Source: Roseiconus nitratireducens
GTDB taxonomy: Bacteria; Planctomycetota; Planctomycetia; Pirellulales; Pirellulaceae
Assembly (NCBI RefSeq): GCF_008629675.1
Contig: NZ_VWOX01000010.1
Span: 248,001-312,000, forward strand
Direction: 5' to 3'
DNA: 64,000 nt
Position 1 is the stretch's first letter, and each line of letters opens with the position of its first letter. The notes under the pieces were generated by a model, which did no database searches, was not told the origin of the DNA, and worked only from the letters and a program-made list of their open reading frames with translations. Below, piece after piece: positions 1 to 64,000 of this stretch. The translations under genes were made by a program, and so were the position numbers.

Positions 1-235
1 TTTCGAATCAGTCTGCTAGCCAATTCGCATATCCTCCTGGCACCATGCGACCGGCCAAATGCTCGGCCGCCGCATGAAGGATAGAGTGTAAATCACAGCC
101 CGGGTTCGCGGCAATGGGCCCGGCGAGTTAGATCGACCTCAAATTCTCGCTCTTCGCCCCGATTCTCGACAGCACCCGAGTCCCGTCGACGTCGCGCTTT
201 GTGCCCACCGTGTGTGCGCGTGCACCGGGGCCCAT

Positions 236-919
236 TCAATCCGATGACATCAGCCAGCGGTAATTCCAGACCGGGTTGCCGCACACGTCGCATTTTTCGC
301 CGTTGTCCAGGACGTCGCCGTGACAGGCTTGGCAGTCCATGATGCCCGGCAACCAGAAGGCTTGCCGCTTTCGTTTGGAATCCGCGTCGTCGGTCTGGTC
401 GAAAGCGATCGAAACGACGATCTGCACCGCCAGCGGCATCAGTTGAAACAGAACCAGGGGACACCGACTGGTGTTGGGGTACACCTTTCCCAACGATTGA
501 AGCAGCCGCCGCCGACGATCGTCACTGTTGCCGGCGCGGTAAGCGGCCAGGCGTTTTCGAACGGAATCGTTCTGGATGTTCCGGCCCAGACGCAATTCGC
601 CCAGCCACAGACAGCCCCATTCCTGATCGTCCAAATAGCCACAGCTTTCGGCATGGAGCACCGCTTCGGCCACCTGCCAAATCTCGATCTCGGCCTTGGC
701 CCGATCTTCGTTCCCGTCCGTCGAAAGCGGGATGCTCATCGAGTCCATTCCGAAACTGACGACGACATCCTGGTCGACACGCTGGACCAGTTCCTTCCGC
801 GTCGTGTTCAAACCGCTGGCAAGGCTGTCGACGATCTTGCGGCCCTGCCGAGAATCGTAGCGCTCGTCAAAAAGCTTTGCCGCGCGCTCCCGCCGTTTGG
901 GGTGATGAAGCACTTTCAT
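236..919 (-). CDS. hypothetical protein with C-terminal zinc ribbon
   Basis: Protein of about 227 residues that I do not recognise as a named family. The C-terminus has two CxxC pairs (CQAC and CDVC about 16 residues apart, followed by GNPVWNYRW), which looks like a zinc ribbon. The body is basic and soluble, with a short hydrophobic stretch (LVLFQLMPLAVQIVVSIAF) near residue 170 that could be a buried helix or one membrane segment. The reading frame is open 20 codons further upstream, but the ATG at 919 is preceded by GGAGGA at 8-base spacing and is the convincing start. It stands alone, with no co-directional neighbour within 250 bases. Function unknown. Confidence 0.7.
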   Translation of the reverse strand: MKVLHHPKRRERAAKLFDERYDSRQGRKIVDSLASGLNTTRKELVQRVDQDVVVSFGMDSMSIPLSTDGNEDRAKAEIEIWQVAEAVLHAESCGYLDDQEWGCLWLGELRLGRNIQNDSVRKRLAAYRAGNSDDRRRRLLQSLGKVYPNTSRCPLVLFQLMPLAVQIVVSIAFDQTDDADSKRKRQAFWLPGIMDCQACHGDVLDNGEKCDVCGNPVWNYRWLMSSD

Positions 920-1205
920 CGTGGCATTCCTCCGGTAGCAGTCGGCAGGAACCCTAGCAAAGCCACGTCGCACGAACAAACAAATTCCCCGGCGGAGAAT
1001 CTAAGGGCTCTCCGCATGCCGTTCCTGGGAGTGTGGGGAGCTTCAGTCGCCGCCGAAGAAGGCTCGATTCGAATGGTCGCTCGCCTAAATCGACGGCGGT
1101 CCGCGCCTCGTTTGGCGAATACGTGCTGATCGATGCGTCCGTTGACGAGCCATCAAATGCGACCGTCGAACGATTGCCGTGTTCGGGCAGCGTGCGGCGA
1201 ACGGA

Positions 1206-1535
1206 TCAGTGGGTGTGGTACACCTTGAAGCCGTATTCCTTGAACCACTTTTCCCACTTGACCGCTTCCTCGTGGGTTTTGACGGGCAATTGTCGTTCTT
1301 TTTCGCAGCGGTACTTCAAATCAATGTGTCCGTCGTGGCCGCTGGATTGAACTTCGCATTTCAGCTTTTTCAGCGTCTCGGCAATGGTTTTGGCCTTGTC
1401 GGTATCGTGAATGTGCTTGGCTTTCCATTCTTTGCACTGATAGTGCACGACTTCGGCTGCTGAGATAGCGGGGGGATTAGCGAGCGACAGTGCGGCACCG
1501 GCCAAAACGATCAGGAGCAATTGGGCTCGGATCAT
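1206..1535 (-). CDS. small secreted hypothetical protein
   Basis: Protein of 109 residues with a typical Sec signal peptide: MIRAQLLLIVLAGAALSLA, then a likely cleavage after PAISAAE. The mature part is small, Lys- and His-rich (CKEWKAKHIHDTDKAK near the start, GFKVYHTH at the end) and has three cysteines (in YQCKEW, KLKCEV and KYRCEK). I chose the ATG at 1535 because it starts the signal peptide; the longer open frame adds a Pro/Arg-rich extension with no sign of coding. The repeated pattern (xxCxxWKAKH, then KYRCEKERQ) suggests a small Cys/His metal-binding or disulfide fold, but this is inference. No family recognised. Confidence 0.6.
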   Translation of the reverse strand: MIRAQLLLIVLAGAALSLANPPAISAAEVVHYQCKEWKAKHIHDTDKAKTIAETLKKLKCEVQSSGHDGHIDLKYRCEKERQLPVKTHEEAVKWEKWFKEYGFKVYHTH

Positions 1536-1763
1536 GGGTGGGAGTCCATGGGGTAATGCGATTGGGGGTTCGAAGCTCGGGGCCGACATCCGTGGCCGCC
1601 GGGCGACTGAGGGTCCTGATATCGGACATCGCAGGCCCGGGTCAAGAGACTTGTCCGACGCTCGCCTTGTCAAACCAGGGTCGCCCCTCGACAATCGCCC
1701 CCTTCACGAGCCCGATGATTCAGCCCGCCCAGCCAGGGGCGGCGGTCCCCTCCGACGACAGAT

Positions 1764-3356
1764 ATGAACCAATCTTCCAATTCAGCCGGCACCTCGTCCG
1801 CAGCCACCGGCGACGACGCGTTGACCGATCCGCGAGCGGCACGGCGAGAAAAACTGCGTCAGATCGAAGCGATGGGGATCGACCCCTTCGGATCTCGTTT
1901 CGATGACCGCACGCTGATCGCCGATTGCCGCCGCCAGGCGTCCGAAATCAAGTTCAAAACCAACGACGGTGAACTGCTGGCGCTGCCAGATTTCGATGCC
2001 GAGGTGGATTACCGTCAATGGAAAGCCGATCATGGCCCCGGTGAGGAGATCGGACCGACGGTTCGAGTCGCCGGGCGGATCATGCTGTCTCGACCCACCG
2101 GCAAGCTGATTTTCTTGAACATCAAGGATTGGACCGGCTCGATCCAAATCTTCGTCGGAAAAAAACAGGTCGGGGACGACGATTTCTCGCTTGCGAAGCT
2201 GTTTGACCTGGGCGACCTGGTTGGCGCCGAAGGACGGTTGGGACGCACCAACACCGGAGAACTGACGGTGTTCGCGGAGAAACTGTTCTTCCACACCAAA
2301 ATGCTGGAGCCGCCGCCGGAGAAGCACGCCGGTTTGACCAACGCGGACCTGAGACAGCGGATGCGGTACGCCGACTTGGCTTTCAACGACGGGCCACTGG
2401 AAACATTTCTGAATCGCACGCGGATCATCAAGTCGATTCGCGAAACCTTGGACTCAGATGGGTTCTGCGAAGTCGAAGGCCCCACCCTGCACACCGTTGC
2501 CGGTGGCGCTGCCGCCCGCCCCTTCGAAACACATCACAACGCCCTGGACATGCCGCTGACCATGCGGATCGCCTTGGAACTGCACCTGAAGCGGTTGATG
2601 GTGGGGGGCATGGAACGCGTTTACGAATTGGGGCGTGTGTATCGCAACGAGGGCTTGAGCCCGCGACACAATCCGGAATTCACGATGCTGGAAGCCTACC
2701 AGGCCTACGGTGACTACGGTTCGATGATGGATTTGACCGAGCGAATCATTTGCAACGCGATCGAATCGATCGGAGGCGGATACGAGCGGGAGTACGGCGG
2801 GCAGACCATCGATTTCACGCCACCGTTCAAGCGAGCGACCTACGCGGAACTGTTCCAACAGGCGACGGGGATCGACTCCGGCGACGAGGCCTCCGTGAAG
2901 GCCTACGCGCTAAAGCTAGGGTTGGAGATTGAGGGAAAGCATCCGGATGTCATTCGCAACGAAATCTTTGAAGAGAAGGTCGAAGACACACTGACCGGAC
3001 CGATCTTCGTCATCGACTACCCCGCCAGCATCTGCCCGCTGACCAAACGCAAGCAGGGCAACCCGGACATCGCCGAGCGGTTTGAACTGTTCATCTGCGG
3101 AATGGAATTGGCCAATGCGTACACCGAACTGAACGATCCAGATCTGCAGCAGAAACTTTTTGAGACGCAGCTGGAAGGACTGGACGATGAAGAATCGATG
3201 GCCAAGATGGACCACGACTTCATCCGAGCGCTTCGTCACGCGATGCCACCGGCTGGCGGTTTGGGCGTCGGGATCGATCGCCTGGTGATGATTCTGACCG
3301 GGCAAAAATCGATCCGGGACGTGATCCTGTTCCCGGTGCTTCGCCCGGAGAGCTGA
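1764..3356 (+). CDS. lysS: lysyl-tRNA synthetase, class II
   Basis: Charges tRNA-Lys with lysine in the cytoplasm using ATP. At 530 residues it is slightly longer than typical LysS (about 500), owing to a Ser/Ala-rich N-terminal tail. An OB-fold anticodon-binding domain occupies roughly residues 85-200 (VRVAGRIMLSRPTGKLIFLNI). The class II catalytic domain follows, with motif 2 (YRNEGLSPRHNPEFTMLE) and motif 3 (GGLGVGIDRLVMILTG) close to the C-terminus, ending in the usual SIRDVILFP. The ATG at 1764 is the first in frame. It is monocistronic: the next gene runs towards it and ends 38 bases after the lysS stop. Function is certain from the motifs. Confidence 0.97.
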   Translation: MNQSSNSAGTSSAATGDDALTDPRAARREKLRQIEAMGIDPFGSRFDDRTLIADCRRQASEIKFKTNDGELLALPDFDAEVDYRQWKADHGPGEEIGPTVRVAGRIMLSRPTGKLIFLNIKDWTGSIQIFVGKKQVGDDDFSLAKLFDLGDLVGAEGRLGRTNTGELTVFAEKLFFHTKMLEPPPEKHAGLTNADLRQRMRYADLAFNDGPLETFLNRTRIIKSIRETLDSDGFCEVEGPTLHTVAGGAAARPFETHHNALDMPLTMRIALELHLKRLMVGGMERVYELGRVYRNEGLSPRHNPEFTMLEAYQAYGDYGSMMDLTERIICNAIESIGGGYEREYGGQTIDFTPPFKRATYAELFQQATGIDSGDEASVKAYALKLGLEIEGKHPDVIRNEIFEEKVEDTLTGPIFVIDYPASICPLTKRKQGNPDIAERFELFICGMELANAYTELNDPDLQQKLFETQLEGLDDEESMAKMDHDFIRALRHAMPPAGGLGVGIDRLVMILTGQKSIRDVILFPVLRPES

Positions 3357-3394
3357 GTCTCCGCTGCCAGCCCGCGTGACGTGGTACGGAGAAG

Positions 3395-4627
3395 TTACGC
3401 AAACACTTCGGCCGGCTCGAATTCCTCGCCGACAATGGGAGCCGGATCGGTTTCCAGCCAGTTTCGAAGCACCGCCGCGTAAACCCGGCGGAAATCGGTG
3501 TGGTGCTTCAGGTCACCGTCCTGCAGGTCGGTCAGGCTGGGATGACCGCCGATCAAACCTGGCTTCAGGCCACCGCCGCACAGGAACATGGGCCCGGCAG
3601 CGCCGTGATCGGTGCCTTCGCTGGCATTCTCGGCGACGCGTCTTCCGAACTCGCTGAAAGTCATCACGCACACGCGATCGTGATGATCGTGTTGTTGCAG
3701 GTCGCGGATGAACGCGTTGACGGCGTCACTCCATTGCCGCAACAAGATGGCGTGCGTGTCGCGTTGTTGGGCGTGCGTATCGAATCCGTCCAGCTGCACG
3801 TAGTAGACCCGTGTCGTCAAACCGCTATCGATCAGCTGGGCCACGATGCGAAGCTTTTCCGCCAGCTCCGATTCCGGGTAGGCGATGTCAGAACGATAGC
3901 CCCTGGCAGCTTTGCGAACGCGGTCACTTGCCGCCAACGCGCTCTCGGTGTTGGACTGGACAAAGCCCAGCAAGCTGTCGGCCGAGTCGTCGATCGAGGA
4001 GGTTTCTCGGAGCAGTTGAGAAAGCGATCCCGTCGGGTCGCCGCGCAGCTGAAACTCTTCTAACCGTTGGACCGTCGGGACGGGAATGTTTCGCGACGCG
4101 AGCGCGAAAGGTTGTTGTCCCCGTCCAAGGTGCATTGCGGGGACGTCACCGCCGGATCGCCCCGCAGCCGTTTCCAGGTAGCGGCCCAACCAGCCTTCGG
4201 TACGGGATTCCGTTTTACGCCGACAGGTGTGCCAGATGTCCATCGACTCGAAATGGGAACGATTCGGATGCTCGTATCCCACGCCCTGGATGATCGAGGC
4301 CATCGCGTCGTCGATCAATTCCGCAATGCCCGTCAGGGAGGGATGCAACGCCAGTGAGTCATCCAGCCGCAACGCATCGGCGGACCCGATCCGCAGTTTC
4401 GGACGGGACCTTTGGTAGGCTTCGTCCGCGTAAGGAATCACCGTGTTCAATCCGTCATTTCCTCCGGTCAACTGGACCACCACCAAAATGCGTTCTCCCG
4501 CTGGCGGAACACTATCGGCAGCCTGGCAGAGAGCGGCCGGGACGACGCTGCCGATACCCATGGCAAGCGATCCGCCGACGGAACACTTGATGAAATCACG
4601 CCGGTCAAGCAGAGAGGGATGTGACAT
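3395..4627 (-). CDS. DUF1501 family protein with Tat signal
   Basis: Protein of 410 residues of the DUF1501 family, a sulfatase/phosphatase-like fold common in planctomycetes and nearly always next to DUF1800. The N-terminus carries a twin-arginine signal (LLDRRDFIKCSVGGSLAMGIG), so it is probably exported folded. Typical family segments are VVVQLTGGNDGLNTVIPY, GVGYEHPNRSHFESMDIWH and VMTFSEFGRRVAENAS. I chose the ATG at 4627, just before the Tat motif; the open frame extends 38 codons upstream into the preceding spacer. It lies 52 bases after the DUF1800 gene on the same strand and is probably co-transcribed with it. The biochemical role of the family is not established; a role with extracellular polymers is often proposed. 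Confidence 0.92.
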   Translation of the reverse strand: MSHPSLLDRRDFIKCSVGGSLAMGIGSVVPAALCQAADSVPPAGERILVVVQLTGGNDGLNTVIPYADEAYQRSRPKLRIGSADALRLDDSLALHPSLTGIAELIDDAMASIIQGVGYEHPNRSHFESMDIWHTCRRKTESRTEGWLGRYLETAAGRSGGDVPAMHLGRGQQPFALASRNIPVPTVQRLEEFQLRGDPTGSLSQLLRETSSIDDSADSLLGFVQSNTESALAASDRVRKAARGYRSDIAYPESELAEKLRIVAQLIDSGLTTRVYYVQLDGFDTHAQQRDTHAILLRQWSDAVNAFIRDLQQHDHHDRVCVMTFSEFGRRVAENASEGTDHGAAGPMFLCGGGLKPGLIGGHPSLTDLQDGDLKHHTDFRRVYAAVLRNWLETDPAPIVGEEFEPAEVFA

Positions 4628-4679
4628 GGATCCGAATCCGAAAGGGTGGAATGTCCGGTGGAACGATCGGCAAGGTTCG

Positions 4680-6047
4680 TCAACCGAGTTGGCATTCGGG
4701 GAGCGAGACAAATTGGTGCAGCAAATCGCGGAATCCGCCATCCTCCGCGCTGTTGCCGCTGGCGAAAGATTGCAACAGTCGGGAACGGACGGGGGATGGC
4801 AGGGGATGTGGCAGCAGGCGAGTTTCCCATTGCTGCAGCGCCTGCTGCGGTGTTTCGATTCCCTGGTCGCCCAGGTATTCCTGCAACGAGTTTCCGGCGA
4901 AGGCTGTGTTGGAATCGTTCAGGACTTGTTGAAACAGGTTCGCCCGGCCGAGCAAGGTGGACGAATTGATCCACGCGCGGCCCCCGTCCCAGCCTTTGAC
5001 ATTGGGCGGATAGAACAGGCCCTGGCCGATGTCGCGGAGACCCCGGGCAAGCAACTCGGTGTTGGTGGTTCCTTGCAGGCTGCGAAGTGTTCCGACGAGC
5101 GATTCGACCGGCGACTTGATTTTGCGGCCGACCGAAAGCGAGGAGAAAAACAGATTGCTGCTGAACAGTTTTTGCAACACCGGGGCGATGTCGTATCCTC
5201 GGTCACGAAAGGTTTCTGCCAGCGGCATCAACAATTTATCCGGGGGAGCCGGTTCGTCGCAGACAAAGAATCGGAACCACTTTCGGCACAGGAACAACGG
5301 CATCGAGGGCTGGTCGATCACGATCTCGACCGCGGCTTCGCCGTCAAAGGCTCCCTCCTTCCCAAGCAACCGTTTCACGCCGTTGTCATGCTGATAGCGG
5401 TTTTTTCGAAACCGGTCGTTCTTGATTTCCCAGCCGGTAAAGCAGCGTGCCAATTCCTGCACGTCTTGTTCGCTGTAATGGCCTTCGCCCAAACAAAACA
5501 ATTCCATCAACTCACGCGCGAAGTTCTCGTTCGGATGTGCTTTGCGGTTGGAAGCCGAATCCAGGTAGATCAGCATCGCCGGATCTTTCGCAATCGCCTG
5601 CACCAGTTCGGAGAAGTTCCCCAAGGCCTGCTGTCGCAGCAATCGGTTCTGCTGCCACATCATGGACGCATCTTTCACTTTGTCCGCACCGGTTGCGAAG
5701 TGCCCGTGCCAAAACAACGTGGCCTTTTCCAACAGTTGGGTCGGAGTCAGCAACAGCCGATACACCCAAGCGGCGGACAACGTCATGGGATCGCCGCCAG
5801 CGAGCACCGTTTTGGCCAGCGCATCTGCGACGGTACGGAACTCGGACGTTTCCTGATTCTGTGCGACCAGTTGGGCGACGGCTTCGGCCGGATCCAGCTG
5901 CGCGGCCCGGTCCAGCTGGGACACGTCGGCGCCGAATCCCGCGCGGCGGTACAGATGCGCCGCCCCGCGGCGGTCCCATGGTTGATCCGCTGACGGCTGA
6001 AACGGCTGCCAGGCCCACTGTGGATCGACCGATTCAAGTGAGTTCAT
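4680..6047 (-). CDS. DUF1800 family protein
   Basis: Protein of 455 residues of the DUF1800 family. Characteristic segments: AAHLYRRAGFGADVSQLDR near the N-terminus, TLFWHGHFATGADKVKDA in the centre, and NFARELMELFCLGEGHYSEQD. The ending RLLQSFASGNSAEDGGFRDLLHQFVSLPECQLG is also typical. No Sec or Tat signal is evident in this copy. It lies between an upstream secreted-protein gene (6-base gap) and DUF1501 (52-base gap), all on the reverse strand, so the three are probably one operon. DUF1800/DUF1501 pairs are a planctomycete hallmark, but their function is unproven. Confidence 0.92.
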   Translation of the reverse strand: MNSLESVDPQWAWQPFQPSADQPWDRRGAAHLYRRAGFGADVSQLDRAAQLDPAEAVAQLVAQNQETSEFRTVADALAKTVLAGGDPMTLSAAWVYRLLLTPTQLLEKATLFWHGHFATGADKVKDASMMWQQNRLLRQQALGNFSELVQAIAKDPAMLIYLDSASNRKAHPNENFARELMELFCLGEGHYSEQDVQELARCFTGWEIKNDRFRKNRYQHDNGVKRLLGKEGAFDGEAAVEIVIDQPSMPLFLCRKWFRFFVCDEPAPPDKLLMPLAETFRDRGYDIAPVLQKLFSSNLFFSSLSVGRKIKSPVESLVGTLRSLQGTTNTELLARGLRDIGQGLFYPPNVKGWDGGRAWINSSTLLGRANLFQQVLNDSNTAFAGNSLQEYLGDQGIETPQQALQQWETRLLPHPLPSPVRSRLLQSFASGNSAEDGGFRDLLHQFVSLPECQLG

Positions 6048-6053
6048 TGCGTT

Positions 6054-7823
6054 TTACTCCTGGGATTCAGAATCCACTCGGACGGCAGCCGACAATCGAA
6101 GCTGGTCATCGTCAACGATCAATGACACCCTCGCGTCTCGAAGCAGAGACACCAAATCCAGCAACGTCCCGATCTCCGCTTCGGCCTGGGCGGGGGCGTG
6201 TCCCTTTTCGAGCATGTTTTGAGCGACGAGCTGAGCACGGTTTTGTTCCAAAACCCGTTTGAGCGTTTCTCCATTCAGAATCGCTGCGGTGTTTGCATCG
6301 CTTTCGACCGCGACCGGTGCCGGAGGCTCAACCGTTTGCACCAAGCGATGCGCCAATTCGGTTGTGCTGGAAAGCACCAACGTGGGGCCAGCAAATCCAA
6401 GCGTCGGTGAGAAATTGAAGTTGATCGGCGCTTCGGTACTCTCTTCCTGGCCGACTTGCGGGACATAGGTGGCGGTGATCAGCGTCGCCGAATCAAGCTG
6501 AACGCTGCCCAAGTCAAACTGTGGTTGTCCATCCATCGCACCGACAACGTTCAAAAACCCGATGAAGCTTTGGAACACGCGACGAAACTCCGGCCGTGTC
6601 CGTTCGGGATCCTTCATTTGGAATTTCAGTGCGAACGCCGGCAACTTGATCGCGGGCTGTGGCTGGCGGTGCTGAAAATCTTGCACCGTCACCACCAGCT
6701 GGATGTCCGGCCGTAGCGATCCCAGGATGTCTTCGCCGAAATCGCGGCCCGAGAAGAAAGTGGTCAGCTGTGTATCCGCTTTGGCCAGTCCCTCGTTCGC
6801 CTTCTCCGTCATCAGGTCCCCGGAGCGCAACCACATTTGGGAAAGATCGCGATGCAGGCTGGCGGCGAACAATCGGTCGGGAGGATGCAGCAACGGTGGC
6901 GCGACGTCGGATTGCGTTCCAAAGAAGTATTCTCGGCCGGTTTGCCACTGGCGACGATGCGGTGACGTCGCGTTGACAGCCACCCCGTCTTGATCCACGT
7001 TGATCGTCGCCACGGCAAACGGAGTGTGTTGCAATTCACTCAAAATGCCTCCGGCGAGGACTTCGGCCAAGGGGTTATCCGTTTTGCCCTCGTATAAGCG
7101 CGGCGCAATGCCGGCATCGCGAAAAGCTTGGACGTCGACCCAGCCCCAGGCGGAGACGTCGGCGATGCTCGCGCATGCTTGCCGGAATTTCGGCGACGAC
7201 GCCAGGTTGTCATCTCCGCCGTCGAGGTACTGGTCCAGAATCCGTTTCCCCAATTCGGACTTGTTGGTGACGAGCAACCAGTCGTCCAGCTGAGCCATTT
7301 TCAGGTTGGCGTTGATCGCCTGGGCCGTGATTCCGCGGTACTGTCCCTGTTCCAGCGGTCCGATACGGCCCGTCGTCATCTGAGCCAACCCCAGCACGAA
7401 GCCTCGAAAGCGTTCCAACGTTGCCGAATTGTCGGCGCGGATCAGCAGCGCAACGCCTTCGGTCGAACGATCCAGCGCGAAATGAATCCCGCCGGAGGTC
7501 AAGCCGGACAGGGCGTCCCGCCAGGGCATTCCCAGGCTGGCTTCGAATGCGGCCACGGCATCGGAAAGCTTTCCAAAACCTTCGGATTCCCGCAGTGCAC
7601 CGTAAGCCGGTAGGGCCTCGACGCGTTGACGCAGGGGATGGTCCAACAATTCGGTTGCGGTCGCGCTCAGGTCGGGGATCTGCGCGTACGCGACGACCGT
7701 GGGTGGCAGCAGTTGCGCGGCTTCAGGGATGGTCCGCGGTTCGGATTCCGCAGCCGCCACAGAAGTTGCCAACAGCAGTCCGAGCGGAAAAACAAATCCA
7801 CAAGCCAACCACGAAGATTTCAT
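6054..7823 (-). CDS. secreted hypothetical protein, first gene of DUF1800 operon
   Basis: Protein of 589 residues with an N-terminal signal peptide (MKSSWLACGFVFPLGLLLATSVAAAESEP). The mature part begins TIPEAAQLLPPTVVAYAQIPDLSATATELL, a wording found in many large exported planctomycete proteins that test for per-protein cost or scale; no catalytic motif is visible. The start at 7823 was preferred over the one nine codons upstream because it puts the signal peptide at the N-terminus. It ends six bases before the DUF1800 start, so translation of the two is probably coupled. It may work with the DUF1800/DUF1501 pair at the cell envelope, but this rests only on position. Confidence 0.75.
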   Translation of the reverse strand: MKSSWLACGFVFPLGLLLATSVAAAESEPRTIPEAAQLLPPTVVAYAQIPDLSATATELLDHPLRQRVEALPAYGALRESEGFGKLSDAVAAFEASLGMPWRDALSGLTSGGIHFALDRSTEGVALLIRADNSATLERFRGFVLGLAQMTTGRIGPLEQGQYRGITAQAINANLKMAQLDDWLLVTNKSELGKRILDQYLDGGDDNLASSPKFRQACASIADVSAWGWVDVQAFRDAGIAPRLYEGKTDNPLAEVLAGGILSELQHTPFAVATINVDQDGVAVNATSPHRRQWQTGREYFFGTQSDVAPPLLHPPDRLFAASLHRDLSQMWLRSGDLMTEKANEGLAKADTQLTTFFSGRDFGEDILGSLRPDIQLVVTVQDFQHRQPQPAIKLPAFALKFQMKDPERTRPEFRRVFQSFIGFLNVVGAMDGQPQFDLGSVQLDSATLITATYVPQVGQEESTEAPINFNFSPTLGFAGPTLVLSSTTELAHRLVQTVEPPAPVAVESDANTAAILNGETLKRVLEQNRAQLVAQNMLEKGHAPAQAEAEIGTLLDLVSLLRDARVSLIVDDDQLRLSAAVRVDSESQE

Positions 7824-8122
7824 GTTGAGATTCCTGGGGAAAACAGGCACGTGCCGGCACCATTCGTTTTAACAAGAGTTTCGTGGCGAGCGGCCCGATC
7901 TTGCTGATCAAAACGGGAAGATTTTTGCAACGATCGACGCGGGTGCCAGATGGTCACTTCAGCGAGGCGTCGGGAAACGGTTTTGCGGCAGGCTGCGGCG
8001 GGCCACCGCGAACCGAAAACGGCTAGACTGATTTCCTTCGTCATCCCGGGCAGCGGCGCTCGGGATACTCGTTCCGTCATGGACCGCAGTCGCGGAGCGG
8101 TTGTTTCAGCTGAGGTGGTCGC

Positions 8123-8575
8123 TTGCAGCCACAATTTGGGATTGAACCCGATTTGACCGTCGAGGAGTTCATTGACATCCTGCGTCGATCGACGCTGGAT
8201 CAAAGACGTCCTGTCGACGACGTGGGCCGGATGGCACGGATGCTTCGGGCGGCCGATGTCATCGCAACGGCGCGACGCGACGACGGGAAATTGATTGGGA
8301 TTGCCCGGGCGATTAGTGATCGAGCCTACTGCACGTATCTCTCGGACTTAGCGGTGGACGTGCAGCACCAGCGTCAAGGCATTGGCGGGCAGTTAGTGGA
8401 CCTGGTCCACCGGGAGGCCGGTTTGGAGACGACGCTGATTCTGTTGGCGGCGCCCGCCTCGGTCGGCTACTATCCAAAGATCGGGATGGAGGCACACCAG
8501 TCGTGCTGGATTCGGCGTCCCGTTGATCCGATCACCAATGGCAATGAACAACGGGAGCAAGGCGTCGATGGATGA
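8123..8575 (+). CDS. GNAT family N-acetyltransferase
   Basis: Protein of 150 residues with a GNAT fold: acetyl-CoA dependent acyl transfer to an amine, substrate unknown. The acetyl-CoA binding motif A is clear: [21 protein letters not shown] (the R/Q-x-x-G-x-G/A loop is QRQGIGG). The second half, [20 protein letters not shown], is the usual motif B region. The start is a TTG at 8123 preceded by TGAGGTGG at good spacing; no ATG lies nearby in frame. Its last codons overlap the start of the DUF4240 gene by eight bases, so the two form an operon. The long spacer before it (7824-8122) shows no other gene. Confidence 0.88.
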
Positions 8576-9104
8576 GTCAACGTTTTGGGCGATCATCGAA
8601 AGTGCCGGATCGCCGGACCGGTGTTCGCCCGATGAGCAGTGTGAGCGGATCACCGAAGCGCTCGCGTCGCTGTCGCAGTCGGAATTGGTGGGTTTCGAAA
8701 ACCGACGAAATGAGTTGCTGCATCGCGCCTACACGTGGCCGATGATCAAAGCCTGTTTCGTGGTGCTCAGCTATGTTTCCGACGACGTCTTCGAAGACTT
8801 TCGGCACTGGCTGATCCTGAACGGCCGGGAGCGATTCGAAGCGGCCGTGAAGGATCCGGATTCGATGGCGGACTTTATTGACGTGGAAGATCCCGCCGAA
8901 GAGATCTCGGGAGAGCCCTTGCTGTTCGTCGTGGACAATGCGTGGCACGGCGACATCGAGGAGATCGAGGAACAGGTTGAGTTTCCAGAGCCGCCCGATA
9001 TTTCGGATGATTGGCCGCCGAAGGAGACATTGCAGGCCGAGTTTCCAAAGCTGTTTGAAGGCTTCTGGGACGAGGACCGCATCAGCGAAATCCACGGCGA
9101 CTGA
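8568..9104 (+). CDS. DUF4240 domain protein
   Basis: Acidic soluble protein of 178 residues, consistent with DUF4240: it begins [13 protein letters not shown] and contains [44 protein letters not shown]. The C-terminus, [19 protein letters not shown], is also typical. Its function is unknown; related proteins often occur near toxin-immunity or defence loci, but nothing here supports that. The ATG at 8568 overlaps the stop of the acetyltransferase gene; ATGs at 8538 and 8544 are possible but lack a better ribosome site. Confidence 0.8.
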
Positions 9105-9128
9105 ATCCTGCGTCGCCCTTCGGAGGCC

Positions 9129-9175
9129 GATCACTCTTCCGTCGGCTCCTACCGGCGGCAGGGTTCGCTTTACGA
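9129..9175. repeat. degenerate hairpin repeat, family 2
   Basis: The spacer between the DUF4240 gene and uppP contains TTCCGTCGGCTCCTACCGGCGGCAG followed by GCTTTACGACT. This looks like a decayed copy of the repeat found intact at 15,012-15,062 (other orientation) and 29,817-29,870: a CCGTCGGC/GCCGACGG hairpin flanked by a GGGCTGTCG-type arm. Confidence 0.45.
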
Positions 9176-9181
9176 CTGGCG

Positions 9182-10039
9182 TCAAGGACGGTCGAGCGCA
9201 CTTGCGGTACCTGACAACACCGGAGATTCGGTGCGGTTCGGTTCAAACCAGCCGGCAAAGCACAACGCGATGACCAGCAGGCCGGCGGGAATGCACCAGG
9301 CGGCGAACCAGTGCAGTTTTTCCTGTCGGCTCCAACCGATCAGCCACTTGAGTGCCACAATCCCGACCAGGAATGAAACCAGGGCCCCGGCAACCAGCTC
9401 CAGGGGGCCCTCGTCAAGCGGTTGCCCCAGTTGGATCTGTTCGACCACGTCCTTGATTGCGAGCAACGTCGCGCCGCCAATCGCGGGAATCGCCAGCAAG
9501 AATGAAAACGTCACCGCATCGTCGGTTTTCAGACCCATCAGGCGGCCGCCCAAGATGGTTGACCCGCTGCGGCTGATCCCGGGCAGAATGGCGAATGCTT
9601 GAAAGCAGCCCACCAGGAAGGCCCCCAGAAGCGACAGATTCCGGTATTCCTTGTCCCGCTGCGACAGTTTTCCCAGCAGGATCAGCATGCAACCGGTGAC
9701 AATCAGCATCGCGCCGGCCAGCAACGGATTCTTCAGGATCCAGGCGAATTGGGCCTTGATGGTCAAACCGATCACGGCCGCCGGCAGGGTCCCAACGATC
9801 AGCAACGGAATGACCCGGCGATCGCTGCTGAGTAAATCCAGAATCCTTCGCCAAAAGACGACCAGAATCGAACCCAGGGTCCCGGTGTGAAGAATGATTT
9901 CCAACGTCGGCGATTCGCTCGGCAGTGTGCCGGTGATTTGATTCATCAACGCGCCCAGAATCACCAGGTGGCCGGACGAACTGATCGGAAGGAATTCGGC
10001 GATTCCTTGGACCACGGCCAGAATGATGGTCTCGATCAC
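9182..10039 (-). CDS. uppP: undecaprenyl-diphosphatase UppP (BacA type)
   Basis: Integral membrane enzyme of 285 residues that dephosphorylates undecaprenyl diphosphate to the monophosphate lipid carrier used for cell wall and O-antigen export. Both signature motifs are present: QGIAEFLPISSSGHL (residues 11-25, with the catalytic glutamate at 15) and PGISRSGSTILGG (153-165, with the catalytic Ser/Arg). Eight or so hydrophobic helices are visible, and the length is normal (about 270). It is divergent from the DUF368 gene, with 114 bases between the starts; DUF368 proteins act in recycling the same lipid, so a shared divergent control region is plausible. Confidence 0.96.
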   Translation of the reverse strand: MIETIILAVVQGIAEFLPISSSGHLVILGALMNQITGTLPSESPTLEIILHTGTLGSILVVFWRRILDLLSSDRRVIPLLIVGTLPAAVIGLTIKAQFAWILKNPLLAGAMLIVTGCMLILLGKLSQRDKEYRNLSLLGAFLVGCFQAFAILPGISRSGSTILGGRLMGLKTDDAVTFSFLLAIPAIGGATLLAIKDVVEQIQLGQPLDEGPLELVAGALVSFLVGIVALKWLIGWSRQEKLHWFAAWCIPAGLLVIALCFAGWFEPNRTESPVLSGTASALDRP

Positions 10040-10153
10040 GCAACTGAATCCATTGGGTAGTCAAAAAACGCGAGGCGACGGTTCTCGAAACGGTGTGTCG
10101 CGATCACACTGTCGCCGCAGTATTCATCGCAGTCGCGGGCAAAGGAACCACGC

Positions 10154-11179
10154 ATGATGTCACCGGAGAATCAGAATACCTTGCAGGAGCGAGTCGATCG
10201 GAATATCGGGGATGTATCGGATCCGTCACCGTCGGATCGTCCTGGCATTTCGCAGGATTTGATCAACGCGCTGAGAGGATTCCTGATGGGTGCCGCCGAC
10301 ACCGTCCCGGGAATCAGCGGCGGGACCGTTGCCCTGATCCTCGGACATTACCAACGTTTGGTGACTGCCATCAGTCGTTTCGACCACCGATTTTTGGCGA
10401 TGGTCCGGCAGGGACAATGGCAAACCGCTTGGCGACAAATCGATGGGCGGTTTTTGATGGCGCTGGCGATCGGGATGGCAACCGGGATTTTAGCCTTGGC
10501 CGGATTGATGCATTGGCTGCTGGATCATCGGTTGTCGGAGACGTACGCCGTCTTCTTTGGATTGATCTTGGCCAGTGTTTGGATCGTGCGGCGTTATGTG
10601 GTCCGTTGGCGAATGTCCTGCGTCGTCACCTGCGCTTTGGCGGTCGTGGCGGCCATCGCAATCGGGCGTCTGTCACCGGCTTCGGCCGATCCATCCCTTC
10701 CCTACCTGTTTGTTTCCGGCGCGGTGGCGATCTGTGCCATGATTCTGCCGGGAATCAGCGGCGCATTCGTCCTGCTTCTGTTCGGGGTCTACCATCCGAT
10801 CACGGGAATGATCAAGGACATGGTCAAGATGGATACGGATCTGTCCCGTCTGGTGCAGATGGGCGTTTTCGCTTTCGGCTGTCTGTTCGGGCTGCTGGCG
10901 TTTTCGCGATTGCTGCGTTGGCTGTTGGAGCGACATCAGAGTGTCACGATGGCGGCATTGATCGGATTGATGCTCGGCAGCCTGATCAAACTGTGGCCGC
11001 TGCAGGTTCCCACGGCGGAGACCGCCAATCTGGATGCCAAGGAACGCGTGATGGAATTGGTTTCGCCGGCTCATTGGCAGGGCAGCCTGGTGATGCCGGC
11101 GGTCCTGATCGTGATGTCGGCCGCGTTGGTGCTGATGCTTGAACGCGTGGCCGGGTCGATTGCTGACGACGAACCGTAG
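10154..11179 (+). CDS. DUF368 membrane protein, probable undecaprenyl phosphate translocase
   Basis: Membrane protein of 341 residues with the DUF368 signature. It has two related motifs: AADTVPGISGGTVALILGHY near residue 45 and AMILPGISGAFVLLLFGVYH near residue 195, an internal repeat typical of the family. Eight or more hydrophobic segments follow a polar 30-residue N-terminus. Members of this family (PopT) have been shown to be undecaprenyl phosphate translocases, returning the carrier to the cytoplasmic face. Its location next to uppP fits this role. The gene symbol is left blank because only the family is recognised. It converges with the CxxCH gene, 16 bases apart. Confidence 0.88.
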   Translation: MMSPENQNTLQERVDRNIGDVSDPSPSDRPGISQDLINALRGFLMGAADTVPGISGGTVALILGHYQRLVTAISRFDHRFLAMVRQGQWQTAWRQIDGRFLMALAIGMATGILALAGLMHWLLDHRLSETYAVFFGLILASVWIVRRYVVRWRMSCVVTCALAVVAAIAIGRLSPASADPSLPYLFVSGAVAICAMILPGISGAFVLLLFGVYHPITGMIKDMVKMDTDLSRLVQMGVFAFGCLFGLLAFSRLLRWLLERHQSVTMAALIGLMLGSLIKLWPLQVPTAETANLDAKERVMELVSPAHWQGSLVMPAVLIVMSAALVLMLERVAGSIADDEP

Positions 11180-11195
11180 AGGATGAACAGCACCC

Positions 11196-12392
11196 TCAGT
11201 GCCCGCGGATCCGGCGGTTGAAAATGTCGGGGTCAAATGGGTTGTTGACCTTGGGCATTCGTCGAACGTTCTTGGCGGCCGTCGCTTCGCTCGGCTCGCT
11301 GGCGTCGGATTTGATCGCTCCGCGTAACTGTGGTGCCGGAATCGTGTCGGGGGACTCGCCGTCCAATTCCTCAGAAACCCGGTGCAGCTCCGGAGGCGGC
11401 GACGGCGCCAGCGCTGAATCCGCAGACGGAAAATCCGGATCGTTCGTCGTTTCGTCCGGTCTTCGCAGGGTGCTCAGCCAGCCGTCCAGGTTTTCCATCA
11501 TCGGCGAGGCGGAATCGCCAAACGATTTGCGTCTTCCACCGTGTTGGTCCATGGCCCGCGTTCGCAGCAAACTTTCCATCGGCCGGTCCAAGTCAACAAA
11601 CTTCATGACCGATCGCAGATTGTCTTCCGCGACCCGTTTCGGAGCCCAGCTTGACGTGATCGCCGCGTGCAAAGGGAAGTCACCGACTCCCTTTGCGGAC
11701 CGAGCGTGGCATCCGGCGCAGCGATTGGTCAACATCGGTTGAATCCGAGTGACGAATTGGTTGAACGAGTCTTCGTCGATGGACGGTTCGGGCTCCTCGG
11801 GAACCGACGGCATGCTGGATTCCTCGTGGGAAACTTGGCGTACCGACGTCTTTTGCCATTGATTCCAGCGATCTTGCTGGTCCGAGGTGTCCGATTCCGT
11901 GATGCTCTTCAAACGCCGAGCCACCTGTCGGATCAACTGTTGGGTTTCGGGATCGGAAGGGGCCAGCGATTTTGCCAACAAGACGTCTTCGGCTGCTTGG
12001 CGGATCAGCCCGTATCGCAGACACCAACGCGCATCCGCTTGGATTTGCGAAGCATCCCCGGTCAGGCGGTTGTTGCGGCGGTACTCATGAAGCTCCAGAA
12101 TCGAAGCACCGGTGCATGCCACCTGGTCTTCCGAGAGCTGAATCGCTGAGCCGTCTTTTCGGGTCAGGTAGATCACCTGGCCGACTTTGGTCGCTTGGCC
12201 GAATAGGACGTTGCCGTTGTGCAACAGGACGCAGGGACCATCGACCACTTCGGTCAATGACGATCGATCGTCAGCGCGGGCGGCAGTGACAAGAAAGGCT
12301 GCCTGCAGCAATCCCATCACAGCCAGCCATCGTTTCAAGCGATGGCGGCGATTCGGTGGTGATTGGCGCGAGGGTGGAGGTGTGGACTGCAT
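11196..12392 (-). CDS. secreted protein with CxxCH haem-binding-like motif
   Basis: Protein of 398 residues. The N-terminus (Pro/Arg-rich, then WLAVMGLLQAAFLVTAARA) is a signal peptide or anchor with an n-region of about 22 residues. Residues 45-110 form a beta-rich domain (DGPCVLLHNGNVLFGQATKVGQ), followed by a helical part. Around residue 225 lies TRIQPMLTNRCAGCHARSAKG, with a CAGCH motif of the type seen in planctomycete cytochrome-like (PSCyt) domains. Only one CxxCH is present. The C-terminal 100 residues are Pro/Ser-rich and probably disordered. The enzyme role, if any, is unknown. Confidence 0.75.
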   Translation of the reverse strand: MQSTPPPSRQSPPNRRHRLKRWLAVMGLLQAAFLVTAARADDRSSLTEVVDGPCVLLHNGNVLFGQATKVGQVIYLTRKDGSAIQLSEDQVACTGASILELHEYRRNNRLTGDASQIQADARWCLRYGLIRQAAEDVLLAKSLAPSDPETQQLIRQVARRLKSITESDTSDQQDRWNQWQKTSVRQVSHEESSMPSVPEEPEPSIDEDSFNQFVTRIQPMLTNRCAGCHARSAKGVGDFPLHAAITSSWAPKRVAEDNLRSVMKFVDLDRPMESLLRTRAMDQHGGRRKSFGDSASPMMENLDGWLSTLRRPDETTNDPDFPSADSALAPSPPPELHRVSEELDGESPDTIPAPQLRGAIKSDASEPSEATAAKNVRRMPKVNNPFDPDIFNRRIRGH

Positions 12393-12469
12393 GAGACGCG
12401 AACTAGCAAATGCGACTGCCTCGGGTCAAGGTGACCCTGTGGGACGTCCGTCCACCAAAACACCCCCCG

Positions 12470-12602
12470 GGTTCCAAGGCTCCCGCCTTTGGAACCGGCT
12501 GTCTGGCAGGCTCTGCCTGCCGTCGCAGTGTGGCGAGCGATTGGTGGTGGGCTGGCGGAGCCAGCCTGCAGTGCGTTCCCGGGCGGGAGCCCGGGAACGA
12601 GG
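12470..12602. repeat. multi-hairpin intergenic repeat, family 1 (single copy)
   Basis: One copy of the main dispersed repeat, within the 411-base spacer 12,393-12,803. It contains in order the hairpins GGTTCCAAGGC..GCCTTTGGAACC, CAGGCTCTGCCTG, GCTGGCGGAGCCAGC and GTTCCCGGGC..GCCCGGGAAC, then ACGAGG. The same order is seen in the arrays at 27.2 and 39.8 kb. No gene is visible in the rest of the spacer, which must hold both divergent promoters. Confidence 0.85.
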
Positions 12603-12803
12603 TGCGGTGTTGGCACGCCCGAGACGAAGGAAAACGCAGGGCCGAGGGGTGACGGCAGCCCACCGGAACCGGACTTGTTGGAAACCCGATCGGATCGATA
12701 GCATTCAGCAGCGATGTGATCGGGCGAGGCGAAATCGGGGCTGACTACTCGTCATGGCCACTCGCTCACCGTTGGGGGAATCACAGGAACTCGGGAACTT
12801 GTC

Positions 12804-13811
12804 ATGATCATCATCGCCCGACGCTACGGCCAGCTCGGAAATCGCCTGATACTGTTTGCCCATCTGATCGCCGCTGCGCGACACTATGGCGTGGAGTTGC
12901 GGAACCCTTGTTTCGGCCGGTACGCCACCTACTTCCCCAGCACACGGAATGACGTCTGGTGTCGCTACGACCGACACCTGGCTCGCGCGACCGCGCCGCT
13001 CGACGCGGATTTGGCGACCGCGGATCCGCCGCGTCAAGTGATTGGGCCGGCGACCCATTGGACCCGCTCCGCCCGTCGTGGTCTGGAAAGCCTATGTGAA
13101 GTCACCACCAAGACCGCGTATCTGGCGAAGCTGCGACGTTTCCCGGCTCACATTCTTCGCATTGCGCCGGGCGAGGAGTGTGACCCACTGGGGGATCGTT
13201 TCCGGCAGGCCGTGGGATCCGGTCGCCCCGTCCTGGTTCAGGGCTGGCGGTTTCGCAACGCATCGCTCTTGAGGCAACATCGCCAGCCCATCATCGATTT
13301 CTTTCAACCAGACCCGACCGATCGAGATGCCGTGGAGCGGCTGATTGAACGTGCCCGAGATCAATGCGACGTCCTGGTCGGAGTCCATGTCCGGCGCGGG
13401 GACTACGCGCGATTCATGGGCGGGCGCTATTACTACTCCGATGCCGATTACGCTCGCTGGATGCATGAAGTGGAAGAACAACTGCCGGGACGCAAGGTGC
13501 GGTTCCTGATTTGCACCAATGGTCAGATCCAATTGGATGCTTTTCGCGAACTTTCCTTCGAGCTCGGACCAGGATCGATGATGCAGGATCTGCATTCTTT
13601 GGCCCGCACGGATCTGTTGATCGGACCGCCCAGCACGTATACCCGTTGGGCATCGTTCTACGGAAACGTTTCGCTGCAATCGCTGGATCATCGGATGGCG
13701 AAGATCGATGCCGCCGTCGCGGTGGCGGAGCATCCGTTCGATGAGCCACCAACGCCGGTCCAGCACGTCAGCGATTCCTACCATTCGACACCAATCGCCA
13801 GAGCGTCTTGA
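12804..13811 (+). CDS. alpha-1,2-fucosyltransferase-like glycosyltransferase (GT11)
   Basis: Protein of 335 residues resembling GT11 fucosyltransferases, which transfer fucose from GDP-fucose to a glycan. It begins with the family pattern IIIARRYGQLGNRLILFAHL, and the donor-binding motif VGVHVRRGDYARFMGG lies at about residue 195. The C-terminal part, QDLHSLARTDLLIGPPSTYTRWASFYGN, matches the usual D-L-xxx-S-x-F/Y-S-x-WAS-x-x-G pattern. Length is normal (about 300). The ATG at 12,804 follows an AACTTGTC region without a strong ribosome site. It ends one base before the start of the dehydrogenase gene, suggesting a two-gene unit. Confidence 0.82.
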   Translation: MIIIARRYGQLGNRLILFAHLIAAARHYGVELRNPCFGRYATYFPSTRNDVWCRYDRHLARATAPLDADLATADPPRQVIGPATHWTRSARRGLESLCEVTTKTAYLAKLRRFPAHILRIAPGEECDPLGDRFRQAVGSGRPVLVQGWRFRNASLLRQHRQPIIDFFQPDPTDRDAVERLIERARDQCDVLVGVHVRRGDYARFMGGRYYYSDADYARWMHEVEEQLPGRKVRFLICTNGQIQLDAFRELSFELGPGSMMQDLHSLARTDLLIGPPSTYTRWASFYGNVSLQSLDHRMAKIDAAVAVAEHPFDEPPTPVQHVSDSYHSTPIARAS

Positions 13812-13812
13812 A

Positions 13813-14979
13813 ATGGGGCCAAGTGAACCGGAATGGCCCAAGGGACTGCCTCCCACGATGCTGGTCGGTGCCGGCGTTGTCGGATTGGCCATCGCGGACG
13901 ATCACGTCAGTCGTTCGATCCCATTTTGTCTGGTGGACAAAAATGCCGCGGTCCTGAAGTCGGCGTCGCAGCGCTGGTCGCATCTGGATCTTTCGGTGCG
14001 TGACGTATCGATTGGCATTGATGGCTTGTCTGCGATTGTGGTTGGCGATGGCACCGGTGAACCGCCGGTGACGATGCCGATTGTCATCGAGTCGATTGCC
14101 GAGATCGATTCGGCCAAGCGGGACCTGTTTCGATCGCTGCACGAGGCCTTCGGCAGCGAGGTCGCGCTATGCAGCAACACGTCGACTCTCCGCATCGCCG
14201 AGATCGCTGGCGATGAACCGTTCGCCCGCCAGGTTTGCGGACTGCATTTCTTCATGCCGGTGCCGCAACGGCCGATGGTCGAGGTGGTGGTCAACGAACA
14301 CACCGATTCCGCGGTGATCGATGCTGCGATCAAGCATGCCCGTCGGCTGGGCAAACGCGCGCTCAGGGTCGGTGACGGGTCAGGGTTCATCGTCAATCGA
14401 ATGTTGTCGCCTTATCTCAATCAAGCGCTGGTGCTGTTGTGTCGTGGCGTCACGGCATCGCAGTTGGAACGGGCCGCGATGGTGTACGGAATGCCGATGT
14501 CACCGTTGGAGTTGATCGATTGGATCAGCACGCCGACGATGTATCACGCGGGGCGCGCCTACATGCGTGCGTTCCCAGGTCGCATCGATCCGTCTCCATT
14601 GATTCCGGCGATGGTCAAACGAAAGCGTTTCGGGCGACATTGTGGTCACGGCTTGTACGATTATCCGGGCGGAAGGCGTTCGGCCGAGTTGGCCCCCGAG
14701 ACCAACAAGCTGATTGAGACCTATCGCGTCGCCGACGATGTGTTCACCGACGGTGACGTGTTGCGATTGCTGACACTGCCAATGTGGATCGAAGGCCAGA
14801 ACGTCTTGCAGGAAAAGGTGGCCGATTCGCTTGAAACGGTCGACTTGGCGATGGTGGGGGGATTGGGGTTCTCGGGGCACACGTCCTGGTCGGCTTTCTT
14901 CGCTGAACTTGGCAGTCAAGACATCGAAGCGTCCATTGACAAGTGGCAGTCGACTTACCGATCGCTCTCGCGCGCGTGA
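13813..14979 (+). CDS. 3-hydroxyacyl-CoA dehydrogenase family protein
   Basis: Protein of 388 residues with an NAD-binding Rossmann fold (MLVGAGVVGLAIADDHV, GxGxxG) and the 3-hydroxyacyl-CoA dehydrogenase features: EIDSAKRDLFRSL, LCSNTSTLRIAEIA, HFFMPVPQRPMVEVV and GDGSGFIVNRMLSPYLNQAL. The catalytic His is that of LHFFMP. Two C-terminal helical domains follow, the second degenerate. It matches the beta-oxidation enzyme FadB without the hydratase part. The ATG at 13,813 lies one base after the fucosyltransferase stop; upstream in-frame ATGs overlap that gene. The pairing with a glycosyltransferase is odd for lipid degradation, and the substrate is unknown. Confidence 0.86.
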   Translation: MGPSEPEWPKGLPPTMLVGAGVVGLAIADDHVSRSIPFCLVDKNAAVLKSASQRWSHLDLSVRDVSIGIDGLSAIVVGDGTGEPPVTMPIVIESIAEIDSAKRDLFRSLHEAFGSEVALCSNTSTLRIAEIAGDEPFARQVCGLHFFMPVPQRPMVEVVVNEHTDSAVIDAAIKHARRLGKRALRVGDGSGFIVNRMLSPYLNQALVLLCRGVTASQLERAAMVYGMPMSPLELIDWISTPTMYHAGRAYMRAFPGRIDPSPLIPAMVKRKRFGRHCGHGLYDYPGGRRSAELAPETNKLIETYRVADDVFTDGDVLRLLTLPMWIEGQNVLQEKVADSLETVDLAMVGGLGFSGHTSWSAFFAELGSQDIEASIDKWQSTYRSLSRA

Positions 14980-15011
14980 GTGATCGGAGTGAAGCACAAC
15001 CGCAAGAGTTC

Positions 15012-15062
15012 CAGTCGCAAAGGGACGACAGCCCCTTGCCGTCGGCGCTAGCCGACGGAAAC
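15012..15062. repeat. hairpin repeat, family 2
   Basis: Between the dehydrogenase and cyclotransferase genes. The core CCGTCGGCGCTAGCCGACGG is a near-perfect hairpin, preceded by GACAGCCCCTTG and followed by AAACGGCG. It is the reverse complement of the block near 29,817-29,870, including the GGGCTGTCG arm, so it is a second interspersed repeat family. Confidence 0.7.
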
Positions 15063-15115
15063 GGCGAGGGAGCGTTAAATCAAAAGCCAACCAATTGTCA
15101 TAGGTACCAGTGATC

Positions 15116-15523
15116 ATGAGTTTCCCCCGTGGCGTGTTTGTCTACGGAACGCTCAAGCGTGGGCAATGCCGTGAACACGCCTGGCCGGCCGTACCACGTG
15201 ACATCCGGCCGGCATGGATCCGGGCCCGATTGTTCGGACGCGCCGACTACCCGGCGATTACCGCCGGCGAAGACCGGGTCGTCGGGGAATTGTGGACGTT
15301 CGACGACGGGCAAATGGATTCCGTCTTGCGTGTGCTGGACCAGATTGAAGGGACGTCCGGGAATCAGCCACACGACCTTTATCACCGGCACGTGGTTCAG
15401 GTCAGCGGTTTGGATGATCACCCGTTGGGAGACGCGTACACGTACTTCTATAACAGCGATCCGGCCCGCGACGGGTTTCAGCCGGTTGCCGTCGCGAACG
15501 GTTGCAGCCGCTGGGACGGTTGA
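15116..15523 (+). CDS. gamma-glutamylcyclotransferase-like protein (AIG2 fold)
   Basis: Protein of 135 residues with the GGCT/AIG2 fold: FVYGTLKRGQCREHAWP at the N-terminus supplies the YGxL substrate loop, and VVGELWTFDD followed by LRVLDQIEG supplies the catalytic glutamate and the conserved D-x-x-E-G. Such enzymes release 5-oxoproline from gamma-glutamyl amines or peptides. Substrate cannot be told from sequence. A GTG two codons upstream is an alternative start; the ATG at 15,116 is chosen. Single gene with repeat-bearing spacers on both sides. Confidence 0.85.
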   Translation: MSFPRGVFVYGTLKRGQCREHAWPAVPRDIRPAWIRARLFGRADYPAITAGEDRVVGELWTFDDGQMDSVLRVLDQIEGTSGNQPHDLYHRHVVQVSGLDDHPLGDAYTYFYNSDPARDGFQPVAVANGCSRWDG

Positions 15524-15796
15524 CGCGTAACGCGGAAGCAACGCAGACGCGATGTGGCGGTCGTGTCGCCATCGGCTGGGGCGATATCGCACTCTTCAGA
15601 ACCTTGCGTCCGTGAGGCGGATCGCGTGGCCGGTTCGCTCCCTCCGGCGATTCAATTTCGACTACAATCTGCCGTTTCATCGCCCACCAATGACAGGCAC
15701 GATCCCAAGAAACCTCGCGACCGCACGAGAGCGACTGCTTGACTTGTGATCCCATTCCGCCGATTCGTGTTCCCTCCCACCCCAAAGGCCAGGTTG

Positions 15797-17302
15797 ATGC
15801 AACCACCCGCGAAACAGAATCCCTCTCCGAACGGCAGCCGACGATCCTTCTTGAAAGCAGGGGCGGCCGGTGCCACGGCTGCCGCCGTCGCGATGCCACA
15901 GCGCGTTCAGGCGGCGCCGAAGGCGAACGAGAGGATGCGAATCGGTTTCATCGGTCCGGGCGGACGAGGCTTCGGTGCGCACGTCAAAACGCTCTGCAAT
16001 CTGCACGCGGAAGGTCGCAACATTGACCTGGTTGGCGTGGCGGAGGTCTATGAAACCCAGCGGGACAAGGTTGCCGATTTCATCAAGGAGAAAACCGGGA
16101 CGGATCCGGCACGGTACGTTGACTACCGAGATATGATCGCCAAGGAAAACCTGGACGCGGTCTGCATCGGAACCCCTGACCACTGGCATCACAAGCAAAC
16201 GGTCGACGCGCTGGCGGCGGGGTTGAACGTGTACTGCGAAAAGCCCATGACCAAGACCGTCGAGGAGGCTTTCGATGTCGAGTCAAAATGGCGCGAGTCG
16301 GGAAAGGTGATGCAGGTCGGTGTGCAGTCGACCAGCCTGCCGGTTTGGAATGAGATTCGCGCGTTGCTGCAAGACGGGGTGCTGGGCAAAGTGCTCGGAT
16401 TCCAGACTGAGTACTTTCGCAACAGCAACGTCGGTCAGTGGCGGTACTACAAACTGGTACCCGACATGTCGCCCAAGAAGATCGATTGGGACCGCTGGCT
16501 GGGCAAGGGCGAGGGATTGGCTCCCGAGATGCCTTTCGATCGCGCCGTCTACAAACAATGGCGACGATTCTGGCCGTTCGGCAGCGGGATGTTTACGGAT
16601 CTGTTCGTGCACCGCACGACGTCGATGTTGAAGGCCACGGGGTTGCGTATCCCGGGACGAGTCGTCGGCGCTGGGGGAATCTACTTGGAGTACGACGGAC
16701 GGGACGTCCCGGACGTTGCCACCGTGGTCGCGGACTTCAACGAGGGTGTTCAAGGCCTGGTCACGGCGACGATGTGCAACCAGGAATCACGCGTCAACCA
16801 GCTGATTCGCGGGCATTACGGGACATTCGCTTTGGGCAACGGAGAAGGTTTCGACGGATTCGAGTTCATCCCGGAACGTCGTCAAGTCACCACCCAGGGC
16901 GATTCAGGCAGGCGGCGCTTCGAAGCGGAGACGATTGCGACCGAGCCGGTCAAGAACACGACGCACGCCCACTTTGCAAACTTCCTGGACGCCTGTGAGG
17001 CGGGCGATCCTTCGATGTGCAACAACCCGCCCGACCTGGGTGCCGCCGCGATGGCCGTGGTCAACCTGGGCGCGCAAAGCTATCGCAAGGGCCACGTCTA
17101 TTTTGTTGACTCGGACTCTCGAGAGATTTCTACCACCGACCCCGGTTGGGCAAAGAAGTGGGAAGCCAAATCGGCGGCCCGCCAATCGCCGAACCATATC
17201 CCGGGATGGAATGCCGGAGAATTCGGCAGCCGATTGGACGAGCCGACTTACATGGACCAGGCAGGCCCCTGGATCGATGGCCAAGACCCGGCCGGTGCCT
17301 GA
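15797..17302 (+). CDS. Gfo/Idh/MocA family oxidoreductase with Tat signal
   Basis: Protein of 501 residues. The N-terminus has a twin-arginine signal (SRRSFLKAGAAGATAAAVA) with a cleavage-like AQA region, so the enzyme is probably periplasmic or outside. The NAD(P)-binding domain has RIGFIGPGGRGFG, and the family lysine motif appears as YCEKPMTKTVEEAF. The second domain contains FWPFGSGMFTDLFVHR, with the conserved His/Asp positions. The C-terminal half resembles the large secreted Gfo/Idh group of planctomycetes, which are likely to act on sugars. The ATG at 15,797 starts a normal Tat signal; an open extension of 17 codons upstream is ignored. Confidence 0.9.
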   Translation: MQPPAKQNPSPNGSRRSFLKAGAAGATAAAVAMPQRVQAAPKANERMRIGFIGPGGRGFGAHVKTLCNLHAEGRNIDLVGVAEVYETQRDKVADFIKEKTGTDPARYVDYRDMIAKENLDAVCIGTPDHWHHKQTVDALAAGLNVYCEKPMTKTVEEAFDVESKWRESGKVMQVGVQSTSLPVWNEIRALLQDGVLGKVLGFQTEYFRNSNVGQWRYYKLVPDMSPKKIDWDRWLGKGEGLAPEMPFDRAVYKQWRRFWPFGSGMFTDLFVHRTTSMLKATGLRIPGRVVGAGGIYLEYDGRDVPDVATVVADFNEGVQGLVTATMCNQESRVNQLIRGHYGTFALGNGEGFDGFEFIPERRQVTTQGDSGRRRFEAETIATEPVKNTTHAHFANFLDACEAGDPSMCNNPPDLGAAAMAVVNLGAQSYRKGHVYFVDSDSREISTTDPGWAKKWEAKSAARQSPNHIPGWNAGEFGSRLDEPTYMDQAGPWIDGQDPAGA

Positions 17303-17405
17303 GCCGGTTCGGAAGATCTGTCTTTCGAGGGGGCGTTTCGGTCTGTGACCAATGCGCCCCGTCCCACGGATTGCGTCGCCGCGCAGCGTGTCCGCTGTCG
17401 ATGTG

Positions 17406-18740
17406 TCACCCGCGGACTGTGATTCCCAGGTCGCGAAGCTTTTGACACAGGATCCGCTTGGCGTGGTCTTCCCCGTGGACCAGCACGACCTCGCCAGGCG
17501 GTGACGGCATTTCGGTGACGAACCTCAGCAGGTCAGCCTGGTCAGCGTGCGCCGAGTATCCGGAGATCGAATGCACGGCGGCGCGCACCGGATACACCGT
17601 ACCGTCCAATCGTACCTTGTCATGGCCCGCCTGGATTTCGCGTCCCGGAGTGCCGTGGCCCTGGTAGCCGATGAACACCACGTCGGCTTTGGGGTCGGAG
17701 ATGAAACGCTTCAAATAGTTCACGACCCGACCGCCGGTGCACATGCCGCTGCCGGCCACGACGATCGCCGGCAGGTCACTGCGTTCCAGGTAATCCAGGG
17801 TCGAACTGTGCTCCTCGTGATCCAGGATCGAGGTCAGGTTCTCAAACACCAACGGCTGGTCGTCATAACGCAGGACTTGCTGTGCCTCCTGGTCCCAGTA
17901 GGGTTGCAGTTCGTTGTAGATTTCGGTGAAGCGGCAGGCCAATGGCGAGTCGACAATCACGTCGACGCGTTTCATGATCCCGGCTTCCTGCTCGCTCTGG
18001 ACGCGTTCAAAGATCATGTTCATCTCGAACAGCAATTCCTGTGTCCGTCCCAGGCTGAAGGCGGGAATGATGGTCACGCCTTTGTTTTCCAACGTCTTTC
18101 TCAGCACTCGTTCGAGCGTCTGTTGACGTTCGGCGCGTCCCTGATGGTGACGGTCTCCGTAGGTGGATTCCAGAACCAACAAATCGGCACGTTCGGGAGA
18201 GTCGGGAACCTTCATCAAGGGCGCGTGTGGGGCGCCCAAATCGCCGGAAAAGACCGCGCGTCGATCGTCGGCTTGAATTTCCACGTAGCAGGAGCCCAGG
18301 ATGTGCCCGGCCGGCTGCAACCGAACCTGGACGTCATTTCCCAGGTCTGTCCACTGGTGGTAGGGCAGCGGTTTCAGCCTGGTTTGCAGCGTGTCCAGGA
18401 ACGCTTCGATCATCCGGGTGTTTCGCGTGAATCCGATTTTCAATGCGTCTTCGATGGTCAACGGCAGCAGTTTGGCGGTCGGCTGCGTGCAGTAGATGGG
18501 GCCCTCGTAGCCGGCGGCCATCAGGTAGGGCAACCTCCCGACGTGGTCCAGGTGAACGTGGGTCAGCAACAGGCCGATGACGCCCGTCAACGGGAATTCG
18601 ATTTCCAGGTCGGGATGCCGGTTGGCGTCGGAGCCTTGGAACAGACCACAATCGACCAGCACGGACTGGCCGGAGTCGAAAACCAATTGGTGGCACGAGC
18701 CGGTCACGCCCTGATGCCCGCCGTGATGACGCAATTCCAT
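17406..18740 (-). CDS. MBL-fold RNA-processing hydrolase (beta-CASP type)
   Basis: Protein of 444 residues of the metallo-beta-lactamase superfamily. The zinc-binding motif THVHLDHVG (His 61, His 63, Asp 65, His 66) is followed by the beta-CASP part and the RMMBL-like end with SISGYSAHADQADLLRFV and VLVHGEDHAKRI. This matches the bacterial relatives of CPSF-73/Ysh1 nucleases that act on RNA, though some have no proven nuclease activity. The start at 18,740 has GGAG at six-base spacing and begins MELRHHGGHQGVTGSC; the open frame runs 49 codons further upstream without coding character. Divergent from lysA, about 160 bases apart. Confidence 0.9.
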   Translation of the reverse strand: MELRHHGGHQGVTGSCHQLVFDSGQSVLVDCGLFQGSDANRHPDLEIEFPLTGVIGLLLTHVHLDHVGRLPYLMAAGYEGPIYCTQPTAKLLPLTIEDALKIGFTRNTRMIEAFLDTLQTRLKPLPYHQWTDLGNDVQVRLQPAGHILGSCYVEIQADDRRAVFSGDLGAPHAPLMKVPDSPERADLLVLESTYGDRHHQGRAERQQTLERVLRKTLENKGVTIIPAFSLGRTQELLFEMNMIFERVQSEQEAGIMKRVDVIVDSPLACRFTEIYNELQPYWDQEAQQVLRYDDQPLVFENLTSILDHEEHSSTLDYLERSDLPAIVVAGSGMCTGGRVVNYLKRFISDPKADVVFIGYQGHGTPGREIQAGHDKVRLDGTVYPVRAAVHSISGYSAHADQADLLRFVTEMPSPPGEVVLVHGEDHAKRILCQKLRDLGITVRG

Positions 18741-18901
18741 GATGTCTCCGCTAGCAATGTCCCAACGATGCCGACGGAATGATCCTGGTTTGCCAATGCC
18801 CCGGGCTGGGGCCGGTGGACAAAAGGCCCTTTCCACAGTCTGATAATCGGCCAAAACCGATGAAAACATTTCTTCGTTCGCCCTCAACTTAGATTGCCGC
18901 G

Positions 18902-20176
18902 ATGGTTGCTTTCACCCCACCGATCTTTTCGACCAGCCGTCATGACATTGCCGGGCAATCCGTGGTCGAATTGGCCAAGTCCTTTGGGACGCCCCTGTAT
19001 GTGTACGACCTGCTGACGATTCAGCAACGGATCGCGGACCTGCACGCGTTTGACGCGATTCGCTATGCCCAGAAGGCATGCAGCAACCTGGCCATTCTGG
19101 ATCGCATGCGGCGTCAGGGGGTGGTGGTCGACGCGGTCAGCGCGGGTGAGATCCGTCGGGCCTTGGCCGCCGGCTACTCGGGCGGAGGCAAGGAGATCAT
19201 CTACACCGCGGATATCTTTGACGCCGAATCGCTGGATCTGGTGCTGGAACACGATTTGGCGGTCAATTGCGGATCACCCGACATGATTTCGCAGTTGGGC
19301 CAGCGTCGCCCGGGGGCGGACGTCACGTTGCGGATCAATCCCGGTTTCGGACACGGGCACAGCCAGAAAACGAATACCGGTGGTGAACAGAGCAAGCACG
19401 GAATCTGGTTTTCGCAAATTGACGAGTGCTTGCGTCGCGCCGATCAGGACGGTGTGACCGTCACGGGGCTGCACATGCACATCGGCTCTGGCACCGATCT
19501 GGAACACCTCAGCCAGGTGTGTGAGGCGATGGAGCGTGCCGCGCTGGAGGTTGGGCGGACGATCAAGACGATCAGCGCCGGAGGCGGACTGCCGGTTCCC
19601 TACAGCGAAGCAGAAAGCTACGTCGATTTGGACAAGTATTACTCACTTTGGGATCAGACCCGTTGCCGGTTGAGCGACGCGTTTGGCCATCGCGTGGAAT
19701 TGGAAATCGAACCGGGGCGATTCCTGTCGGCCGAGTCGGGATTCCTGATTGCCGAAGTTCGCAGCGTCAAGAAGATGGGGGATAACCTGTTCTTCCTGCT
19801 CAATGCGGGATTCAACGATCTGGCCAGACCGGTGATGTACGGTGCCCACCATCCGATTTCCGTTTGCCCCGCCGATGGATCCGACGCCGCCCAGCGGGAA
19901 AAGGTCCAAGCGGTGGTGGGGGGCCCGTTGTGTGAATCGGGCGACATCTTCACGCAACGCGAAGGCGGCTACGTCGACAAGCGAGAGCTGCCGATGTGTC
20001 GTGTCGGCGACTACGTGATCCTGGAAAACGCCGGGGCGTACGGTTTCGTCATGGCCAGCAATTACAACAGCAAGACGCGGGCGGCCGAAGTCATGATCGA
20101 GGACGGGCAGCCGAAGTTGATCCGACAGCGGGAAACCTTCGAAGACCTGGTTCGTGGCGAGATGATCCCGGATTGA
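18902..20176 (+). CDS. lysA: diaminopimelate decarboxylase
   Basis: PLP-dependent alanine-racemase-fold enzyme of 424 residues that decarboxylates meso-diaminopimelate to lysine, the last step of lysine synthesis. The PLP lysine is K58 (RYAQKACSN). Other signatures: GHGHSQKTNTGGEQSKHGIW, HMHIGSG, SAGGGLPVPY, EPGRFLSAESG and the C-x-S/E-x-D segment GGPLCESGDIF that forms the second half of the active site from the partner subunit. The TNTGGEQSKHG wording is that of the E. coli-type enzyme. Sits downstream of the divergent MBL hydrolase and is not linked to lysS, 15 kb away. Confidence 0.94.
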   Translation: MVAFTPPIFSTSRHDIAGQSVVELAKSFGTPLYVYDLLTIQQRIADLHAFDAIRYAQKACSNLAILDRMRRQGVVVDAVSAGEIRRALAAGYSGGGKEIIYTADIFDAESLDLVLEHDLAVNCGSPDMISQLGQRRPGADVTLRINPGFGHGHSQKTNTGGEQSKHGIWFSQIDECLRRADQDGVTVTGLHMHIGSGTDLEHLSQVCEAMERAALEVGRTIKTISAGGGLPVPYSEAESYVDLDKYYSLWDQTRCRLSDAFGHRVELEIEPGRFLSAESGFLIAEVRSVKKMGDNLFFLLNAGFNDLARPVMYGAHHPISVCPADGSDAAQREKVQAVVGGPLCESGDIFTQREGGYVDKRELPMCRVGDYVILENAGAYGFVMASNYNSKTRAAEVMIEDGQPKLIRQRETFEDLVRGEMIPD

Positions 20177-20687
20177 ACCGTGTTATGCCGATTGATTGCC
20201 GGGATGCCGACCCGGCAAACGCCTGCCCCAAGGCTCCCGACGGTCGCGTCTCGCGACCGGCCGCATGCAGTGCGGCTGTCGGTGACCGCGAAATCCGATG
20301 TCTGGGGGGAAAGCACCGCCAGAGCCCGCAGAATCCCCTTGGGAAACCGGACGCCGAAGGCTATACATAGGGGATGGATGCCGGCCTTCCCGCGTCGCGG
20401 AAAGTCTGCCGAGGGGAAGCGGGCGGCCCAACTATTTCAGCGAACACGTCATTGGTCTCCCGTGCGCGTCACGTCCAGCTTTTCCCCCCCACGGTTGTCA
20501 ACCGAGTCCTTCTGGGCAGGTCTTTCTGGGCAGGGCTGTTCGGATGCCCGCTCCGAGACAGATTTCTCCGAGCCAGGTCTCCGGGATTGGACCACTTCCC
20601 GCGGCGTCTCTCGATCGACGAGCCGCCTGCTTCGAAGCGTTCACGGTTTGCTGACCGTCCCACCGAAACAAACGACCAGAACACCGA
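20177..20687. other. 511-base spacer without a gene
   Basis: I see no protein gene here. Around 20,241-20,278 two hairpins follow each other: GGTCGCG..CGCGACC and GGCCGCATGCAGTGCGGCT. They could act as a transcription terminator for lysA, but no T-run follows. The promoter of the low-complexity protein gene must lie in the last part. Confidence 0.5.
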
Positions 20688-22541
20688 ATGTCTGACAATT
20701 GGAACTTGCTTGCCAAATTGCTTGGCACCCCCGGGCCGGCCGAGCCGCCCAAATCATCTGAATCCGACGAAACGAAGAAAAAGTCACTCGAATCGTCCTC
20801 CTCTGCCACGCCACCAGCCGACCAAGAGAAACCGGACGCTGCCGAACGTCCCGCATCGGCCAGCCAGGGGCTTCCCCCGGTTGCCGAGGCGGCGGCCAAC
20901 GTCCCCGCCGACTCCGGTCCCAACGATGACCTTCCCGCCGACGACGATCTGACGGCCGACCGCGTGCTGGACGCCCTCACCTCCGCGGCGTCCACCGCCA
21001 AGCTTCCCGGCTTCGGCGTTTCGGAGAAAGATCCTTCCATCGACAAGCTGACCGCCGGCGGACCGCCCGCGGAGGAAGCTCCGGTGATCGAAGAATTTCG
21101 CACGCTGGAGCGATCCGAGACCGCGTCCGATCGCTTGTTCACGGAGCAGTACCAGGCCGAGGAAAATTCGATGGAGGCCAGCGAGACGGAGCAAGCTGAA
21201 TCCGACGAGAACGACTCCGCCGAGAACGATGCCGCTTGGTCGGAACTGGCTGGTGAACTGGGCATCGAAGCCGGCGACGAACCGGCCCCACACCGCCCGC
21301 CGACTCAGGTTGAGTCGCGGGTCCCCGAAGGCAAGACAACGAAGCCCAAACGGTCCTCCGGCGGTTTCGGCAGCGGACTCGGGCTGGATTTGCCTGAAGA
21401 GCCGGAACCGGAACCATCGGAACCCGACACAGAGGCACCGGCGGCGGCGGCCAAATCGTCGCCGCAGCCCACACGCTCCACTTCGCAAGAATCGGAGATT
21501 CCGGATCCCCTGTCCTTCCGATCATTTTCCGACTTGGAACCGGACGAAGACGACGAGGAATCGCCCTCGGCTTCCGGCGAGAGTGATTCCGGGGACGAGC
21601 CCGAAATGGAACGCTCGCGGGGCGGCCGCCGAAACTCTCGGTCGCAGCGTGGACGTCGGGATCGCTCCGAATCGGGACGGGCTTCTTCGGGACGTTCGTC
21701 CGGCCGCGATGAGGAGGAAAGTGACGACTTTGCACCGTCGGAGCGGAATGCTCCTTCGACGGGCGATGACGACGATTCCGGCGAAGGCTCACGCCGTCGC
21801 GGCCGTCGCGGACGCCGTGGCCAGCGCCAACGAATGTCGGAGCCCCAGGATGATGCTTCGCAGGATCGAGCATTGGACCAGGACGACGACGATTCATTCG
21901 ATCCGGAGGATCGTGATACCGGCGACGGCGAGTCTCGCGGACGTAGTCGGCGGCGTGGCCGCCGTCGCTCGGAAGGCGACCAACGCGAGGAAGTGGAAGA
22001 TGCTTCATCGGAATCACGCGATTCAGACGACGACGACGGTTTTGGTGCCGGCGTGGACTCGGATGAATCGGACAGCGGCTCCCGCCGCCGTCGCCGTGGT
22101 CGCCGTGGCCGAGGCGGTCGTCGCGGTCGCAAAGATTCTGATCGATCCGGTGAAGAGTCGTCGCGGCAGTCGGAGAAGCGTGACTCCTACGACGATGACG
22201 ACGATGAGTTGGAAGTGAAGCCGCTGCCGGTGTCCGCTTTCGACGACGATCACGAAGACGACGAAGAGGTCGAAGTGATTCGTCGAGATCGTCCGCGCCG
22301 CGGACGTCGAGGCGGCCGGTCTCGTTCGGGACGCGGTCGCGATTCGGGATCCGAATCCGCACGCGATGAGATCAACGGGTCGGAATCGGACTCGGATTCC
22401 GACGATCGGGGCGATGATTCGCGCCGTCGCAAACCTGTCCCGACGTGGCAAGAAGTGGTCGGCATTCTGGTCGATCAAAATGTGGAGAATCACAAGAAGT
22501 CGTCCAAGAGTCAGGGCCGCGGTCGCGGTCGCCGACGCTAG
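20688..22541 (+). CDS. low-complexity charged protein with Arg/Gly-rich repeats
   Basis: Protein of 617 residues that I cannot assign. It begins MSDNWNLLAKLLGTPGPAEP; the first 330 residues are acidic and Pro/Ser/Glu-rich, and the rest alternates blocks of acidic residues (DDDDD, ESDS) with Arg/Gly blocks (RGRRGRRGQR, RRRRRGRRGRGGRRGR). The last 60 residues are better ordered: PVPTWQEVVGILVDQNVENHKK, then a basic tail. The composition is typical of disordered RNA-binding or nucleoprotein tails, as in RNase E or eukaryotic RGG proteins. It is soluble and has no signal peptide. Its high composition bias makes its base use unlike its neighbours. It ends 36 bases before a strong terminator. Confidence 0.72.
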   Translation: MSDNWNLLAKLLGTPGPAEPPKSSESDETKKKSLESSSSATPPADQEKPDAAERPASASQGLPPVAEAAANVPADSGPNDDLPADDDLTADRVLDALTSAASTAKLPGFGVSEKDPSIDKLTAGGPPAEEAPVIEEFRTLERSETASDRLFTEQYQAEENSMEASETEQAESDENDSAENDAAWSELAGELGIEAGDEPAPHRPPTQVESRVPEGKTTKPKRSSGGFGSGLGLDLPEEPEPEPSEPDTEAPAAAAKSSPQPTRSTSQESEIPDPLSFRSFSDLEPDEDDEESPSASGESDSGDEPEMERSRGGRRNSRSQRGRRDRSESGRASSGRSSGRDEEESDDFAPSERNAPSTGDDDDSGEGSRRRGRRGRRGQRQRMSEPQDDASQDRALDQDDDDSFDPEDRDTGDGESRGRSRRRGRRRSEGDQREEVEDASSESRDSDDDDGFGAGVDSDESDSGSRRRRRGRRGRGGRRGRKDSDRSGEESSRQSEKRDSYDDDDDELEVKPLPVSAFDDDHEDDEEVEVIRRDRPRRGRRGGRSRSGRGRDSGSESARDEINGSESDSDSDDRGDDSRRRKPVPTWQEVVGILVDQNVENHKKSSKSQGRGRGRRR

Positions 22542-22576
22542 CGGACGGACGAATCCTTTCCGCTAGATCAATCTCG

Positions 22577-22604
22577 CGCCGGCCCCCCTGGGCCGGCGTT
22601 TTTT
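22577..22604 (+). terminator. Rho-independent terminator
   Basis: Perfect nine-base stem CGCCGGCCC / GGGCCGGCG with loop CCCT, followed by TTTTTT. It lies about 35 bases after the stop of the low-complexity protein gene. Confidence 0.92.
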
Positions 22605-22707
22605 GATTCGGGGACGTGAGGTTCCCGCCGAGTACCGCGAGCCGGCGCCGTCCAGGTAAACTGCGGGGCGTTTCCCCGGTTTCTCCCTCGGTTTCAACGG
22701 TTTCATC

Positions 22708-23595
22708 ATGATCCGCACGCTCACCACCCTTTTCGTTCTGATCAACTTCCTCCTGGTGCTGCCGGTCGCCGGGCAAGAATCGGTGGTCAACGTATGGCCG
22801 GGTGATCCGCCCGCTTGGGAAGCGCCGGAGGGAGCCGAAGCGGATACCACCGGCCCGGACGGCCGCCAAGTGGCCGGACGCGACGTGATTCGATTGGGAA
22901 ACGTCAGCACCCCGCAACTGTATCTGTATCCCGCCAAGGATTCGGAAACGACCGTCGTGATCTGTCCCGGAGGCGGCTATTCGATCTTGGCTTGGGATCT
23001 GGAGGGCACGGAGATCGCCGAGTGGTTCCAGAAGCATGGGGTCAGCGCCGCCGTGCTCAAGTACCGTGTTCCCACGCGAAATCAATCACCGCGTTGGAAG
23101 GCACCGGTCCAAGACATTCAGCGCAGCGTGTCGATGATTCGCAGTGGCGTGTTTGAATCACTTCCCAGCGAACACGTCGGCGTGCTCGGTTTCTCCGCCG
23201 GTGGCAACGCCACGGCGCATGCGGCAACCGCCACCGAACGATTGTATGACGCGATCGATGAACGCGACGAGGCGTCGCCGGTTCCGGACTTTGCCGCGTT
23301 GATCTATGCCGCCTACTTGAACGAAGGCGGCAAGGAATCGATGGAGTTGGCCGATGGGCTGACGGTCAGCAAGGACACGCCGCCGATGTTTTTCGCTCAC
23401 GCATTCGATGACCGAATCAATTGTCTGGGACCGATCGCGCTGTTTTCAAAGCTCAAGCAGAACGGCATCGCTTCGGCATTGCACGTCTTTTCCACCGGCG
23501 GCCACGGGTTCGGCGGTCGCGATACCGGCGAAGCGAAAGACGCCTGGCTGTCGCTGTGTCTGGCATGGATGAAAGACCAGCAGTGGGTCGACTGA
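22708..23595 (+). CDS. secreted alpha/beta hydrolase (esterase-like)
   Basis: Protein of 295 residues with a signal peptide (MIRTLTTLFVLINFLLVLPVAGQ). An alpha/beta hydrolase fold follows: oxyanion loop VVICPGGGYSILAWDLEG, nucleophile elbow GFSAGGNAT (catalytic Ser), and the C-terminal histidine in FSTGGHGFGGRDTG. The Asp is probably that of FAHAFDDRINC. This matches the BD-FAE/xylan-esterase-like group often found with polysaccharide breakdown genes. The substrate is not known. It ends 18 bases before the convergent AraC regulator gene. Confidence 0.86.
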   Translation: MIRTLTTLFVLINFLLVLPVAGQESVVNVWPGDPPAWEAPEGAEADTTGPDGRQVAGRDVIRLGNVSTPQLYLYPAKDSETTVVICPGGGYSILAWDLEGTEIAEWFQKHGVSAAVLKYRVPTRNQSPRWKAPVQDIQRSVSMIRSGVFESLPSEHVGVLGFSAGGNATAHAATATERLYDAIDERDEASPVPDFAALIYAAYLNEGGKESMELADGLTVSKDTPPMFFAHAFDDRINCLGPIALFSKLKQNGIASALHVFSTGGHGFGGRDTGEAKDAWLSLCLAWMKDQQWVD

Positions 23596-23613
23596 CCTGG
23601 CCAACGGAAGTCG

Positions 23614-24471
23614 TCATTTGATCGACTTGCGATAGGCCTTCGGTGACACGCCGACTTGTGATTTGAATTGCCGATAGAAGGTCGACAGGTCATTGAATCC
23701 GCATTCGAAGGCCACCGAAGCGATCGACAGATTGGTTTGCGCGAGCTGGTGTTTGGCATGCCGGATGGCCAGCGCCCGCACGCGGCTTAGCCAAGTCTCT
23801 CCGGTCACCTCGTGGAACAGTTTCGTGAAGGTCCTGCGAGACATGCCTAGCGATTTTGCGGCCGCGTCGATCGTCGTCGCTTCGTAAAACTCAAATCCCA
23901 GTCGCGCGACGTATTCTTCCATCACGTCGCGATCGCTGATCACGCCGGAGCGTTTGGTTCCGGTGCGGTCAGCATGCTGTTGGGCCTGCAGAACCCATTC
24001 AATCAGCCGCAGAGCCGAACCGACCAGTGAGATCGCAACCGATCGATCCTGGTTCGATTGTTTGTGACGCATGCGGCGAAGTTGGGTGGCGATCCGGTGG
24101 GACAGGTGGGGATCGCCCGAAATCAACCGGGCTTTGCCGTCGTCACTCAAGTCCGCGATCAAATCCGGATCGAACGCCACGCGATCGGACGCGATGCAGC
24201 AGACATACAAGCTGCTGGCCGCGTCCGGGGCATCTGTGATACGATTGGGCATTCGTGGTGGGACGATGACCAGATCACCTTCATGAAAATGAATCACCTG
24301 CTGAGGAAACTCCAGCACGCCGCGGCCTCGCAGCACGTAGACCAGTTTCAGGAATTCGTGCTCGCGCCAATCCATGCTGAATTGCGGCGAGTGATGACTC
24401 TCCAGGACCAGCACGCCCCAGGGCGGCAGATTCTCTTCCAACGGACGGTCGGTCAGCTTCGGCTTGTTCAT
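23614..24471 (-). CDS. AraC family transcriptional regulator
   Basis: Protein of 285 residues with an N-terminal cupin-like sensor domain (VLRGRGVLEFPQQVIHFHEGDLVIVPP) and a C-terminal double HTH typical of AraC: TIDAAAKSLGMSRRTFTKLFHEVTGETWLSR and SIASVAFECGFNDLSTFYRQFKSQVGVSPKAYR. The ligand is unknown. The ATG at 24,471 is preferred; a TTG at 24,522 would add 17 residues. It is divergent from the DapA-like aldolase gene, about 145 bases apart, which suggests that it controls it. Confidence 0.9.
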   Translation of the reverse strand: MNKPKLTDRPLEENLPPWGVLVLESHHSPQFSMDWREHEFLKLVYVLRGRGVLEFPQQVIHFHEGDLVIVPPRMPNRITDAPDAASSLYVCCIASDRVAFDPDLIADLSDDGKARLISGDPHLSHRIATQLRRMRHKQSNQDRSVAISLVGSALRLIEWVLQAQQHADRTGTKRSGVISDRDVMEEYVARLGFEFYEATTIDAAAKSLGMSRRTFTKLFHEVTGETWLSRVRALAIRHAKHQLAQTNLSIASVAFECGFNDLSTFYRQFKSQVGVSPKAYRKSIK

Positions 24472-24617
24472 CAGGTGATCCGGAGGCACGGCCCGCCGAG
24501 TTAGATGTGCCCGATTTGCCAAATCGGAATTTCCGTTTTCCCAAGACGATTCATTGGGGTTAAGTTACCTTCTTGAATTATTGACTGCGAATTGCCCAAA
24601 ACGCAACCGGAGCTCCG

Positions 24618-25622
24618 ATGGACCCACTGGTACTGCCTGAACCGACGACGATGCTACGCCCGCGACGCAAGGTGACGGGGATGTCGGCGATTTTACTGCC
24701 GCTGCTGTCGGACGACTCGGTCGACTGGTCCGGCTTTGACGACCATGTCGCACGCACCTTTGATTGTGGGTTGGTTCCCGCGATCAACATGGACACGGGC
24801 TACGGGAACCTGATCGACGAATCGATTCGGGAACAAGCACTGCGGCGGACGCAAGGAATTTCCGGCGGACGAAGTTACGTCGCCGGCGCATTCGTCGCCG
24901 ACCAGCCGAACGCGTCGCTCGACTGCGACGGATACCGAAAGCAAATCGCACAGATTCAGTCGTTCGACGGAACGCCGATTTTGTTCCAATCCTATGGACT
25001 GGCGCACGCGGACGATGAAGCGGTCGTCCAGAATTATCGGACGATCACTTCGGATTGTGACGCCTTCTACGCGTTCGAATTGGGCACGATGTTCGCGCCC
25101 TTCGGAAAGATCTATTCGTTGGACGTGTACCAACAACTGATGCAGATCGACGCTTGCCTGGGTGCCAAGCATTCGTCGCTCAGTCGTTCGCTGGAATGGC
25201 AGCGGCTGTTGTTGCGGGATCAGATTCGCCCCGAATTCAAAGTGCTGACCGGAAATGATTTGGCCATCGACATGATCATGTATGGCAGCGACTACCTGCT
25301 GGGGCTCAGCACCTTTGCACCGGATGCATTCGCGGCCCGCGACGCGATGTGGGAACGTGGCGACCCGGATTTCTATCCATTGAACGATCTTTTGCAGTAC
25401 TTGGGATGCTTCGCCTTTCGTGCTCCCGTTCCCGCTTACAAGCATGATGCGGCGATGTTTTTGAAACTGCGTGGTCAGATCCAAACCGATCGGACATTCC
25501 CCGGGTCCCCGCAACGCGGTGACGGCGATCGCGACATCTTGGAGCTGATTGCGAAGGATTTGGAGACGCTTTTGGCGAAGGTGCCGTCGTCCGAACCGGC
25601 CCTGGCTGAATTTACCCATTGA
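24618..25622 (+). CDS. DapA-family (dihydrodipicolinate synthase-like) aldolase
   Basis: Protein of 334 residues with a TIM-barrel of the DHDPS/N-acetylneuraminate lyase family, which forms a Schiff base between a lysine and a keto acid. The barrel start is [24 protein letters not shown], and the candidate Schiff-base lysine is that of [11 protein letters not shown], the position after which [20 protein letters not shown] follows as usual. Extra segments (a Phe/Tyr-rich region after residue 150) suggest a specialised sugar-acid or keto-acid substrate. The divergent AraC regulator and the downstream flavoenzyme suggest a catabolic unit. It is not the DapA of lysine synthesis by context. Confidence 0.82.
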
Positions 25623-25764
25623 TCGGTCGGCTTCTCGGTCCCGATCCGCGCATCGTCGCCGCGGCTGCGAAGATCATCCGTCGACGGGCCCATCGTCGTT
25701 CAATCGCCGATCCTGCAATCTGCTCAACTCAACTGTTCTTACATTCCTGGTGGACACTCCCGCG

Positions 25765-27204
25765 ATGGCAACTTATCCCCGATTGGCAAGCCTGAAGACG
25801 TTTGACGATTTTCAGCGACGGCTCGACGAACTGGGCTTGGAGCTACCGGCCGACCGCGAAGTCACCGCGGGGGCGGAGTCGGTACTCGCTCAATCAGCCC
25901 AGGCGGGCACGCTGGCGATTGGCAATCGTTTCTGCATCTTGCCGATGGAGGGTTGGGACGGAACGTCCGACGGCAAGCCCAGCGATCTGACTCGCAGGCG
26001 TTGGAAACATTTTGGAATCAGCGGGGCAAAGTTGATGTGGGGCGGCGAAGCCGTGGCGGTCCGACACGATGGTCGCGCCAACCCGAACCAACTCTGTTTG
26101 ACCGAAGCCAACCAGAAGGACATTGCCCAGCTCCGCGAACTTCTGATCGCTGCTCACGTCGAACGATTTGGAGACGATGACGGCCTGGTGGTGGGACTGC
26201 AGTTGACGCATTCGGGACGGTACGCCAAGCCGAACGACCACCACACGCCCGAGCCTCGGATCGTTCAGCGGAACCCGGCGCTGGATCCTCGGGTGCGAGT
26301 TGATGACGACACGCCAATTCTGACCGACGACGCACTCAAAGCACTGATCGATGATTTCGTTGCCGCGGCCGCGCGGGCTCAAAAACTTGGTTTTGATTTC
26401 GTTGACATCAAGCACTGCCACGGATACCTGGGCCACGAACTTCTTAGCGGCATCGATCGGCCGGGTGAATTCGGAGGCAGCTTCGAGAACCGCACGCGAT
26501 TTCTACGCGACATCGTCGCCGGGATCCGCAGTGAAGCACCTGGGTTGGAGTTGGGGGTCCGGCTGAGCGTGTTTGATTTTGTGCCTTATTGCCAGGCAGA
26601 GTCGGGCGTTGGCGTCCCGGACCCGTTGGCCGATCCCCGGTTGGTGTTCGGATCCACTCCGGGGGGCGACGGCATCGATTTGACCGAGCCCCTTCGCTTC
26701 TTGGAACTGATGCAGCAGCTCGGCATGCGACTGATTTGCACGACCGCCGGCAGTCCCTACTACACACCGCACCTGCAACGCCCGGCCTTCTTCCCACCCA
26801 GCGATGGCTACCAGCCGCCGGAAGATCCGTTGGTCGGCGTGCAGCGCCAGATTGCGGCGACGGCCCAGCTGAAGCAACGGTTTCCGGAGATGTTTGTGGT
26901 CGGATCGGGGTACACCTACCTGCAGGATTGGCTGCCGAACGTTGCCCAAGCGGTCATTCGCGATAGACTCGCCGATTCGATCGGTCTGGGCAGGATGGTC
27001 CTGTCCTATCCAGACCTGCCGGCCGACGTGTTGGAGGGACAGACCCTGGCGCGAAAGCGCATCTGTCGAACCTTCAGCGACTGTACGACGGCGCCACGCA
27101 AGGGCATGATCAGCGGTTGTTACCCGCTGGACACGTATTACAAGGAAATGCCCGAGCGGAAACAGTTGCAGGAGTTGAAGAAGCTTTCCGTTCGCAATTC
27201 CTGA
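25765..27204 (+). CDS. NADH:flavin oxidoreductase (Old Yellow Enzyme family)
   Basis: Protein of 479 residues with the OYE TIM-barrel: it binds FMN and reduces activated alkenes or related substrates with NAD(P)H. Visible elements are GNRFCILPMEGWDG, VGLQLTHSGRYAKPND (FMN/substrate His) and FVDIKHCHGYLGHELLSG, which matches the family pattern of D-x-H-x-x-x-GYL. The C-terminus has extra Cys (RKRICRTFSDCTTAPRKGMISGC), found in iron-sulfur-bearing members such as 2,4-dienoyl-CoA reductase relatives. The ATG at 25,765 is used; the frame is open further upstream into the aldolase gene without signs of coding. Spacer of 142 bases after the aldolase gene. Confidence 0.87.
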   Translation: MATYPRLASLKTFDDFQRRLDELGLELPADREVTAGAESVLAQSAQAGTLAIGNRFCILPMEGWDGTSDGKPSDLTRRRWKHFGISGAKLMWGGEAVAVRHDGRANPNQLCLTEANQKDIAQLRELLIAAHVERFGDDDGLVVGLQLTHSGRYAKPNDHHTPEPRIVQRNPALDPRVRVDDDTPILTDDALKALIDDFVAAAARAQKLGFDFVDIKHCHGYLGHELLSGIDRPGEFGGSFENRTRFLRDIVAGIRSEAPGLELGVRLSVFDFVPYCQAESGVGVPDPLADPRLVFGSTPGGDGIDLTEPLRFLELMQQLGMRLICTTAGSPYYTPHLQRPAFFPPSDGYQPPEDPLVGVQRQIAATAQLKQRFPEMFVVGSGYTYLQDWLPNVAQAVIRDRLADSIGLGRMVLSYPDLPADVLEGQTLARKRICRTFSDCTTAPRKGMISGCYPLDTYYKEMPERKQLQELKKLSVRNS

Positions 27205-27233
27205 TCGGTCTGTCGTCGGGACCGCCACACCCT

Positions 27234-27745
27234 GGTTCCAAAGCTCCCGCCTTGGAACCCGGTGCAATGCAGGCTCCGCCTGCTGGCGAAGCTTGGGCTG
27301 GCAGAGCCAGCGAGACAGTGCGTTCCCAGGCGGGAGCCTGGGAGCGAGGTTGTTCGATGCCCGCTGTATTCAAGGCTCCCGCCTAGGAACCCGGTGCAAT
27401 ACAGGCTCCGCCTGCGAGCGAAGCGGGGGCTGGCGGAGCCAGCGAGACAGTGCGTTCCCAGGCGGGAGCCTGGGAACGAGGATGTTCGATGCCCGCTGTA
27501 TTCAAGGCTCCCGCCTAGGAACCCGGTGCAATGCAGGCTCTGCCTGCTGGCGAAGCAGGGGCTGGCAGAGCCAGCGAGACAGTGCGTTCCCAGGCGGGAG
27601 CCTGGGAACGAGGATGTTCAATGCCCGCTGGATTCAAGGCTCCCACCTAGGAACCCGATGCATTGCAGGCTCCGCCTGCTGGCGAAGCAGGGGCTGGCAG
27701 AGCCAGCGAGACAGTGCGTTCCCAGGCGGGAGCCTGGGAACGAGG
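27234..27745. repeat. array of four multi-hairpin repeats, family 1
   Basis: Four head-to-tail copies with a period of about 130 bases fill the space between two convergent genes. Each copy has four hairpins in order: GTTCCAAGGC..CCTTGGAAC (decayed in copies 2-4), CAGGCTCCGCCTG, GCTGGC(A/G)GAGCCAGC and GTTCCCAGGCGGGAGCCTGGGAAC. Copies 2 to 4 are joined by GATGTTC(G/A)ATGCCCGCTG. The long open frames on the plus strand across this stretch are a by-product of the repeat and are not genes. Confidence 0.9.
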
Positions 27746-27762
27746 TCGCGTGTGGCTGCCGC

Positions 27763-29328
27763 TCAGTGGGCCTGCTGGTTGATCGGCTCTTCGACGACCA
27801 GCGAAGCGGGGAAATCGGCCGCTTCCTTGCCGCCCTTTTCCGCCCAGCGTTTGTTTTGGCTGCGGCCTTTCGGTTGATTCATGGGAATGTCCATCCCGCC
27901 CGCTTCACCAAGCATCTCGTACAGCTTGTTCTCCATCTCTTCCGCCACCGAGTTGTAGTCGGGGTTGTTGATCAGGTTCTTGGTTTCGCCCGGGTCGGTC
28001 GTCAGGTCGTAGAGCTCGTCGACATCCCATAGTCCGTAATAGGTGATGTACTTGAAGCGATCCCCGCGAAGGGCGAACTGGGTCGGCGATTGGGGGAAAT
28101 TCTTTTCCCAGTAGTAGACGTACAGAAAGTAGTCGCGCCAGGGCATGTCCGGGCGGTTGGGAATGTCCAAAAAGCTTCGTCCGTCCATGTAATCGGGTGC
28201 CTGCAATCCAGCCGCGTGCAGGATCGTCGGTCCGACGTCGATATTGCCGATCACGTTCTCGACGACGGTGCCGCCTTTGAACAGGTTCGGGCATTGCATC
28301 ATCATCGGAACGCGAATCGACGCTTCGTAGGAAACGCGTTTGTCGATCAATCCGTGCTCTCCCCACATGAAGCCGTTGTCGCCCATGTAGATGACCAGCG
28401 TGTCGTCGTGGATTCCCATCTTCTTCAGCTGGTCCAGGACGCGTCCGACACTGTCGTCCACCGCCAGAACCGATTCGCAGTAACGACGATACAGGTAATC
28501 CAGTCCTCGAGCGCTTTGGTAGGAGAAATCGATGCCGTGCCAACTGTTCTTTTGATCCCGCACCCACCGCGGAGCATCGTTCTCCGCTTTGATGTTCTCT
28601 CCCCGCGGAAGAAAGCTCAGGTCCGCGTCGGCGTACCGGCCCTCGTGACGCTTTGCCGGAGTAAAGTTGGCATGAACGGCCTTGTGGGACAGGTACAGAA
28701 AGAACGGCTCTTCGTCATCACGTTGATCCAGCCAATCGATCGCGTAGTCGGTCAATTCATCCGTGATGTAGCCCTTTTGCTTGACGCGTTTTCCGTTGAC
28801 GTTCAGCGTGTAGTTGGGCCCGGGCGGCAGATAATTCCCTTGGCCACGAAAGCTGATCCAGTGGTCGAATCCGGGACGCGGATCGTCGTGATGACCGCCC
28901 ATGTGCCACTTTCCGATGAAGGCCGTTTCGTAGCCCGCCCGCTGAAGGTATTGCGGGAAGAACAACGTGCCTTCGGGGACCGTCCGGTTGTTATCGATCA
29001 CGCGGTGTTTGTGCGTGTACAAACCGGTCAGGATGGAAGCGCGACTCGGGGAGCACAAAGACGTGGTCACAAACGCGTTCTTCAGGTGCACTCCGTTGGC
29101 CGCCAGAGAATCCAGGTGCGGCGTCTCCAGGAACGGGTGCCCGGCAAAACCCATCGCGTCGTAGCGGTGGTCGTCGGTCAGGATGAAGACCACGTTACGC
29201 GGCTTGATCGCATCGCGTTTGGGAGTTTCCGGCAAGTCCTCCGCAGGGCACACAGCGGAAAAACCGATCAGCGCGGCAAGGGAGAAAGCGGATGCCAGGA
29301 CGGTAACACGGCGGGAGAGAACAGCCAT
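27763..29328 (-). CDS. secreted sulfatase (formylglycine type)
   Basis: Protein of 521 residues of the arylsulfatase family that removes sulfate esters from sulfated compounds, probably algal polysaccharides. N-terminal signal peptide (MAVLSRRVTVLASAFSLAAL). Metal-binding Asp 52 and 53 are in ILTDDHRYD. The active-site cysteine for formylglycine is C92 in LCSPSRASILTG (CxPxR). Downstream motifs IGKWHMGG, FLYLSHKAVHANF, MGDNGFMWGEHGLIDKR and DVGPTILHAAG are all present. Length is normal. The gene is isolated, with repeats on both sides; planctomycete genomes usually hold many such genes. Confidence 0.95.
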   Translation of the reverse strand: MAVLSRRVTVLASAFSLAALIGFSAVCPAEDLPETPKRDAIKPRNVVFILTDDHRYDAMGFAGHPFLETPHLDSLAANGVHLKNAFVTTSLCSPSRASILTGLYTHKHRVIDNNRTVPEGTLFFPQYLQRAGYETAFIGKWHMGGHHDDPRPGFDHWISFRGQGNYLPPGPNYTLNVNGKRVKQKGYITDELTDYAIDWLDQRDDEEPFFLYLSHKAVHANFTPAKRHEGRYADADLSFLPRGENIKAENDAPRWVRDQKNSWHGIDFSYQSARGLDYLYRRYCESVLAVDDSVGRVLDQLKKMGIHDDTLVIYMGDNGFMWGEHGLIDKRVSYEASIRVPMMMQCPNLFKGGTVVENVIGNIDVGPTILHAAGLQAPDYMDGRSFLDIPNRPDMPWRDYFLYVYYWEKNFPQSPTQFALRGDRFKYITYYGLWDVDELYDLTTDPGETKNLINNPDYNSVAEEMENKLYEMLGEAGGMDIPMNQPKGRSQNKRWAEKGGKEAADFPASLVVEEPINQQAH

Positions 29329-29504
29329 CGGGGGCGGGGCTCCGGGTTCGGTGGGGAAGAGGCGTGAATCGCTTGGAACAGTCTAAACCGAATGCCAAGC
29401 CAGTCACAACGATCCCCAGAAGTTTGACCGGACCGGTGGCGGAGTTGGCCGGCGTGATCAACTTGCAATCGCCGAAACCCCGTCGCCCTCTTCTCCAGAC
29501 GGCG

Positions 29505-29650
29505 AAGAACTCAACCCCGTAGCCGCCGTCGCCAGACGGCGGAGAACTCAGTCCCGTAGCCGCCGTCGCCAGACGGCGAGGAACTCAGCCCCGTAGCCGC
29601 CGTCGTCGAAGAACCCAACCCCGTAGCCGCCGTCGCCAGACGGCGGAGAG
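29505..29650. repeat. tandem repeats, 37-38 bases
   Basis: Four tandem units of about 37-38 bases between the sulfatase and the next gene. Each begins CCCCGTAGCCGCCGTCG, and most continue CCAGACGGCGG and GAACTCA. The unit forms the hairpin CCGCCGTC..GACGGCGG. The third unit is shortened. Starts lie near 29,515, 29,553, 29,590 and 29,621. No spacers differ between units, so it is not a CRISPR array. Confidence 0.8.
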
Positions 29651-29953
29651 CGGCGATTTGAATTTTCGCAAATCACTTCACCCTGCCGCGCGGAGGGCGT
29701 GCAGCCTTATTTCACCCTGCTTTCCATGGTGGGGCGAGCGCTGCGTGGGGAGAATTGCTTTGCCTCTCGCCTGAGCCGGTTGCTGTCGCCGCTTCGCGGC
29801 TGGCCTTTAATGGGCGACCGTTTCCGTCGGCTCACGCCGACGGCAGGGGGCTGTCGGCGCGTCGCGACTTGAGGGCGTGCAGCTTTATTTCACCCTCCTT
29901 TCCTAGGAGGGCGAGCGTCACGCTTCGCCGCGAGTGCGTCCGCGAGTCAGAGT
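29651..29953. repeat. spacer with hairpin repeats of families 2 and 3
   Basis: No gene seen. Two copies of GAGGGCGTGCAG(C/T)..TTATTTCACCCT..TTTCC..GGGCGAGCG lie at about 29,690-29,740 and 29,870-29,912. Between them lies a family 2 block (GTTTCCGTCGGCTCACGCCGACGGCAG, then GGGCTGTCG) at about 29,817-29,870, the same as at 15,012 in the other orientation. Confidence 0.65.
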
Positions 29954-31036
29954 TCAGGGACGGGTGGCAATGCGTTGCCCCTTGGGCCGCAGCACGTACA
30001 CCTTGGGGTCGTCAACGATGAACGTGGTGCTCCAACGTTGTCCGTCGTCGGCACTGCAGATGTTGTAGAAGAACGTGCGGAAACGCTCGGCCCGGTAGCT
30101 GTACGGGTACTGGCTGCTGATGTAGTCATCCTCGGTCAGGTCGTCGACACCGGGTGAAGCGTAATAGTGCACCATGCCGTCGGGCGTCACGCTCATCCCC
30201 ATGGTCCACCAACCGGTGGTGGTAATTTGCGGGCCGCGGAAATCGCCGCCTCGCTGATTGCCTCGAATCCGCAGGTAGGCATAGTCGTTCGGTTTGCCGG
30301 TTTGCGATTTGCTCTCGAACTCGACAAACATGCCCGGCCAGTAGACTTCGTTGCCCATCTCTTCGACGGTGCGTTTGAAGATCCCGATCCCGACTTCTTT
30401 GTCGACCATCGCCGTGGTCTCCAATGCCAGCCGGAATCCGAAGTGGGGACCGCTGCGGTTTTCCCAGGTATCGACGGGCGGCAGGAACACACGCGTGGTG
30501 ACGCTGGGCACCTCGGAGATGTCGAGGCGGCGTTTCAAGCGGTACTGCACGTTGGCGACAAAGTCATCTTGGTGCATCGTTCCGCTGGGACGGCCGGGAA
30601 TCCCCGTGAACTTGCTGCGCATCAGCAGTGCACCGGTGCTTCCAGGAATGCCTCCGGGTGGCGTGGCAACGCGGCGGACCACATCGGGGTGCCCCCGTTT
30701 GATGCCTTCATACCAGCGGCCGTTGGTCGTGCGACCCATCGGGCCACGCTGGTTCTCGTCGATGTCTTCGGTGCTCTTGGGATCCCGCGGGATGTATTTC
30801 CACTCGGGGTCTTCGAAATCATCCGCGACGCCGACGATCTCACTTCCGGTTCCCGGGACGACCGGCCGTTGGGCGTCCGCGTCGGTAACGCCGGCTGTTG
30901 CCAGTAAGGCCAGGCCCAGGGTCGCGCGGCTCACCGCGTTTCCGGTCTCCGCCGCCCATCGGCACAGCAATGCCCTTCCCTTTCGCAGGCGGATCTGGCG
31001 AGCGTCCATCGATAAGCGTCCTAGCGAGATCTTCAT
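29954..31036 (-). CDS. exported hypothetical protein
   Basis: Protein of 360 residues that I do not recognise. A basic N-terminus followed by ATLGLALLATAGVTDADA looks like a signal peptide with a long n-region; the ATG at 31,012 is a second candidate start. The mature part is soluble, with many aromatic residues (WKYIPRDPKSTEDIDENQRG, GRWYEGIKRGHPDVVRR, GWWTMGMSVTPDGMVHYY) that suggest a beta-sandwich of the concanavalin/LamG type, but this is inference. Ends in a domain with ADDGQRWSTTFIVDDPKVYVL. The spacer up to the DUF58 gene (31,037-31,258) shows nothing clear. Confidence 0.68.
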   Translation of the reverse strand: MKISLGRLSMDARQIRLRKGRALLCRWAAETGNAVSRATLGLALLATAGVTDADAQRPVVPGTGSEIVGVADDFEDPEWKYIPRDPKSTEDIDENQRGPMGRTTNGRWYEGIKRGHPDVVRRVATPPGGIPGSTGALLMRSKFTGIPGRPSGTMHQDDFVANVQYRLKRRLDISEVPSVTTRVFLPPVDTWENRSGPHFGFRLALETTAMVDKEVGIGIFKRTVEEMGNEVYWPGMFVEFESKSQTGKPNDYAYLRIRGNQRGGDFRGPQITTTGWWTMGMSVTPDGMVHYYASPGVDDLTEDDYISSQYPYSYRAERFRTFFYNICSADDGQRWSTTFIVDDPKVYVLRPKGQRIATRP

Positions 31037-31258
31037 CGCTTCTCATGTCCGTTGGCGGCAGTCTTTATCCAAGCGCGGGGCGGACATGGCGACACGGTGC
31101 GGCGCAGCACGCCGTCACGCCGAATCAGACCTGGCCTCCCCTGTCATCCGTTGATCGGCATGGCCGGGTCCGGACTGTACCGATTCTCCCGGTTTTCACG
31201 CATTCGCAGCTTGGTCGGAGACGGTCAGTCGAAGGTTCGGTCGACCGGCGACGGTGAC

Positions 31259-32611
31259 TCAGGCGGTGCGGAGATGGACGCTGCGACAAAGCTCCGCGAT
31301 GCCGCCTTCGGCGGCCAGGTGAAAGGTCGGGATGTTGGCCGCAATCAAGGGGCCGGCCAGGGCTCCATAGTCATTGATGTCGAAAGTGTTGATGATCGCT
31401 GCGACCGCTCGGCCGCGCCGGGAGAATCCGATCAACGCGGACAACGTTTCTTCGCTGGCCATTTGAAAGATCGCAATCAGCGTGGTTTCGCTGCTGATCC
31501 GGGACTCGGTCTCCGTCAGCAACTGTCCCAGGGACATCGCGTCGGTGCGTTCCAGCCGAGCCAAGGTTCGACGAAGTTGTTGAAGATGGACGGCACCGCG
31601 ACCCAGGTCCACGACGACCGGGCGGATTCGATCGCTGGCTTCCAACATTTGCGCCGATTGCCTGGCATGGTCGCGAACCCGATGATCACCGGACCAGCCT
31701 TCCTGGCGGATTCTGTCGGCAGCGTCCCGACCATTGCTGATCAGGGCAAAAGGCTGCGATTGCTCATGCAGAGAGTTCGCGATGGAGACCGCGGTGGTGA
31801 TCGCCAGGTCCGTGCGGATCGGTTCGTTGCGGACCGGATTGGTGTCGCAGTGAAGATCCACCACCAGCGTTGCGCCGGCGATCGATGACGGTTCGTAGAC
31901 CTTGCTGTGAAGCACTCCCGTGCGGGCCGTTGCGGACCAGTGCACCCGTCGCATCGGGTCTCCCGGTTCCCACCGCCGGATTCCGCGCAGCCGCGTCGGG
32001 TCCTCCATCACGTTGTCACGCATGCGAATCTCCCCCATCGGACGGCGCGACCCAATTTCGTAGTCGGTCAGTTCCACGACCTTTGGAAGGACGGTGACGT
32101 ATTGCGGTTGGGCGCCCACGCGGTAGCGGCGATACAGGCCCATCAGGTCGCCGGTTTCCAGCACCGTGGGACCGATTTGGAAATAACCCCGGCGGCGGCA
32201 TTTGATCTGGTATTTCAGGTGGTGCGTCTGTCCCGGCCACAGCAGCAGGACGGCCACGCGGTCGCCGTCGACCTCCAGGGTCGGCGGGTCATGGACGGTG
32301 GCCCAGCGTGGCAGCAAGTCCTCGACCAACAACCAAAACACCGGCACCCGACTTTGATTGGTGATGGAAACGTCGACCGGCAGGATCTCGCCCACTTTCA
32401 GTTCGGCATCGCCTCCTGCGCGGGACGCGATCGAACAGTTCGTCCAGGTGGATGCCAGGAACCGATTGATCACGATGACCAACGCCGCGGCGATGGCGGC
32501 CAACACCCACAACGAAGCTCCAAACAGCCACCCCAGCAACAGCAGGGCGGCGGCGCCGGCGATCATTCCGAATCGTCGACTCGGTGGGGGCGTTGGGTCG
32601 GAGGGTGACAT
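31259..32611 (-). CDS. DUF58 domain protein
   Basis: Protein of 450 residues. Two hydrophobic helices at the N-terminus (MIAGAAALLLLGWLFGASLWVLAAIAAALVIVINRF) are followed by the DUF58 domain, marked by RRWEPGDPMRRVHWSATARTG, the usual pattern in this family. The remainder is a vWA-like fold with LVVDLHCDTNPV. DUF58 proteins are often found with MoxR ATPases; none is seen here. It may work at the membrane; function unknown. The ATG at 32,611 is chosen over 32,629. Its reading direction is shared with the ABC transporter upstream, with 140 bases between. Confidence 0.85.
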   Translation of the reverse strand: MSPSDPTPPPSRRFGMIAGAAALLLLGWLFGASLWVLAAIAAALVIVINRFLASTWTNCSIASRAGGDAELKVGEILPVDVSITNQSRVPVFWLLVEDLLPRWATVHDPPTLEVDGDRVAVLLLWPGQTHHLKYQIKCRRRGYFQIGPTVLETGDLMGLYRRYRVGAQPQYVTVLPKVVELTDYEIGSRRPMGEIRMRDNVMEDPTRLRGIRRWEPGDPMRRVHWSATARTGVLHSKVYEPSSIAGATLVVDLHCDTNPVRNEPIRTDLAITTAVSIANSLHEQSQPFALISNGRDAADRIRQEGWSGDHRVRDHARQSAQMLEASDRIRPVVVDLGRGAVHLQQLRRTLARLERTDAMSLGQLLTETESRISSETTLIAIFQMASEETLSALIGFSRRGRAVAAIINTFDINDYGALAGPLIAANIPTFHLAAEGGIAELCRSVHLRTA

Positions 32612-32751
32612 CGCCACATGATAACCCAAGGCGGTGCGCCTGACGGTTCTGTGCGTCGGGTCGCTGCGTCCGGTTCACCGCGTCCCGTTCGCGGCCGATG
32701 CTCAACCTATGGATCGTCAACTGCGGTCGGTCCGACGCCGTCCAAGAATCC

Positions 32752-33717
32752 TCACAGCGGCGCGGGCAAATCTCGCTTTTCAAACACCCGCGCGGCGGCC
32801 AGGTAACAGAGGCCACCCAGCGTCACCAGGATGCCGGAATACACCAGCGGCGGAAACATCGCCTCGGGCATCACTTCGGTCAGACTCCAGGGAGCCCGCA
32901 GGTCGCCGTCCTGGACCAGTGTGGTCAGTTTCTGAGGCCGATAGCAATTGAAAAACGACAGCGGTTGTAACCAGTGCAACACTTCGGTCGCCTTGCCCAA
33001 GCCGAACATCACCAGTTGGACCACATAAATCGCCATCACCACGCCGACCGTCCGCCATCGATAGCGGTCCAGACTGCTCAGCAACGTGGACAATCCCAGC
33101 AGGAAAAAACCGAAGGCAAACAAGTTGAACGTGGCCGCACCAAACGCTCGCACGTCGACACGCTCGGACAACGGAAAAGATTCTTTCACTGGGTCGCCAG
33201 TTTGCAGGGGGATTTCCCAGCCCAGTAGCGGAACCTCGACGCTAGGCGGCGGAACGGTTTCGTCGACGGTGGTCGCGGAAACGCCGACGGCGATGCCGAC
33301 CCAAACCATCGCGCACAGCAAAGCCAGCCCGGCGACGGCCACGGTCGCGTGGGACCACAGCAACGTGCCACGGCTGATCGGTTGCCCCAACATCATCTCC
33401 ATCGTCCCGCGTCCCAGCTCGCCGCTGACCACGTCACTGCCCCGTGAAATGCACCAGATCACGGTGCACAAGATGACGATCGGTTCGTCGAACGTCATGC
33501 CGACACGGCCCTGGTACGTGAACAGCGCATCGAAACTGATCGGCGCTAACTTTTCGAACTGGCGGAACTGTTCCAGGATCGTTTGAAACTGGCCCATGTC
33601 CAGCAGACTGACCACCCACACACGGACCCACGCGAACGCGAACAGGGTCAGCGAACAGGCGGCCAGCAGCAGAAAAGATTGTTTGATGTAGCTGCGAACG
33701 AGAACGTGGTCGATCAA
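32752..33717 (-). CDS. ABC-2 type transporter permease
   Basis: Membrane protein of 321 residues with five or six hydrophobic segments (SFLLLAACSLTLFAFAWVRVWVVSLL at the start; later LWSHATVAVAGLALLCAMVWVGIAVGV and FNLFAFGFFLLGLSTLLSSL). Its pattern fits ABC-2 permeases such as those of the ABC-type multidrug/bacteriocin transport class. The GELGRGTMEMMLGQPISRGTLL segment is the usual cytoplasmic loop. Its start overlaps the end of the ATPase gene by four bases, so the two are one operon. Substrate unknown. Confidence 0.87.
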   Translation of the reverse strand: MIDHVLVRSYIKQSFLLLAACSLTLFAFAWVRVWVVSLLDMGQFQTILEQFRQFEKLAPISFDALFTYQGRVGMTFDEPIVILCTVIWCISRGSDVVSGELGRGTMEMMLGQPISRGTLLWSHATVAVAGLALLCAMVWVGIAVGVSATTVDETVPPPSVEVPLLGWEIPLQTGDPVKESFPLSERVDVRAFGAATFNLFAFGFFLLGLSTLLSSLDRYRWRTVGVVMAIYVVQLVMFGLGKATEVLHWLQPLSFFNCYRPQKLTTLVQDGDLRAPWSLTEVMPEAMFPPLVYSGILVTLGGLCYLAAARVFEKRDLPAPL

Positions 33718-34775
33718 ACCGAGGCCTCACGTGCGGCGGAATCCTGCGAGCCGGAGGCCGTTGGATGCATCAAGCTTTCCGGGGCCTCCCGCGGAAACCG
33801 AAGCGTGTCGCGATGCACGGAATCGTAAACCGCCCTCAAACCCAACGGCTCGATGCGAATTCGCTGTAGCTGCAAAGAGGTGATCCAGGGAAGCAATTTC
33901 GCCAGGTCGCCGGCAATGTCGATGCGTATCGGATACACCCCGTTCCGGGCAGTCGTCGAAACGGAGTGGACCTCCACGGCCTGACGCAGTTCCTCCGGAA
34001 CCATCGCCGACAGCGTGCCGTCATCCGGCCGATGCTGGTCGCGAAGTTCTCCCCAGACACGATGACGCTGGAACAAGTCGTCCATTTCCAACTGGTGGGC
34101 CAACACGCCGCGACGCAGAAATGCTACCCGGTTGCAAGTCTCTTCGATTTCACTGAGGACGTGCGAGGAAAGAATCACGGTGCGCCCTTGGGCGTTCGCT
34201 TCGCGGACCAGGTCCAGCACGGTGGCGCGAACCGTCGGATCCAGGTTCGCCGTCGGTTCATCCAGAATCATCAGCGGCGTCGATGGCGCCAGGACGATGG
34301 CGAGGGCCAGCTTCTGTCGCATTCCGGTCGACATCATCCCGACCCTGCGGCTGGTGTCCAGTTCCAACGCGTCGGCTAGCTCCAGGCTGCGTTGCAGATT
34401 TCCCCTGGGGTGCAACTGCGAGAAAAAACGCAGCACGCCATGACCGCGCAGGTGCCGCGGCAGCCGCGCATCCCCCGGCAAGTAGGCAACGTTGCGGCGG
34501 ACTTCCACCGAATCCTCCGCCGGGTCGTGACCACACACCACGGCGCGACCCGCCGTCGTCCGCAGGAATCCCAACAGGGAACGAATCAACGTGGTTTTGC
34601 CGGCGCCGTTGGGGCCCAGCAGCCCAAAGATGTCGCCCGGGCGTACCTCCAACGTGCAATCGATCAAGGCACGAAATTCGCCGTAGCTCTTCGACAGTCC
34701 GCGGCACAGGACGATCGGATCTTCCGCGGGCCGATCCTGGGTGTTGCTCACGGGCGTCTCGACCACACCGGACAT
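33714..34775 (-). CDS. ABC transporter ATP-binding protein
   Basis: Protein of 353 residues. Walker A is GLLGPNGAGKTTLIR, the Walker B is LMILDEPTANLDP, and the H-loop is VILSSHVLSEIEE. The signature loop is MSTGMRQKLALA instead of LSGGQ, which is common in the Bcr/Ccm-like ABC-2 ATPases. A C-terminal extension of about 100 residues resembles the accessory domain of such exporters. The ATG at 34,775 follows an N-terminal stretch in the spacer that looks non-coding. Overlaps the permease gene by four bases. Confidence 0.92.
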   Translation of the reverse strand: MSGVVETPVSNTQDRPAEDPIVLCRGLSKSYGEFRALIDCTLEVRPGDIFGLLGPNGAGKTTLIRSLLGFLRTTAGRAVVCGHDPAEDSVEVRRNVAYLPGDARLPRHLRGHGVLRFFSQLHPRGNLQRSLELADALELDTSRRVGMMSTGMRQKLALAIVLAPSTPLMILDEPTANLDPTVRATVLDLVREANAQGRTVILSSHVLSEIEETCNRVAFLRRGVLAHQLEMDDLFQRHRVWGELRDQHRPDDGTLSAMVPEELRQAVEVHSVSTTARNGVYPIRIDIAGDLAKLLPWITSLQLQRIRIEPLGLRAVYDSVHRDTLRFPREAPESLMHPTASGSQDSAAREASV

Positions 34776-34968
34776 AAACAGGCGATGACTGTACGAACTG
34801 GAACGATCTGATTGATGATAGCCCCCGGGATGATAGCCCACGGGCGCGAACCTGCGAATGACCAAACGCACTATTGTGCAAGACGGTCAAACCGAGAACA
34901 CTGACCGGCGTCACTTGGACGTTCCCCCCTAAAAGTTCCTCGCGGTCCGCAACGTTCGGCAATTTGTT

Positions 34969-36159
34969 ATGACTGATTTCCAACTTCCAGTCGGGTTTCG
35001 TTTCTCCGGCGTCGCGGCCGGCATCAAGAAGAGCGGTAAACCGGACGTGTCGTTGATTGTCGGGGACGGCCCCCTGACCGCGGCCGGCGTGTACACCCAG
35101 AACCAGGTCGTCGCGGCACCGGTCCTTTGGTGCCGTCAACGGACACCGTCGGATTCGGTTCGCGCCGTGATCACCAACAGCGGCAATGCCAACGCCTGTA
35201 CCGGGGACCAAGGACTCCAGGATGCCCAGACCATGTGTCGCCAAGTCGCCGCGGCGGTCGCGATCGATCCGGACGACGTGCTGGTGATGAGCACGGGGAT
35301 CATCGGGCAGCCGTTACCGATGGAAGTGGTGTGCCGGGGGATCGATGCCGCCGCCGACCAGTTGGGCGATTCTGCGGAGGATTTCGTGAGAGCCGCTGAC
35401 GCGATCCTGACCACCGACCAGGGGCGCAAGGTTGCCTCGCGCGTCGTCGTCTTGGGCGATCAGCCGGTGCGAATCGCCGCGATGGCCAAGGGGGCGGGCA
35501 TGATCGCGCCCAACATGGCGACTCTGCTGGCCGTCGTGCTGACCGATGCAAAGCTGACTCCGACGCAGGCTCAAGAATTGATCGCGGGCGCCGCCGATCG
35601 TTCTTTCAACTCCGTCAGCGTCGATGGTCATACCAGCACCAATGACACGCTGCTGATGCTTTCCAGCGGTGCCAGCGGCGCGGAGGTGACCGCGGAACAT
35701 CTGCCGGCCTTCGCGGCTGCCGTGGAACAGATCTGCCAGGAATTGGCCTGGGCATTGGTGGCCGACGGCGAGGGGGCGACCCACGTGATGAGAATCCAAG
35801 TCACCGGTGCGGCGTCCGACGGAGATGCCAAAGTGATCGCGCGGGCGGTCGGTGAAAGTCTGCTCGTCAAAACGGCCATCACTGGCGGCGATCCCAACTG
35901 GGGCCGCATCGTATCCGCCGCCGGAGCGGCCGGACCGAAGATCGAGCCGACGAAAACGGCGCTGAAAATCAACGGCACCCCGATCTACAGCGACGGCGGC
36001 CCCACGCGCTACGACGCCGCCACGCTCAGCCAGTCGATGAAGGCCGAAAAAGAAGTCCTGGTCGAACTGACCGTTGGACAGGGGTCGGGACAAGCCACCC
36101 GGTGGGCCAGCGACCTGACCGTGGAGTATGTCCGCTTCAACAGCGAATACACCACCTGA
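34969..36159 (+). CDS. argJ: bifunctional glutamate N-acetyltransferase / ornithine acetyltransferase
   Basis: Enzyme of 396 residues that transfers the acetyl group from N-acetylornithine to glutamate and so recycles acetyl in arginine synthesis. The self-cleavage site is in KGAGMIAPNMATLLAVV, where the Thr of MAT becomes the N-terminal nucleophile of the beta chain. Other features: ITNSGNANACTG near the start and GGDPNWGRIVSAAG (substrate loop). The C-terminus, CDLTxxYVRxNxEYTT-like (ASDLTVEYVRFNSEYTT), is complete. Whether it also uses acetyl-CoA cannot be told. A single gene, divergent from the ABC genes. Confidence 0.96.
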   Translation: MTDFQLPVGFRFSGVAAGIKKSGKPDVSLIVGDGPLTAAGVYTQNQVVAAPVLWCRQRTPSDSVRAVITNSGNANACTGDQGLQDAQTMCRQVAAAVAIDPDDVLVMSTGIIGQPLPMEVVCRGIDAAADQLGDSAEDFVRAADAILTTDQGRKVASRVVVLGDQPVRIAAMAKGAGMIAPNMATLLAVVLTDAKLTPTQAQELIAGAADRSFNSVSVDGHTSTNDTLLMLSSGASGAEVTAEHLPAFAAAVEQICQELAWALVADGEGATHVMRIQVTGAASDGDAKVIARAVGESLLVKTAITGGDPNWGRIVSAAGAAGPKIEPTKTALKINGTPIYSDGGPTRYDAATLSQSMKAEKEVLVELTVGQGSGQATRWASDLTVEYVRFNSEYTT

Positions 36160-36227
36160 GGCGGTCCGCCGGGCGATCGCCACGGAGGATCCAGCGTCGG
36201 GGAGTTTTGGCATTCTTCCCCAAAAAG

Positions 36228-36300
36228 AGCCGACAGCCGGATTCGAACCGGCGACCTAATCATTACGAATGATTTGCTCTACCAGCTGAGCTACGTCGGC
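36228..36300 (-). tRNA. tRNA-Thr (CGT)
   Basis: Cloverleaf of 73 bases on the reverse strand. Acceptor stem GCCGACG pairs with TGTCGGC, discriminator T, no encoded CCA. The anticodon arm is AATCA-TTCGTAA-TGATT with anticodon CGT, and the T-arm is GCCGG-TTCGAATC-CGGC. The D-arm is GCTCAGCTGGTAGAGC. Confidence 0.95.
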
Positions 36301-36711
36301 AAGCTGCGGGAGCGAGAAGCTTTATCGGCCGCCCAAGGGCACCACTTCACGTTCCTTCGCTCAGAAAAGTACAAAACCCGCCCCATCTTCGCCAGTGCCT
36401 ATCGGGCAAGACGGGCGCCCCAGACCGCGATTTCTGCAATTGAGCCGAAGGGGCGGGAAAAGAATTGGGCGAGCAGCGTGCCACGACTCGACAAAAATTA
36501 TTTTTTTCGTTAAAAAAATCTTTCCGGCAACGGGTTTCCCCGGTGACCCCGGTCCGCGCCTGGCCTTCCCCGAGAGCCGGTCAGGCAAAAAATCGGCCCG
36601 ATGATTGCCTCGCCGGGCGTCAGCTGGGCGCGGATTCCCGCTGATGCGTCATCACGGCGATATCGACCGAACAACCACACGCTCGCTGGGCGAGCAGGAG
36701 AATTGCACTCG
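36301..36711. other. spacer between tRNA-Thr and the TPR gene
   Basis: About 410 bases without a gene. It should hold the promoter of the tRNA (reverse strand) and of the TPR gene (forward). At 36,497-36,518 there is an AT-rich inverted repeat (TTTTTTTCG TTAAAAAAA). Confidence 0.4.
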
Positions 36712-38043
36712 ATGAACGAAGTCGAACTGGAAGTCGTCGACTTGAAGGAAATCATTCTTTCGAACAACTCCTTCGGCCCGAACGACGTTGCCGAAATTCG
36801 TCAGATGATCGCGGAGAACTACGGCCACTTTGCCGAACTCCGTGACGCTGTGAACGAAATGGAGACAGATTCGGCGATCACTCCCGCCGGCAAGACCAAG
36901 ATGGGCGTCTGCCTGTTCTTGCTGGGGCGGTTTTCCGATTCGCTGCAAACGCTGCAGTCGGCCGATGGCAGTGCAACCGCACTGTTCTACTGCGCCCGCT
37001 CCCTGTTCGAACTGAAGCAGTTCGATCGGGCAATTGAGTATTACGAGAACGCACAAAAGGCCGGTTACAACGCCGACCAGTGCAAGATCTTCATCGCCGA
37101 ATCCCACCGCTACTCCGGCCGGATCGAAAAGGCGATGTTGTTGCTCGATGACATCTTTGGCCCTGCCGAGCAAACCGCCGAGTACATGTACCAACGCGCC
37201 GCCACCGTGGCCGCCATTGGCGGACGCCGCGACGAAGCGATCACGCTGTATCAGCGGGCAGTTCAGACCGACGAGAACCACGCCGGTGCGTTGTTCGGAT
37301 TGGCTTGGGAAAACGACCGTATGGGCAACGATGACGAAGCGTTGAAGCTTTACGAGCGTGCCGCCAAAGCATTTCCCACCGGCGTCGGTGCCCTGGTCAA
37401 CTTGGGGCTGATCTACGAGGACCGAAACGAATTCGACAAAGCCCAGATTTGCTACAAGCGGATTTTGGACGCGCATCCGGACGATACTCGGACGCAGCTG
37501 TACATGAAGGACGCGTCGGCCAACGGCAACATGCTGTACGACGAAGAAATGCAGCGCCGAAACGACCGTTTGGCCCAAACCTTGAACATGCCGGTCGCCA
37601 ACTTCGAGCTCAGCGTTCGCAGCCGCAATTGCCTGTCCAAGATGGGAATCGAAACGATCGGCGACCTGACCCGGACCAGCGAGTCTGAATTGCTGTCCAG
37701 CAAGAATTTCGGCGAGACCAGTCTGATCGAGATCCGCGAAATGCTCTCCAGCAAGGGATTGAAGCTGGGGCAGTTTGCGCACGAGAAGAAGACCACCGAG
37801 CCGCCCGTCGATACCAGCCACCTGTCGCCCGACGAACAGGCGATGCTGGAACGACCGATTTCCGACTTGAACCTGTCGGTACGTGCCCGCAAGTGCATGG
37901 CTCGTTTGCAGCTGAACTCGATCGGCGAACTGCTTCGCAAGACCGGCGACGAACTGCTGGAGTGCAAGAACTTCGGTGTGACCAGTCTGACCGAAGTCCG
38001 CGAAAAATTGACCGACTTGGGGCTGAAGCTCCGCGGCGACTGA
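36712..38043 (+). CDS. TPR protein with two RNA polymerase alpha-CTD-like domains
   Basis: Protein of 443 residues. Residues about 30-290 form tetratricopeptide repeats (for example AVQTDENHAGALFGLAWENDRMG and LVNLGLIYEDRNEFDKAQICYKRIL). Residues 291-352 and 381-443 form two helix-hairpin-helix domains like the C-terminal domain of RNA polymerase alpha: NFELSVRSRNCLSKMGIETIGDL, KNFGETSLIEIREML, and DLNLSVRARKCMARLQLNSIGEL, KNFGVTSLTEVREKL. In RpoA this domain binds UP-element DNA and activators, so this protein may bind DNA or RNA polymerase, an inference from fold only. A ribosome site (CAGGAG) precedes the ATG at 36,712; the frame is open upstream but not coding-like. Confidence 0.88.
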   Translation: MNEVELEVVDLKEIILSNNSFGPNDVAEIRQMIAENYGHFAELRDAVNEMETDSAITPAGKTKMGVCLFLLGRFSDSLQTLQSADGSATALFYCARSLFELKQFDRAIEYYENAQKAGYNADQCKIFIAESHRYSGRIEKAMLLLDDIFGPAEQTAEYMYQRAATVAAIGGRRDEAITLYQRAVQTDENHAGALFGLAWENDRMGNDDEALKLYERAAKAFPTGVGALVNLGLIYEDRNEFDKAQICYKRILDAHPDDTRTQLYMKDASANGNMLYDEEMQRRNDRLAQTLNMPVANFELSVRSRNCLSKMGIETIGDLTRTSESELLSSKNFGETSLIEIREMLSSKGLKLGQFAHEKKTTEPPVDTSHLSPDEQAMLERPISDLNLSVRARKCMARLQLNSIGELLRKTGDELLECKNFGVTSLTEVREKLTDLGLKLRGD

Positions 38044-38147
38044 TCGCGGCGCCCGCTAGCGGAGGCTTCCTCCGGCAGGCCACGCTGCCATGCGTGACCG
38101 GGCGACTCGCCTGGCACGCAGGCATGTCAAACGCCCGCGGGCCCTTC

Positions 38148-38240
38148 GATTCCTCGTTCCCCGGCTCCCGCCTGGGAACGCACTGAACAGGGCCCTTCGA
38201 TTCCTCGTTCCCCGGCTCCCGCCTGGGAACGCACTGAACG
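38148..38240. repeat. two partial family 1 repeats in reverse orientation
   Basis: Two copies, about 55 bases apart, of CTCGTTCCC(C)GGCTCCCGCCTGGGAACGCACTG, which is the reverse complement of the last hairpin of the family 1 repeat. Followed by CAGGCTCCGCCTG, the second hairpin. They sit in the 308-base spacer between the TPR gene and tgt. Confidence 0.8.
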
Positions 38241-38351
38241 CAGGCTCCGCCTGCATTTTTTCTGGCAACCAACGCCGTCTCCGTCTGCGCCCCCGCGCCC
38301 GCCAACCGTACCCGGCTCCCGTCACGATCGCGGCGGCTACCCCAGGACCTC

Positions 38352-39464
38352 ATGACGTTCCGCTACGAATTGCTGCGCACGGATCCTTCCACCGGGGCGC
38401 GTCGCGGAACCTTCCACACGCCCCACGGGCCGGTGCAGACGCCGGGCTTCATGCCGGTCGGGACACAGGGCACTGTCAAAGGTCTGACCATCGATCAGGT
38501 CGCCGGGACTGGCGCCGAGATGATTCTTGGCAACACCTATCACCTGGCGCTCCGCCCCGGACCCGAAACGGTCCGAGCCCTGGGTGGGCTGCACGCGATG
38601 TTCGGCTGGGAAGGTCCGATCCTGACGGACAGTGGCGGATTTCAAATCTTCAGCCTGAAAGACATCAATAAAATCACCGAACACAGTGTCGTTTTTCGCA
38701 GTCATATCGACGGGGCGATCATCGATTTGACGCCGGAGCGTTCGATCGAGATCCAGGAGGCGTTGGGAAGCGACGTGGCGATGGTGCTGGACCACGTCGT
38801 CGCCTTGCCGGCGGAACCGGATGAGGTCCAGATGGCGATGGAGCGATCGATCCGTTGGGCGGAACGCTGTTTGAATGCCGCGGGTCGATCGGACCAGGCC
38901 CGCTTCGCGATCGTCCAGGGCGGATTGGATGTTCCACTGCGGGTGCAATGCGCCCGGGAGCTTTCCTCGATGGGGTTCGAGGGATATGCGGTTGGCGGAT
39001 TGAGCGTTGGAGAAGCGCCCGCGGAAATGTACCGGATCACCGGGGCGACAACTCCGGAGTTGCCCACGGACAAACCGCGTTACCTGATGGGGGTCGGTCG
39101 TCCGGTCGACCTGCTGGAAAGCGTGATGCGGGGAATCGATCTCTTCGACTGCGTCATGCCGACCCGGAACGGTCGAAACGGGCTGGCGTTCACCGACCTG
39201 GGACCGATCAAAATCCGCAACGCCAAACACCGTCATGCGACCGAGCCCCTGGAACCGGAATGCCCGTGTCTGGCGTGTACCCGGCACACTCGGGGATACT
39301 TGAGGCACCTGTTCATCGCCGGGGAAATGTTGGGGCCGATTCTGATGTCGCTGCACAACCTGACGTACTACCAACGTTTGATGCAGGGGGCCCGCGAAGC
39401 GATCGAAGCCGGTACACTGGCGGAGTACGTTGCCGAAAAGAAACGGGGCTGGGGAATCTCGTGA
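38352..39464 (+). CDS. tgt: queuine tRNA-ribosyltransferase
   Basis: Enzyme of 370 residues that exchanges guanine 34 of tRNAs with GUN anticodons for preQ1. The catalytic aspartate is Asp 93 in [10 protein letters not shown]. The second Asp (nucleophile in the bacterial enzyme) is in [17 protein letters not shown]. The zinc site is [17 protein letters not shown], with the conserved Cys-x-Cys-x2-Cys and a later His. The length is normal. It overlaps the P-II gene by four bases (GTGA), so translation of the two is coupled. Confidence 0.96.
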
Positions 39465-39763
39465 AACAAATCATCGCCGTCGTCCGACCGCACCTGGCCG
39501 AGAAAGTGTTGCAGACGCTCAAACGGGCCCCCCTGGAGGCCCTGACCGTCAGCGAAGTGAAGGGATACGGGCGTCAGAAGAGTTACCTGGATGAGTACCA
39601 GGAAACGGAGTTCTCCGAGGCGTTCCTGCCGAAGGTGGAGATCACGATGTGGGTCGACGATTCGCGGTACGACGAAACGCTTCAAAAAGTGGTTTCGGTT
39701 GCCCGCAGCGGACGCATCGGAGACGGAAAGGTGTTCACACTGCCCGTCGAAGTCTTCCAGTAA
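39461..39763 (+). CDS. P-II family signalling protein, GTG start
   Basis: Protein of 100 residues with the P-II fold: [44 protein letters not shown], and [15 protein letters not shown]. The T-loop has Tyr 46 but Phe 51, where GlnB has the uridylylated Tyr 51. The C-terminus stops at position 100, lacking the RTGE..DAAI tail of GlnB. The ATP/ADP site segment GRIGDGK is intact, so ADP/ATP sensing remains possible, whereas control by uridylylation at the usual site is not. The GTG start overlaps the tgt stop. Partner proteins unknown. Confidence 0.87.
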
Positions 39764-39770
39764 CAACCCG

Positions 39771-40445
39771 CTGGTTCCAAGGTTCCTGCCTTGGAACCTG
39801 ATGTCTCTTTCTGGCTCTGCCTGTGGTTGGAGTCTGGGTGCTGGCGGAGCCAGCGAGACAGTGCGTTCCCAGGCAAGAGCCTGGGAACGAGATTGGGCAT
39901 CGTCCAATTCACCCGCACTCCTGGTTCCAAGGCTCCCGCCTTGGAACCGGATGTCCTCCAGGCTCTGCCTGCGGTTGGAGTCTGGAGTCTGGAGTCTGGA
40001 GTCTGGAGTCTGGAGTCTGGAGTCTGGCGGAGCCAGCGAGACAGTGCGTTCCCAGGCAAGAGCCTGGGAACGAGATTGAGCGTCGCCGACTTCACCGGCT
40101 CTCCTGGTTCCAAGGCTCCCGCCTTGGAACCGGATGTCTCTTTCTGGCTCTGCCTGTGGTTGGAGTCTGGGTGCTGGCGGAGCCAGCGAGACAGTGCGTT
40201 CCCAGGCAAGAGCCTGGGAACGAGATTGGGCGTTGCCGACTTTACCCGCTCTCCTGGTTCCAAGGCTCCCGCCTTGGAACCGGATGTCCTCCAGGCTCTG
40301 CCTGTCGCTGGAGTCTGGGGGCTGGCGGAGCCAGCGAGACAGTGCGTTCCCAGGCAGGAGCCTGGGAACGAGATTGGGCGTCGCCGACTTCACCGGCTCT
40401 CCTGGTTCCAAGGCTCCCGCCTTGGAACCGGATGTCCTGCAGGCT
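39771..40445. repeat. array of family 1 multi-hairpin repeats
   Basis: Four full copies and one partial copy with a period of about 150 bases. Each has GGTTCCAAGG(C/T)..CCTTGGAACC, then a CTCTGCCTG segment, GCTGGCGGAGCCAGC and GTTCCCAGGC(A/G)..GCCTGGGAAC, ending GAACGAGATTG. Copies differ mainly in the stretch between the first and third hairpins. One copy carries a seven-base microsatellite (GGAGTCT)x7 at 39,977-40,025. Long open frames in this stretch follow from the repeats and are not genes. Confidence 0.9.
39977..40025. repeat. heptamer microsatellite (GGAGTCT)7
   Basis: Seven exact tandem copies of GGAGTCT, within the second family 1 repeat copy. In the other copies only one GGAGTCT is present at the same place, so this is a local expansion, likely by replication slippage. 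Confidence 0.95.
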
Positions 40446-40758
40446 TTGCCTGACACGGCGCGCAATTCGTTGCCGTCCAGTGCGACACCACAAGACGTTG
40501 GACCGCGACCGCTGAAAAACTCCAACGGTGATCAGGTGGGTTGACTCGGATCCCGTGCCAGCAGGGGATGGCCGAGTGTCGAAAGAACCGCCGACCCGCG
40601 TTCCCGCGAAGGCGGATGACAACGCCTGCAGCGGTCGCATCGATCAGAATCATTGGCGCTCACCGCGTCCGACCGAACTGCTGCGAGTGCGCGCAAGAAA
40701 TTCATAATTTCGGACGCAAACCCCTGGGCGCCGGAAGGGTGATCGACGATAACTTCGG

Positions 40759-40832
<74 letters not shown>

Positions 40833-40876
40833 CTTCTCTGTTCGGTTGGGAAACTGACCGCCAGGGGTAAACTCCG

Positions 40877-40917
40877 AAAGCCGGCGTCTCGCAGATCGCG
40901 AAACGCCGGCTTTTTTT
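40877..40917 (+). terminator. Rho-independent terminator after tRNA-Met
   Basis: Stem of 11 bases AAAGCCGGCGT / ACGCCGGCTTT with a loop of 15 bases, followed by a T-run (TTTT after the stem). Confidence 0.93.
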
Positions 40918-41166
40918 CGTGGTTTCGCGGCGTTTTGCTGCTTTCTCTTGAGTCTCTGACCAGAGACGATTCCTACCGCGAACGCCCCGGATTAGCGGTG
41001 ATCTCGAGTTCGATTTCGCCAAAACTCTCGGAGATCTCTGGGTGATGAGAGACGCTGGGTTATGAGGCTTGGGTAATTCGCTATCCGGCCCGCTCGGGAT
41101 TCTTTTTGACGACCTGTTCCGGGCCGGTCGGACGACAGGGTTCAAGAAATCCCGAGTTTCGGGTGA

Positions 41167-41219
41167 TGAGTCACTGCCGTATCGAATCGCATAGCTAAGA
41201 AAGGGAGAGCGCCGTTGTT
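41167..41219 (+). promoter_or_regulatory. conserved promoter-like element, copy 1
   Basis: TGAGTCAC, then 11 bases, then ATCGCATAGCTAAGAAAGGG, then GAGCG and GTTGTT. The same sequence with the same 19-base offset occurs at 47,628-47,680. It lies 33 bases before the first small ORF of the recombinase cassette. TGAGTC (or TTGAGT in the second copy) and CATAGC could be -35 and -10, 17 bases apart. Confidence 0.75.
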
Positions 41220-41251
41220 GGGGTCTCGGTTTCTGGCTCGATTCGGAGGAC

Positions 41252-41533
41252 TTGGCTATTCAGAATCTGGACTCAACGGCAGCGACGCGGATCGATCCCG
41301 CGACGGTTCGGTTTCGTAAGATCGCCGCCATCTTGGCTCGGGGCGTCGGGCGTGTGCGGAGTGCGGCGAAGGTGCCGGCCGACGAAGCAACTGTTTCTGG
41401 AAATCTCGCGGAGTCTTCACCCGATCCGCTTGAGATTGCTCGCGAACCATCGCTCTCTGTGGCTCGCGAAGTCTACGACCACGCGGGTCGGCCGACTGTC
41501 GCGGATTCGAAAAACGATGGAGACGCAAATTGA
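41252..41533 (+). CDS. small hypothetical protein, first gene of recombinase cassette
   Basis: Protein of about 93 residues of unknown function. The N-terminal part, ATVRFRKIAAILARGVGRVRSAA, resembles the start of the next small protein (VRYQQIAALLAKSLRRDAV), so the two look like diverged copies. The tail is acidic and polar. GGAGGA sits just one base before the TTG at 41,252 and seven bases before an ATT at 41,258, so the true start is uncertain. The stop overlaps the next gene by four bases. Confidence 0.5.
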   Translation: MAIQNLDSTAATRIDPATVRFRKIAAILARGVGRVRSAAKVPADEATVSGNLAESSPDPLEIAREPSLSVAREVYDHAGRPTVADSKNDGDAN

Positions 41534-41703
41534 AGAACGAAGTTCGATATCAGCAGATCGCTGCGTTGCTGGCCAAGTCACTGCGACGCGATGCGGTTCG
41601 GCCAAACCGAGATGAAACCCGAGAAGTCGCAGAGACAGAGTTGGGTGAATCGACGCGTGCGAGAGAACCAGAGACTGTCGAGACGACCGGAGGTGAGCGA
41701 TGA
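41530..41703 (+). CDS. 57-residue hypothetical protein, overlapping
   Basis: Short ORF with a TTG start overlapping the previous stop (TTGA) and a TGA stop overlapping the ATG of the DUF2924 gene (ATGA). It starts with KNEVRYQQIAALLAKSLRR and continues with an acidic tail (DETREVAETELGEST). The tight overlaps on both sides and similarity with the upstream ORF argue that it is real. Function unknown; the basic helix could bind DNA. Confidence 0.55.
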   Translation: MKNEVRYQQIAALLAKSLRRDAVRPNRDETREVAETELGESTRAREPETVETTGGER

Positions 41704-42185
41704 GTCCGAAGGTTGCCGCCGAAGTCGCTCGGCTGCCTGACATGACGGTGAACGAGCTGATTCATCGCTACGAGCAGGTTTACAACGAAGAAACGCGAAG
41801 CCGGAACAAGCAGTACTTGATCAGGCGGATCGCATGGAAACTGCAGGCCAACGAAGAAGGCGGCTTGTCCGAACAAACGATCGGCCAAGCCATTGGACTG
41901 GCCGCGGATGCTCAAACGCGAGTGACCGCGCCGCGAGAAAACCCGAACGTGCAGACCGCTCGGCAACAGCCAAACGCGTTTATCGATTGGGATCCTCGTT
42001 TGCCACCGCCCGGTCAAATGCTGGAGCGTCAGTACAAAGGTCAAATGATTCGAGTGGCGGTTTTACGGGAAGGCTTTGAATACGAAGGCCAGCGGTTTCG
42101 ATCGCTGACGGCGGTGGCAAAAGCGGTGACCGGATCGCACTGCAATGGGTTTCTTTTCTTTCGGCTGGGGAGGCGTGAAGCATGA
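41700..42185 (+). CDS. DUF2924 family protein
   Basis: Protein of 161 residues of the DUF2924 family, found almost always just upstream of large serine recombinases. Visible are QYLIRRIAWKLQANEEGGLSEQ, then LPPPGQMLERQYKGQMIRVAVLREGFEYEGQRFRSLTAVAKAVTGSHCNGFLFFRL. The latter half resembles a recombination-associated SH3-like domain seen in related proteins. It overlaps the next gene by four bases (ATGA). It may help recombinase function or control, an inference from constant association. Confidence 0.88.
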   Translation: MSPKVAAEVARLPDMTVNELIHRYEQVYNEETRSRNKQYLIRRIAWKLQANEEGGLSEQTIGQAIGLAADAQTRVTAPRENPNVQTARQQPNAFIDWDPRLPPPGQMLERQYKGQMIRVAVLREGFEYEGQRFRSLTAVAKAVTGSHCNGFLFFRLGRREA

Positions 42186-43750
42186 TTGCACCAAACAAGA
42201 CATCAACGCCAACGACTCGTTGTGCCATCTACACTCGCAAATCGACCGAGGAAGGACTCGATCAAGAGTTCAATTCGCTTGATGCCCAGCGAGCCGCGTC
42301 CGAATCATTCATCCAAAGCCAACGCGAAGAAGGCTGGGTGATCAACGCCGAACGATATGACGATGGCGGGTTCTCGGGAGGCAACATGGATCGGCCAGCG
42401 TTCAAACGGCTGATCGAAGACATCGAAGCCGGCAAGATCGACTGCGTTGTCGTTTACAAAGTGGACCGGCTCAGCCGTTCGCTGCTGGACTTCTCACGGG
42501 TCATGGAAACGTTCGACAAATACGGCGTGTCGTTTGTTTCGGTGACGCAGCAGTTCAATACGACTCATTCGATGGGCCGGCTGACGCTGAATATCCTGCT
42601 CTCATTCGCCCAATTCGAACGTGAGATCATCGGCGAACGCATCCGCGACAAGATTGCTGCCAATTGCCGGCGTGGTCAATGGACGGGCGGCTATCCGATT
42701 TTGGGTTACGACGTCGACCGGACCGAACGGACGCCGAAGCTGATCATTAATGCGCAAGAGGCGGCAAGGGTCCGGCAAATCTTCACGTTGTACCTCGAAT
42801 TAAAATCGCTGACGGCGGTCTGCGACGAGCTGCACCGACTTGGCTGGAAGAACAAGTCTTGGATGACAAAGAAGGGAGACGTGAAGGGTGGTCGTGAGTT
42901 CGACGCTGGAAGTCTGCACGCATTGCTGCGGCACCCGCTGTACATCGGTCGGATCAAACACAAGAACGAGACCTACGCCGGTCGGCACGAAGCGATCGTC
43001 GACGCGGCCATCTTCGATCGTGTGCAAACGCAACTACGGGCGAACAACAATAATCGCGGCAACCGGTTGCCAAGCAAGAGCGGCGGTTTGCTCAAGGGGC
43101 TGTTGCGATGTCCACAGTGCAACATGGCGATGGTGCATAACGTCAATCGTCGCGGATCGCGAAGCTATCGCTACTACACCTGCTGTGGTGCACTTAAACG
43201 CGGCCGAAAAAGTTGCCAGCACCCGAACCTGCCAGCGGCTGAGATTGAAGCGGCGGTGGTCCAGCAGATCCATTGCATATCGCGAGACGATGGTCTGCGA
43301 GCGGAGATCGTTCGGCAATCGGAGGAGGCGGTCCGTCTGCAACGCAAAGAGTTCGACACGCAGCATCAGCAACTGACGCGACAACTGACCCGCGACCACG
43401 CCGAGGTTCAGCGATTGTCGACAAGCGAATCGATCAACTCGATCACGACTCTGCGATTGGCGGAGCTGCACGAGCGAGTCGAGAGGTCGGAGCGGCAGTT
43501 GAGAACTGTCAAAGCTCGATTGAATGAAATCGACGAAGGGCGACTTGATGCCAGCGAGATTGCAGCCGCTATGGGCAACTTCGATCGAGTTTGGACCGCA
43601 TTGACGATTCGGGAGCAAGCCGAACTCTTGCAGTTGCTCATTGCAAGAGTCGAATTCGATCAAACGGATTGCACGATCGCGATCTCCTTTCACGCCAGCG
43701 GCATCAAGACACTTGAAGAACTGCAAACCGAACCGGAGGCTATCGATTGA
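42182..43750 (+). CDS. large serine recombinase (integrase)
   Basis: Protein of 522 residues. The resolvase domain has the catalytic serine at residue 21 (AIYTRKSTEEG), then YDDGGFSGGNMDRPAF, KVDRLSRSLLDFSRVM, and SFAQFEREIIGERIRDKI. The recombinase domain follows (GYPILGYDVD, LHALLRHPLYIGRIKHKNETYAGRHEAIVD), then a zinc ribbon (CPQCNMAM..YYTCCGALKRGRKSCQHP) and a coiled coil at about residues 390-470. This is the integrase of the prophage; it catalyses attP x attB recombination. Overlaps DUF2924 and the following HTH gene. Confidence 0.95.
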   Translation: MIAPNKTSTPTTRCAIYTRKSTEEGLDQEFNSLDAQRAASESFIQSQREEGWVINAERYDDGGFSGGNMDRPAFKRLIEDIEAGKIDCVVVYKVDRLSRSLLDFSRVMETFDKYGVSFVSVTQQFNTTHSMGRLTLNILLSFAQFEREIIGERIRDKIAANCRRGQWTGGYPILGYDVDRTERTPKLIINAQEAARVRQIFTLYLELKSLTAVCDELHRLGWKNKSWMTKKGDVKGGREFDAGSLHALLRHPLYIGRIKHKNETYAGRHEAIVDAAIFDRVQTQLRANNNNRGNRLPSKSGGLLKGLLRCPQCNMAMVHNVNRRGSRSYRYYTCCGALKRGRKSCQHPNLPAAEIEAAVVQQIHCISRDDGLRAEIVRQSEEAVRLQRKEFDTQHQQLTRQLTRDHAEVQRLSTSESINSITTLRLAELHERVERSERQLRTVKARLNEIDEGRLDASEIAAAMGNFDRVWTALTIREQAELLQLLIARVEFDQTDCTIAISFHASGIKTLEELQTEPEAID

Positions 43751-44184
43751 TCACTGTCAAAACGAAACTGAACGTTGAGATCAAAGCCCGCGGCCGAAAA
43801 AAGATTTCCGCGATCGCTGAGTTTGAATCCTGTGACCGCCGGCCAGTGCAAAAGAAGCTGCACCGGGTTACGAAGTTGATGGCCTTGGCGATCAAGTTTC
43901 AAGAAATGTTGCGGCGCGGTGAGGCTCATGACCTGACGGATTTGGCACGCATCGGCAACGTCAGCCAGCCGCGGATGAGCCAGATCATGGCATTGAACCT
44001 GTTGGCTCCCGACATCCAGCAAGCGTTGCTCGACCTGCCGCCACAGGGACCGGGCAAGCCGTTCCTGCACGAGAAACGCATCCGCCCGATCACTGCGATT
44101 CTGGACTGGCAGGAGCAGCGACGGGCTTGGGACGAGATATTGGCCCAGGAAGCTGAGTTGGCGGAAGCCGAGAACGCCGACTAG
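43747..44184 (+). CDS. HTH protein downstream of recombinase
   Basis: Protein of 145 residues. The centre (KLMALAIKFQEMLRRGEAHDLTDLARIGNVSQPRMSQIMALNLL) is a helix-turn-helix of the type seen in ParB-like or recombinase-linked proteins. It starts inside the recombinase stop (four-base overlap), and is therefore the last gene of the cassette. Many serine recombinase cassettes carry a protein like it, perhaps as a recombination directionality factor or regulator; this role is inferred. Ends in a short acidic tail. Confidence 0.8.
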   Translation: MITVKTKLNVEIKARGRKKISAIAEFESCDRRPVQKKLHRVTKLMALAIKFQEMLRRGEAHDLTDLARIGNVSQPRMSQIMALNLLAPDIQQALLDLPPQGPGKPFLHEKRIRPITAILDWQEQRRAWDEILAQEAELAEAENAD

Positions 44185-44457
44185 CACGTTGCCGGCCTGC
44201 CGCAATCTGAAAATCCGCTCTCGCTCATCCGTAGTCAAGCGATTTTCTGGGTTCCGCAGGAAAAATTTTTCGCACCGGTTTTTACGGCGTTTTTTGCTGG
44301 TTCGCGAAAAAAACTTCTCAGCTTGGACCAAACGTGTCACAGCCCCTCGGTTCAATACGACGGCAACAGTTGCGTTTGCTAGCAATCGGAATGGCTGGCT
44401 TCATTTTCTCCATTTCCAGGGAAGCGTATCCACCCAGCGCGAAAGTTTTGATCTCGA
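44185..44457. other. AT-rich spacer before the unknown gene pair
   Basis: No gene seen. Holds runs of A and T (AAAAATTTTTCGC, TTTTTACGGCGTTTTTTGC, GCGAAAAAAAC) that are unusual for this GC-rich DNA. It probably contains the promoter of the following pair. Confidence 0.45.
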
Positions 44458-45654
44458 ATGGCTACCTTCAACCCAAAGCATTTCTCCAACGCGGACGTCC
44501 TCCGAACCATCGACCCGGCAAGACTCCTTGACCTATTGAAACCTCACGAAGACTACCTGAACCGTCAGGGCTTGTCCTTGCCTTCGGCCCAGCAGGCAGC
44601 GGTCCTCGATATCGATCGACTGGCCGATCTGCTCGAAACCCCCGATGAGACTGCACCCCAGCAACTATTGAACGCAATCGGCTACATCGACGAAATGTCG
44701 ACGACGCAGGCGATGGACAAACTACTGTCGGTCGCGATTGAAGCCGGCATGAAGTTCGATCACGCCAAACAGCACTCGCCAGCGGACGTTGCGGTTCAGG
44801 TGTGGCTGTTCGATCCGTCGATCGTCATCGACCAGCACGCATGGCATACATGGAGGTCGCCGCGAAGAATGGATTGTTTTCGTCCGGACGGCGACACGCT
44901 CAAAACGCGGAAAAAGCTGACGGTGGCGAGGATCAAACAGGGCGAGAAAGACCTGAGCGATTGGTTGCACACGAACAATCGCAGCTCGTTTTGCAATTTC
45001 TCGGTTCGAACACTCGTCGACCGGATTCAAGTATCGATTCAGCGTGGCGATCCGTTTACCCGAAAGCCGACGATTGAAAACGACGCGATCCAAAACATCC
45101 ACTACCGACCGGCAGGCAAAGACACCGTTGTCCTTCGGCTGGCCGACCACATGCTGGAGTGCAATACCTCCATCCGAAGGGCTTTGCCGATCTACTGCCG
45201 TGTGTTCGGAACAATGTTCTTCGGCGATCCGGAATACTTTTCGGAATCCAAGATCGTTTCGCTCGCGTTCTTGGAGGAGTACGGTGAGGAAGCGGTTTCG
45301 TGGGGCGACGTCGATGAGATTGAGCAGATCTATTTCGTCGAATATCAAGTCGACCTCGGCGGTGATCAAAATGCGACGATGACCTATCGAGCCGACGACA
45401 TCCTTGCTGATCTGGCAACCCGCGATAAGAAGTTGCACTTCGAAGGACGTTTGAAGGACGCGACGTTCAAGGTCAAGTTTCGTGGCACTCACCCACTTCG
45501 AACCGTGAAGGTCTACGATGGCAATGCAACTTGCTACACACGGGATGCGAATGCAACGTTTGCCGAACAATGGCTGAAGCTCCGTAATTTCATCATCGAA
45601 TCGAATGCGAAAGTCGGAGTTGAAGTTGATGACAAGGCTTTGGCGAGCGCTTGA
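44458..45654 (+). CDS. hypothetical protein, possible prophage cargo (gene 1 of 2)
   Basis: Protein of 398 residues that I do not recognise. It starts MATFNPKHFSNADVLRTIDPARLLDLLKPHEDYLN and has a helical first third. Later parts (IEQIYFVEYQVDLGGDQNATMTYRADDI, FEGRLKDATFKVKFRG) look like a beta-rich domain. No ATPase, nuclease or membrane motif is visible. It overlaps the next gene by 26 bases. Its place between the integrase cassette and the phage replication genes is a common site for host-benefit cargo such as defence genes. Confidence 0.72.
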   Translation: MATFNPKHFSNADVLRTIDPARLLDLLKPHEDYLNRQGLSLPSAQQAAVLDIDRLADLLETPDETAPQQLLNAIGYIDEMSTTQAMDKLLSVAIEAGMKFDHAKQHSPADVAVQVWLFDPSIVIDQHAWHTWRSPRRMDCFRPDGDTLKTRKKLTVARIKQGEKDLSDWLHTNNRSSFCNFSVRTLVDRIQVSIQRGDPFTRKPTIENDAIQNIHYRPAGKDTVVLRLADHMLECNTSIRRALPIYCRVFGTMFFGDPEYFSESKIVSLAFLEEYGEEAVSWGDVDEIEQIYFVEYQVDLGGDQNATMTYRADDILADLATRDKKLHFEGRLKDATFKVKFRGTHPLRTVKVYDGNATCYTRDANATFAEQWLKLRNFIIESNAKVGVEVDDKALASA

Positions 45655-46825
45655 AGATAGTCCCACGCTCAGGGAGGTGATCGTGGGGTGGCGAAGACAG
45701 CTTGGAACGGAGTTCGATGTGCTTCGTCACTTCTTCATTGCGACCAGCAGTCTTCCGTCATCCTGCTATCTGTCGAGTAGAGATCGTTGGCGGTGGTTGG
45801 TCATCGATGATGGCCACCGCATTTTTGCTCGCGACCCAAAAACGTTTGAAGACCGCTGCGTACAACGCAGTGACGTGTTGCTTCATAGAGTCGACATGCG
45901 TGCCATCGCGCGGCAGATTTGTGAGGCGATGCAGGGGACCGATCGGTTCGAAACGCTCGGCGGCACTCAGCACCTGACTCGCGTCGGAAATTTGCCGGCA
46001 AGTCTGAACTCGCTTCCGATGTACTTTTGCACTCAGAGGTATGAGTCGGACGTTGTTCGCTCGGTTCATTTAGCGAGCAGCCATGCGGAGCAAGAGTTTG
46101 TGCTCCTAACACCGACGAACCGTCCGATGAGTCCCGAGGCGGCGCGTTGGCTCGGCCGTGCTGGCGGCGTGTCGATCGCGGCAGATGAGTTGGTGAAGGT
46201 CGAGGACGGGAGATTCCTCCGCCGCGAAGATGCAGTGACCAAGATTCAAAGACTACTGGGGATGGAAGTCTCCGAGTCTCCTGCATACCAATTCCAGCTT
46301 TGCGGTGAGAAGCATCGCTTGGCTTCATTTGCCGGCAACACATTTGTTCTGAACGAAACTCCCGGCACGTTTTATCTGGCCATCGTGCTTGCGTCGCCAA
46401 GACAACTTCATTCGGCGACTCGGTTGGAGTCGATGCGATCGGGGATTCACGAGGTAGCCAAGTCGGGTGCGGTCGGAACGCAGATCGACGAGCAGGCGAA
46501 ACGCGACTACGGCCAACGGCTGCGTGATGTGATGACTGAGATCGAAGAAATCCAGTCGTCCGCCGGTGAAATTCGACTCGCCGAACTTCATGCCGAACGC
46601 GAAATGCTCGTTCAGACCTTGAAATCGGCGACCGGACTGGCCGGCGAACTTCGCGAAAGGGTTGACGCCGACCGGTCACGGCAATCGGTCTGTGCGGCGA
46701 TTCGGCGAGCTTTCAAGTCAATTCGGGCGAACAACGCCGAATTGGCCGAATACCTCGAAACCACCGTCAACCTTGGATTCGACGTTCAGTATCTGCCGCC
46801 CACGGATCTCGACTGGCGTCTGTAA
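45629..46825 (+). CDS. hypothetical protein, possible prophage cargo (gene 2 of 2)
   Basis: Protein of 398 residues of unknown family. The ATG at 45,629 follows CGGAG at nine-base spacing and lies within the upstream gene. The first part holds VIVGWRRQLGTEFDVLRHFF and RWRWLVIDDGHRIFARDP; the middle HAEQEFVLLTPTNRPMSPEAARWLGRAGGVSIAADE looks like a Rossmann-like segment; the C-terminal third is a helical/coiled-coil region with many Glu/Arg (YGQRLRDVMTEIEEIQSS). No signal peptide. Likely works with the upstream protein. Confidence 0.72.
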   Translation: MTRLWRALEDSPTLREVIVGWRRQLGTEFDVLRHFFIATSSLPSSCYLSSRDRWRWLVIDDGHRIFARDPKTFEDRCVQRSDVLLHRVDMRAIARQICEAMQGTDRFETLGGTQHLTRVGNLPASLNSLPMYFCTQRYESDVVRSVHLASSHAEQEFVLLTPTNRPMSPEAARWLGRAGGVSIAADELVKVEDGRFLRREDAVTKIQRLLGMEVSESPAYQFQLCGEKHRLASFAGNTFVLNETPGTFYLAIVLASPRQLHSATRLESMRSGIHEVAKSGAVGTQIDEQAKRDYGQRLRDVMTEIEEIQSSAGEIRLAELHAEREMLVQTLKSATGLAGELRERVDADRSRQSVCAAIRRAFKSIRANNAELAEYLETTVNLGFDVQYLPPTDLDWRL

Positions 46826-46842
46826 TTTCTCGCGAATTCACG

Positions 46843-46881
46843 ATGTGACGCGCCGCGTCACATTGTGACGCAACTTGTCAC
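46843..46881. promoter_or_regulatory. operator-like palindromes
   Basis: A perfect palindrome ATGTGACGCG-C-CGCGTCACAT (46,843-46,863) is followed by an imperfect one, GTGAC-N7-GTCAC (46,865-46,881). The motif TGTGACGC recurs at a 20-base distance (46,844 and 46,864), two helical turns. It sits between the cargo pair and the sigma-like gene, so it may be a binding site for a repressor or activator. Confidence 0.65.
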
Positions 46882-47021
46882 GCCACGTTTTCGGCTGAGA
46901 GGACGTGAGTGACTCGCCTCGCCGCCCGCCTGTGTTTCTTCGCGTTTCGGAACGCGACACAGCTTGATGCGGGTCGGCGATTTCGGCGGTCACACGTCGC
47001 CTCCGGCCGGAGGATTTGACC

Positions 47022-47621
47022 GTGGCTCCCACCTTTCAACATACCCACCCGGAAGTGTTCGACTACGCGATCGACATGACCCAGCGAGTCGCTTCGCTGG
47101 TGCAGTACCGTCCTGAGTTCAAGCACAAACTTCAAGACGACGATCTGCAGCAAGAGTTTTTGTTGTATGTCTTGGAACACATTGATCAGTACGATTCGAA
47201 GCGTGGCGATCATAAAGTGTTCGTCAACATGCTGATCCGCAACTGCATTGCCAAACTGATCCGCGAAAACAACCGGATGAAATCTCGACCGCCGGCGGGT
47301 ATGGGGTTGGAGTCCACCGACGAGGTCATCGAAACCGTTGACGGAACGCATGAGGAAATGTTTCGCTCGCTGGGCATCGACGACAAAGACCGTCGGACGC
47401 TTGGTGAATCGAGTGACCCGTTTGAGCAAATGGACATGACCGAGGGCGTCGAGCACCTGATCCGCACGTTGCCTCGCGGTTACCGGAAGATCGCTCGCAA
47501 GCTAATGGCATGTTCGCGTGCCGAAGCAGGCCGTGAACTGGGCATTTCGCGTCGTCGGATGGCACAGGCGGTCGAAGTCATTCGCGAACATTTCGGTAAA
47601 GCGGACTGGCTCGCAAACTAA
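47022..47621 (+). CDS. sigma-70-like factor (phage-encoded)
   Basis: Protein of about 199 residues resembling sigma-70 region 2 and region 4: DDDLQQEFLLYVLEHIDQYDSKRGDHKVFVNMLIRNCIAKLIRENNR (region 2) and LPRGYRKIARKLMACSRAEAGRELGISRRRMAQAVEVIREHF (region 4, HTH). It lacks the other regions, so it is of the ECF type or a related phage regulator. The GTG at 47,022 has GGAGGA at seven-base spacing; the TTG six bases earlier is less likely. It could drive the prophage promoters found at 41.2, 47.6 and 59-63 kb, which is inference. Confidence 0.8.
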   Translation: MAPTFQHTHPEVFDYAIDMTQRVASLVQYRPEFKHKLQDDDLQQEFLLYVLEHIDQYDSKRGDHKVFVNMLIRNCIAKLIRENNRMKSRPPAGMGLESTDEVIETVDGTHEEMFRSLGIDDKDRRTLGESSDPFEQMDMTEGVEHLIRTLPRGYRKIARKLMACSRAEAGRELGISRRRMAQAVEVIREHFGKADWLAN

Positions 47622-47627
47622 TTTTCT

Positions 47628-47680
47628 TGAGTCACCGTCGCTTTAGATCGCATAGCTAAGAAAGGGGTGAGCGGTTGTTT
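47628..47680 (+). promoter_or_regulatory. conserved promoter-like element, copy 2
   Basis: TGAGTCAC, 11 bases, ATCGCATAGCTAAGAAAGGG, then GTGAGCG and GTTGTT, right after the sigma-like gene. The 20-base core matches copy 1 at 41,186-41,205 exactly, with the same distance to TGAGTCAC. It precedes the recombination and replication genes. Confidence 0.8.
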
Positions 47681-47714
47681 CACTCACCCGGTTTCATCAG
47701 CGATCGGAGAGCGA

Positions 47715-47948
47715 ATGACTGGAATGGACATTGAACGCCGCTTGGCAATTTCACTGGCGGTGGGGCGGTATCTGCGTTCGGCAGACCGTTTCAACGAAGC
47801 GTCGAAAGAGTTTACTGGAGCCTGCAAATCGCTCCGCAAGCACCTCGGACAGGCCCAACGGTTCGTCGTTCAAATTGATTTCAAGCATTACCTGGTAACG
47901 ACCGATTGCGACGGAAATTTCGACATCGAACACGTGCCATCTATCTGA
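47715..47948 (+). CDS. small hypothetical phage protein
   Basis: Protein of 77 residues: MTGMDIERRLAISLAVGRYL..., then basic and polar, with VVQIDFKHYLVTTDCDG near the end. The ATG at 47,715 has GGAGAG just before it; the frame is open upstream across the promoter region. No family recognised. First gene of the run towards the Sak4-like ATPase. Confidence 0.65.
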   Translation: MTGMDIERRLAISLAVGRYLRSADRFNEASKEFTGACKSLRKHLGQAQRFVVQIDFKHYLVTTDCDGNFDIEHVPSI

Positions 47949-47992
47949 ACAAACCATTTATCAACCTTCAAACTTAACCATTCAAACTTCCA

Positions 47993-48748
47993 ATGACCAA
48001 CTTACTCGAAACCATCCAATCCGGCCGGCAATCGAAGCCGCCTCGCGTCTTGCTTTACGGTGTCGAAGGGATCGGCAAATCGACCTTCGGCAGCCAAGCC
48101 CCCAAGCCGATCTTCATTCAAACCGAAGACGGTCTCGATGAACTCGAATGCGATCGCTTTCCCCTTGCGACCAAGTTCGACGAAGTCATCGCCGCTCTGA
48201 AAACGCTCGTCAATGAGGAGCACGATTACGAAACCGTCGTGATCGATTCGCTCGATTGGCTGGAGCGACTCGTCTGGGATAAGCTCTGTCAACAGTATGC
48301 CGTCGAATCGATCGAAAAGGTTGATGGCGGCTACGCTCGCGGTTACATGCACGCCCTCTCTCTGTGGCGTGAAGTACTCGATCTACTCAACGTGCTCCGC
48401 TCGCGTGGCATGGTGACGATTCTGATCGCGCATTCCAAGGTCGAACGCTTCGAGGATCCCGAATCGTCGCCCTACGATCGCTATTCACCGCGACTGCATA
48501 AACATGCCGCTTCGCTAGTCAAGGAATGGTGCGACGCGGTCTTCTTTGCGACCCGCAAGATGCGAACTCAAAGCGAGGACGCGGGCTTCAACCGCAAACG
48601 CACGGTTGCTCACGCAATCGGCAAAGACGGGGGCGAACGTGTCATGCGTGCTTATGGCTCGCCGAGCTGCGTCGCCAAGAACCGCTACGGCATCGCGGAG
48701 GAACTGCCGTTGTCGTGGTCCGCTTTTGTGGCCGCGATGTCCAACTGA
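47993..48748 (+). CDS. phage RecA-like ATPase (Sak4 type)
   Basis: Protein of 251 residues, with Walker A GVEGIGKST (23-31) and Walker B-like TVVIDSLDWLERL. The other features, TEDGLDELECDRFPLATKFDEVIAAL and GMVTILIAHSKVERFEDPE, match the single-domain RecA-like ATPases (Sak4) of phages, which act with single-strand annealing in recombination. It is followed by DUF669, a usual partner in phage clusters. The start at 47,993 has no obvious ribosome site. Confidence 0.85.
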   Translation: MTNLLETIQSGRQSKPPRVLLYGVEGIGKSTFGSQAPKPIFIQTEDGLDELECDRFPLATKFDEVIAALKTLVNEEHDYETVVIDSLDWLERLVWDKLCQQYAVESIEKVDGGYARGYMHALSLWREVLDLLNVLRSRGMVTILIAHSKVERFEDPESSPYDRYSPRLHKHAASLVKEWCDAVFFATRKMRTQSEDAGFNRKRTVAHAIGKDGGERVMRAYGSPSCVAKNRYGIAEELPLSWSAFVAAMSN

Positions 48749-48807
48749 TCGATCCAACTACCGAACTTTCTATCCACAGACTCCAGACTAAGGACTACAG
48801 ACTCCCC

Positions 48808-49269
48808 ATGGCTAACCTTCAAGGCTTTGATGCCAACACTGTCGAACCGGCAGACGATCTCGAACCCATCCCCGCCGGCAAATACGTCGCCGTCATTGTG
48901 GACAGCGAAATGAAGCCGACGAAATCGGGGACGGGGAACTACCTGCAATTGACGTTTCAGATCGTGGAGGGTGAGTACGCGAACCGTCTCCTCTGGGTGC
49001 GGCTCAACCTCGACAACCCCAACGCGACGGCGGTCGAAATCGCTCGTCGTGAGTTGTCCGCGATCTGTCGGTCGGTCGGCGTCTTGGTGCCCACCGACTC
49101 GACGGACCTTCACAACCTGCCGTGCATGATCCATGTCCGTTTGAAACGCCGCAACGACACCGGCGAATTGCAAAACGAGATCAAGGGCTACAGCAAGCGG
49201 GACTCGGTCGCGAGTAAAACCCTCGAAACCACTTCGGCCTCAAGCACGGATGCGCCTTGGAAGCGATAG
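48808..49269 (+). CDS. DUF669 family protein
   Basis: Protein of 153 residues, with DLEPIPAGKYVAVIVDSEMKPTKSGTGNYLQLTFQIVEGEYANRLLWVRLNL, the DUF669 pattern. Family members are found next to Sak4-like ATPases and are thought to bind single-stranded DNA. The ATG at 48,808 is well placed; 59 bases separate it from the ATPase gene. The C-terminal 25 residues are polar and likely disordered. Confidence 0.88.
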   Translation: MANLQGFDANTVEPADDLEPIPAGKYVAVIVDSEMKPTKSGTGNYLQLTFQIVEGEYANRLLWVRLNLDNPNATAVEIARRELSAICRSVGVLVPTDSTDLHNLPCMIHVRLKRRNDTGELQNEIKGYSKRDSVASKTLETTSASSTDAPWKR

Positions 49270-49362
49270 CCGCGGCCTCTTCTTGATCGCTTCCTCTCAT
49301 CAGCCGGCCGGCACGGATTGTCGGTCGGCTGTTTTTGTTCAACCCCAGGCTGGCTCAACATC

Positions 49363-49905
49363 ATGTTCAAACTCCAACTGCCATTCCCACCGTCAGTCAA
49401 CACCTATTGGCGACACGTCGGCAACCGAGTCTTGGTCAGCAAGAAGGGCCGGCAGTATCAAGCCACCGTCAGCTCGTTGCTGGATCGTAAGAACACCAAA
49501 ACGCTCGATGGCGAATTGATTGTTGATATTCGTTTAGTCCCGCCCGATCGTCGTCGCCGCGATGTCGACAATTCACTCAAAGCGTTGTTGGACGCGATGC
49601 AGTTCGGCGGAGCGTATCACGACGATGCCCAGATCGTTCGTTTGACGGTGGAGAAGCATCAACCCGATCCCGATGATCCGCGGGCCGAAGTAGTCGTCCA
49701 GCACGTCCCGGCACCCATCGGTGAAGCCGGATACAGGACTTGTTTGCGTTGCGATGAAGCGTTTGAAAGTGATGGGCCGGGAAACCGCATCTGCGTTTCG
49801 TGTCGGCAAATCAATTCGATGTTCGGTGACCTCGTCGAAAGCGAGCGAGGAAAGAAGCGACACAACGGCGAAATCATAACGGAGCGAGAGGAGGACTTGG
49901 TTTGA
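49363..49905 (+). CDS. RusA-type Holliday junction resolvase with zinc-binding tail
   Basis: Protein of 180 residues. The N-terminal part is RusA-like: LPFPPSVNTYWRHVGNR, then PDRRRRDVDNSLKALLDAM and YHDDAQIVRLTV, with the conserved Asp positions (DVDN..DD). It resolves Holliday junctions or branched DNA in phage recombination. After residue 115, a Cys-rich region TCLRCDEAF..GNRICVSCRQI adds a CxxC..CxxC zinc motif not usual in RusA. The stop overlaps the start of the helicase gene by four bases. Confidence 0.88.
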   Translation: MFKLQLPFPPSVNTYWRHVGNRVLVSKKGRQYQATVSSLLDRKNTKTLDGELIVDIRLVPPDRRRRDVDNSLKALLDAMQFGGAYHDDAQIVRLTVEKHQPDPDDPRAEVVVQHVPAPIGEAGYRTCLRCDEAFESDGPGNRICVSCRQINSMFGDLVESERGKKRHNGEIITEREEDLV

Positions 49906-52643
49906 AACTCCGCGATTACCAACAGGCAGCCGTCGAAGCGGTCTACAACCACCTCCGCAGTCGCGACGACAATCCAGTCGCCGTGCTGCCGACCGGTGCC
50001 GGCAAATCGGTTGTGCTGGCGAAGATCGCGTCGGACGCAGTTCAGCAGTGGAACGGCCGCGTTCTGATCTTGGCCCACGTTAAAGAGCTGCTCGAACAGA
50101 ACGCTGACAAGGTCCGGCGGCTGTGTCCCGATATCAAGGTTGGACTGTACTCGGCTGGGCTGAAGAAACGTGACACGAACACACCCGTGTTGGTCGCCGG
50201 CATCCAGAGCATTCACAAGCGAGCTTGCGATCTTGATCCGTTCGACTTGATCGTAGTTGATGAATGTTTTCCCGAAGGCACCCCAGTGTCGACGCCGCGA
50301 GGTGATATTCCCATCGAGCAGTTGCATGTGGGCCAGCCGGTGCATCATGCACTTGGCGTTGGCAAGATTGAAGCCATTTCGGCTCGTACCACCAAACATT
50401 TGATCGAGATTGAGGTCGAGGATGGAACAGCTATCCGTTGCACAGCAAACCACCCGATCTTCACCGAAGAAGGCTGGGTCAACGCCGCGTCCTTGGAGAT
50501 GGGATCGTGTGTATTCCGCCGAGAAGATGTGCTTGCAATGCAGCGAGCCGTTTCGGCCGAGGGTCTATCTACATGCCGACGGGACTCCACGCCACTGCAT
50601 GTCAGAAGGAGAGTGGAAGCGAAAGATGTATTGTTCCCCGACATGTGCGGGATTGGCGAAACGAAAACCAGTCGCCAAACAACCCAAACGCGTGCCTTGG
50701 CGAACGATTGCAGAACACGGGGCGATCAAACACTGCGAGTGTTGCGGGATAGTGATTCGCCCGTGGATCAAACGCGATGCAAAAGGGACGGTGATTACAT
50801 GCATGGCCCGAACGGCATGGAGAAAGCAGCGTTTTTGCTCGATATCCTGTTCGAAGAAAGTTCAGAACCCAATGTTCGATGCTGCGACGAGAGACAAGGT
50901 CAGCAACGCATTGAAAGCAATTGGGCATCAGCCGATAGAGCGTGGTGGGAACGGTCAACTGACGATAGATCAGTCGATGCTGCAGCACGCTCTCGGTGCC
51001 GATTGGCTGCCGGAGTATCCGGTTCCGACAGGAGACGACAACCAGTCGGGGCTTCCCAACCACATCAAGATCGATTTGGCAAACCCGGAATTGAGATTGG
51101 CGATCGAGTTGGACGGCCGATCTCACGGCGGAAGAACGAACCGCCGGAGAGATCGGAGGAAAACTCGTTTCCTTCTCCGCTGCGGGTGGTCGGTATTGAG
51201 ACTGTCAAATGCGAAAGCCCAGTCGCTGTGTACAACTTGCAAGTCAGCGGACACCCTTCGTACTACGCTCATGGAGTTCTTTCACATAACTGTCACTTGA
51301 TCAGTCGCGCTGGCGACGGAATGTATCGCCAGTTCTTGGCTGATTGCAAAGTCATCAATCCGCACGTCCGCGTGATTGGATTGACCGCGACACCGTTTCG
51401 ACTGGACAGTGGGATGATCTGTTCCCCGGATCATTTCCTGAACAGCGTCTGCTACGAGATCGGAATCAAGGAATTGATCCGAGACGGTTACCTGTGCCCG
51501 CTGGTGTCGAAAGCCGGCATCAACCGAGCGGACTTTTCGAGCGTTCACACCCGGGCCGGCGAGTTTGTCAGTGAAGAGGTCGAGCAACTGGCAGGCGACG
51601 ACGCGCTCGTGTCGGCCGCATGTGCCGAGATCGTGGAACTGACGGCTGATCGTCGGGCCGTGTTGATCTTCGCAACGTCCGTGGCCCACGGGCGGCAAGT
51701 CGTCGAAACGTTACGAGATAATCACGGAATCGAGTGTGGCTTTGTCACCGGCCAGACGCCGGCGGAAGAACGCGATGCATTGTTGGCCCGTTTTCGGGGA
51801 GACCAACCGGCCCAGCGTTCTGCGGTCGGAACGCTATTTGACACCGGCAACGGAACGACCGGCCAAACTCCCCTTCGATTCCTCTGCAACGTCAACGTAC
51901 TGACAACCGGATTCGACGCACCGCGCGTTGATTGCGTGGTCATGCTGCGTCCAACAATGTCACCGGGCTTGCTTTATCAATGCGTCGGTCGTGGATTTCG
52001 TTTGCACCCCGATAAACAGAACTGCCTGGTCCTCGACTTCGGCGGCAACATCGAACGGCACGGTCCGATCGACCAGATCAAACCGAAGGAAAAACAACTT
52101 CGCCCCGGCAGCGAACCGCCAGCGAAGGAATGCGAGAAGTGCCATGCCCTGGTCGCTTGCGGATATGCGAATTGTCCCGAGTGCGGTCATCCGTTCCCGC
52201 CGCCGGATCGCGAATCCCACGATGCCCAGGCGAGCGACGCCGGAGTGCTATCCGGAGAGGTCACAGACACAGAATACGAAGTTCGAGACGTAATCTTCCG
52301 CATTCACCGAAAACGTGATGCCGATGAAGACGCGCCGCGGTGTTTGCGAGTCGACTACATGATCGGGCTCGATCATTGGCAAAGCGAGTTTATCTGTATC
52401 GAACACTCCGGCTACGCCAGACGCAAAGCCGAAGCGTGGTGGCGTGAGCGTTGCCTTGATCCTTGTCCGACAACGGCGGAGGATGCTTTGGAACTCGCTG
52501 ATGTCGGTCTATTAGCGACTCCAGAATCGATCACGGTCCGATCAATCTCCGGTCAGAAGTACGACCGGATCATCAAACAGTCACTTGGTGAAATTCCGAG
52601 TTTTGCAATGACAAACGACGAGGACGATCCAGTTCCCTTCTAG
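49902..52643 (+). CDS. DECH-box superfamily II helicase interrupted by an intein
   Basis: The precursor has 913 residues; removing the 342-residue intein gives a helicase of 571. Extein features: MKLRDYQQAAVEAVYNHL (Q motif-like), VLPTGAGKS (Walker A, residues 28-36), VVDE joined to CHLISRAG (motif II, DECH), VIGLTATPFRLD (motif III), then the second RecA-like domain with TTGFDAPRVDCVVMLRPT and QCVGRGFRLHPDKQ (motif VI). A zinc region (CEKCHALVACGYANCPECG) follows at the C-terminus of the helicase. It resembles phage and type III-restriction-like helicases acting in replication. The intein sits exactly between E and C of DECH, after residue 121. Without splicing, the enzyme would be inactive. 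Confidence 0.93.
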   Translation: MKLRDYQQAAVEAVYNHLRSRDDNPVAVLPTGAGKSVVLAKIASDAVQQWNGRVLILAHVKELLEQNADKVRRLCPDIKVGLYSAGLKKRDTNTPVLVAGIQSIHKRACDLDPFDLIVVDECFPEGTPVSTPRGDIPIEQLHVGQPVHHALGVGKIEAISARTTKHLIEIEVEDGTAIRCTANHPIFTEEGWVNAASLEMGSCVFRREDVLAMQRAVSAEGLSTCRRDSTPLHVRRRVEAKDVLFPDMCGIGETKTSRQTTQTRALANDCRTRGDQTLRVLRDSDSPVDQTRCKRDGDYMHGPNGMEKAAFLLDILFEESSEPNVRCCDERQGQQRIESNWASADRAWWERSTDDRSVDAAARSRCRLAAGVSGSDRRRQPVGASQPHQDRFGKPGIEIGDRVGRPISRRKNEPPERSEENSFPSPLRVVGIETVKCESPVAVYNLQVSGHPSYYAHGVLSHNCHLISRAGDGMYRQFLADCKVINPHVRVIGLTATPFRLDSGMICSPDHFLNSVCYEIGIKELIRDGYLCPLVSKAGINRADFSSVHTRAGEFVSEEVEQLAGDDALVSAACAEIVELTADRRAVLIFATSVAHGRQVVETLRDNHGIECGFVTGQTPAEERDALLARFRGDQPAQRSAVGTLFDTGNGTTGQTPLRFLCNVNVLTTGFDAPRVDCVVMLRPTMSPGLLYQCVGRGFRLHPDKQNCLVLDFGGNIERHGPIDQIKPKEKQLRPGSEPPAKECEKCHALVACGYANCPECGHPFPPPDRESHDAQASDAGVLSGEVTDTEYEVRDVIFRIHRKRDADEDAPRCLRVDYMIGLDHWQSEFICIEHSGYARRKAEAWWRERCLDPCPTTAEDALELADVGLLATPESITVRSISGQKYDRIIKQSLGEIPSFAMTNDEDDPVPF
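50265..51290 (+). other. intein within the DECH box of the helicase
   Basis: 342 residues (122-463 of the precursor). Block A: CFPEGTPVSTPRGDIPIEQL, Cys 1 being the N-terminal nucleophile. Block B: GTAIRCTANHPIFTEEGW with the TxxH. Block F/G: AVYNLQVSGHPSYYAHGVLSHN, ending in His-Asn, followed by Cys of the C-extein. All residues for splicing are present. The stretch between the N-terminal splicing domain (to about residue 204) and the C-terminal one (from about residue 427) has no LAGLIDADG motif and low protein-like character in this frame; in the +1 frame the same DNA encodes a homing endonuclease. The linker remains free of stops in both frames. Confidence 0.93.
50527..51300 (+). CDS. nested homing endonuclease (Vsr-like, EDxHD type) in the +1 frame of the intein
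   Basis: ORF in the +1 frame relative to the helicase; about 257 residues from the ATG at 50,527 (other starts possible from 50,410). Two zinc-finger-like halves: CLQCSEPFRPR..MYCSPTC and CECCGIVIRP..RFCSISC. Then the typical phage homing enzyme text NPMFDAATRDKVSNALKAIGHQPIERGGNG, ALGADWLPEYPVPTG and HIKIDLANPELRLAIELDGRSH. The nuclease core is ELDGRSH..RRDRRKTRFLLRCGWSVLRLSN, i.e. E, D, H, D/K and GW, as in the Vsr-like EDxHD family. The last part overlaps the intein block F/G and ends eight bases beyond the intein. Ribosome site weak (GAGAAG). It could be expressed by its own start or by frameshift. Confidence 0.8.
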   Translation: MCLQCSEPFRPRVYLHADGTPRHCMSEGEWKRKMYCSPTCAGLAKRKPVAKQPKRVPWRTIAEHGAIKHCECCGIVIRPWIKRDAKGTVITCMARTAWRKQRFCSISCSKKVQNPMFDAATRDKVSNALKAIGHQPIERGGNGQLTIDQSMLQHALGADWLPEYPVPTGDDNQSGLPNHIKIDLANPELRLAIELDGRSHGGRTNRRRDRRKTRFLLRCGWSVLRLSNAKAQSLCTTCKSADTLRTTLMEFFHITVT

Positions 52644-52655
52644 CGATTAATCCCA

Positions 52656-53102
52656 ATGCAAAAAACATGTTTTAAGTGCAGACACACCAAACCGCTTAGC
52701 GAATTCTATCGGCACTCGAAGATGGCTGATGGGCATCTTAACAAGTGCAAATCCTGTGCGAAATGTGATGCACGCATCCACCGTGTTTCAAAGATTGATC
52801 AGGTCAACAAATACGATCGTGAGCGCGCACATTTGGACCACCGCAAAAACGATCATCGAGAAAGGCAGCGGCAATACCGCACGAAGTATCCCGAACGGCA
52901 GGCAGCATATAACGCGGTAGCGAGAGCGATTAAGTCCGGAAAACTATGCAAACCAAGTGAGTGCGAAGGATGCGGGAGCAAAGCGTCTGTGCAAGTACAT
53001 CATGAAGATTATCTGCGAAAGCTCAATGTGATCTGGCTATGTCAAAAATGTCATTCTCAACATCATCACGTGCGGGATTTCGTGACGGGAGAGTGGCTCT
53101 AA
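52656..53102 (+). CDS. free-standing HNH endonuclease (homing-type)
   Basis: Protein of 148 residues. N-terminal zinc motif CFKCRHTKPLSEFYRHSKMADGHLNKCKSC, a helical linker, then a C-terminal HNH: CEGCGSKASVQVHHEDYLRKLNVIWLCQKCHSQHH. This type is common as free-standing homing nucleases in phages. It sits between the helicase (12 bases downstream of its stop) and the primase gene, near the intein. It may act on a neighbouring site in related phages; this is inference. Confidence 0.86.
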   Translation: MQKTCFKCRHTKPLSEFYRHSKMADGHLNKCKSCAKCDARIHRVSKIDQVNKYDRERAHLDHRKNDHRERQRQYRTKYPERQAAYNAVARAIKSGKLCKPSECEGCGSKASVQVHHEDYLRKLNVIWLCQKCHSQHHHVRDFVTGEWL

Positions 53103-53139
53103 GGGTTGACTACTGAACGGCAACGCGATGGAAGATTAA

Positions 53140-55494
53140 TTGAGCGTCGGAACCAAATCAAACCAACAGACTGGCATCCGAGACCAAGTCGCGATTTACC
53201 GCCAGCGGGGCTGGTACTGTGTGCCGCTGCGCCCGCGGTCGAAGTCGCCTTCGCGTCGCGATTGGACCAATCTGCGATTGGCTCCCGACGTCTTTCCCGA
53301 CAATTGCAACGTCGGCATCATCCTGGGTGAACCGTCCGGGTGGCTCGTGGGTGTCGACCTCGATTGCCCTGAAGCGATCGAGCTGGCCGATCAATATCTT
53401 CCACCGACGTCGGCGATCACCGGCCGTCCGTCGTCGCCAAAGTCACACCGCTGGTACATCGCCGCGAACGCGGCCACCGAGAAGCACCAAGACCCAACCG
53501 ACGGATCGATGATCGTCGAGCTTCGATCCACCGGCGGACAAACCGTGGTCGGCCCGAGTATTCACCCCGATGGCGAACCTTATGACATCCTCGATACTGA
53601 ACCGGCAACCGTTCCCGCACCGATGCTGGCCGCCTGCGTGAAAGCTTTGGCCGATGCCGTGATCGTCAAGCGTGGCGTACCAGCACCTATCAAACAACCG
53701 CTTACCAAGACGCGATCCACAATCGAAAGTGACGTCGAAGCCCGAGCGATCGCGTACATCGCCGCGATGCCACCAGCGATCTCCGGCAGCGGAGGTCACT
53801 CGCAAACCTATGCCGCCGCGACAGTACTCGTCCACGGGTTCGGCCTTGAACCAGATCGTGCCCTCGCAATCCTCGCCGCCGAATATAACCCGCGATGTTC
53901 GCCGCCGTGGTCCGACCGCGAACTGCAACACAAAATCAACCAAGCGGCAACCAAACCTCATGATCGGCCGTTCGGTTGGCTTCGTGACGAAGGACCGATC
54001 GAACCAATCGGCGAAACGGTCGACCTCAGCGGGTTCATGGCGAAGCCGGCTGTCGTTTCGTTTAAGGCGAGAACGTCCAGCAGCAAGTTTGGTGACAATG
54101 TTGATCCCGGACGGCTGCCCGAACGCTTGTTCAACGTTCCCGGCTTCGTACGCCGCGTGATGGATTTTTCTCTCGCCAACGCGCCTTATCCGAACATCGG
54201 TTTGGCATTCTGCGGCGCGATGGCTCTGCAGTCGTATCTCGCCGGCCGCAAAGTCTGCACCGCCGGCGATTTGCGGACCAATATTTATCTGCTCGCGCTG
54301 GCTGGCAGCGGCACCGGAAAGGAATTTCCCCGGAAGGTCAATTCGCAGGTGCTGTTTCAAATCGGCGAATCCAGGGCCCTCGGTGACAAGTTCGCGTCCG
54401 GCGAAGGCATTCAGGATTGCCTCGCTCGCAGCAACAAAATGCTGTTTCAAAACGACGAGATGGACGGCGTCCTGCGTCAGATCAATCTCGATCGCGATAG
54501 CAGTCGCGAATCGATCCCAAACATCCTGCTGACACTCTACACATCGGCCGGCGACGTTTATCCGCTGCGGGTCAAAGCGAACCAGAAAGAGGCTAACCAT
54601 GTCGACCAACCACACCTGACGCTATTCGGCACCGCGACGCCTCAGTACTTTTACGAGTCACTCTCCAAGCGAATGTTGGCGAATGGATTCTTTGCGCGTC
54701 TGAACATTATCGATGTCGGTAAACGCGGCAAAGGTCAAACACCAGGATCGGCCAGAAACTTGCCGGACTCGATTCTCGATGTCGCCAAATGGTGGACCGA
54801 CTTCCATCCCAGCGGTGGCAACTTTATGCAACTTTACCCCAAACCGGCGACGGTGCTTTTCGCTCCCGACGCGGAAGCGGCCATCACGGAACTTCGCCAC
54901 CAAACCGAAGTTGAATACGACAAGGCGGATGACGTCGGCGATGAGGTCGCTCGTGCCGCGTGGAGTCGAACGTGCGAGCACGCCAAGAAACTGGCGCTCA
55001 TCTACGCGTGCAGCGAGAACCATGAGAAACCGCTGATTACGCTCGATGCGGTTCGTTGGGCCAGCGAGTTCTCACTACATCAAACACGCCGTCAACTGTA
55101 CCTCGCGTCGGTCCATGTCGCCGAGAACCCGTTCCACAAGGAATGTTTGAAGTTCAAGAAGCGTCTGGCCGAACGCGAGGGCTTCATGATGCCCCGTCGC
55201 GAACTGATGCGTTCGATGACGCTCAAGGCTAGCGACTTCGACCAAGTCGTCCAGACACTGATCCAGCAAGAAGAGATTGAATCGGTTTCGATTCAAACGA
55301 AGACCAAACCGGCCGCCGGCTATCGGCTGATCACGGTCCCCGAACTGCCGTCACAAACTGTCAGAAAATCCGTCAGCGAAACCGTTGACGATTCTGACGT
55401 TTCAGCCGTTGAAACGACCGATCCGACCGAAAAACGATCGAATCTGTCAGGTTTGTCAGTGAGTGCAACTGACGGATTCGCTGACGGTTCTTGA
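53140..55494 (+). CDS. phage primase-polymerase with DUF3987 helicase-like domain
   Basis: Protein of 784 residues with an N-terminal archaeo-eukaryotic primase-like (prim-pol) domain, marked by GWYCVPLRPRSKSP, VGVDLDCPEA (DxD metal site), SPKSHRWYIAANA and the later GGQTVVGPSIHPDGEPY. A linker (190-320) contains a primase C-terminal domain (EARAIAYIAAMPPAISGSGGHSQTYAAATVL). Residues 330 to 690 resemble DUF3987 (phage replicative helicase-like: LLALAGSGTGKEFPRKV, FQNDEMDG), where the Walker-like loop is GSGTGKE. The start is TTG at 53,140 after GGAAG. The C-terminal tail is Ser/Thr/Val-rich. Confidence 0.85.
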   Translation: MSVGTKSNQQTGIRDQVAIYRQRGWYCVPLRPRSKSPSRRDWTNLRLAPDVFPDNCNVGIILGEPSGWLVGVDLDCPEAIELADQYLPPTSAITGRPSSPKSHRWYIAANAATEKHQDPTDGSMIVELRSTGGQTVVGPSIHPDGEPYDILDTEPATVPAPMLAACVKALADAVIVKRGVPAPIKQPLTKTRSTIESDVEARAIAYIAAMPPAISGSGGHSQTYAAATVLVHGFGLEPDRALAILAAEYNPRCSPPWSDRELQHKINQAATKPHDRPFGWLRDEGPIEPIGETVDLSGFMAKPAVVSFKARTSSSKFGDNVDPGRLPERLFNVPGFVRRVMDFSLANAPYPNIGLAFCGAMALQSYLAGRKVCTAGDLRTNIYLLALAGSGTGKEFPRKVNSQVLFQIGESRALGDKFASGEGIQDCLARSNKMLFQNDEMDGVLRQINLDRDSSRESIPNILLTLYTSAGDVYPLRVKANQKEANHVDQPHLTLFGTATPQYFYESLSKRMLANGFFARLNIIDVGKRGKGQTPGSARNLPDSILDVAKWWTDFHPSGGNFMQLYPKPATVLFAPDAEAAITELRHQTEVEYDKADDVGDEVARAAWSRTCEHAKKLALIYACSENHEKPLITLDAVRWASEFSLHQTRRQLYLASVHVAENPFHKECLKFKKRLAEREGFMMPRRELMRSMTLKASDFDQVVQTLIQQEEIESVSIQTKTKPAAGYRLITVPELPSQTVRKSVSETVDDSDVSAVETTDPTEKRSNLSGLSVSATDGFADGS

Positions 55495-55658
55495 GCGTCA
55501 AAAGCCCCTTAATATAGATAAAAACCCCCTCTCTCTCTTAATACGTCAGTGTGTCAGGAGCACCCGCCCGCGATGTGCATTCGCACGTATGAGGGGGTGG
55601 TATGACGGATTTACCTCTGACGCTTTCCCGTTTTCCCTTTTTGATTGGAGTGTTCTAA

Positions 55659-55886
55659 ATGACGCAGTGTCTGTCCTGCCAATTCTATCACGTCGAGCAA
55701 CCGGCGACCGAGCGGTCGATCGGCTACGGTCGATGCCGTCGGCGTCCGCCCCAGTTCCCACAAAGTAAGCAAAGCCGCTTCCGATCGGAGTTCGCCGTCT
55801 TTCCGACTGTGGCGGATACCGATTGGTGCGGTGAGTTTCGCCCGCAAGACGCAGAATCAAGGGCTACGTGTGAATCAGCATCCTAG
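55659..55886 (+). CDS. small Cys-rich protein
   Basis: Protein of 75 residues with four cysteines suggesting a zinc or Fe-S site: CLSCQFYHVEQPATER..GRCRRRPPQ and DTDWCGEF, then CES near the end. Short proteins with CxxCxF...GxCRRxPP...WCGEF are frequent in phages and planctomycetes. The ATG is at 55,659; ribosome site weak. Function unknown. Confidence 0.72.
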   Translation: MTQCLSCQFYHVEQPATERSIGYGRCRRRPPQFPQSKQSRFRSEFAVFPTVADTDWCGEFRPQDAESRATCESAS

Positions 55887-56427
55887 AAGTCCGAATTTCC
55901 AAACGGTCTGCGTTCAAGCGGTTGAAGTGAACGGCAGCCTGATGCTTTTAGATCGAAGTGGAAAGCGCTTGTGCGGTGCCGTTCGCCAGTCTGATCTTGG
56001 CGAATCACGAAACCTCTTTGTATTGAACGCTTGGCGTTGGTCCTTCGCCATCGACCGAATGAAGGTTCGCATCAAAAGACAGATCGACAACCAGACGGTC
56101 GACCCGTGGACGAGACGTGCGGGAAGTCTCGCTCAATCGCTACGAATTCGTAAAAGATTCGCCAGACCTGTTCCTTCGAGCCGTCGCCGGTTCGAGGCGT
56201 ACACAACAGCAACATGGCCCGAGGCTGCGAAACGTCTTTGGCAGCAAGGAAACAATCGGCGTCGACGTCATGAGCGAACCGGGTGGGTGCGTTGGGCACA
56301 CACCGTTGCCAACAATCACAACAAAAGAAAAGGAGGCTGTTATGCCAAAGACCTCGCCAGTAACCACAAACCAAATACTCGAGATGGTGCGATCGCAACA
56401 GCATCGGTGCGCGATCAGCGGTCGTGA
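55870..56427 (+). CDS. doubtful hypothetical protein
   Basis: Open frame of about 185 residues from a GTG. The N-terminal half looks like a real protein (VNGSLMLLDRSGKRLCGAVRQSD, FVLNAWRWSFAIDRMKVRIKRQIDN). The second half (after about residue 80) loses protein-like character and overlaps both a differently framed stretch (NRYEFVKDSPDLFLRAVAG) and the HNH gene that follows. A frameshift in this region would join a plausible N-terminal part to the other frame. Kept as low confidence. Confidence 0.35.
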   Translation: MNQHPRSPNFQTVCVQAVEVNGSLMLLDRSGKRLCGAVRQSDLGESRNLFVLNAWRWSFAIDRMKVRIKRQIDNQTVDPWTRRAGSLAQSLRIRKRFARPVPSSRRRFEAYTTATWPEAAKRLWQQGNNRRRRHERTGWVRWAHTVANNHNKRKGGCYAKDLASNHKPNTRDGAIATASVRDQRS

Positions 56428-56623
56428 GCTCACGCCCGAGACGGCATCGCTGGACCACATCCGTCCGCTTTCACGCGGCGGAACTCACGAGACCTCGAAT
56501 CTCTGCATCGTCGAACATTTGGTCAACTCGGCCAAGGGGACAATGACGATGGACGAGTTTGTGTCAATGTGCCGGGATGTCACCGAGCACCAATCTCGCA
56601 TGCGCACTGGGAACAACGCTTAG
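56342..56623 (+). CDS. HNH endonuclease
   Basis: Protein of 93 residues: MVRSQQHRCAISGRELTPETASLDHIRPLSRGGTHETSNLCIVEHLVNSAKGTMT, an HNH nuclease with the D-H pair of the first strand, an N in SNLCIV, and H/K in the last part. AGGAGG precedes the ATG at 56,342. Small HNH proteins near terminases often help in packaging; this one is 7 kb away from the terminase and may instead be a homing-type or recombination enzyme. Confidence 0.82.
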   Translation: MPKTSPVTTNQILEMVRSQQHRCAISGRELTPETASLDHIRPLSRGGTHETSNLCIVEHLVNSAKGTMTMDEFVSMCRDVTEHQSRMRTGNNA

Positions 56624-56821
56624 GTACTCCGCCAGCGATGACGCATGTCAGGCCCGCCGAATCAGCGGCCTTAGATCACAGAGTTTGTTTCGTGCCGATG
56701 TCCGACTTTTGACGATCACCGCCCGTCCGAGCGAATCGGATCGCAACCTACCTAACGACCGAACCAGCTATCTACCGACCGACCCTTTTCCGTTTCTTCC
56801 CCTTTGGAAAAGGACTCTGCC

Positions 56822-58096
56822 ATGCAGGTCGAAATGTGGTCGCTTGATCGAATCAAGCCTTACGAAAACAACCCTCGCATCAATGACGACGCGGTCGCTC
56901 CGGTCGTTCAAAGCATCAACGAATTTGGCTTCCGGCAGCCGATTGTCGTCGATCCCGACGGCGTCATCATCGTCGGACACACGCGGTTCAAAGCCGCCCA
57001 GCAATTGCAACTGACCGAAGTCCCGGTTCATGTCGCTCGCGATCTCGAACCCGAAGCTGTGCGGGCCTACCGTATCGCCGACAATCGGACTAGTGAAAAT
57101 GCCGAGTGGGACTACGATTTGCTCCCGCTTGAAATCGCAGCGTTGCAAGACATCGGTTTCGACTGTGAATTGATCGGATTTGATTCCGATGAATTGGCCA
57201 AGCTGCTCAATCCGGGAGTTGGTCAAGGACTGACTGATCCCGATGAAGTTCCTGAGCCGCCTGATGAAGCGATCACGCAACCGGGTGACATTTGGATCCT
57301 CGGCAACCACCGATTGATGTGCGGCGACTCATCGAAACCAGAGGATTTGGATCGGCTGCTGGACGGCCAGCCCATTCATTTGGTTCACATGGACCCGCCG
57401 TATAATGTCTCGGTTAGTCCACGCAGTAAGAACGCGATCGCGGCTGGCAACAGCACTTTCGCTGGCGATGGCAAGAAGGCCAAAGGCGAGCAGAAGATGC
57501 GGGCGAAAGACCGCCCGTTGGCCAACGACTTCATTTCCGAAGAGGAATTTGACCGTCTGTTGTTGGCTTGGTTCGAGAACGCATCGCGTGTCTTGGTACC
57601 GGGCGGGTGTGCGTATGTGTGGGGAGGCTACGCCAACCTCGGGAACTATCCTGGCCCTCTGAAGCAGGCAGGGATCTACTTCTCACAAGCGATCGTGTGG
57701 GACAAGCAACACCCTGTCATGACGCGCAAGGACTTCATGGGGGCGTTTGAACTTTGTTTCTACGGTTGGAAAGAAGGTGCCGGCCATAAGTACTACGGCC
57801 CGAACAACGCGACCGACCTTTGGCATGTGAAGAAGGTTAATCCGCAGGCCATGGTTCACTTGACCGAGAAGCCCGTCGAGCTTGCCGTCAACGCGATCCA
57901 GTACAGCAGCAAGCACGGCCAAAACGTTCTCGACCTGTTCGGCGGCAGTGGTTCAACATTGATTGGTGCCGAGCAAACCGGCCGCAACGCGTTCTTGATG
58001 GAACTCGACCCACCGTACTGTGACGTCATTGTCGAGCGGTGGGAAATGTTCACCGGAAAGAAAGCCGAGCGTGTGGGACAGGAGGTGTCGGCATGA
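56822..58096 (+). CDS. ParB-domain / DNA methyltransferase fusion
   Basis: Protein of 424 residues. The first 100 form a ParB/Srx-like nuclease domain (VEMWSLDRIKPYENNPRIND, VDPDGVIIVGHTRFKAAQQL), the rest a DNA N4/N6 methyltransferase: DPPYNVSVSP (about residue 189) is motif IV, and LDLFGGSGSTLIGAEQTGR is motif I. Such fusions are common in phages and protect the phage DNA. The ATG at 56,822 is used; an ATG six codons earlier is less likely. It overlaps the next gene (ATGA). Confidence 0.92.
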   Translation: MQVEMWSLDRIKPYENNPRINDDAVAPVVQSINEFGFRQPIVVDPDGVIIVGHTRFKAAQQLQLTEVPVHVARDLEPEAVRAYRIADNRTSENAEWDYDLLPLEIAALQDIGFDCELIGFDSDELAKLLNPGVGQGLTDPDEVPEPPDEAITQPGDIWILGNHRLMCGDSSKPEDLDRLLDGQPIHLVHMDPPYNVSVSPRSKNAIAAGNSTFAGDGKKAKGEQKMRAKDRPLANDFISEEEFDRLLLAWFENASRVLVPGGCAYVWGGYANLGNYPGPLKQAGIYFSQAIVWDKQHPVMTRKDFMGAFELCFYGWKEGAGHKYYGPNNATDLWHVKKVNPQAMVHLTEKPVELAVNAIQYSSKHGQNVLDLFGGSGSTLIGAEQTGRNAFLMELDPPYCDVIVERWEMFTGKKAERVGQEVSA

Positions 58097-58629
58097 GCCA
58101 ATTGAACGAAATGGTAGAATCCGCCGAGGTATCTGAGGTACCGCTCTACCATTGGCGGCGAAAAGATTTTGAATGCCGGGCAGCCGAACTTTCAGATTTG
58201 GTCGCCAAGGATGACAACTTCGAAGGTTATTCGCTGGAATATCCAAAGACGGCGCGAATGGCCGCGGAGGAACTACGGTGCCGGGGACTCGATGTCGACA
58301 TCGCCCCGCGGTTGCTGCTGATGGCAATTTTCGGCCAGGAAGATGAGGCAATTTGGTCCGCCGAGAGGATCGACGAATTGGCGACCGAGGCAGAACTCGA
58401 CGGCTTGCTATTGCGATCAACAATGTTCTGTAGCGGAGCAAACGTTCGGTTTGGCCAAATGATGTTGGCCTACCTGTTTCGCTGCGTCTGTAGCCGGGTT
58501 TCATTCGGCCCGCAAATCGACCTCGACCGCTTCGAGTACGCGATTGTGCCAGGCGATCCGTATAACCGCGTGCAGTTTCTGCCACTCGGCCGTTTGGCAT
58601 CGGTGATCCGGGAGTCCAACTATGGATAG
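58093..58629 (+). CDS. hypothetical phage protein
   Basis: Acidic protein of 178 residues: YHWRRKDFECRAAELSDLVAKDDNFEGYSLEYPKTARMAAEELRCRGLDVDIAPRLLLMAIFG and WSAERIDELATEAELDGLLLRSTMF. I do not recognise it. The ATG at 58,093 overlaps the stop of the methyltransferase gene and follows GGAGG. Converges with the reverse-strand cassette, overlapping it by 10 bases. Confidence 0.72.
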   Translation: MSQLNEMVESAEVSEVPLYHWRRKDFECRAAELSDLVAKDDNFEGYSLEYPKTARMAAEELRCRGLDVDIAPRLLLMAIFGQEDEAIWSAERIDELATEAELDGLLLRSTMFCSGANVRFGQMMLAYLFRCVCSRVSFGPQIDLDRFEYAIVPGDPYNRVQFLPLGRLASVIRESNYG

Positions 58630-58952
58630 CCTGCGACAGCCTGATGCGTCCAAACGTTTTCGTTCATCAAGTAAACATGCTCGGCGTTCAAGTACCGAGC
58701 GAGCGCCGGCAGCTCCTCAGCGGATTTCACTTCGTTGGTTCTCCGGCTGGTTTCGAAGTACTCCGGCATCGCTGGTCGCGGCGACAGCGAACGCACTTCG
58801 CCGCCTTGGATCAATTCGAGGGCTTCTTCCGGAACAAGGTAGCCGGTCGTCAGGATCGGCATCACGTGTTCGGGGTAGCCGTCGAAATGAAGGTAGGTTG
58901 CCAGGATGGTTTCATCCGGCAAGCAGATGGCGAGGATGGCTCTTGTGGACAT
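58620..58952 (-). CDS. small hypothetical phage protein (MSTRA type)
   Basis: Protein of 110 residues: MSTRAILAICLPDETILATYLHFDGYPEHVMPILTTGYLVPEEALELIQGGEVRSLSPRP. This wording (MSTRAxI..P..T..YxHxDGYPEHVG) is common in phages and plasmids, with no known role. Last gene of the reverse cassette; four bases separate it from the DUF4314 gene. A GGAG lies nine bases before the start. Confidence 0.8.
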   Translation of the reverse strand: MSTRAILAICLPDETILATYLHFDGYPEHVMPILTTGYLVPEEALELIQGGEVRSLSPRPAMPEYFETSRRTNEVKSAEELPALARYLNAEHVYLMNENVWTHQAVAGYP

Positions 58953-58955
58953 GGA

Positions 58956-59189
58956 TCAATCTCCGAGGGCTTGAGTTGTCGGCATGCCATCGATCAAGAC
59001 GACAACATCCGGTGGAATGGAAAGCATCAATGACCGGCCGGTGTCCCAATCGACATCGACTTGAGTCCAACCGTTTTGTGGATACACGCCGGCGACCGTG
59101 CCGGTGGTGCCGGCGGGAATCGGGTCGGGGTCGTCGGTCATCGAAACCAGGCGGACCCGGTCGCCCGCCCTAAAATTGGCAGCGTTCAT
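58956..59189 (-). CDS. DUF4314 domain protein
   Basis: Protein of 77 residues: FRAGDRVRLVSMTDDPDPIPAGTTGTVAGV, VDVDWDTGRSLMLSIPPDVVVLID. The DUF4314 SH3-like fold is frequent in mobile elements; function unknown. Its ATG shares one base with the stop of the upstream 79-residue gene. Confidence 0.85.
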   Translation of the reverse strand: MNAANFRAGDRVRLVSMTDDPDPIPAGTTGTVAGVYPQNGWTQVDVDWDTGRSLMLSIPPDVVVLIDGMPTTQALGD

Positions 59190-59428
59190 TAGTTTCTCAT
59201 CCCGTTGGTTTCGTCCACCAAGGCGGCGACTTCGGAGAGCTGTGCGTTGATCAAGTTCAAGGCCCAAACGTGCGTCCAACGCAGCGCTTTGTTGTCCGGC
59301 GGGATCATTCGATCGAGTTGCAACTCGATGTGTTGCAGCAAGTCGCGTGAAATTTGGTGTGCGTTGTCGTAGGCCGCGGCCGGTTCGATCGGCCGCGGAG
59401 CCAGGGTTTGAACTTTGGCGTTCTTCAT
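59189..59428 (-). CDS. small hypothetical protein
   Basis: Protein of 79 residues: MKNAKVQTLAPRPIEPAAAYDNAHQISRDLLQHIELQLDRM..., mainly helical. First gene after the first conserved upstream element (59,477-59,507). The ATG at 59,428 has CGGAG at good spacing; the longer frame upstream is not coding-like. No family recognised. Confidence 0.7.
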   Translation of the reverse strand: MKNAKVQTLAPRPIEPAAAYDNAHQISRDLLQHIELQLDRMIPPDNKALRWTHVWALNLINAQLSEVAALVDETNGMRN

Positions 59429-59476
59429 CGTCGTGTCTCCGTTGGGGGAAGATCTTGAAAACCGTATCGGTGAACA

Positions 59477-59507
59477 CAGAGAGCCATGACGTTTCGCCAG
59501 CATCAAG
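59477..59507 (-). promoter_or_regulatory. conserved bipartite upstream element, copy 1
   Basis: On the reverse strand CTTGAT, 13 bases, CATGGCTCTCTG. It ends 48 bases before the start of the 79-residue gene. Preceded by GAGCTTCG, as in the other copies. Confidence 0.78.
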
Positions 59508-59620
59508 CGAAGCTCGCCAAACATTCCAAGGAATATTGAATGTTTCTGGCCGGCCGAAGATGACCGCGACAAACGCCGCGTGTCGGCGGGCTCCGGTGCG
59601 CGGGATGGTCCGCCGCGTCA

Positions 59621-59657
59621 ACGACAAAACGCCCGGACGCTACCAACGTCGGGCGTT
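59621..59657 (-). terminator. probable terminator
   Basis: Stem AACGCCCG / CGGGCGTT with a loop of 14 bases, read on the reverse strand, followed by TTGTCGTT. It lies after the stop of the 76-residue gene at 59,674. Confidence 0.6.
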
Positions 59658-59673
59658 GTCGGCGGCGTTGGGT

Positions 59674-59904
59674 TTAGAACCCGAGCGGCACCAAGACATG
59701 GGCGTTTGCGCCCGTGACATCAAATTCTTTGCCGGTCGTCGTCCGCGCGAGAATCCGATTCCCGCGGCGGACCAGAGATTTCACCGTGCCGGGCTCGAAC
59801 CGGCCACCGATGCTTCGCAGTTCATAACCCATGTCGGGTTCCGGCCCGGCGGTTTCGCCATCGGCCAGGTCATCAACTTCGCGTATGTCGCCAATGAATT
59901 TCAT
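59674..59904 (-). CDS. small hypothetical protein
   Basis: Protein of 76 residues: MKFIGDIREVDDLADGETAGPEPDMGYELRSIGGRFEPGTVKSLVRRGNRILARTTTGKEFDV, likely a small beta-barrel. AAAGGAGG precedes its ATG. Lies 15 bases after the HARE-HTH gene and is likely expressed with it. No family recognised. Confidence 0.72.
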   Translation of the reverse strand: MKFIGDIREVDDLADGETAGPEPDMGYELRSIGGRFEPGTVKSLVRRGNRILARTTTGKEFDVTGANAHVLVPLGF

Positions 59905-59919
59905 CGCCGTTGCCTCCTT

Positions 59920-60402
59920 TCAAGTCCGCACCGTAAACCGGCCGCGCTCGGTCTTGACGAACCGGCTTTCGTCGCCGTTCTTCAAGTCGCGGAGGATGGC
60001 CGAGTACAGCGTCGCGTGCGGCGTCTTGCCTCCGGGGCTTTGCCAAAGGTTCTGTTCTTCCATGGCGGCGATCATTTCTTGGGCGTTCATCGGTTCCGGT
60101 GCATCGGCCAAGACTTGCAAGGCGGCTTTGACACAGGAAAGCTTCTTCTCACCGGCGGGCTTCGCAGTTTCGGCTTTTGCCTTCTTCTTCAACACCCGCT
60201 TGGTCGAGCGGGCGTCCGTCGTTGCCGACGGGACTGGCCCGCGAAGTCGGCCGGCGGTTTTGATTCGCACCTTTTTGCCGGTCGAAAGATTGGTCGCGTC
60301 CCAACCGCCGCTCGGGTGTTCTGCGTCGATCCGGACCGTGACCACTTTGTTGGTCACCTTCGATTGGTATTCGCCGCCGATCGTTACGTCTGCCTTGTTC
60401 AT
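59920..60402 (-). CDS. protein with HARE-HTH domain
   Basis: Protein of 160 residues. The first half (ADVTIGGEYQSKVTNKVVTVRIDAEHPSGGWDATNL) is a small beta domain. A Lys/Ala-rich linker follows, then a winged-helix HARE-HTH: CVKAALQVLADAPEPMNAQEMIAAMEEQNLWQSPGGKTPHATLYSAILRDLKNG..RFVKTERGRFTVR. In known proteins this domain couples DNA or RNA polymerase binding to restriction or chromatin functions. It may regulate the phage or host; this is inferred. The ATG at 60,402 follows CGGAG. Confidence 0.83.
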   Translation of the reverse strand: MNKADVTIGGEYQSKVTNKVVTVRIDAEHPSGGWDATNLSTGKKVRIKTAGRLRGPVPSATTDARSTKRVLKKKAKAETAKPAGEKKLSCVKAALQVLADAPEPMNAQEMIAAMEEQNLWQSPGGKTPHATLYSAILRDLKNGDESRFVKTERGRFTVRT

Positions 60403-60504
60403 TTCGTTTCTCCGTTTCGTCATTCGATGCGTGGCTGCCATCGTCAGGCCGCGGGTACCGCCCCGCGACGACGCCGGAATCCGTCCCGGCGTTTCGGCTT
60501 TCGT

Positions 60505-60756
60505 TCAAACCGCCGCGCCCAGGTTGCTTTTGCGAAGCAGGTCGTACATCTGAATGAAGAGGTAGTGTTCCTCCAAAAGCGGGCCTTCCGGGCCGACATC
60601 TGCGTCGGCGTTTTCCAAGGCGTCGGCGAGCGGTTTGAGGTGATCGCCGATGGCGTGGAAGGCGTCGCGGATTTCTTGGTAGGTCGCCGGGTCGAGGGTT
60701 TGCATCGCGGTGCGAAGGGCGGCGGCTTTGTTGTTCTGGGGTTTGTTCATGGCCAT
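60505..60756 (-). CDS. small hypothetical protein
   Basis: Protein of 83 residues: MNKPQNNKAAALRTAMQTLDPATYQEIRDAFHAIGDHLKPLADALENADADVG..., helical and acidic. The ATG at 60,756 has CGGAG at good spacing and lies 56 bases downstream of the second conserved element. A hairpin (ACGCCGG..CCGGCGT, 60,471-60,492) follows its stop. Confidence 0.7.
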   Translation of the reverse strand: MAMNKPQNNKAAALRTAMQTLDPATYQEIRDAFHAIGDHLKPLADALENADADVGPEGPLLEEHYLFIQMYDLLRKSNLGAAV

Positions 60757-60811
60757 CGTTTGGTCTCCGGTGTGAAGGTTGGTTTTCGTTTCGCCCCGTC
60801 GGCGTGTGACA

Positions 60812-60842
60812 CATGGAGCCATGGAAATCACAGCAACTCAAG
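60812..60842 (-). promoter_or_regulatory. conserved bipartite upstream element, copy 2
   Basis: On the reverse strand CTTGAG, 13 bases, CATGGCTCCATG, then TGTC. The second part is a palindrome (CATGG-CT-CCATG). Confidence 0.82.
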
Positions 60843-60918
60843 CGAGACTCGGCAGGAATCCGCAGGCGTTTTCGCAGCTTTTCGCAAAGCTGCGATAACT
60901 CCCGAGGCACGGGCGAAT

Positions 60919-61137
60919 TCAGCCGTGAATGTTTTTCTGGAACTTTGCGGCCAGCCCGTCGATCGCGTCGTGAAGGTCATCGAGTTCGCCGAAATAGCGG
61001 TCGAACTTTTCGGGTTCGGCCGCTTCGAGGATCGGCATGTCTTTGACCGCCGCGTGCAGTTGCTCGATCAGTTCGAGCGTCGCGGTGCGTGCGTAAAGAA
61101 GGTCAGCTGTGCTGGGTCGGGTCTTTGCGGTTGCCAT
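60919..61137 (-). CDS. small hypothetical protein
   Basis: Protein of 72 residues: MATAKTRPSTADLLYARTATLELIEQLHAAVKDMPILEAAEPEKFDRYFGELDDLHDAIDGLA, helical and acidic. Starts 46 bases after the third conserved element. No family recognised. Confidence 0.7.
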   Translation of the reverse strand: MATAKTRPSTADLLYARTATLELIEQLHAAVKDMPILEAAEPEKFDRYFGELDDLHDAIDGLAAKFQKNIHG

Positions 61138-61181
61138 GCGTGTGTCTCTGTTGGCGAGAAAAGAATTCGTTTCGGTGACAC

Positions 61182-61212
61182 AGATGAGCCATGGATCTTG
61201 CGGAAGCTCAAG
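61182..61212 (-). promoter_or_regulatory. conserved bipartite upstream element, copy 3
   Basis: On the reverse strand CTTGAG, 13 bases, CATGGCTCATCTG. Variant palindrome. Confidence 0.78.
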
Positions 61213-61368
61213 CGAAGTTCAAACAAAACTTTCAGCTTTCCTTCCGTCGGCGACGTTGCGGCGTGTCGGCCGCCATCGAAGGTCTGGCAAGTGATGCCGA
61301 CAACGACGAATCGCCGCAACGTTGGGCAAACGTCGCGGCGTGGGGTGCGAAGGCCGAAGGCCGGCGAG

Positions 61369-61581
61369 CTAGTTGCCGTCGTCTTCCGGCTCGTTTGGTT
61401 CGAGCAATTCGGCAAGCCGCGCGGCGTAGTGGCGAAGCGTACCAACGTGGTCCCAACCGATCCGCGTATCGCCGCCGGGTGCGGGTTGGTCTTCGATCAT
61501 TTGCCGAACGGCTTCGGCCAACCGCAATGCGTCGGCGTGAGCGGCAACGTAGGCGTCTTTGAGGATTTGATTTTGGTTCAT
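61369..61581 (-). CDS. small hypothetical protein
   Basis: Protein of 70 residues: MNQNQILKDAYVAAHADALRLAEAVRQMIEDQPAPGGDTRIGWDHVGTLRHYAARLAELLEP, with an AAAGGAC ribosome site. It is the second gene behind the fourth conserved element, 72 bases after the 91-residue gene, with a strong hairpin in the gap. Confidence 0.7.
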   Translation of the reverse strand: MNQNQILKDAYVAAHADALRLAEAVRQMIEDQPAPGGDTRIGWDHVGTLRHYAARLAELLEPNEPEDDGN

Positions 61582-61609
61582 CGTTCGTCCTTTGGCTCGA
61601 ATGGAAGAA

Positions 61610-61638
61610 GGCCGGCGGCGTTGTTCGCGCCGCCGGCC
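61610..61638. other. strong hairpin between two small genes
   Basis: Perfect 11-base stem GGCCGGCGGCG / CGCCGCCGGCC with a 7-base loop, without a T-run. It could limit transcription of the following gene or stabilise the transcript. Confidence 0.6.
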
Positions 61639-61653
61639 GGTTCGGTGTCGCGG

Positions 61654-61929
61654 TTAACAATCGCGGCAGGTTTCCCAGGCCCGTTTGCTTCCGTAACAAA
61701 TCTGCCCGCCTTCGACGATGTAGACGGTCGCGTCTTCGGCGACGTCTTGGTCGTCCGCGAATTCGTGTGGATCGTCGTGTTCCGCTTCGTTCATCTCCGC
61801 GCCGCTGGTCACGCCAGCGATTCGGTTTTCGAAGGGCCAGTTTTGTTGCGTCATCAAACGCACCTCCGCGTCGTCGCCGTGCTCTTCGCGGTACTCGTTC
61901 AAAAGGTCGATCAGTTCGGCGATGGTCAT
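61654..61929 (-). CDS. small acidic protein
   Basis: Protein of 91 residues: MTIAELIDLLNEYREEHGDDAEVRLMTQQNWPFENRIAGVTSGAEM, then an acidic part and GGQICYGSKRAWETCRDC at the end. It resembles phage/plasmid proteins of unknown role with TIxELIxxLxxYxxxxGDDAEVRL. The ATG at 61,929 has CGGAG; 48 bases after the fourth conserved element. Confidence 0.75.
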   Translation of the reverse strand: MTIAELIDLLNEYREEHGDDAEVRLMTQQNWPFENRIAGVTSGAEMNEAEHDDPHEFADDQDVAEDATVYIVEGGQICYGSKRAWETCRDC

Positions 61930-61976
61930 GTTTGTTTCTCCGTTGGGGTGAATGGAAAACCGTCTTTCGATGACGA

Positions 61977-62007
61977 CATGGAGCCATGCGAAACGAAACA
62001 CAGCAAG
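61977..62007 (-). promoter_or_regulatory. conserved bipartite upstream element, copy 4
   Basis: On the reverse strand CTTGCT, 13 bases, CATGGCTCCATG. The left part is slightly degenerate; the palindrome is exact. Confidence 0.78.
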
Positions 62008-62160
62008 CCGATCCTGCCAGCAATTCGCAGGCTTTTTGCAGGTTTCTGGACGCCGCCGACGTGGCCACACGTTTGGGCGTGTTGCGTTGCGGAAAACGCT
62101 CGCCCGCTACCTACTACCTATGCCGTTTCGCGGCGACGGTGCCCGACGTGGCCGCACAAA

Positions 62161-62193
62161 ACGAAGAAACGCCGCGGGGTCAATCGCGGCGTT
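62161..62193 (-). terminator. Rho-independent terminator after the amidoligase gene
   Basis: Stem AACGCCGCG / CGCGGCGTT with an 8-base loop; read on the reverse strand it is followed by TCTTCGTTTTG. Confidence 0.75.
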
Positions 62194-62214
62194 GATGTGG
62201 TTGCCCGTCGGCGT

Positions 62215-63075
62215 TTAGATCGCCCGGTCGTATTTGCGGGCCATTTCCAAAAGCTTCTTTTTGATCGGTTTCCAATCGCACGTTTGTTCGCCGCTGGAAA
62301 GTTCGCCGAAGCGTTTGTTTCGAAGGTCGCCCTTGTACCAACCCTTCGTCCAACCGAGTCGGTAGAAGAGCCGGTTGAGTTCCGTTTCCCCTTCGCCGGC
62401 ACCCTGTCGGTCCCAGCAAGACTTGGTGCCGGGCTTTTTGGCGTAGTCCCAACCCGAGCAGCGTTTGCTGGTCAATGCGAGTTCGACCAAACCGAGTACC
62501 AATTGCAGGTAGCCGGCGATCTTGTCTTTATTCAAACTGCCGGCGAAGGCCCTGATCTCAATGCGGTTCCGGCCGCGGGCAAGGTGCGTCAAATTCAAAA
62601 GGTGGTAGCGGTCCGATTCGCATTGGCGTTTCGCGGCGTCTTTGTTGCCGTAGTCTTTAATGCGTTTTGCCCAGCGGTTCTGTTCGCGTCGTCGCGTTCC
62701 AGTCGAAGCGTAGATGGCTCGTTCGTGGTTGCCGATTAGCGAAATCAATCGGGCGAGCGCTGCGGCGTCGTTACCGAAGCTGACAGTCAGATGAAGACCT
62801 GTTGAGAAATTGACTCTCCCACCGCGAGCCGTGATCGCGTCGACCGCAGTCAGGACGCTTTGCAATCCTTCGTACCCGCGAAGGACCGGCGAAACGAACT
62901 CGCATCCTTTGCGGTTGGGGGCCAGCGTTTGAATGCTCGAATCTCGTTCGGCTTTCCAACCCGTTGGCAGCCAAGATACCGGCAACCCGTTGTGGTATCC
63001 GCCGATCGGCGTGGGGTCGGTTGCCGGAATCGTCGTTTCCAATTCAATCCCAAACTGAATGTCGTTGGCGTTCAT
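62215..63075 (-). CDS. putative amidoligase (Amidoligase_2 family)
   Basis: Protein of 286 residues: IQFGIELETTIP at the start (FGIExE pattern), GWKAERDSSIQ, CEFVSPVLRGYEGLQSVLTAVDAI, VNFSTGLHLTVS (with the G-x-H-V-H-like GLHLTV), and EIRAFAGSLN. This pattern is that of the COOH-NH2 ligase-like amidoligases related to glutamine synthetase, which join amines to acids with ATP. Their targets in phages are unknown; peptide tagging or cell-wall changes have been proposed. Largest gene of the reverse cassette, the start lies 44 bases after the fifth conserved element. Confidence 0.85.
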   Translation of the reverse strand: MNANDIQFGIELETTIPATDPTPIGGYHNGLPVSWLPTGWKAERDSSIQTLAPNRKGCEFVSPVLRGYEGLQSVLTAVDAITARGGRVNFSTGLHLTVSFGNDAAALARLISLIGNHERAIYASTGTRRREQNRWAKRIKDYGNKDAAKRQCESDRYHLLNLTHLARGRNRIEIRAFAGSLNKDKIAGYLQLVLGLVELALTSKRCSGWDYAKKPGTKSCWDRQGAGEGETELNRLFYRLGWTKGWYKGDLRNKRFGELSSGEQTCDWKPIKKKLLEMARKYDRAI

Positions 63076-63118
63076 GTTTGTGTCTCCGAAAGGCGTGTGA
63101 ATTCGTTTGTTGAATGCA

Positions 63119-63149
63119 CATGGAGCCATGCGTTTCGGGACACCTCAAG
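63119..63149 (-). promoter_or_regulatory. conserved bipartite upstream element, copy 5
   Basis: On the reverse strand CTTGAG, 13 bases, CATGGCTCCATG, then TGCATTC. Best preserved copy, preceded by GAGCTTCG. Confidence 0.82.
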
Positions 63150-63325
63150 CGAAGCTCGGCAGTAATGTTTCAGTAATTTCCACCTTTCTTTTCATCGCCA
63201 CACGCGGCCAGTTTTGCCCCGACGTGGCCGGCCGAGACATGCGGCCGAACATGCCAAACATGCGTCCGATCGCGACAGTTGCCGATGTGTTGGCCGTGTC
63301 GCGATTCCTCCCAAAGAATCCGGTC

Positions 63326-63532
63326 ATGGAAGACAAACCGAAGCCCGCAAACCCGAATCGGCTGACGCCAGCAGAACTCGCCACGTTGTTATCGAACCGT
63401 CGAAAGAAACGCGTCGAAGTCACAAATATCCAGGCTGACATTGAGGCCGGCGCACCGACCAACTCCGACGGCACGATCAGCCTCGTTGCGTATGCCGCTT
63501 GGCTCTTGCAGGAGAAACATCGTGGCAGTTGA
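63326..63532 (+). CDS. small hypothetical protein upstream of terminase
   Basis: Protein of 68 residues from the ATG at 63,326 (upstream in-frame ATGs at 63,239 and 63,251 would give about 97 or 93): KPANPNRLTPAELATLLSNRRKKRVEVTNIQADIEAGAPTNSDGTISLVAYAAWLLQEKHRGS. It resembles the N-terminal HTH-type region of small terminase subunits, and its place just before the large terminase agrees. The stop overlaps the terminase start by 11 bases. Confidence 0.6.
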   Translation: MEDKPKPANPNRLTPAELATLLSNRRKKRVEVTNIQADIEAGAPTNSDGTISLVAYAAWLLQEKHRGS

Positions 63533-64000
63533 CCTGTTGAAGATGCGGCCGAGCGAATGTTGTCGGACGCTCAACAGCACGCCGCTCGGTACCGTGCTGA
63601 CCGATCGGCAGTTGTATCGCTATCGAACCGAAGCCGGCGTGTTGATCGGTGATGGAACCCATGTCGATCTCCTCCGCTTCACTGCGTGGCTCATTGATAA
63701 ACGCCATGTTCCGAAACCGCCGGCGGATGCCGACCCGTATGCGAAGGTCAAAGAGAAGGCACGTGCCCGCAACGCCGCCGTGGCTCTCGCCGGACGAGAC
63801 ATCGGCGACCTTCCAACCGTCGAAGATCCAGAGCGGAAAGCGAGAGCGGCCGGCTCGTTTCGCTTCTTCTGTGAAACCTATTTCAAATTGACCTTCCATC
63901 TCGATTGGTCGCCGGACCACATCAAGGTCATTAACAAGATCGAAGAAGCGGTCGTTCGCGGCGGGCTGTTTGCACTTGCTATGGCTCGCGGAAGTGGGAA
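63522..64000 (+). CDS. phage terminase large subunit, N-terminal part
   Basis: Incomplete at the window end. The frame starts with GTG at 63,522 overlapping the previous gene and reads VAVDLLKMRPSECCRTLNSTPLGTVL, a HTH-like start, then FCETYFKLTFHLDWSPDHIKVINKIEEAVVRGGLFALAMARGSG. The last residues form the Walker A-like loop of terminases (usually MPRGSGKT). This supports a dsDNA phage that packages through a terminase. The nuclease domain lies beyond the window. Confidence 0.85.
   Translation, partial: MAVDLLKMRPSECCRTLNSTPLGTVLTDRQLYRYRTEAGVLIGDGTHVDLLRFTAWLIDKRHVPKPPADADPYAKVKEKARARNAAVALAGRDIGDLPTVEDPERKARAAGSFRFFCETYFKLTFHLDWSPDHIKVINKIEEAVVRGGLFALAMARGSG

Follow-up and report, generated by a model that had tools for sequence, protein, structure and literature searches.

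A predicted homing endonuclease encoded in the +1 frame of a contiguous helicase intein

A helicase gene in the window (the whole 64,000-nt stretch of DNA analysed, whose numbering is used for all coordinates) is interrupted by an element that is likely, at a probability of roughly 0.85, to be a mobile intein carrying a homing endonuclease that is dual-coded with it and made by internal initiation. Computation shows two conserved reading frames, with indications of selection on each, as well as the predicted folds and an empty insertion site; translation of the +1 frame, expression, splicing, cutting and homing are inferred. The arrangement had been proposed in an earlier note made from the sequence alone.

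A contiguous intein in a RadD-like helicase

The helicase gene and its intein are laid out as follows.

49902..52643, (+) strand: RadD-like phage DNA helicase ORF with a contiguous intein (913-aa precursor; 571 aa after predicted splicing)
49902..50264, (+) strand: N-extein, C-terminal end ...VVDE
50265..51290, (+) strand: intein of 342 codons, Cys1 to His341-Asn342
50442..50453, (+) strand: intein block B (T60xxH63), overlapping the nuclease N-terminus if the nuclease starts at 50422
51180..51290, (+) strand: intein C-terminal splicing block, whose bases also code for nuclease residues 253-290
51291..52643, (+) strand: C-extein, first residues CHLISRAG

The precursor matches ResIII (2.3e-20), Helicase_C and phrog_16, as well as the RadD model NF053632 (E 3e-86, yet under that model's own cut-off). 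The intein sits between DE and CH of the DECH motif, with the Cys1 codon at 50265, a terminal HN ending at 51290 and the nucleophile Cys+1 at 51291. In profile searches, it scored above the NCBIfam cut-offs for TIGR01445 and TIGR01443, and below that of Pfam Intein_splicing (31.7, cut-off 35.8). Residues C1, T60, H63, Y333, H341 and N342 are invariant across the 55 inteins of set A4. An intein-free site is provided by the helicase of phage MW202867, the sole homologue opened for this purpose, in which DECHL is uninterrupted. The element thus meets the criteria for an intein (splicing motifs, a single ORF, a conserved extein motif and an intein-free homologue), with protein splicing activity itself inferred. 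The earlier note's claims of a full intein splitting DECH between E and C (with Cys 1, TxxH, His-Asn and Cys +1), of 342 intein residues and of a 571-residue spliced helicase all held.

A Hint fold is predicted by the structure model, in which residues 1-90 have pLDDT values of about 95-98 and residues 311-342 of about 92-98; the splicing parts are mostly above 90 and the linker mostly below 60. A search of the PDB with this model gave 36 matches at E <=0.001, and the 50 structures inspected are all intein or other Hint-domain proteins. The gp41-1 intein ranked first in Foldseek, but no kinship to it is claimed, as other inteins score better by sequence profile.

The predicted +1-frame nuclease

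The +1 frame is open from 50404 to 51297 (298 codons), with a TGA at 51298-51300 and roughly the first 46 intein codons lying outside it; the claim that both frames are free of stops over the whole 340 codons therefore failed for this frame. Its features are as follows.

50412..50415, (+) strand: possible Shine-Dalgarno sequence GAGG, 6 nt upstream of ATG 50422 (duplex energy -6.3)
50422..51300, (+) strand: nuclease gene at its most likely extent (292 codons plus TGA), with the stop inside the C-extein
50530..50646, (+) strand: Cys-rich finger 1, inferred (C37, C40, C71, C75)
50734..50850, (+) strand: Cys-rich finger 2, inferred (C105, C108, C139, C143)
50866..50937, (+) strand: NPM...R.K.S..L segment, seen in alignments
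51067..51210, (+) strand: EDxHD catalytic core (K216, D218, E229, D231, H235, D244, W256, R260, N263)

At this extent, the nuclease overlaps both intein splicing blocks. ATG 50422, whose A is base 2 of intein codon 53 (index 52) and which close relatives keep, is the likely start, although the start codon is not settled. The 257-residue product of the earlier note begins 35 codons downstream, at ATG 50527, and a product of 292 residues is likelier; a third candidate, ATG 50626, was favoured by an automatic start scorer (dG -9.2). All 24 of the nearest loci (not all independent) have an ATG at index 52, versus 8/73 others, with groups defined by similarity and with 15 loci from a second sample, contigs already used being left out. 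The conserved ATG is missing from three near-identical loci in that second sample, L165-L167. In the relatives of the window (the W-group), the conserved ATG has purine-rich sequence upstream, and several other loci have a GAGG-like sequence ahead of an ATG at index 87-91. Over 77 non-redundant clusters of loci, the median start-site strength is -6.6 versus -4.4 for random +1 starts in exteins, 16% of which are equally strong, so that this signal is only modestly above controls. Retention of a third-base T in the codon behind the conserved ATG was rejected as a circular test, the loci (a list of 26, with L042, L077, L081, L090 and L107 set aside as not W-like) having been picked for their ATG.

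The conserved positions of the product support its assignment to an EDxHD family. D218, D231, H235, D244, W256, R260 and N263 are present in 67/67 alignment rows, E229 in 66 (D in one) and K216 in 65. The cysteines of finger 2 are each retained in 65-66 of the 67 rows; for both fingers the Cys positions were identified, with the finger reading inferred. The NPM...R.K.S..L segment, which has no library match, is taken to be NUMOD3-like. The window protein scored above the cut-off for DUF559 and below it for MTES_1575, and both models match 71/71 family members at E 0.01 or better. No HNH family occurs among the profile matches of the 71 members, and the window protein had no Vsr match at E 1 in the profile search. 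The structure model resembles I-Bth0305I (PDB 3r3p) in Foldseek (prob 1.00, TMt 0.66, E 0.012), without a match at 0.001; by sequence profile the match to 3r3p is weak (E 0.14), and that to 3hrl ('Endonuclease-Like Protein') has E 3.5e-11. The suggestion of a Vsr-like core thus held in part, the core being closer to the I-Bth0305I/DUF559 type than to Vsr proper. The residues of this type are conserved and its fold is predicted by the structure model, cleavage and homing are inferred, and the evidence for mobility is only indirect.

Distribution of the arrangement

Through the nuclease, 107 loci were found, window included. Scanning viral sequences with the window nuclease as a single query gave no match; relatives were recovered from the annotated phage collection and afterwards with alignments. 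Both intein blocks lie within one ORF at 102/107 loci, and in all 102 the nuclease is in the +1 frame and never in the intein frame. The sources of these 102 loci are IMG/VR contigs, bacterial genome contigs and annotated phages infecting Corynebacterium, Pseudomonas and Vibrio (six opened). The claims that the usual endonuclease domain is missing from the intein frame, and that an EDxHD protein is overprinted on the linker and C-terminal splicing block, are upheld by these loci, the latter also by the substitution patterns in both frames. The suggestion that an overprinted copy in a contiguous intein is uncommon failed: within this nuclease family it is the rule. The earlier note had also named as a refutation homologues in which the +1 frame is disrupted but the intein retained, and none was found among the 102 loci; this check is weak, because the loci were found through the nuclease.

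At three of the 107 loci (L058, L073, L103) no intein was found around the nuclease. Loci L212 and L215 have IntN in one frame and a nuclease-IntC fusion in another. In a sample found through the intein, 7/78 are mini-inteins with no room for a nuclease. Related inteins have HNH nucleases in the +2 frame or nuclease-like genes (EDxHD- or HNH-like) in antisense, and overprinting therefore seems recurrent.

Signs of selection on both frames

In a stop test, only synonymous nuclease codons were redrawn (2000 draws) and stops were counted in the intein frame. Over 224 codons of the window, no stop is observed where a mean of 9.3 is expected, and 0/2000 draws were open; the control, which is the third frame, contains 8 stops versus 3.5 expected. 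The intein frame has no stops over the tested stretch in 77/77 clusters, with 1.7-23 expected per locus (summed log10 P = -227, each locus having a P floor of 1/2000). The arrangement is kept even at 28-39% G+C (L057, L061, L063).

Codon-position constraint was compared among homologues by counting substitutions at intein codon positions 1/2/3, position 1 being the nuclease wobble. Seven W-group pairs were used, an earlier set of 11 having contained near-duplicates (such as L017/L026 with L018/L020). The counts are 57/35/140 in codons 1-51, 379/169/137 in the linker and 28/13/26 in the C-terminal splicing block, where the substitution rate among relatives is lowered. Between the window and its nearest relative, L231, they are 13/6/38 in codons 1-52 and 140/90/85 in the linker, with 51% identity in the nuclease and 24% in the linker read in the intein frame. 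Changes therefore favour the nuclease wobble in the linker and the intein wobble in the 5' part, and are scarce in DNA that is important to both frames. In the intein frame, the linker shows stop avoidance and not amino-acid conservation (mean identity 0.19). Purifying selection on both overlapping frames is supported by stop avoidance and the position counts, which stand in for a formal dN/dS.

Two further measures come with caveats. Nuclease and splicing-block identities are correlated (Spearman 0.60, versus 0.25 and 0.27 for each against the extein, with 8/77 clusters dropped beforehand), but this is partly built in because both share C-block DNA. The +1 frame has no stops in the C-block (44.2 expected) or in W-group codons 53-82 (9.6 expected); these counts were given no weight, being partly circular: the stretches had been selected for lying along the nuclease ORF.

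Proposed mechanism and alternatives

In the preferred reading, the ribosome would read the whole helicase frame through the intein, whose Hint domain (residues 1 to ~100 and ~305-342) is predicted to fold around a largely disordered linker, and the intein would splice itself out, restoring the helicase. A second start within the intein, at ATG 50422 or further downstream, would allow the +1 frame to be translated into a free Cys-rich/EDxHD nuclease. This nuclease would be expected to cleave helicase genes that lack the intein, at their DECH codons, after which repair would copy the entire element into the cut gene.

One alternative is that the nuclease arises by a programmed +1 ribosomal frameshift, fused to the N-terminal part of the intein and without internal initiation. 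In its favour, the frame is invariably +1 in this class and start sites vary across the family. Against it stand the conserved W-group ATG with its purine-rich upstream sequence, the GAGG-like sequences at other loci, and the intein-less relatives, which show that the nuclease does not need an intein part; we consider it unlikely.

A second alternative, that the nuclease is real and the intein frame across it is untranslated, leaving in effect two separately translated halves, is supported by L212 and L215. Split inteins with EDxHD nucleases between their halves are also known to exist. The absence of intein-frame stops in every cluster and the single ORF at all 102 loci nonetheless make it very improbable.

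That the +1 ORF arose by chance or is a relic, with only the intein of importance, is likewise very improbable and already contradicted. G+C-rich DNA can yield open alternative frames of 200 codons, and the window also has a 174-aa antisense ORF across part of the region; against this, all 71 members match the nuclease models, the catalytic residues are near-invariant, linker changes are concentrated on the nuclease wobble, and conservation persists at low G+C. Finally, an assembly or sequencing error shifting an in-frame nuclease out of frame (the base error that the earlier note had named as a refutation) is all but excluded, being contradicted by 102 loci from many sources, all +1, with nothing found in its favour.

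Comparison with known systems

Canonical inteins share the splicing motifs and the homing-type cargo between splicing blocks, but have the homing endonuclease domain in frame (PMC11855218), as part of the spliced-out protein, whereas the cargo here would be a separate product of another frame. The nearest precedent found, which is not an intein, is the ShiLan insertion, in which an HNH endonuclease gene lies in the third frame; no splicing domain was found and the insertion is expected to stay in the protein. The two cases share a hidden other-frame endonuclease, an insertion that leaves the reading frame of the host gene uninterrupted, a phage setting and proposed homing. They differ in that the window has full intein motifs and a +1 EDxHD nuclease overlapping the splicing blocks; with a DUF559/MTES_1575 nuclease and splicing motifs, the window family does not meet ShiLan-type criteria. 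A further methylase with an out-of-frame HNH is mentioned in PMC12613952.

Dassa et al. (2009) reportedly described fractured genes whose inteins are split and accompanied by free-standing EDxHD nucleases. These likewise have an EDxHD-type nuclease between two intein halves, but in separate ORFs, a split-gene criterion not met at any of the 102 single-ORF loci, where the nuclease is overprinted. I-Bth0305I, deposited as 'Mobile intron protein', is similar in its catalytic-domain fold and acidic/His core, albeit with a weak E-value; it belongs to a mobile intron and is not known to overlap a protein-splicing frame. None of the titles and abstracts retrieved from the open-access literature (bioRxiv preprints absent, few subscription journals) described an intein containing an endonuclease out of frame or in antisense, which is no proof of absence.

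Implications

The nuclease of a standard intein forms one domain of the protein that is spliced out, and one product serves both nuclease and splicing. At this locus the same bases, splicing blocks included, carry two genes, one selfish and one for protein splicing, so that expression of the two products would be uncoupled while their sequences are locked together; a frameshift disabling the nuclease in the shared stretch would also break the helicase precursor. This provides a natural, testable case of dual-coding evolution, and accounts for intein linkers that resemble meaningless hydrophilic sequence. Gene annotation overlooks such nucleases (none was annotated in the six phage records opened). 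The arrangement also points to a way in which contiguous inteins could become split ones.

In a bolder reading, which may as easily prove wrong as right, overprinted homing endonucleases on contiguous inteins would be general and repeatedly evolved (EDxHD in +1, HNH in +2, and EDxHD- or HNH-like in antisense in exact codon register). Out-of-frame cargo would then be the norm in this intein group, and its members contiguous precursors of fractured split-intein genes.

An intein with a nuclease in its +1 frame

The window carries a phage-type replication module with a Sak4-like annealing protein, SSB, RusA, a helicase, an HNH gene and a primase. The features at the helicase are as follows, with frames counted relative to the intein/helicase frame.

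49902-52643, RadD-like helicase ORF, assigned by profile matches
50265-51290, complete intein of 342 codons that interrupts DECH after its E, assigned by splicing motifs
50404-51297, stretch open in the +1 frame, 298 codons
52656-53102, small endonuclease-like gene (phrog_2340), immediately 3' of the helicase

The earlier note had claimed an intein in a DECH helicase with a Cys-rich EDxHD nuclease in the +1 frame, and this held: Cys1, TxxH, His-Asn and Cys+1 are all found in the intein, and in +1 the same bases encode an EDxHD core and two Cys-rich stretches. The claim that the +1 frame is open for 340 codons failed on length. Residues C1, T60, H63, Y333, H341 and N342 are invariant in an alignment of 55 inteins. 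The TGA of the nuclease is provided by the C-extein codons for CHLI, 10 bases past the intein end, a stop position also present in the relative loci L024 and L094-L097 (offset 7).

Distribution of the layout

A tblastn search of annotated phages with the window nuclease gave 40 records. Helicase-named features lay over 13 of the 20 matches inspected, and in all six phage records examined closely the match was in the +1 frame of a single contiguous annotated ORF. Later scans added 6 viral loci, then the best 80 of 97 confirmed viral loci, and 57 genome loci; the sample scanned in all frames was 150 loci, window included. In 43 of these (L108-L150) the nuclease match was weak (score 34-62) and the scan found no intein block. 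Both splicing blocks were present in 102 of the remaining 107, and each of these 102 reads as a single open ORF and has its nuclease in the +1 frame. Two loci truncated by contig ends (L037 and L060) have one splicing block each and a nuclease likewise in +1, and in three of the 107 (L058, L073 and L103) the all-frame scan found no intein around the nuclease. The 102 loci form 77 clusters at 95% DNA identity.

Matches at E 1e-15 occur in 3 of 392 genomes of the window's phylum: the window's own, G157 and G270. The G157 match is L231, the window's nearest relative, with the nuclease again in +1 within an intein; the G270 match is partial, containing the catalytic core only.

DE|CH is the insertion site in most of the 102 loci, with DE|CQ in L042 and L044, DE|SS in L069, and insertion slightly downstream of the DE motif in L090 and L104. 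Related +1 elements also occupy DE|C in terminase-like genes (L077, L078, L081, L091, L093 and L105; gene types judged by eye), and the family is therefore not limited to helicases.

The layout has a precedent among out-of-frame nuclease elements. In the phage ShiLan, an out-of-frame HNH lies in a methylase and the splicing domain is absent (PMC11855218), whereas the window has an EDxHD nuclease in the +1 frame of a complete intein. We did not find an intein with an overprinted nuclease described in the open-access literature searched, although that search was not exhaustive.

Constraint on both frames

When synonymous codons of the nuclease were redrawn with each locus's own extein codon usage, 1.7-23 intein-frame stops were expected per locus, and none was observed in any of the 77 clusters. 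Third-frame stops were at or above expectation in most loci and slightly below in a few. In the control regions, +1 stops numbered 181 against 160 expected (intein codons 1-45) and 231 against 271 expected (C-extein codons 21-80).

Substitution rates at intein codon positions 1/2/3 in seven pairs from the W group (loci nearest the window by similarity)
Codons 1-51 (intein only): 0.16/0.10/0.39
Codons 52-78: 0.12/0.12/0.25
Linker: 0.34/0.15/0.12
C-terminal splicing block: 0.12/0.06/0.11
Exteins: 0.25/0.13/0.53 and 0.26/0.16/0.50

In the linker, the nuclease wobble base is position 1 of intein codons. The position-specific rates therefore indicate constraint on the nuclease frame in the linker, on the intein frame in its 5' portion, and on both frames in the splicing block. 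A larger set of eleven pairs, near-duplicates among them, is consistent with these rates. Between the window and L231, nuclease identity is 51%, and identity is 70% in the N-terminal block, 55% in the C-terminal block and 24% in the linker read in the intein frame; substitutions by position are 13/6/38 (codons 1-52), 140/90/85 (linker) and 12/6/7 (C-terminal block).

Probable start of the nuclease

With intein codons counted from 0, a +1 ATG stands at index 52 in 24/24 first-sample loci nearest the window (those of L014-L038 with both blocks, several near-identical), and in only 8/73 other loci. In the second sample, 11/15 have this ATG at index 51-53 and L170 has one at index 56, within the same SDG motif; the near-identical L165-L167 lack the conserved ATG. 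The best-scoring starts outside the window-like group are mostly at about index 72-140, often behind a GAGG-like sequence. Start-site strength exceeds controls moderately, no more, and the automatic scorer picked ATG 50626 for the window rather than 50422; initiation at 50422 is therefore likely, but has not been shown.

Other cargo in related inteins

A scan by intein rather than nuclease covered at least 80 loci, 78 with new identifiers (some on contigs already sampled), and is biased to relatives of the window intein. Of the 78, 35 have a +1 EDxHD nuclease, 21 a long +2 ORF, nine an antisense ORF, seven are mini-inteins and two are split. Three have another nuclease-like +1 ORF (L176, L184 and L192), and L176 and L184, the two scanned, match MTES_1575/DUF559. 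In L180, the antisense ORF was judged by eye and the intein frame is interrupted.

Loci with overprinted ORFs other than +1
+2 ORF, contiguous inteins: L182, L187, L188, L191, L194-L196, L201, L202, L205, L207-L209, L213, L214, L216-L218, L223, L224, L228
ORF antisense to the intein linker: L173, L177, L180, L186, L189, L197, L198, L199, L220, L225

All 19 +2 ORFs scanned (two near-duplicates omitted) match HNH_3, with Cys pairs present, and their loci show 0 intein-frame stops against 44 expected (single-locus probabilities 0.001 to 0.78). That they encode HNH_3-type nucleases is inferred from sequence alone. Seven of eight antisense ORFs scanned match nuclease families, L197 weakly, and L177 matches none; in all eight the codons align exactly with intein codons, and 0 are equivalent to intein-frame stops against 34 expected. 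Read in their own frame, these eight inteins matched no nuclease family. The antisense ORFs appear nuclease-like, their function again being only inferred.

L173 has two inteins in one gene, the first with its nuclease-like ORF antisense and the second with an EDxHD-like nuclease in frame (score 45), the canonical layout in a distant relative. In L212 and L215 (from 3707), a complete intein precedes a second one that is divided in two. The IntN of this second intein terminates, and a nuclease-like ORF lying in a different frame reads through in frame into IntC.

Indirect signs of mobility

The helicase of phage MW202867 reads a contiguous DECHL, has 37% identity to the window's spliced helicase and is an empty, intein-free site. 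Across 69 of the 77 clusters (eight with other extein kinds left out), nuclease identity and splicing-block identity have a correlation of 0.60; their correlations with extein identity are 0.25 and 0.27, respectively. The 0.60 is partly built in because the nuclease and splicing block have C-terminal block DNA in common. In L103, a free-standing nuclease relative (3788-4399) extends to roughly where an intein-free helicase (4363-5853) starts, and this helicase reads DESH, not DECH. The locus might represent a resistant target or the state before an intein was acquired.

Predicted structures

The nuclease model has a mean pLDDT of 78.6 and a pTM of 0.53, with pLDDT <50 for residues 1-34 and >90 for most of 101-280. 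A PDB structure search with this model gave no match at E 0.001, and the top rank by E-value was a mitochondrial ribosome protein. I-Bth0305I (3r3p) was matched with probability 1.00, TMt 0.66 and E 0.012, and 3hrl with probability 1.00 and E 0.030; in a profile search these gave E 0.14 and 3.5e-11, respectively. The 50 top PDB matches of the intein model are all inteins or other Hint domains. Its pLDDT is mostly >90 in the splicing parts and mostly <60 in the linker, excepting a helix at 181-200 (pLDDT 80-83). The overprinted linker is therefore predicted, and seems likely, to be largely disordered in the intein frame, and a disordered linker would be free to follow the nuclease sequence.
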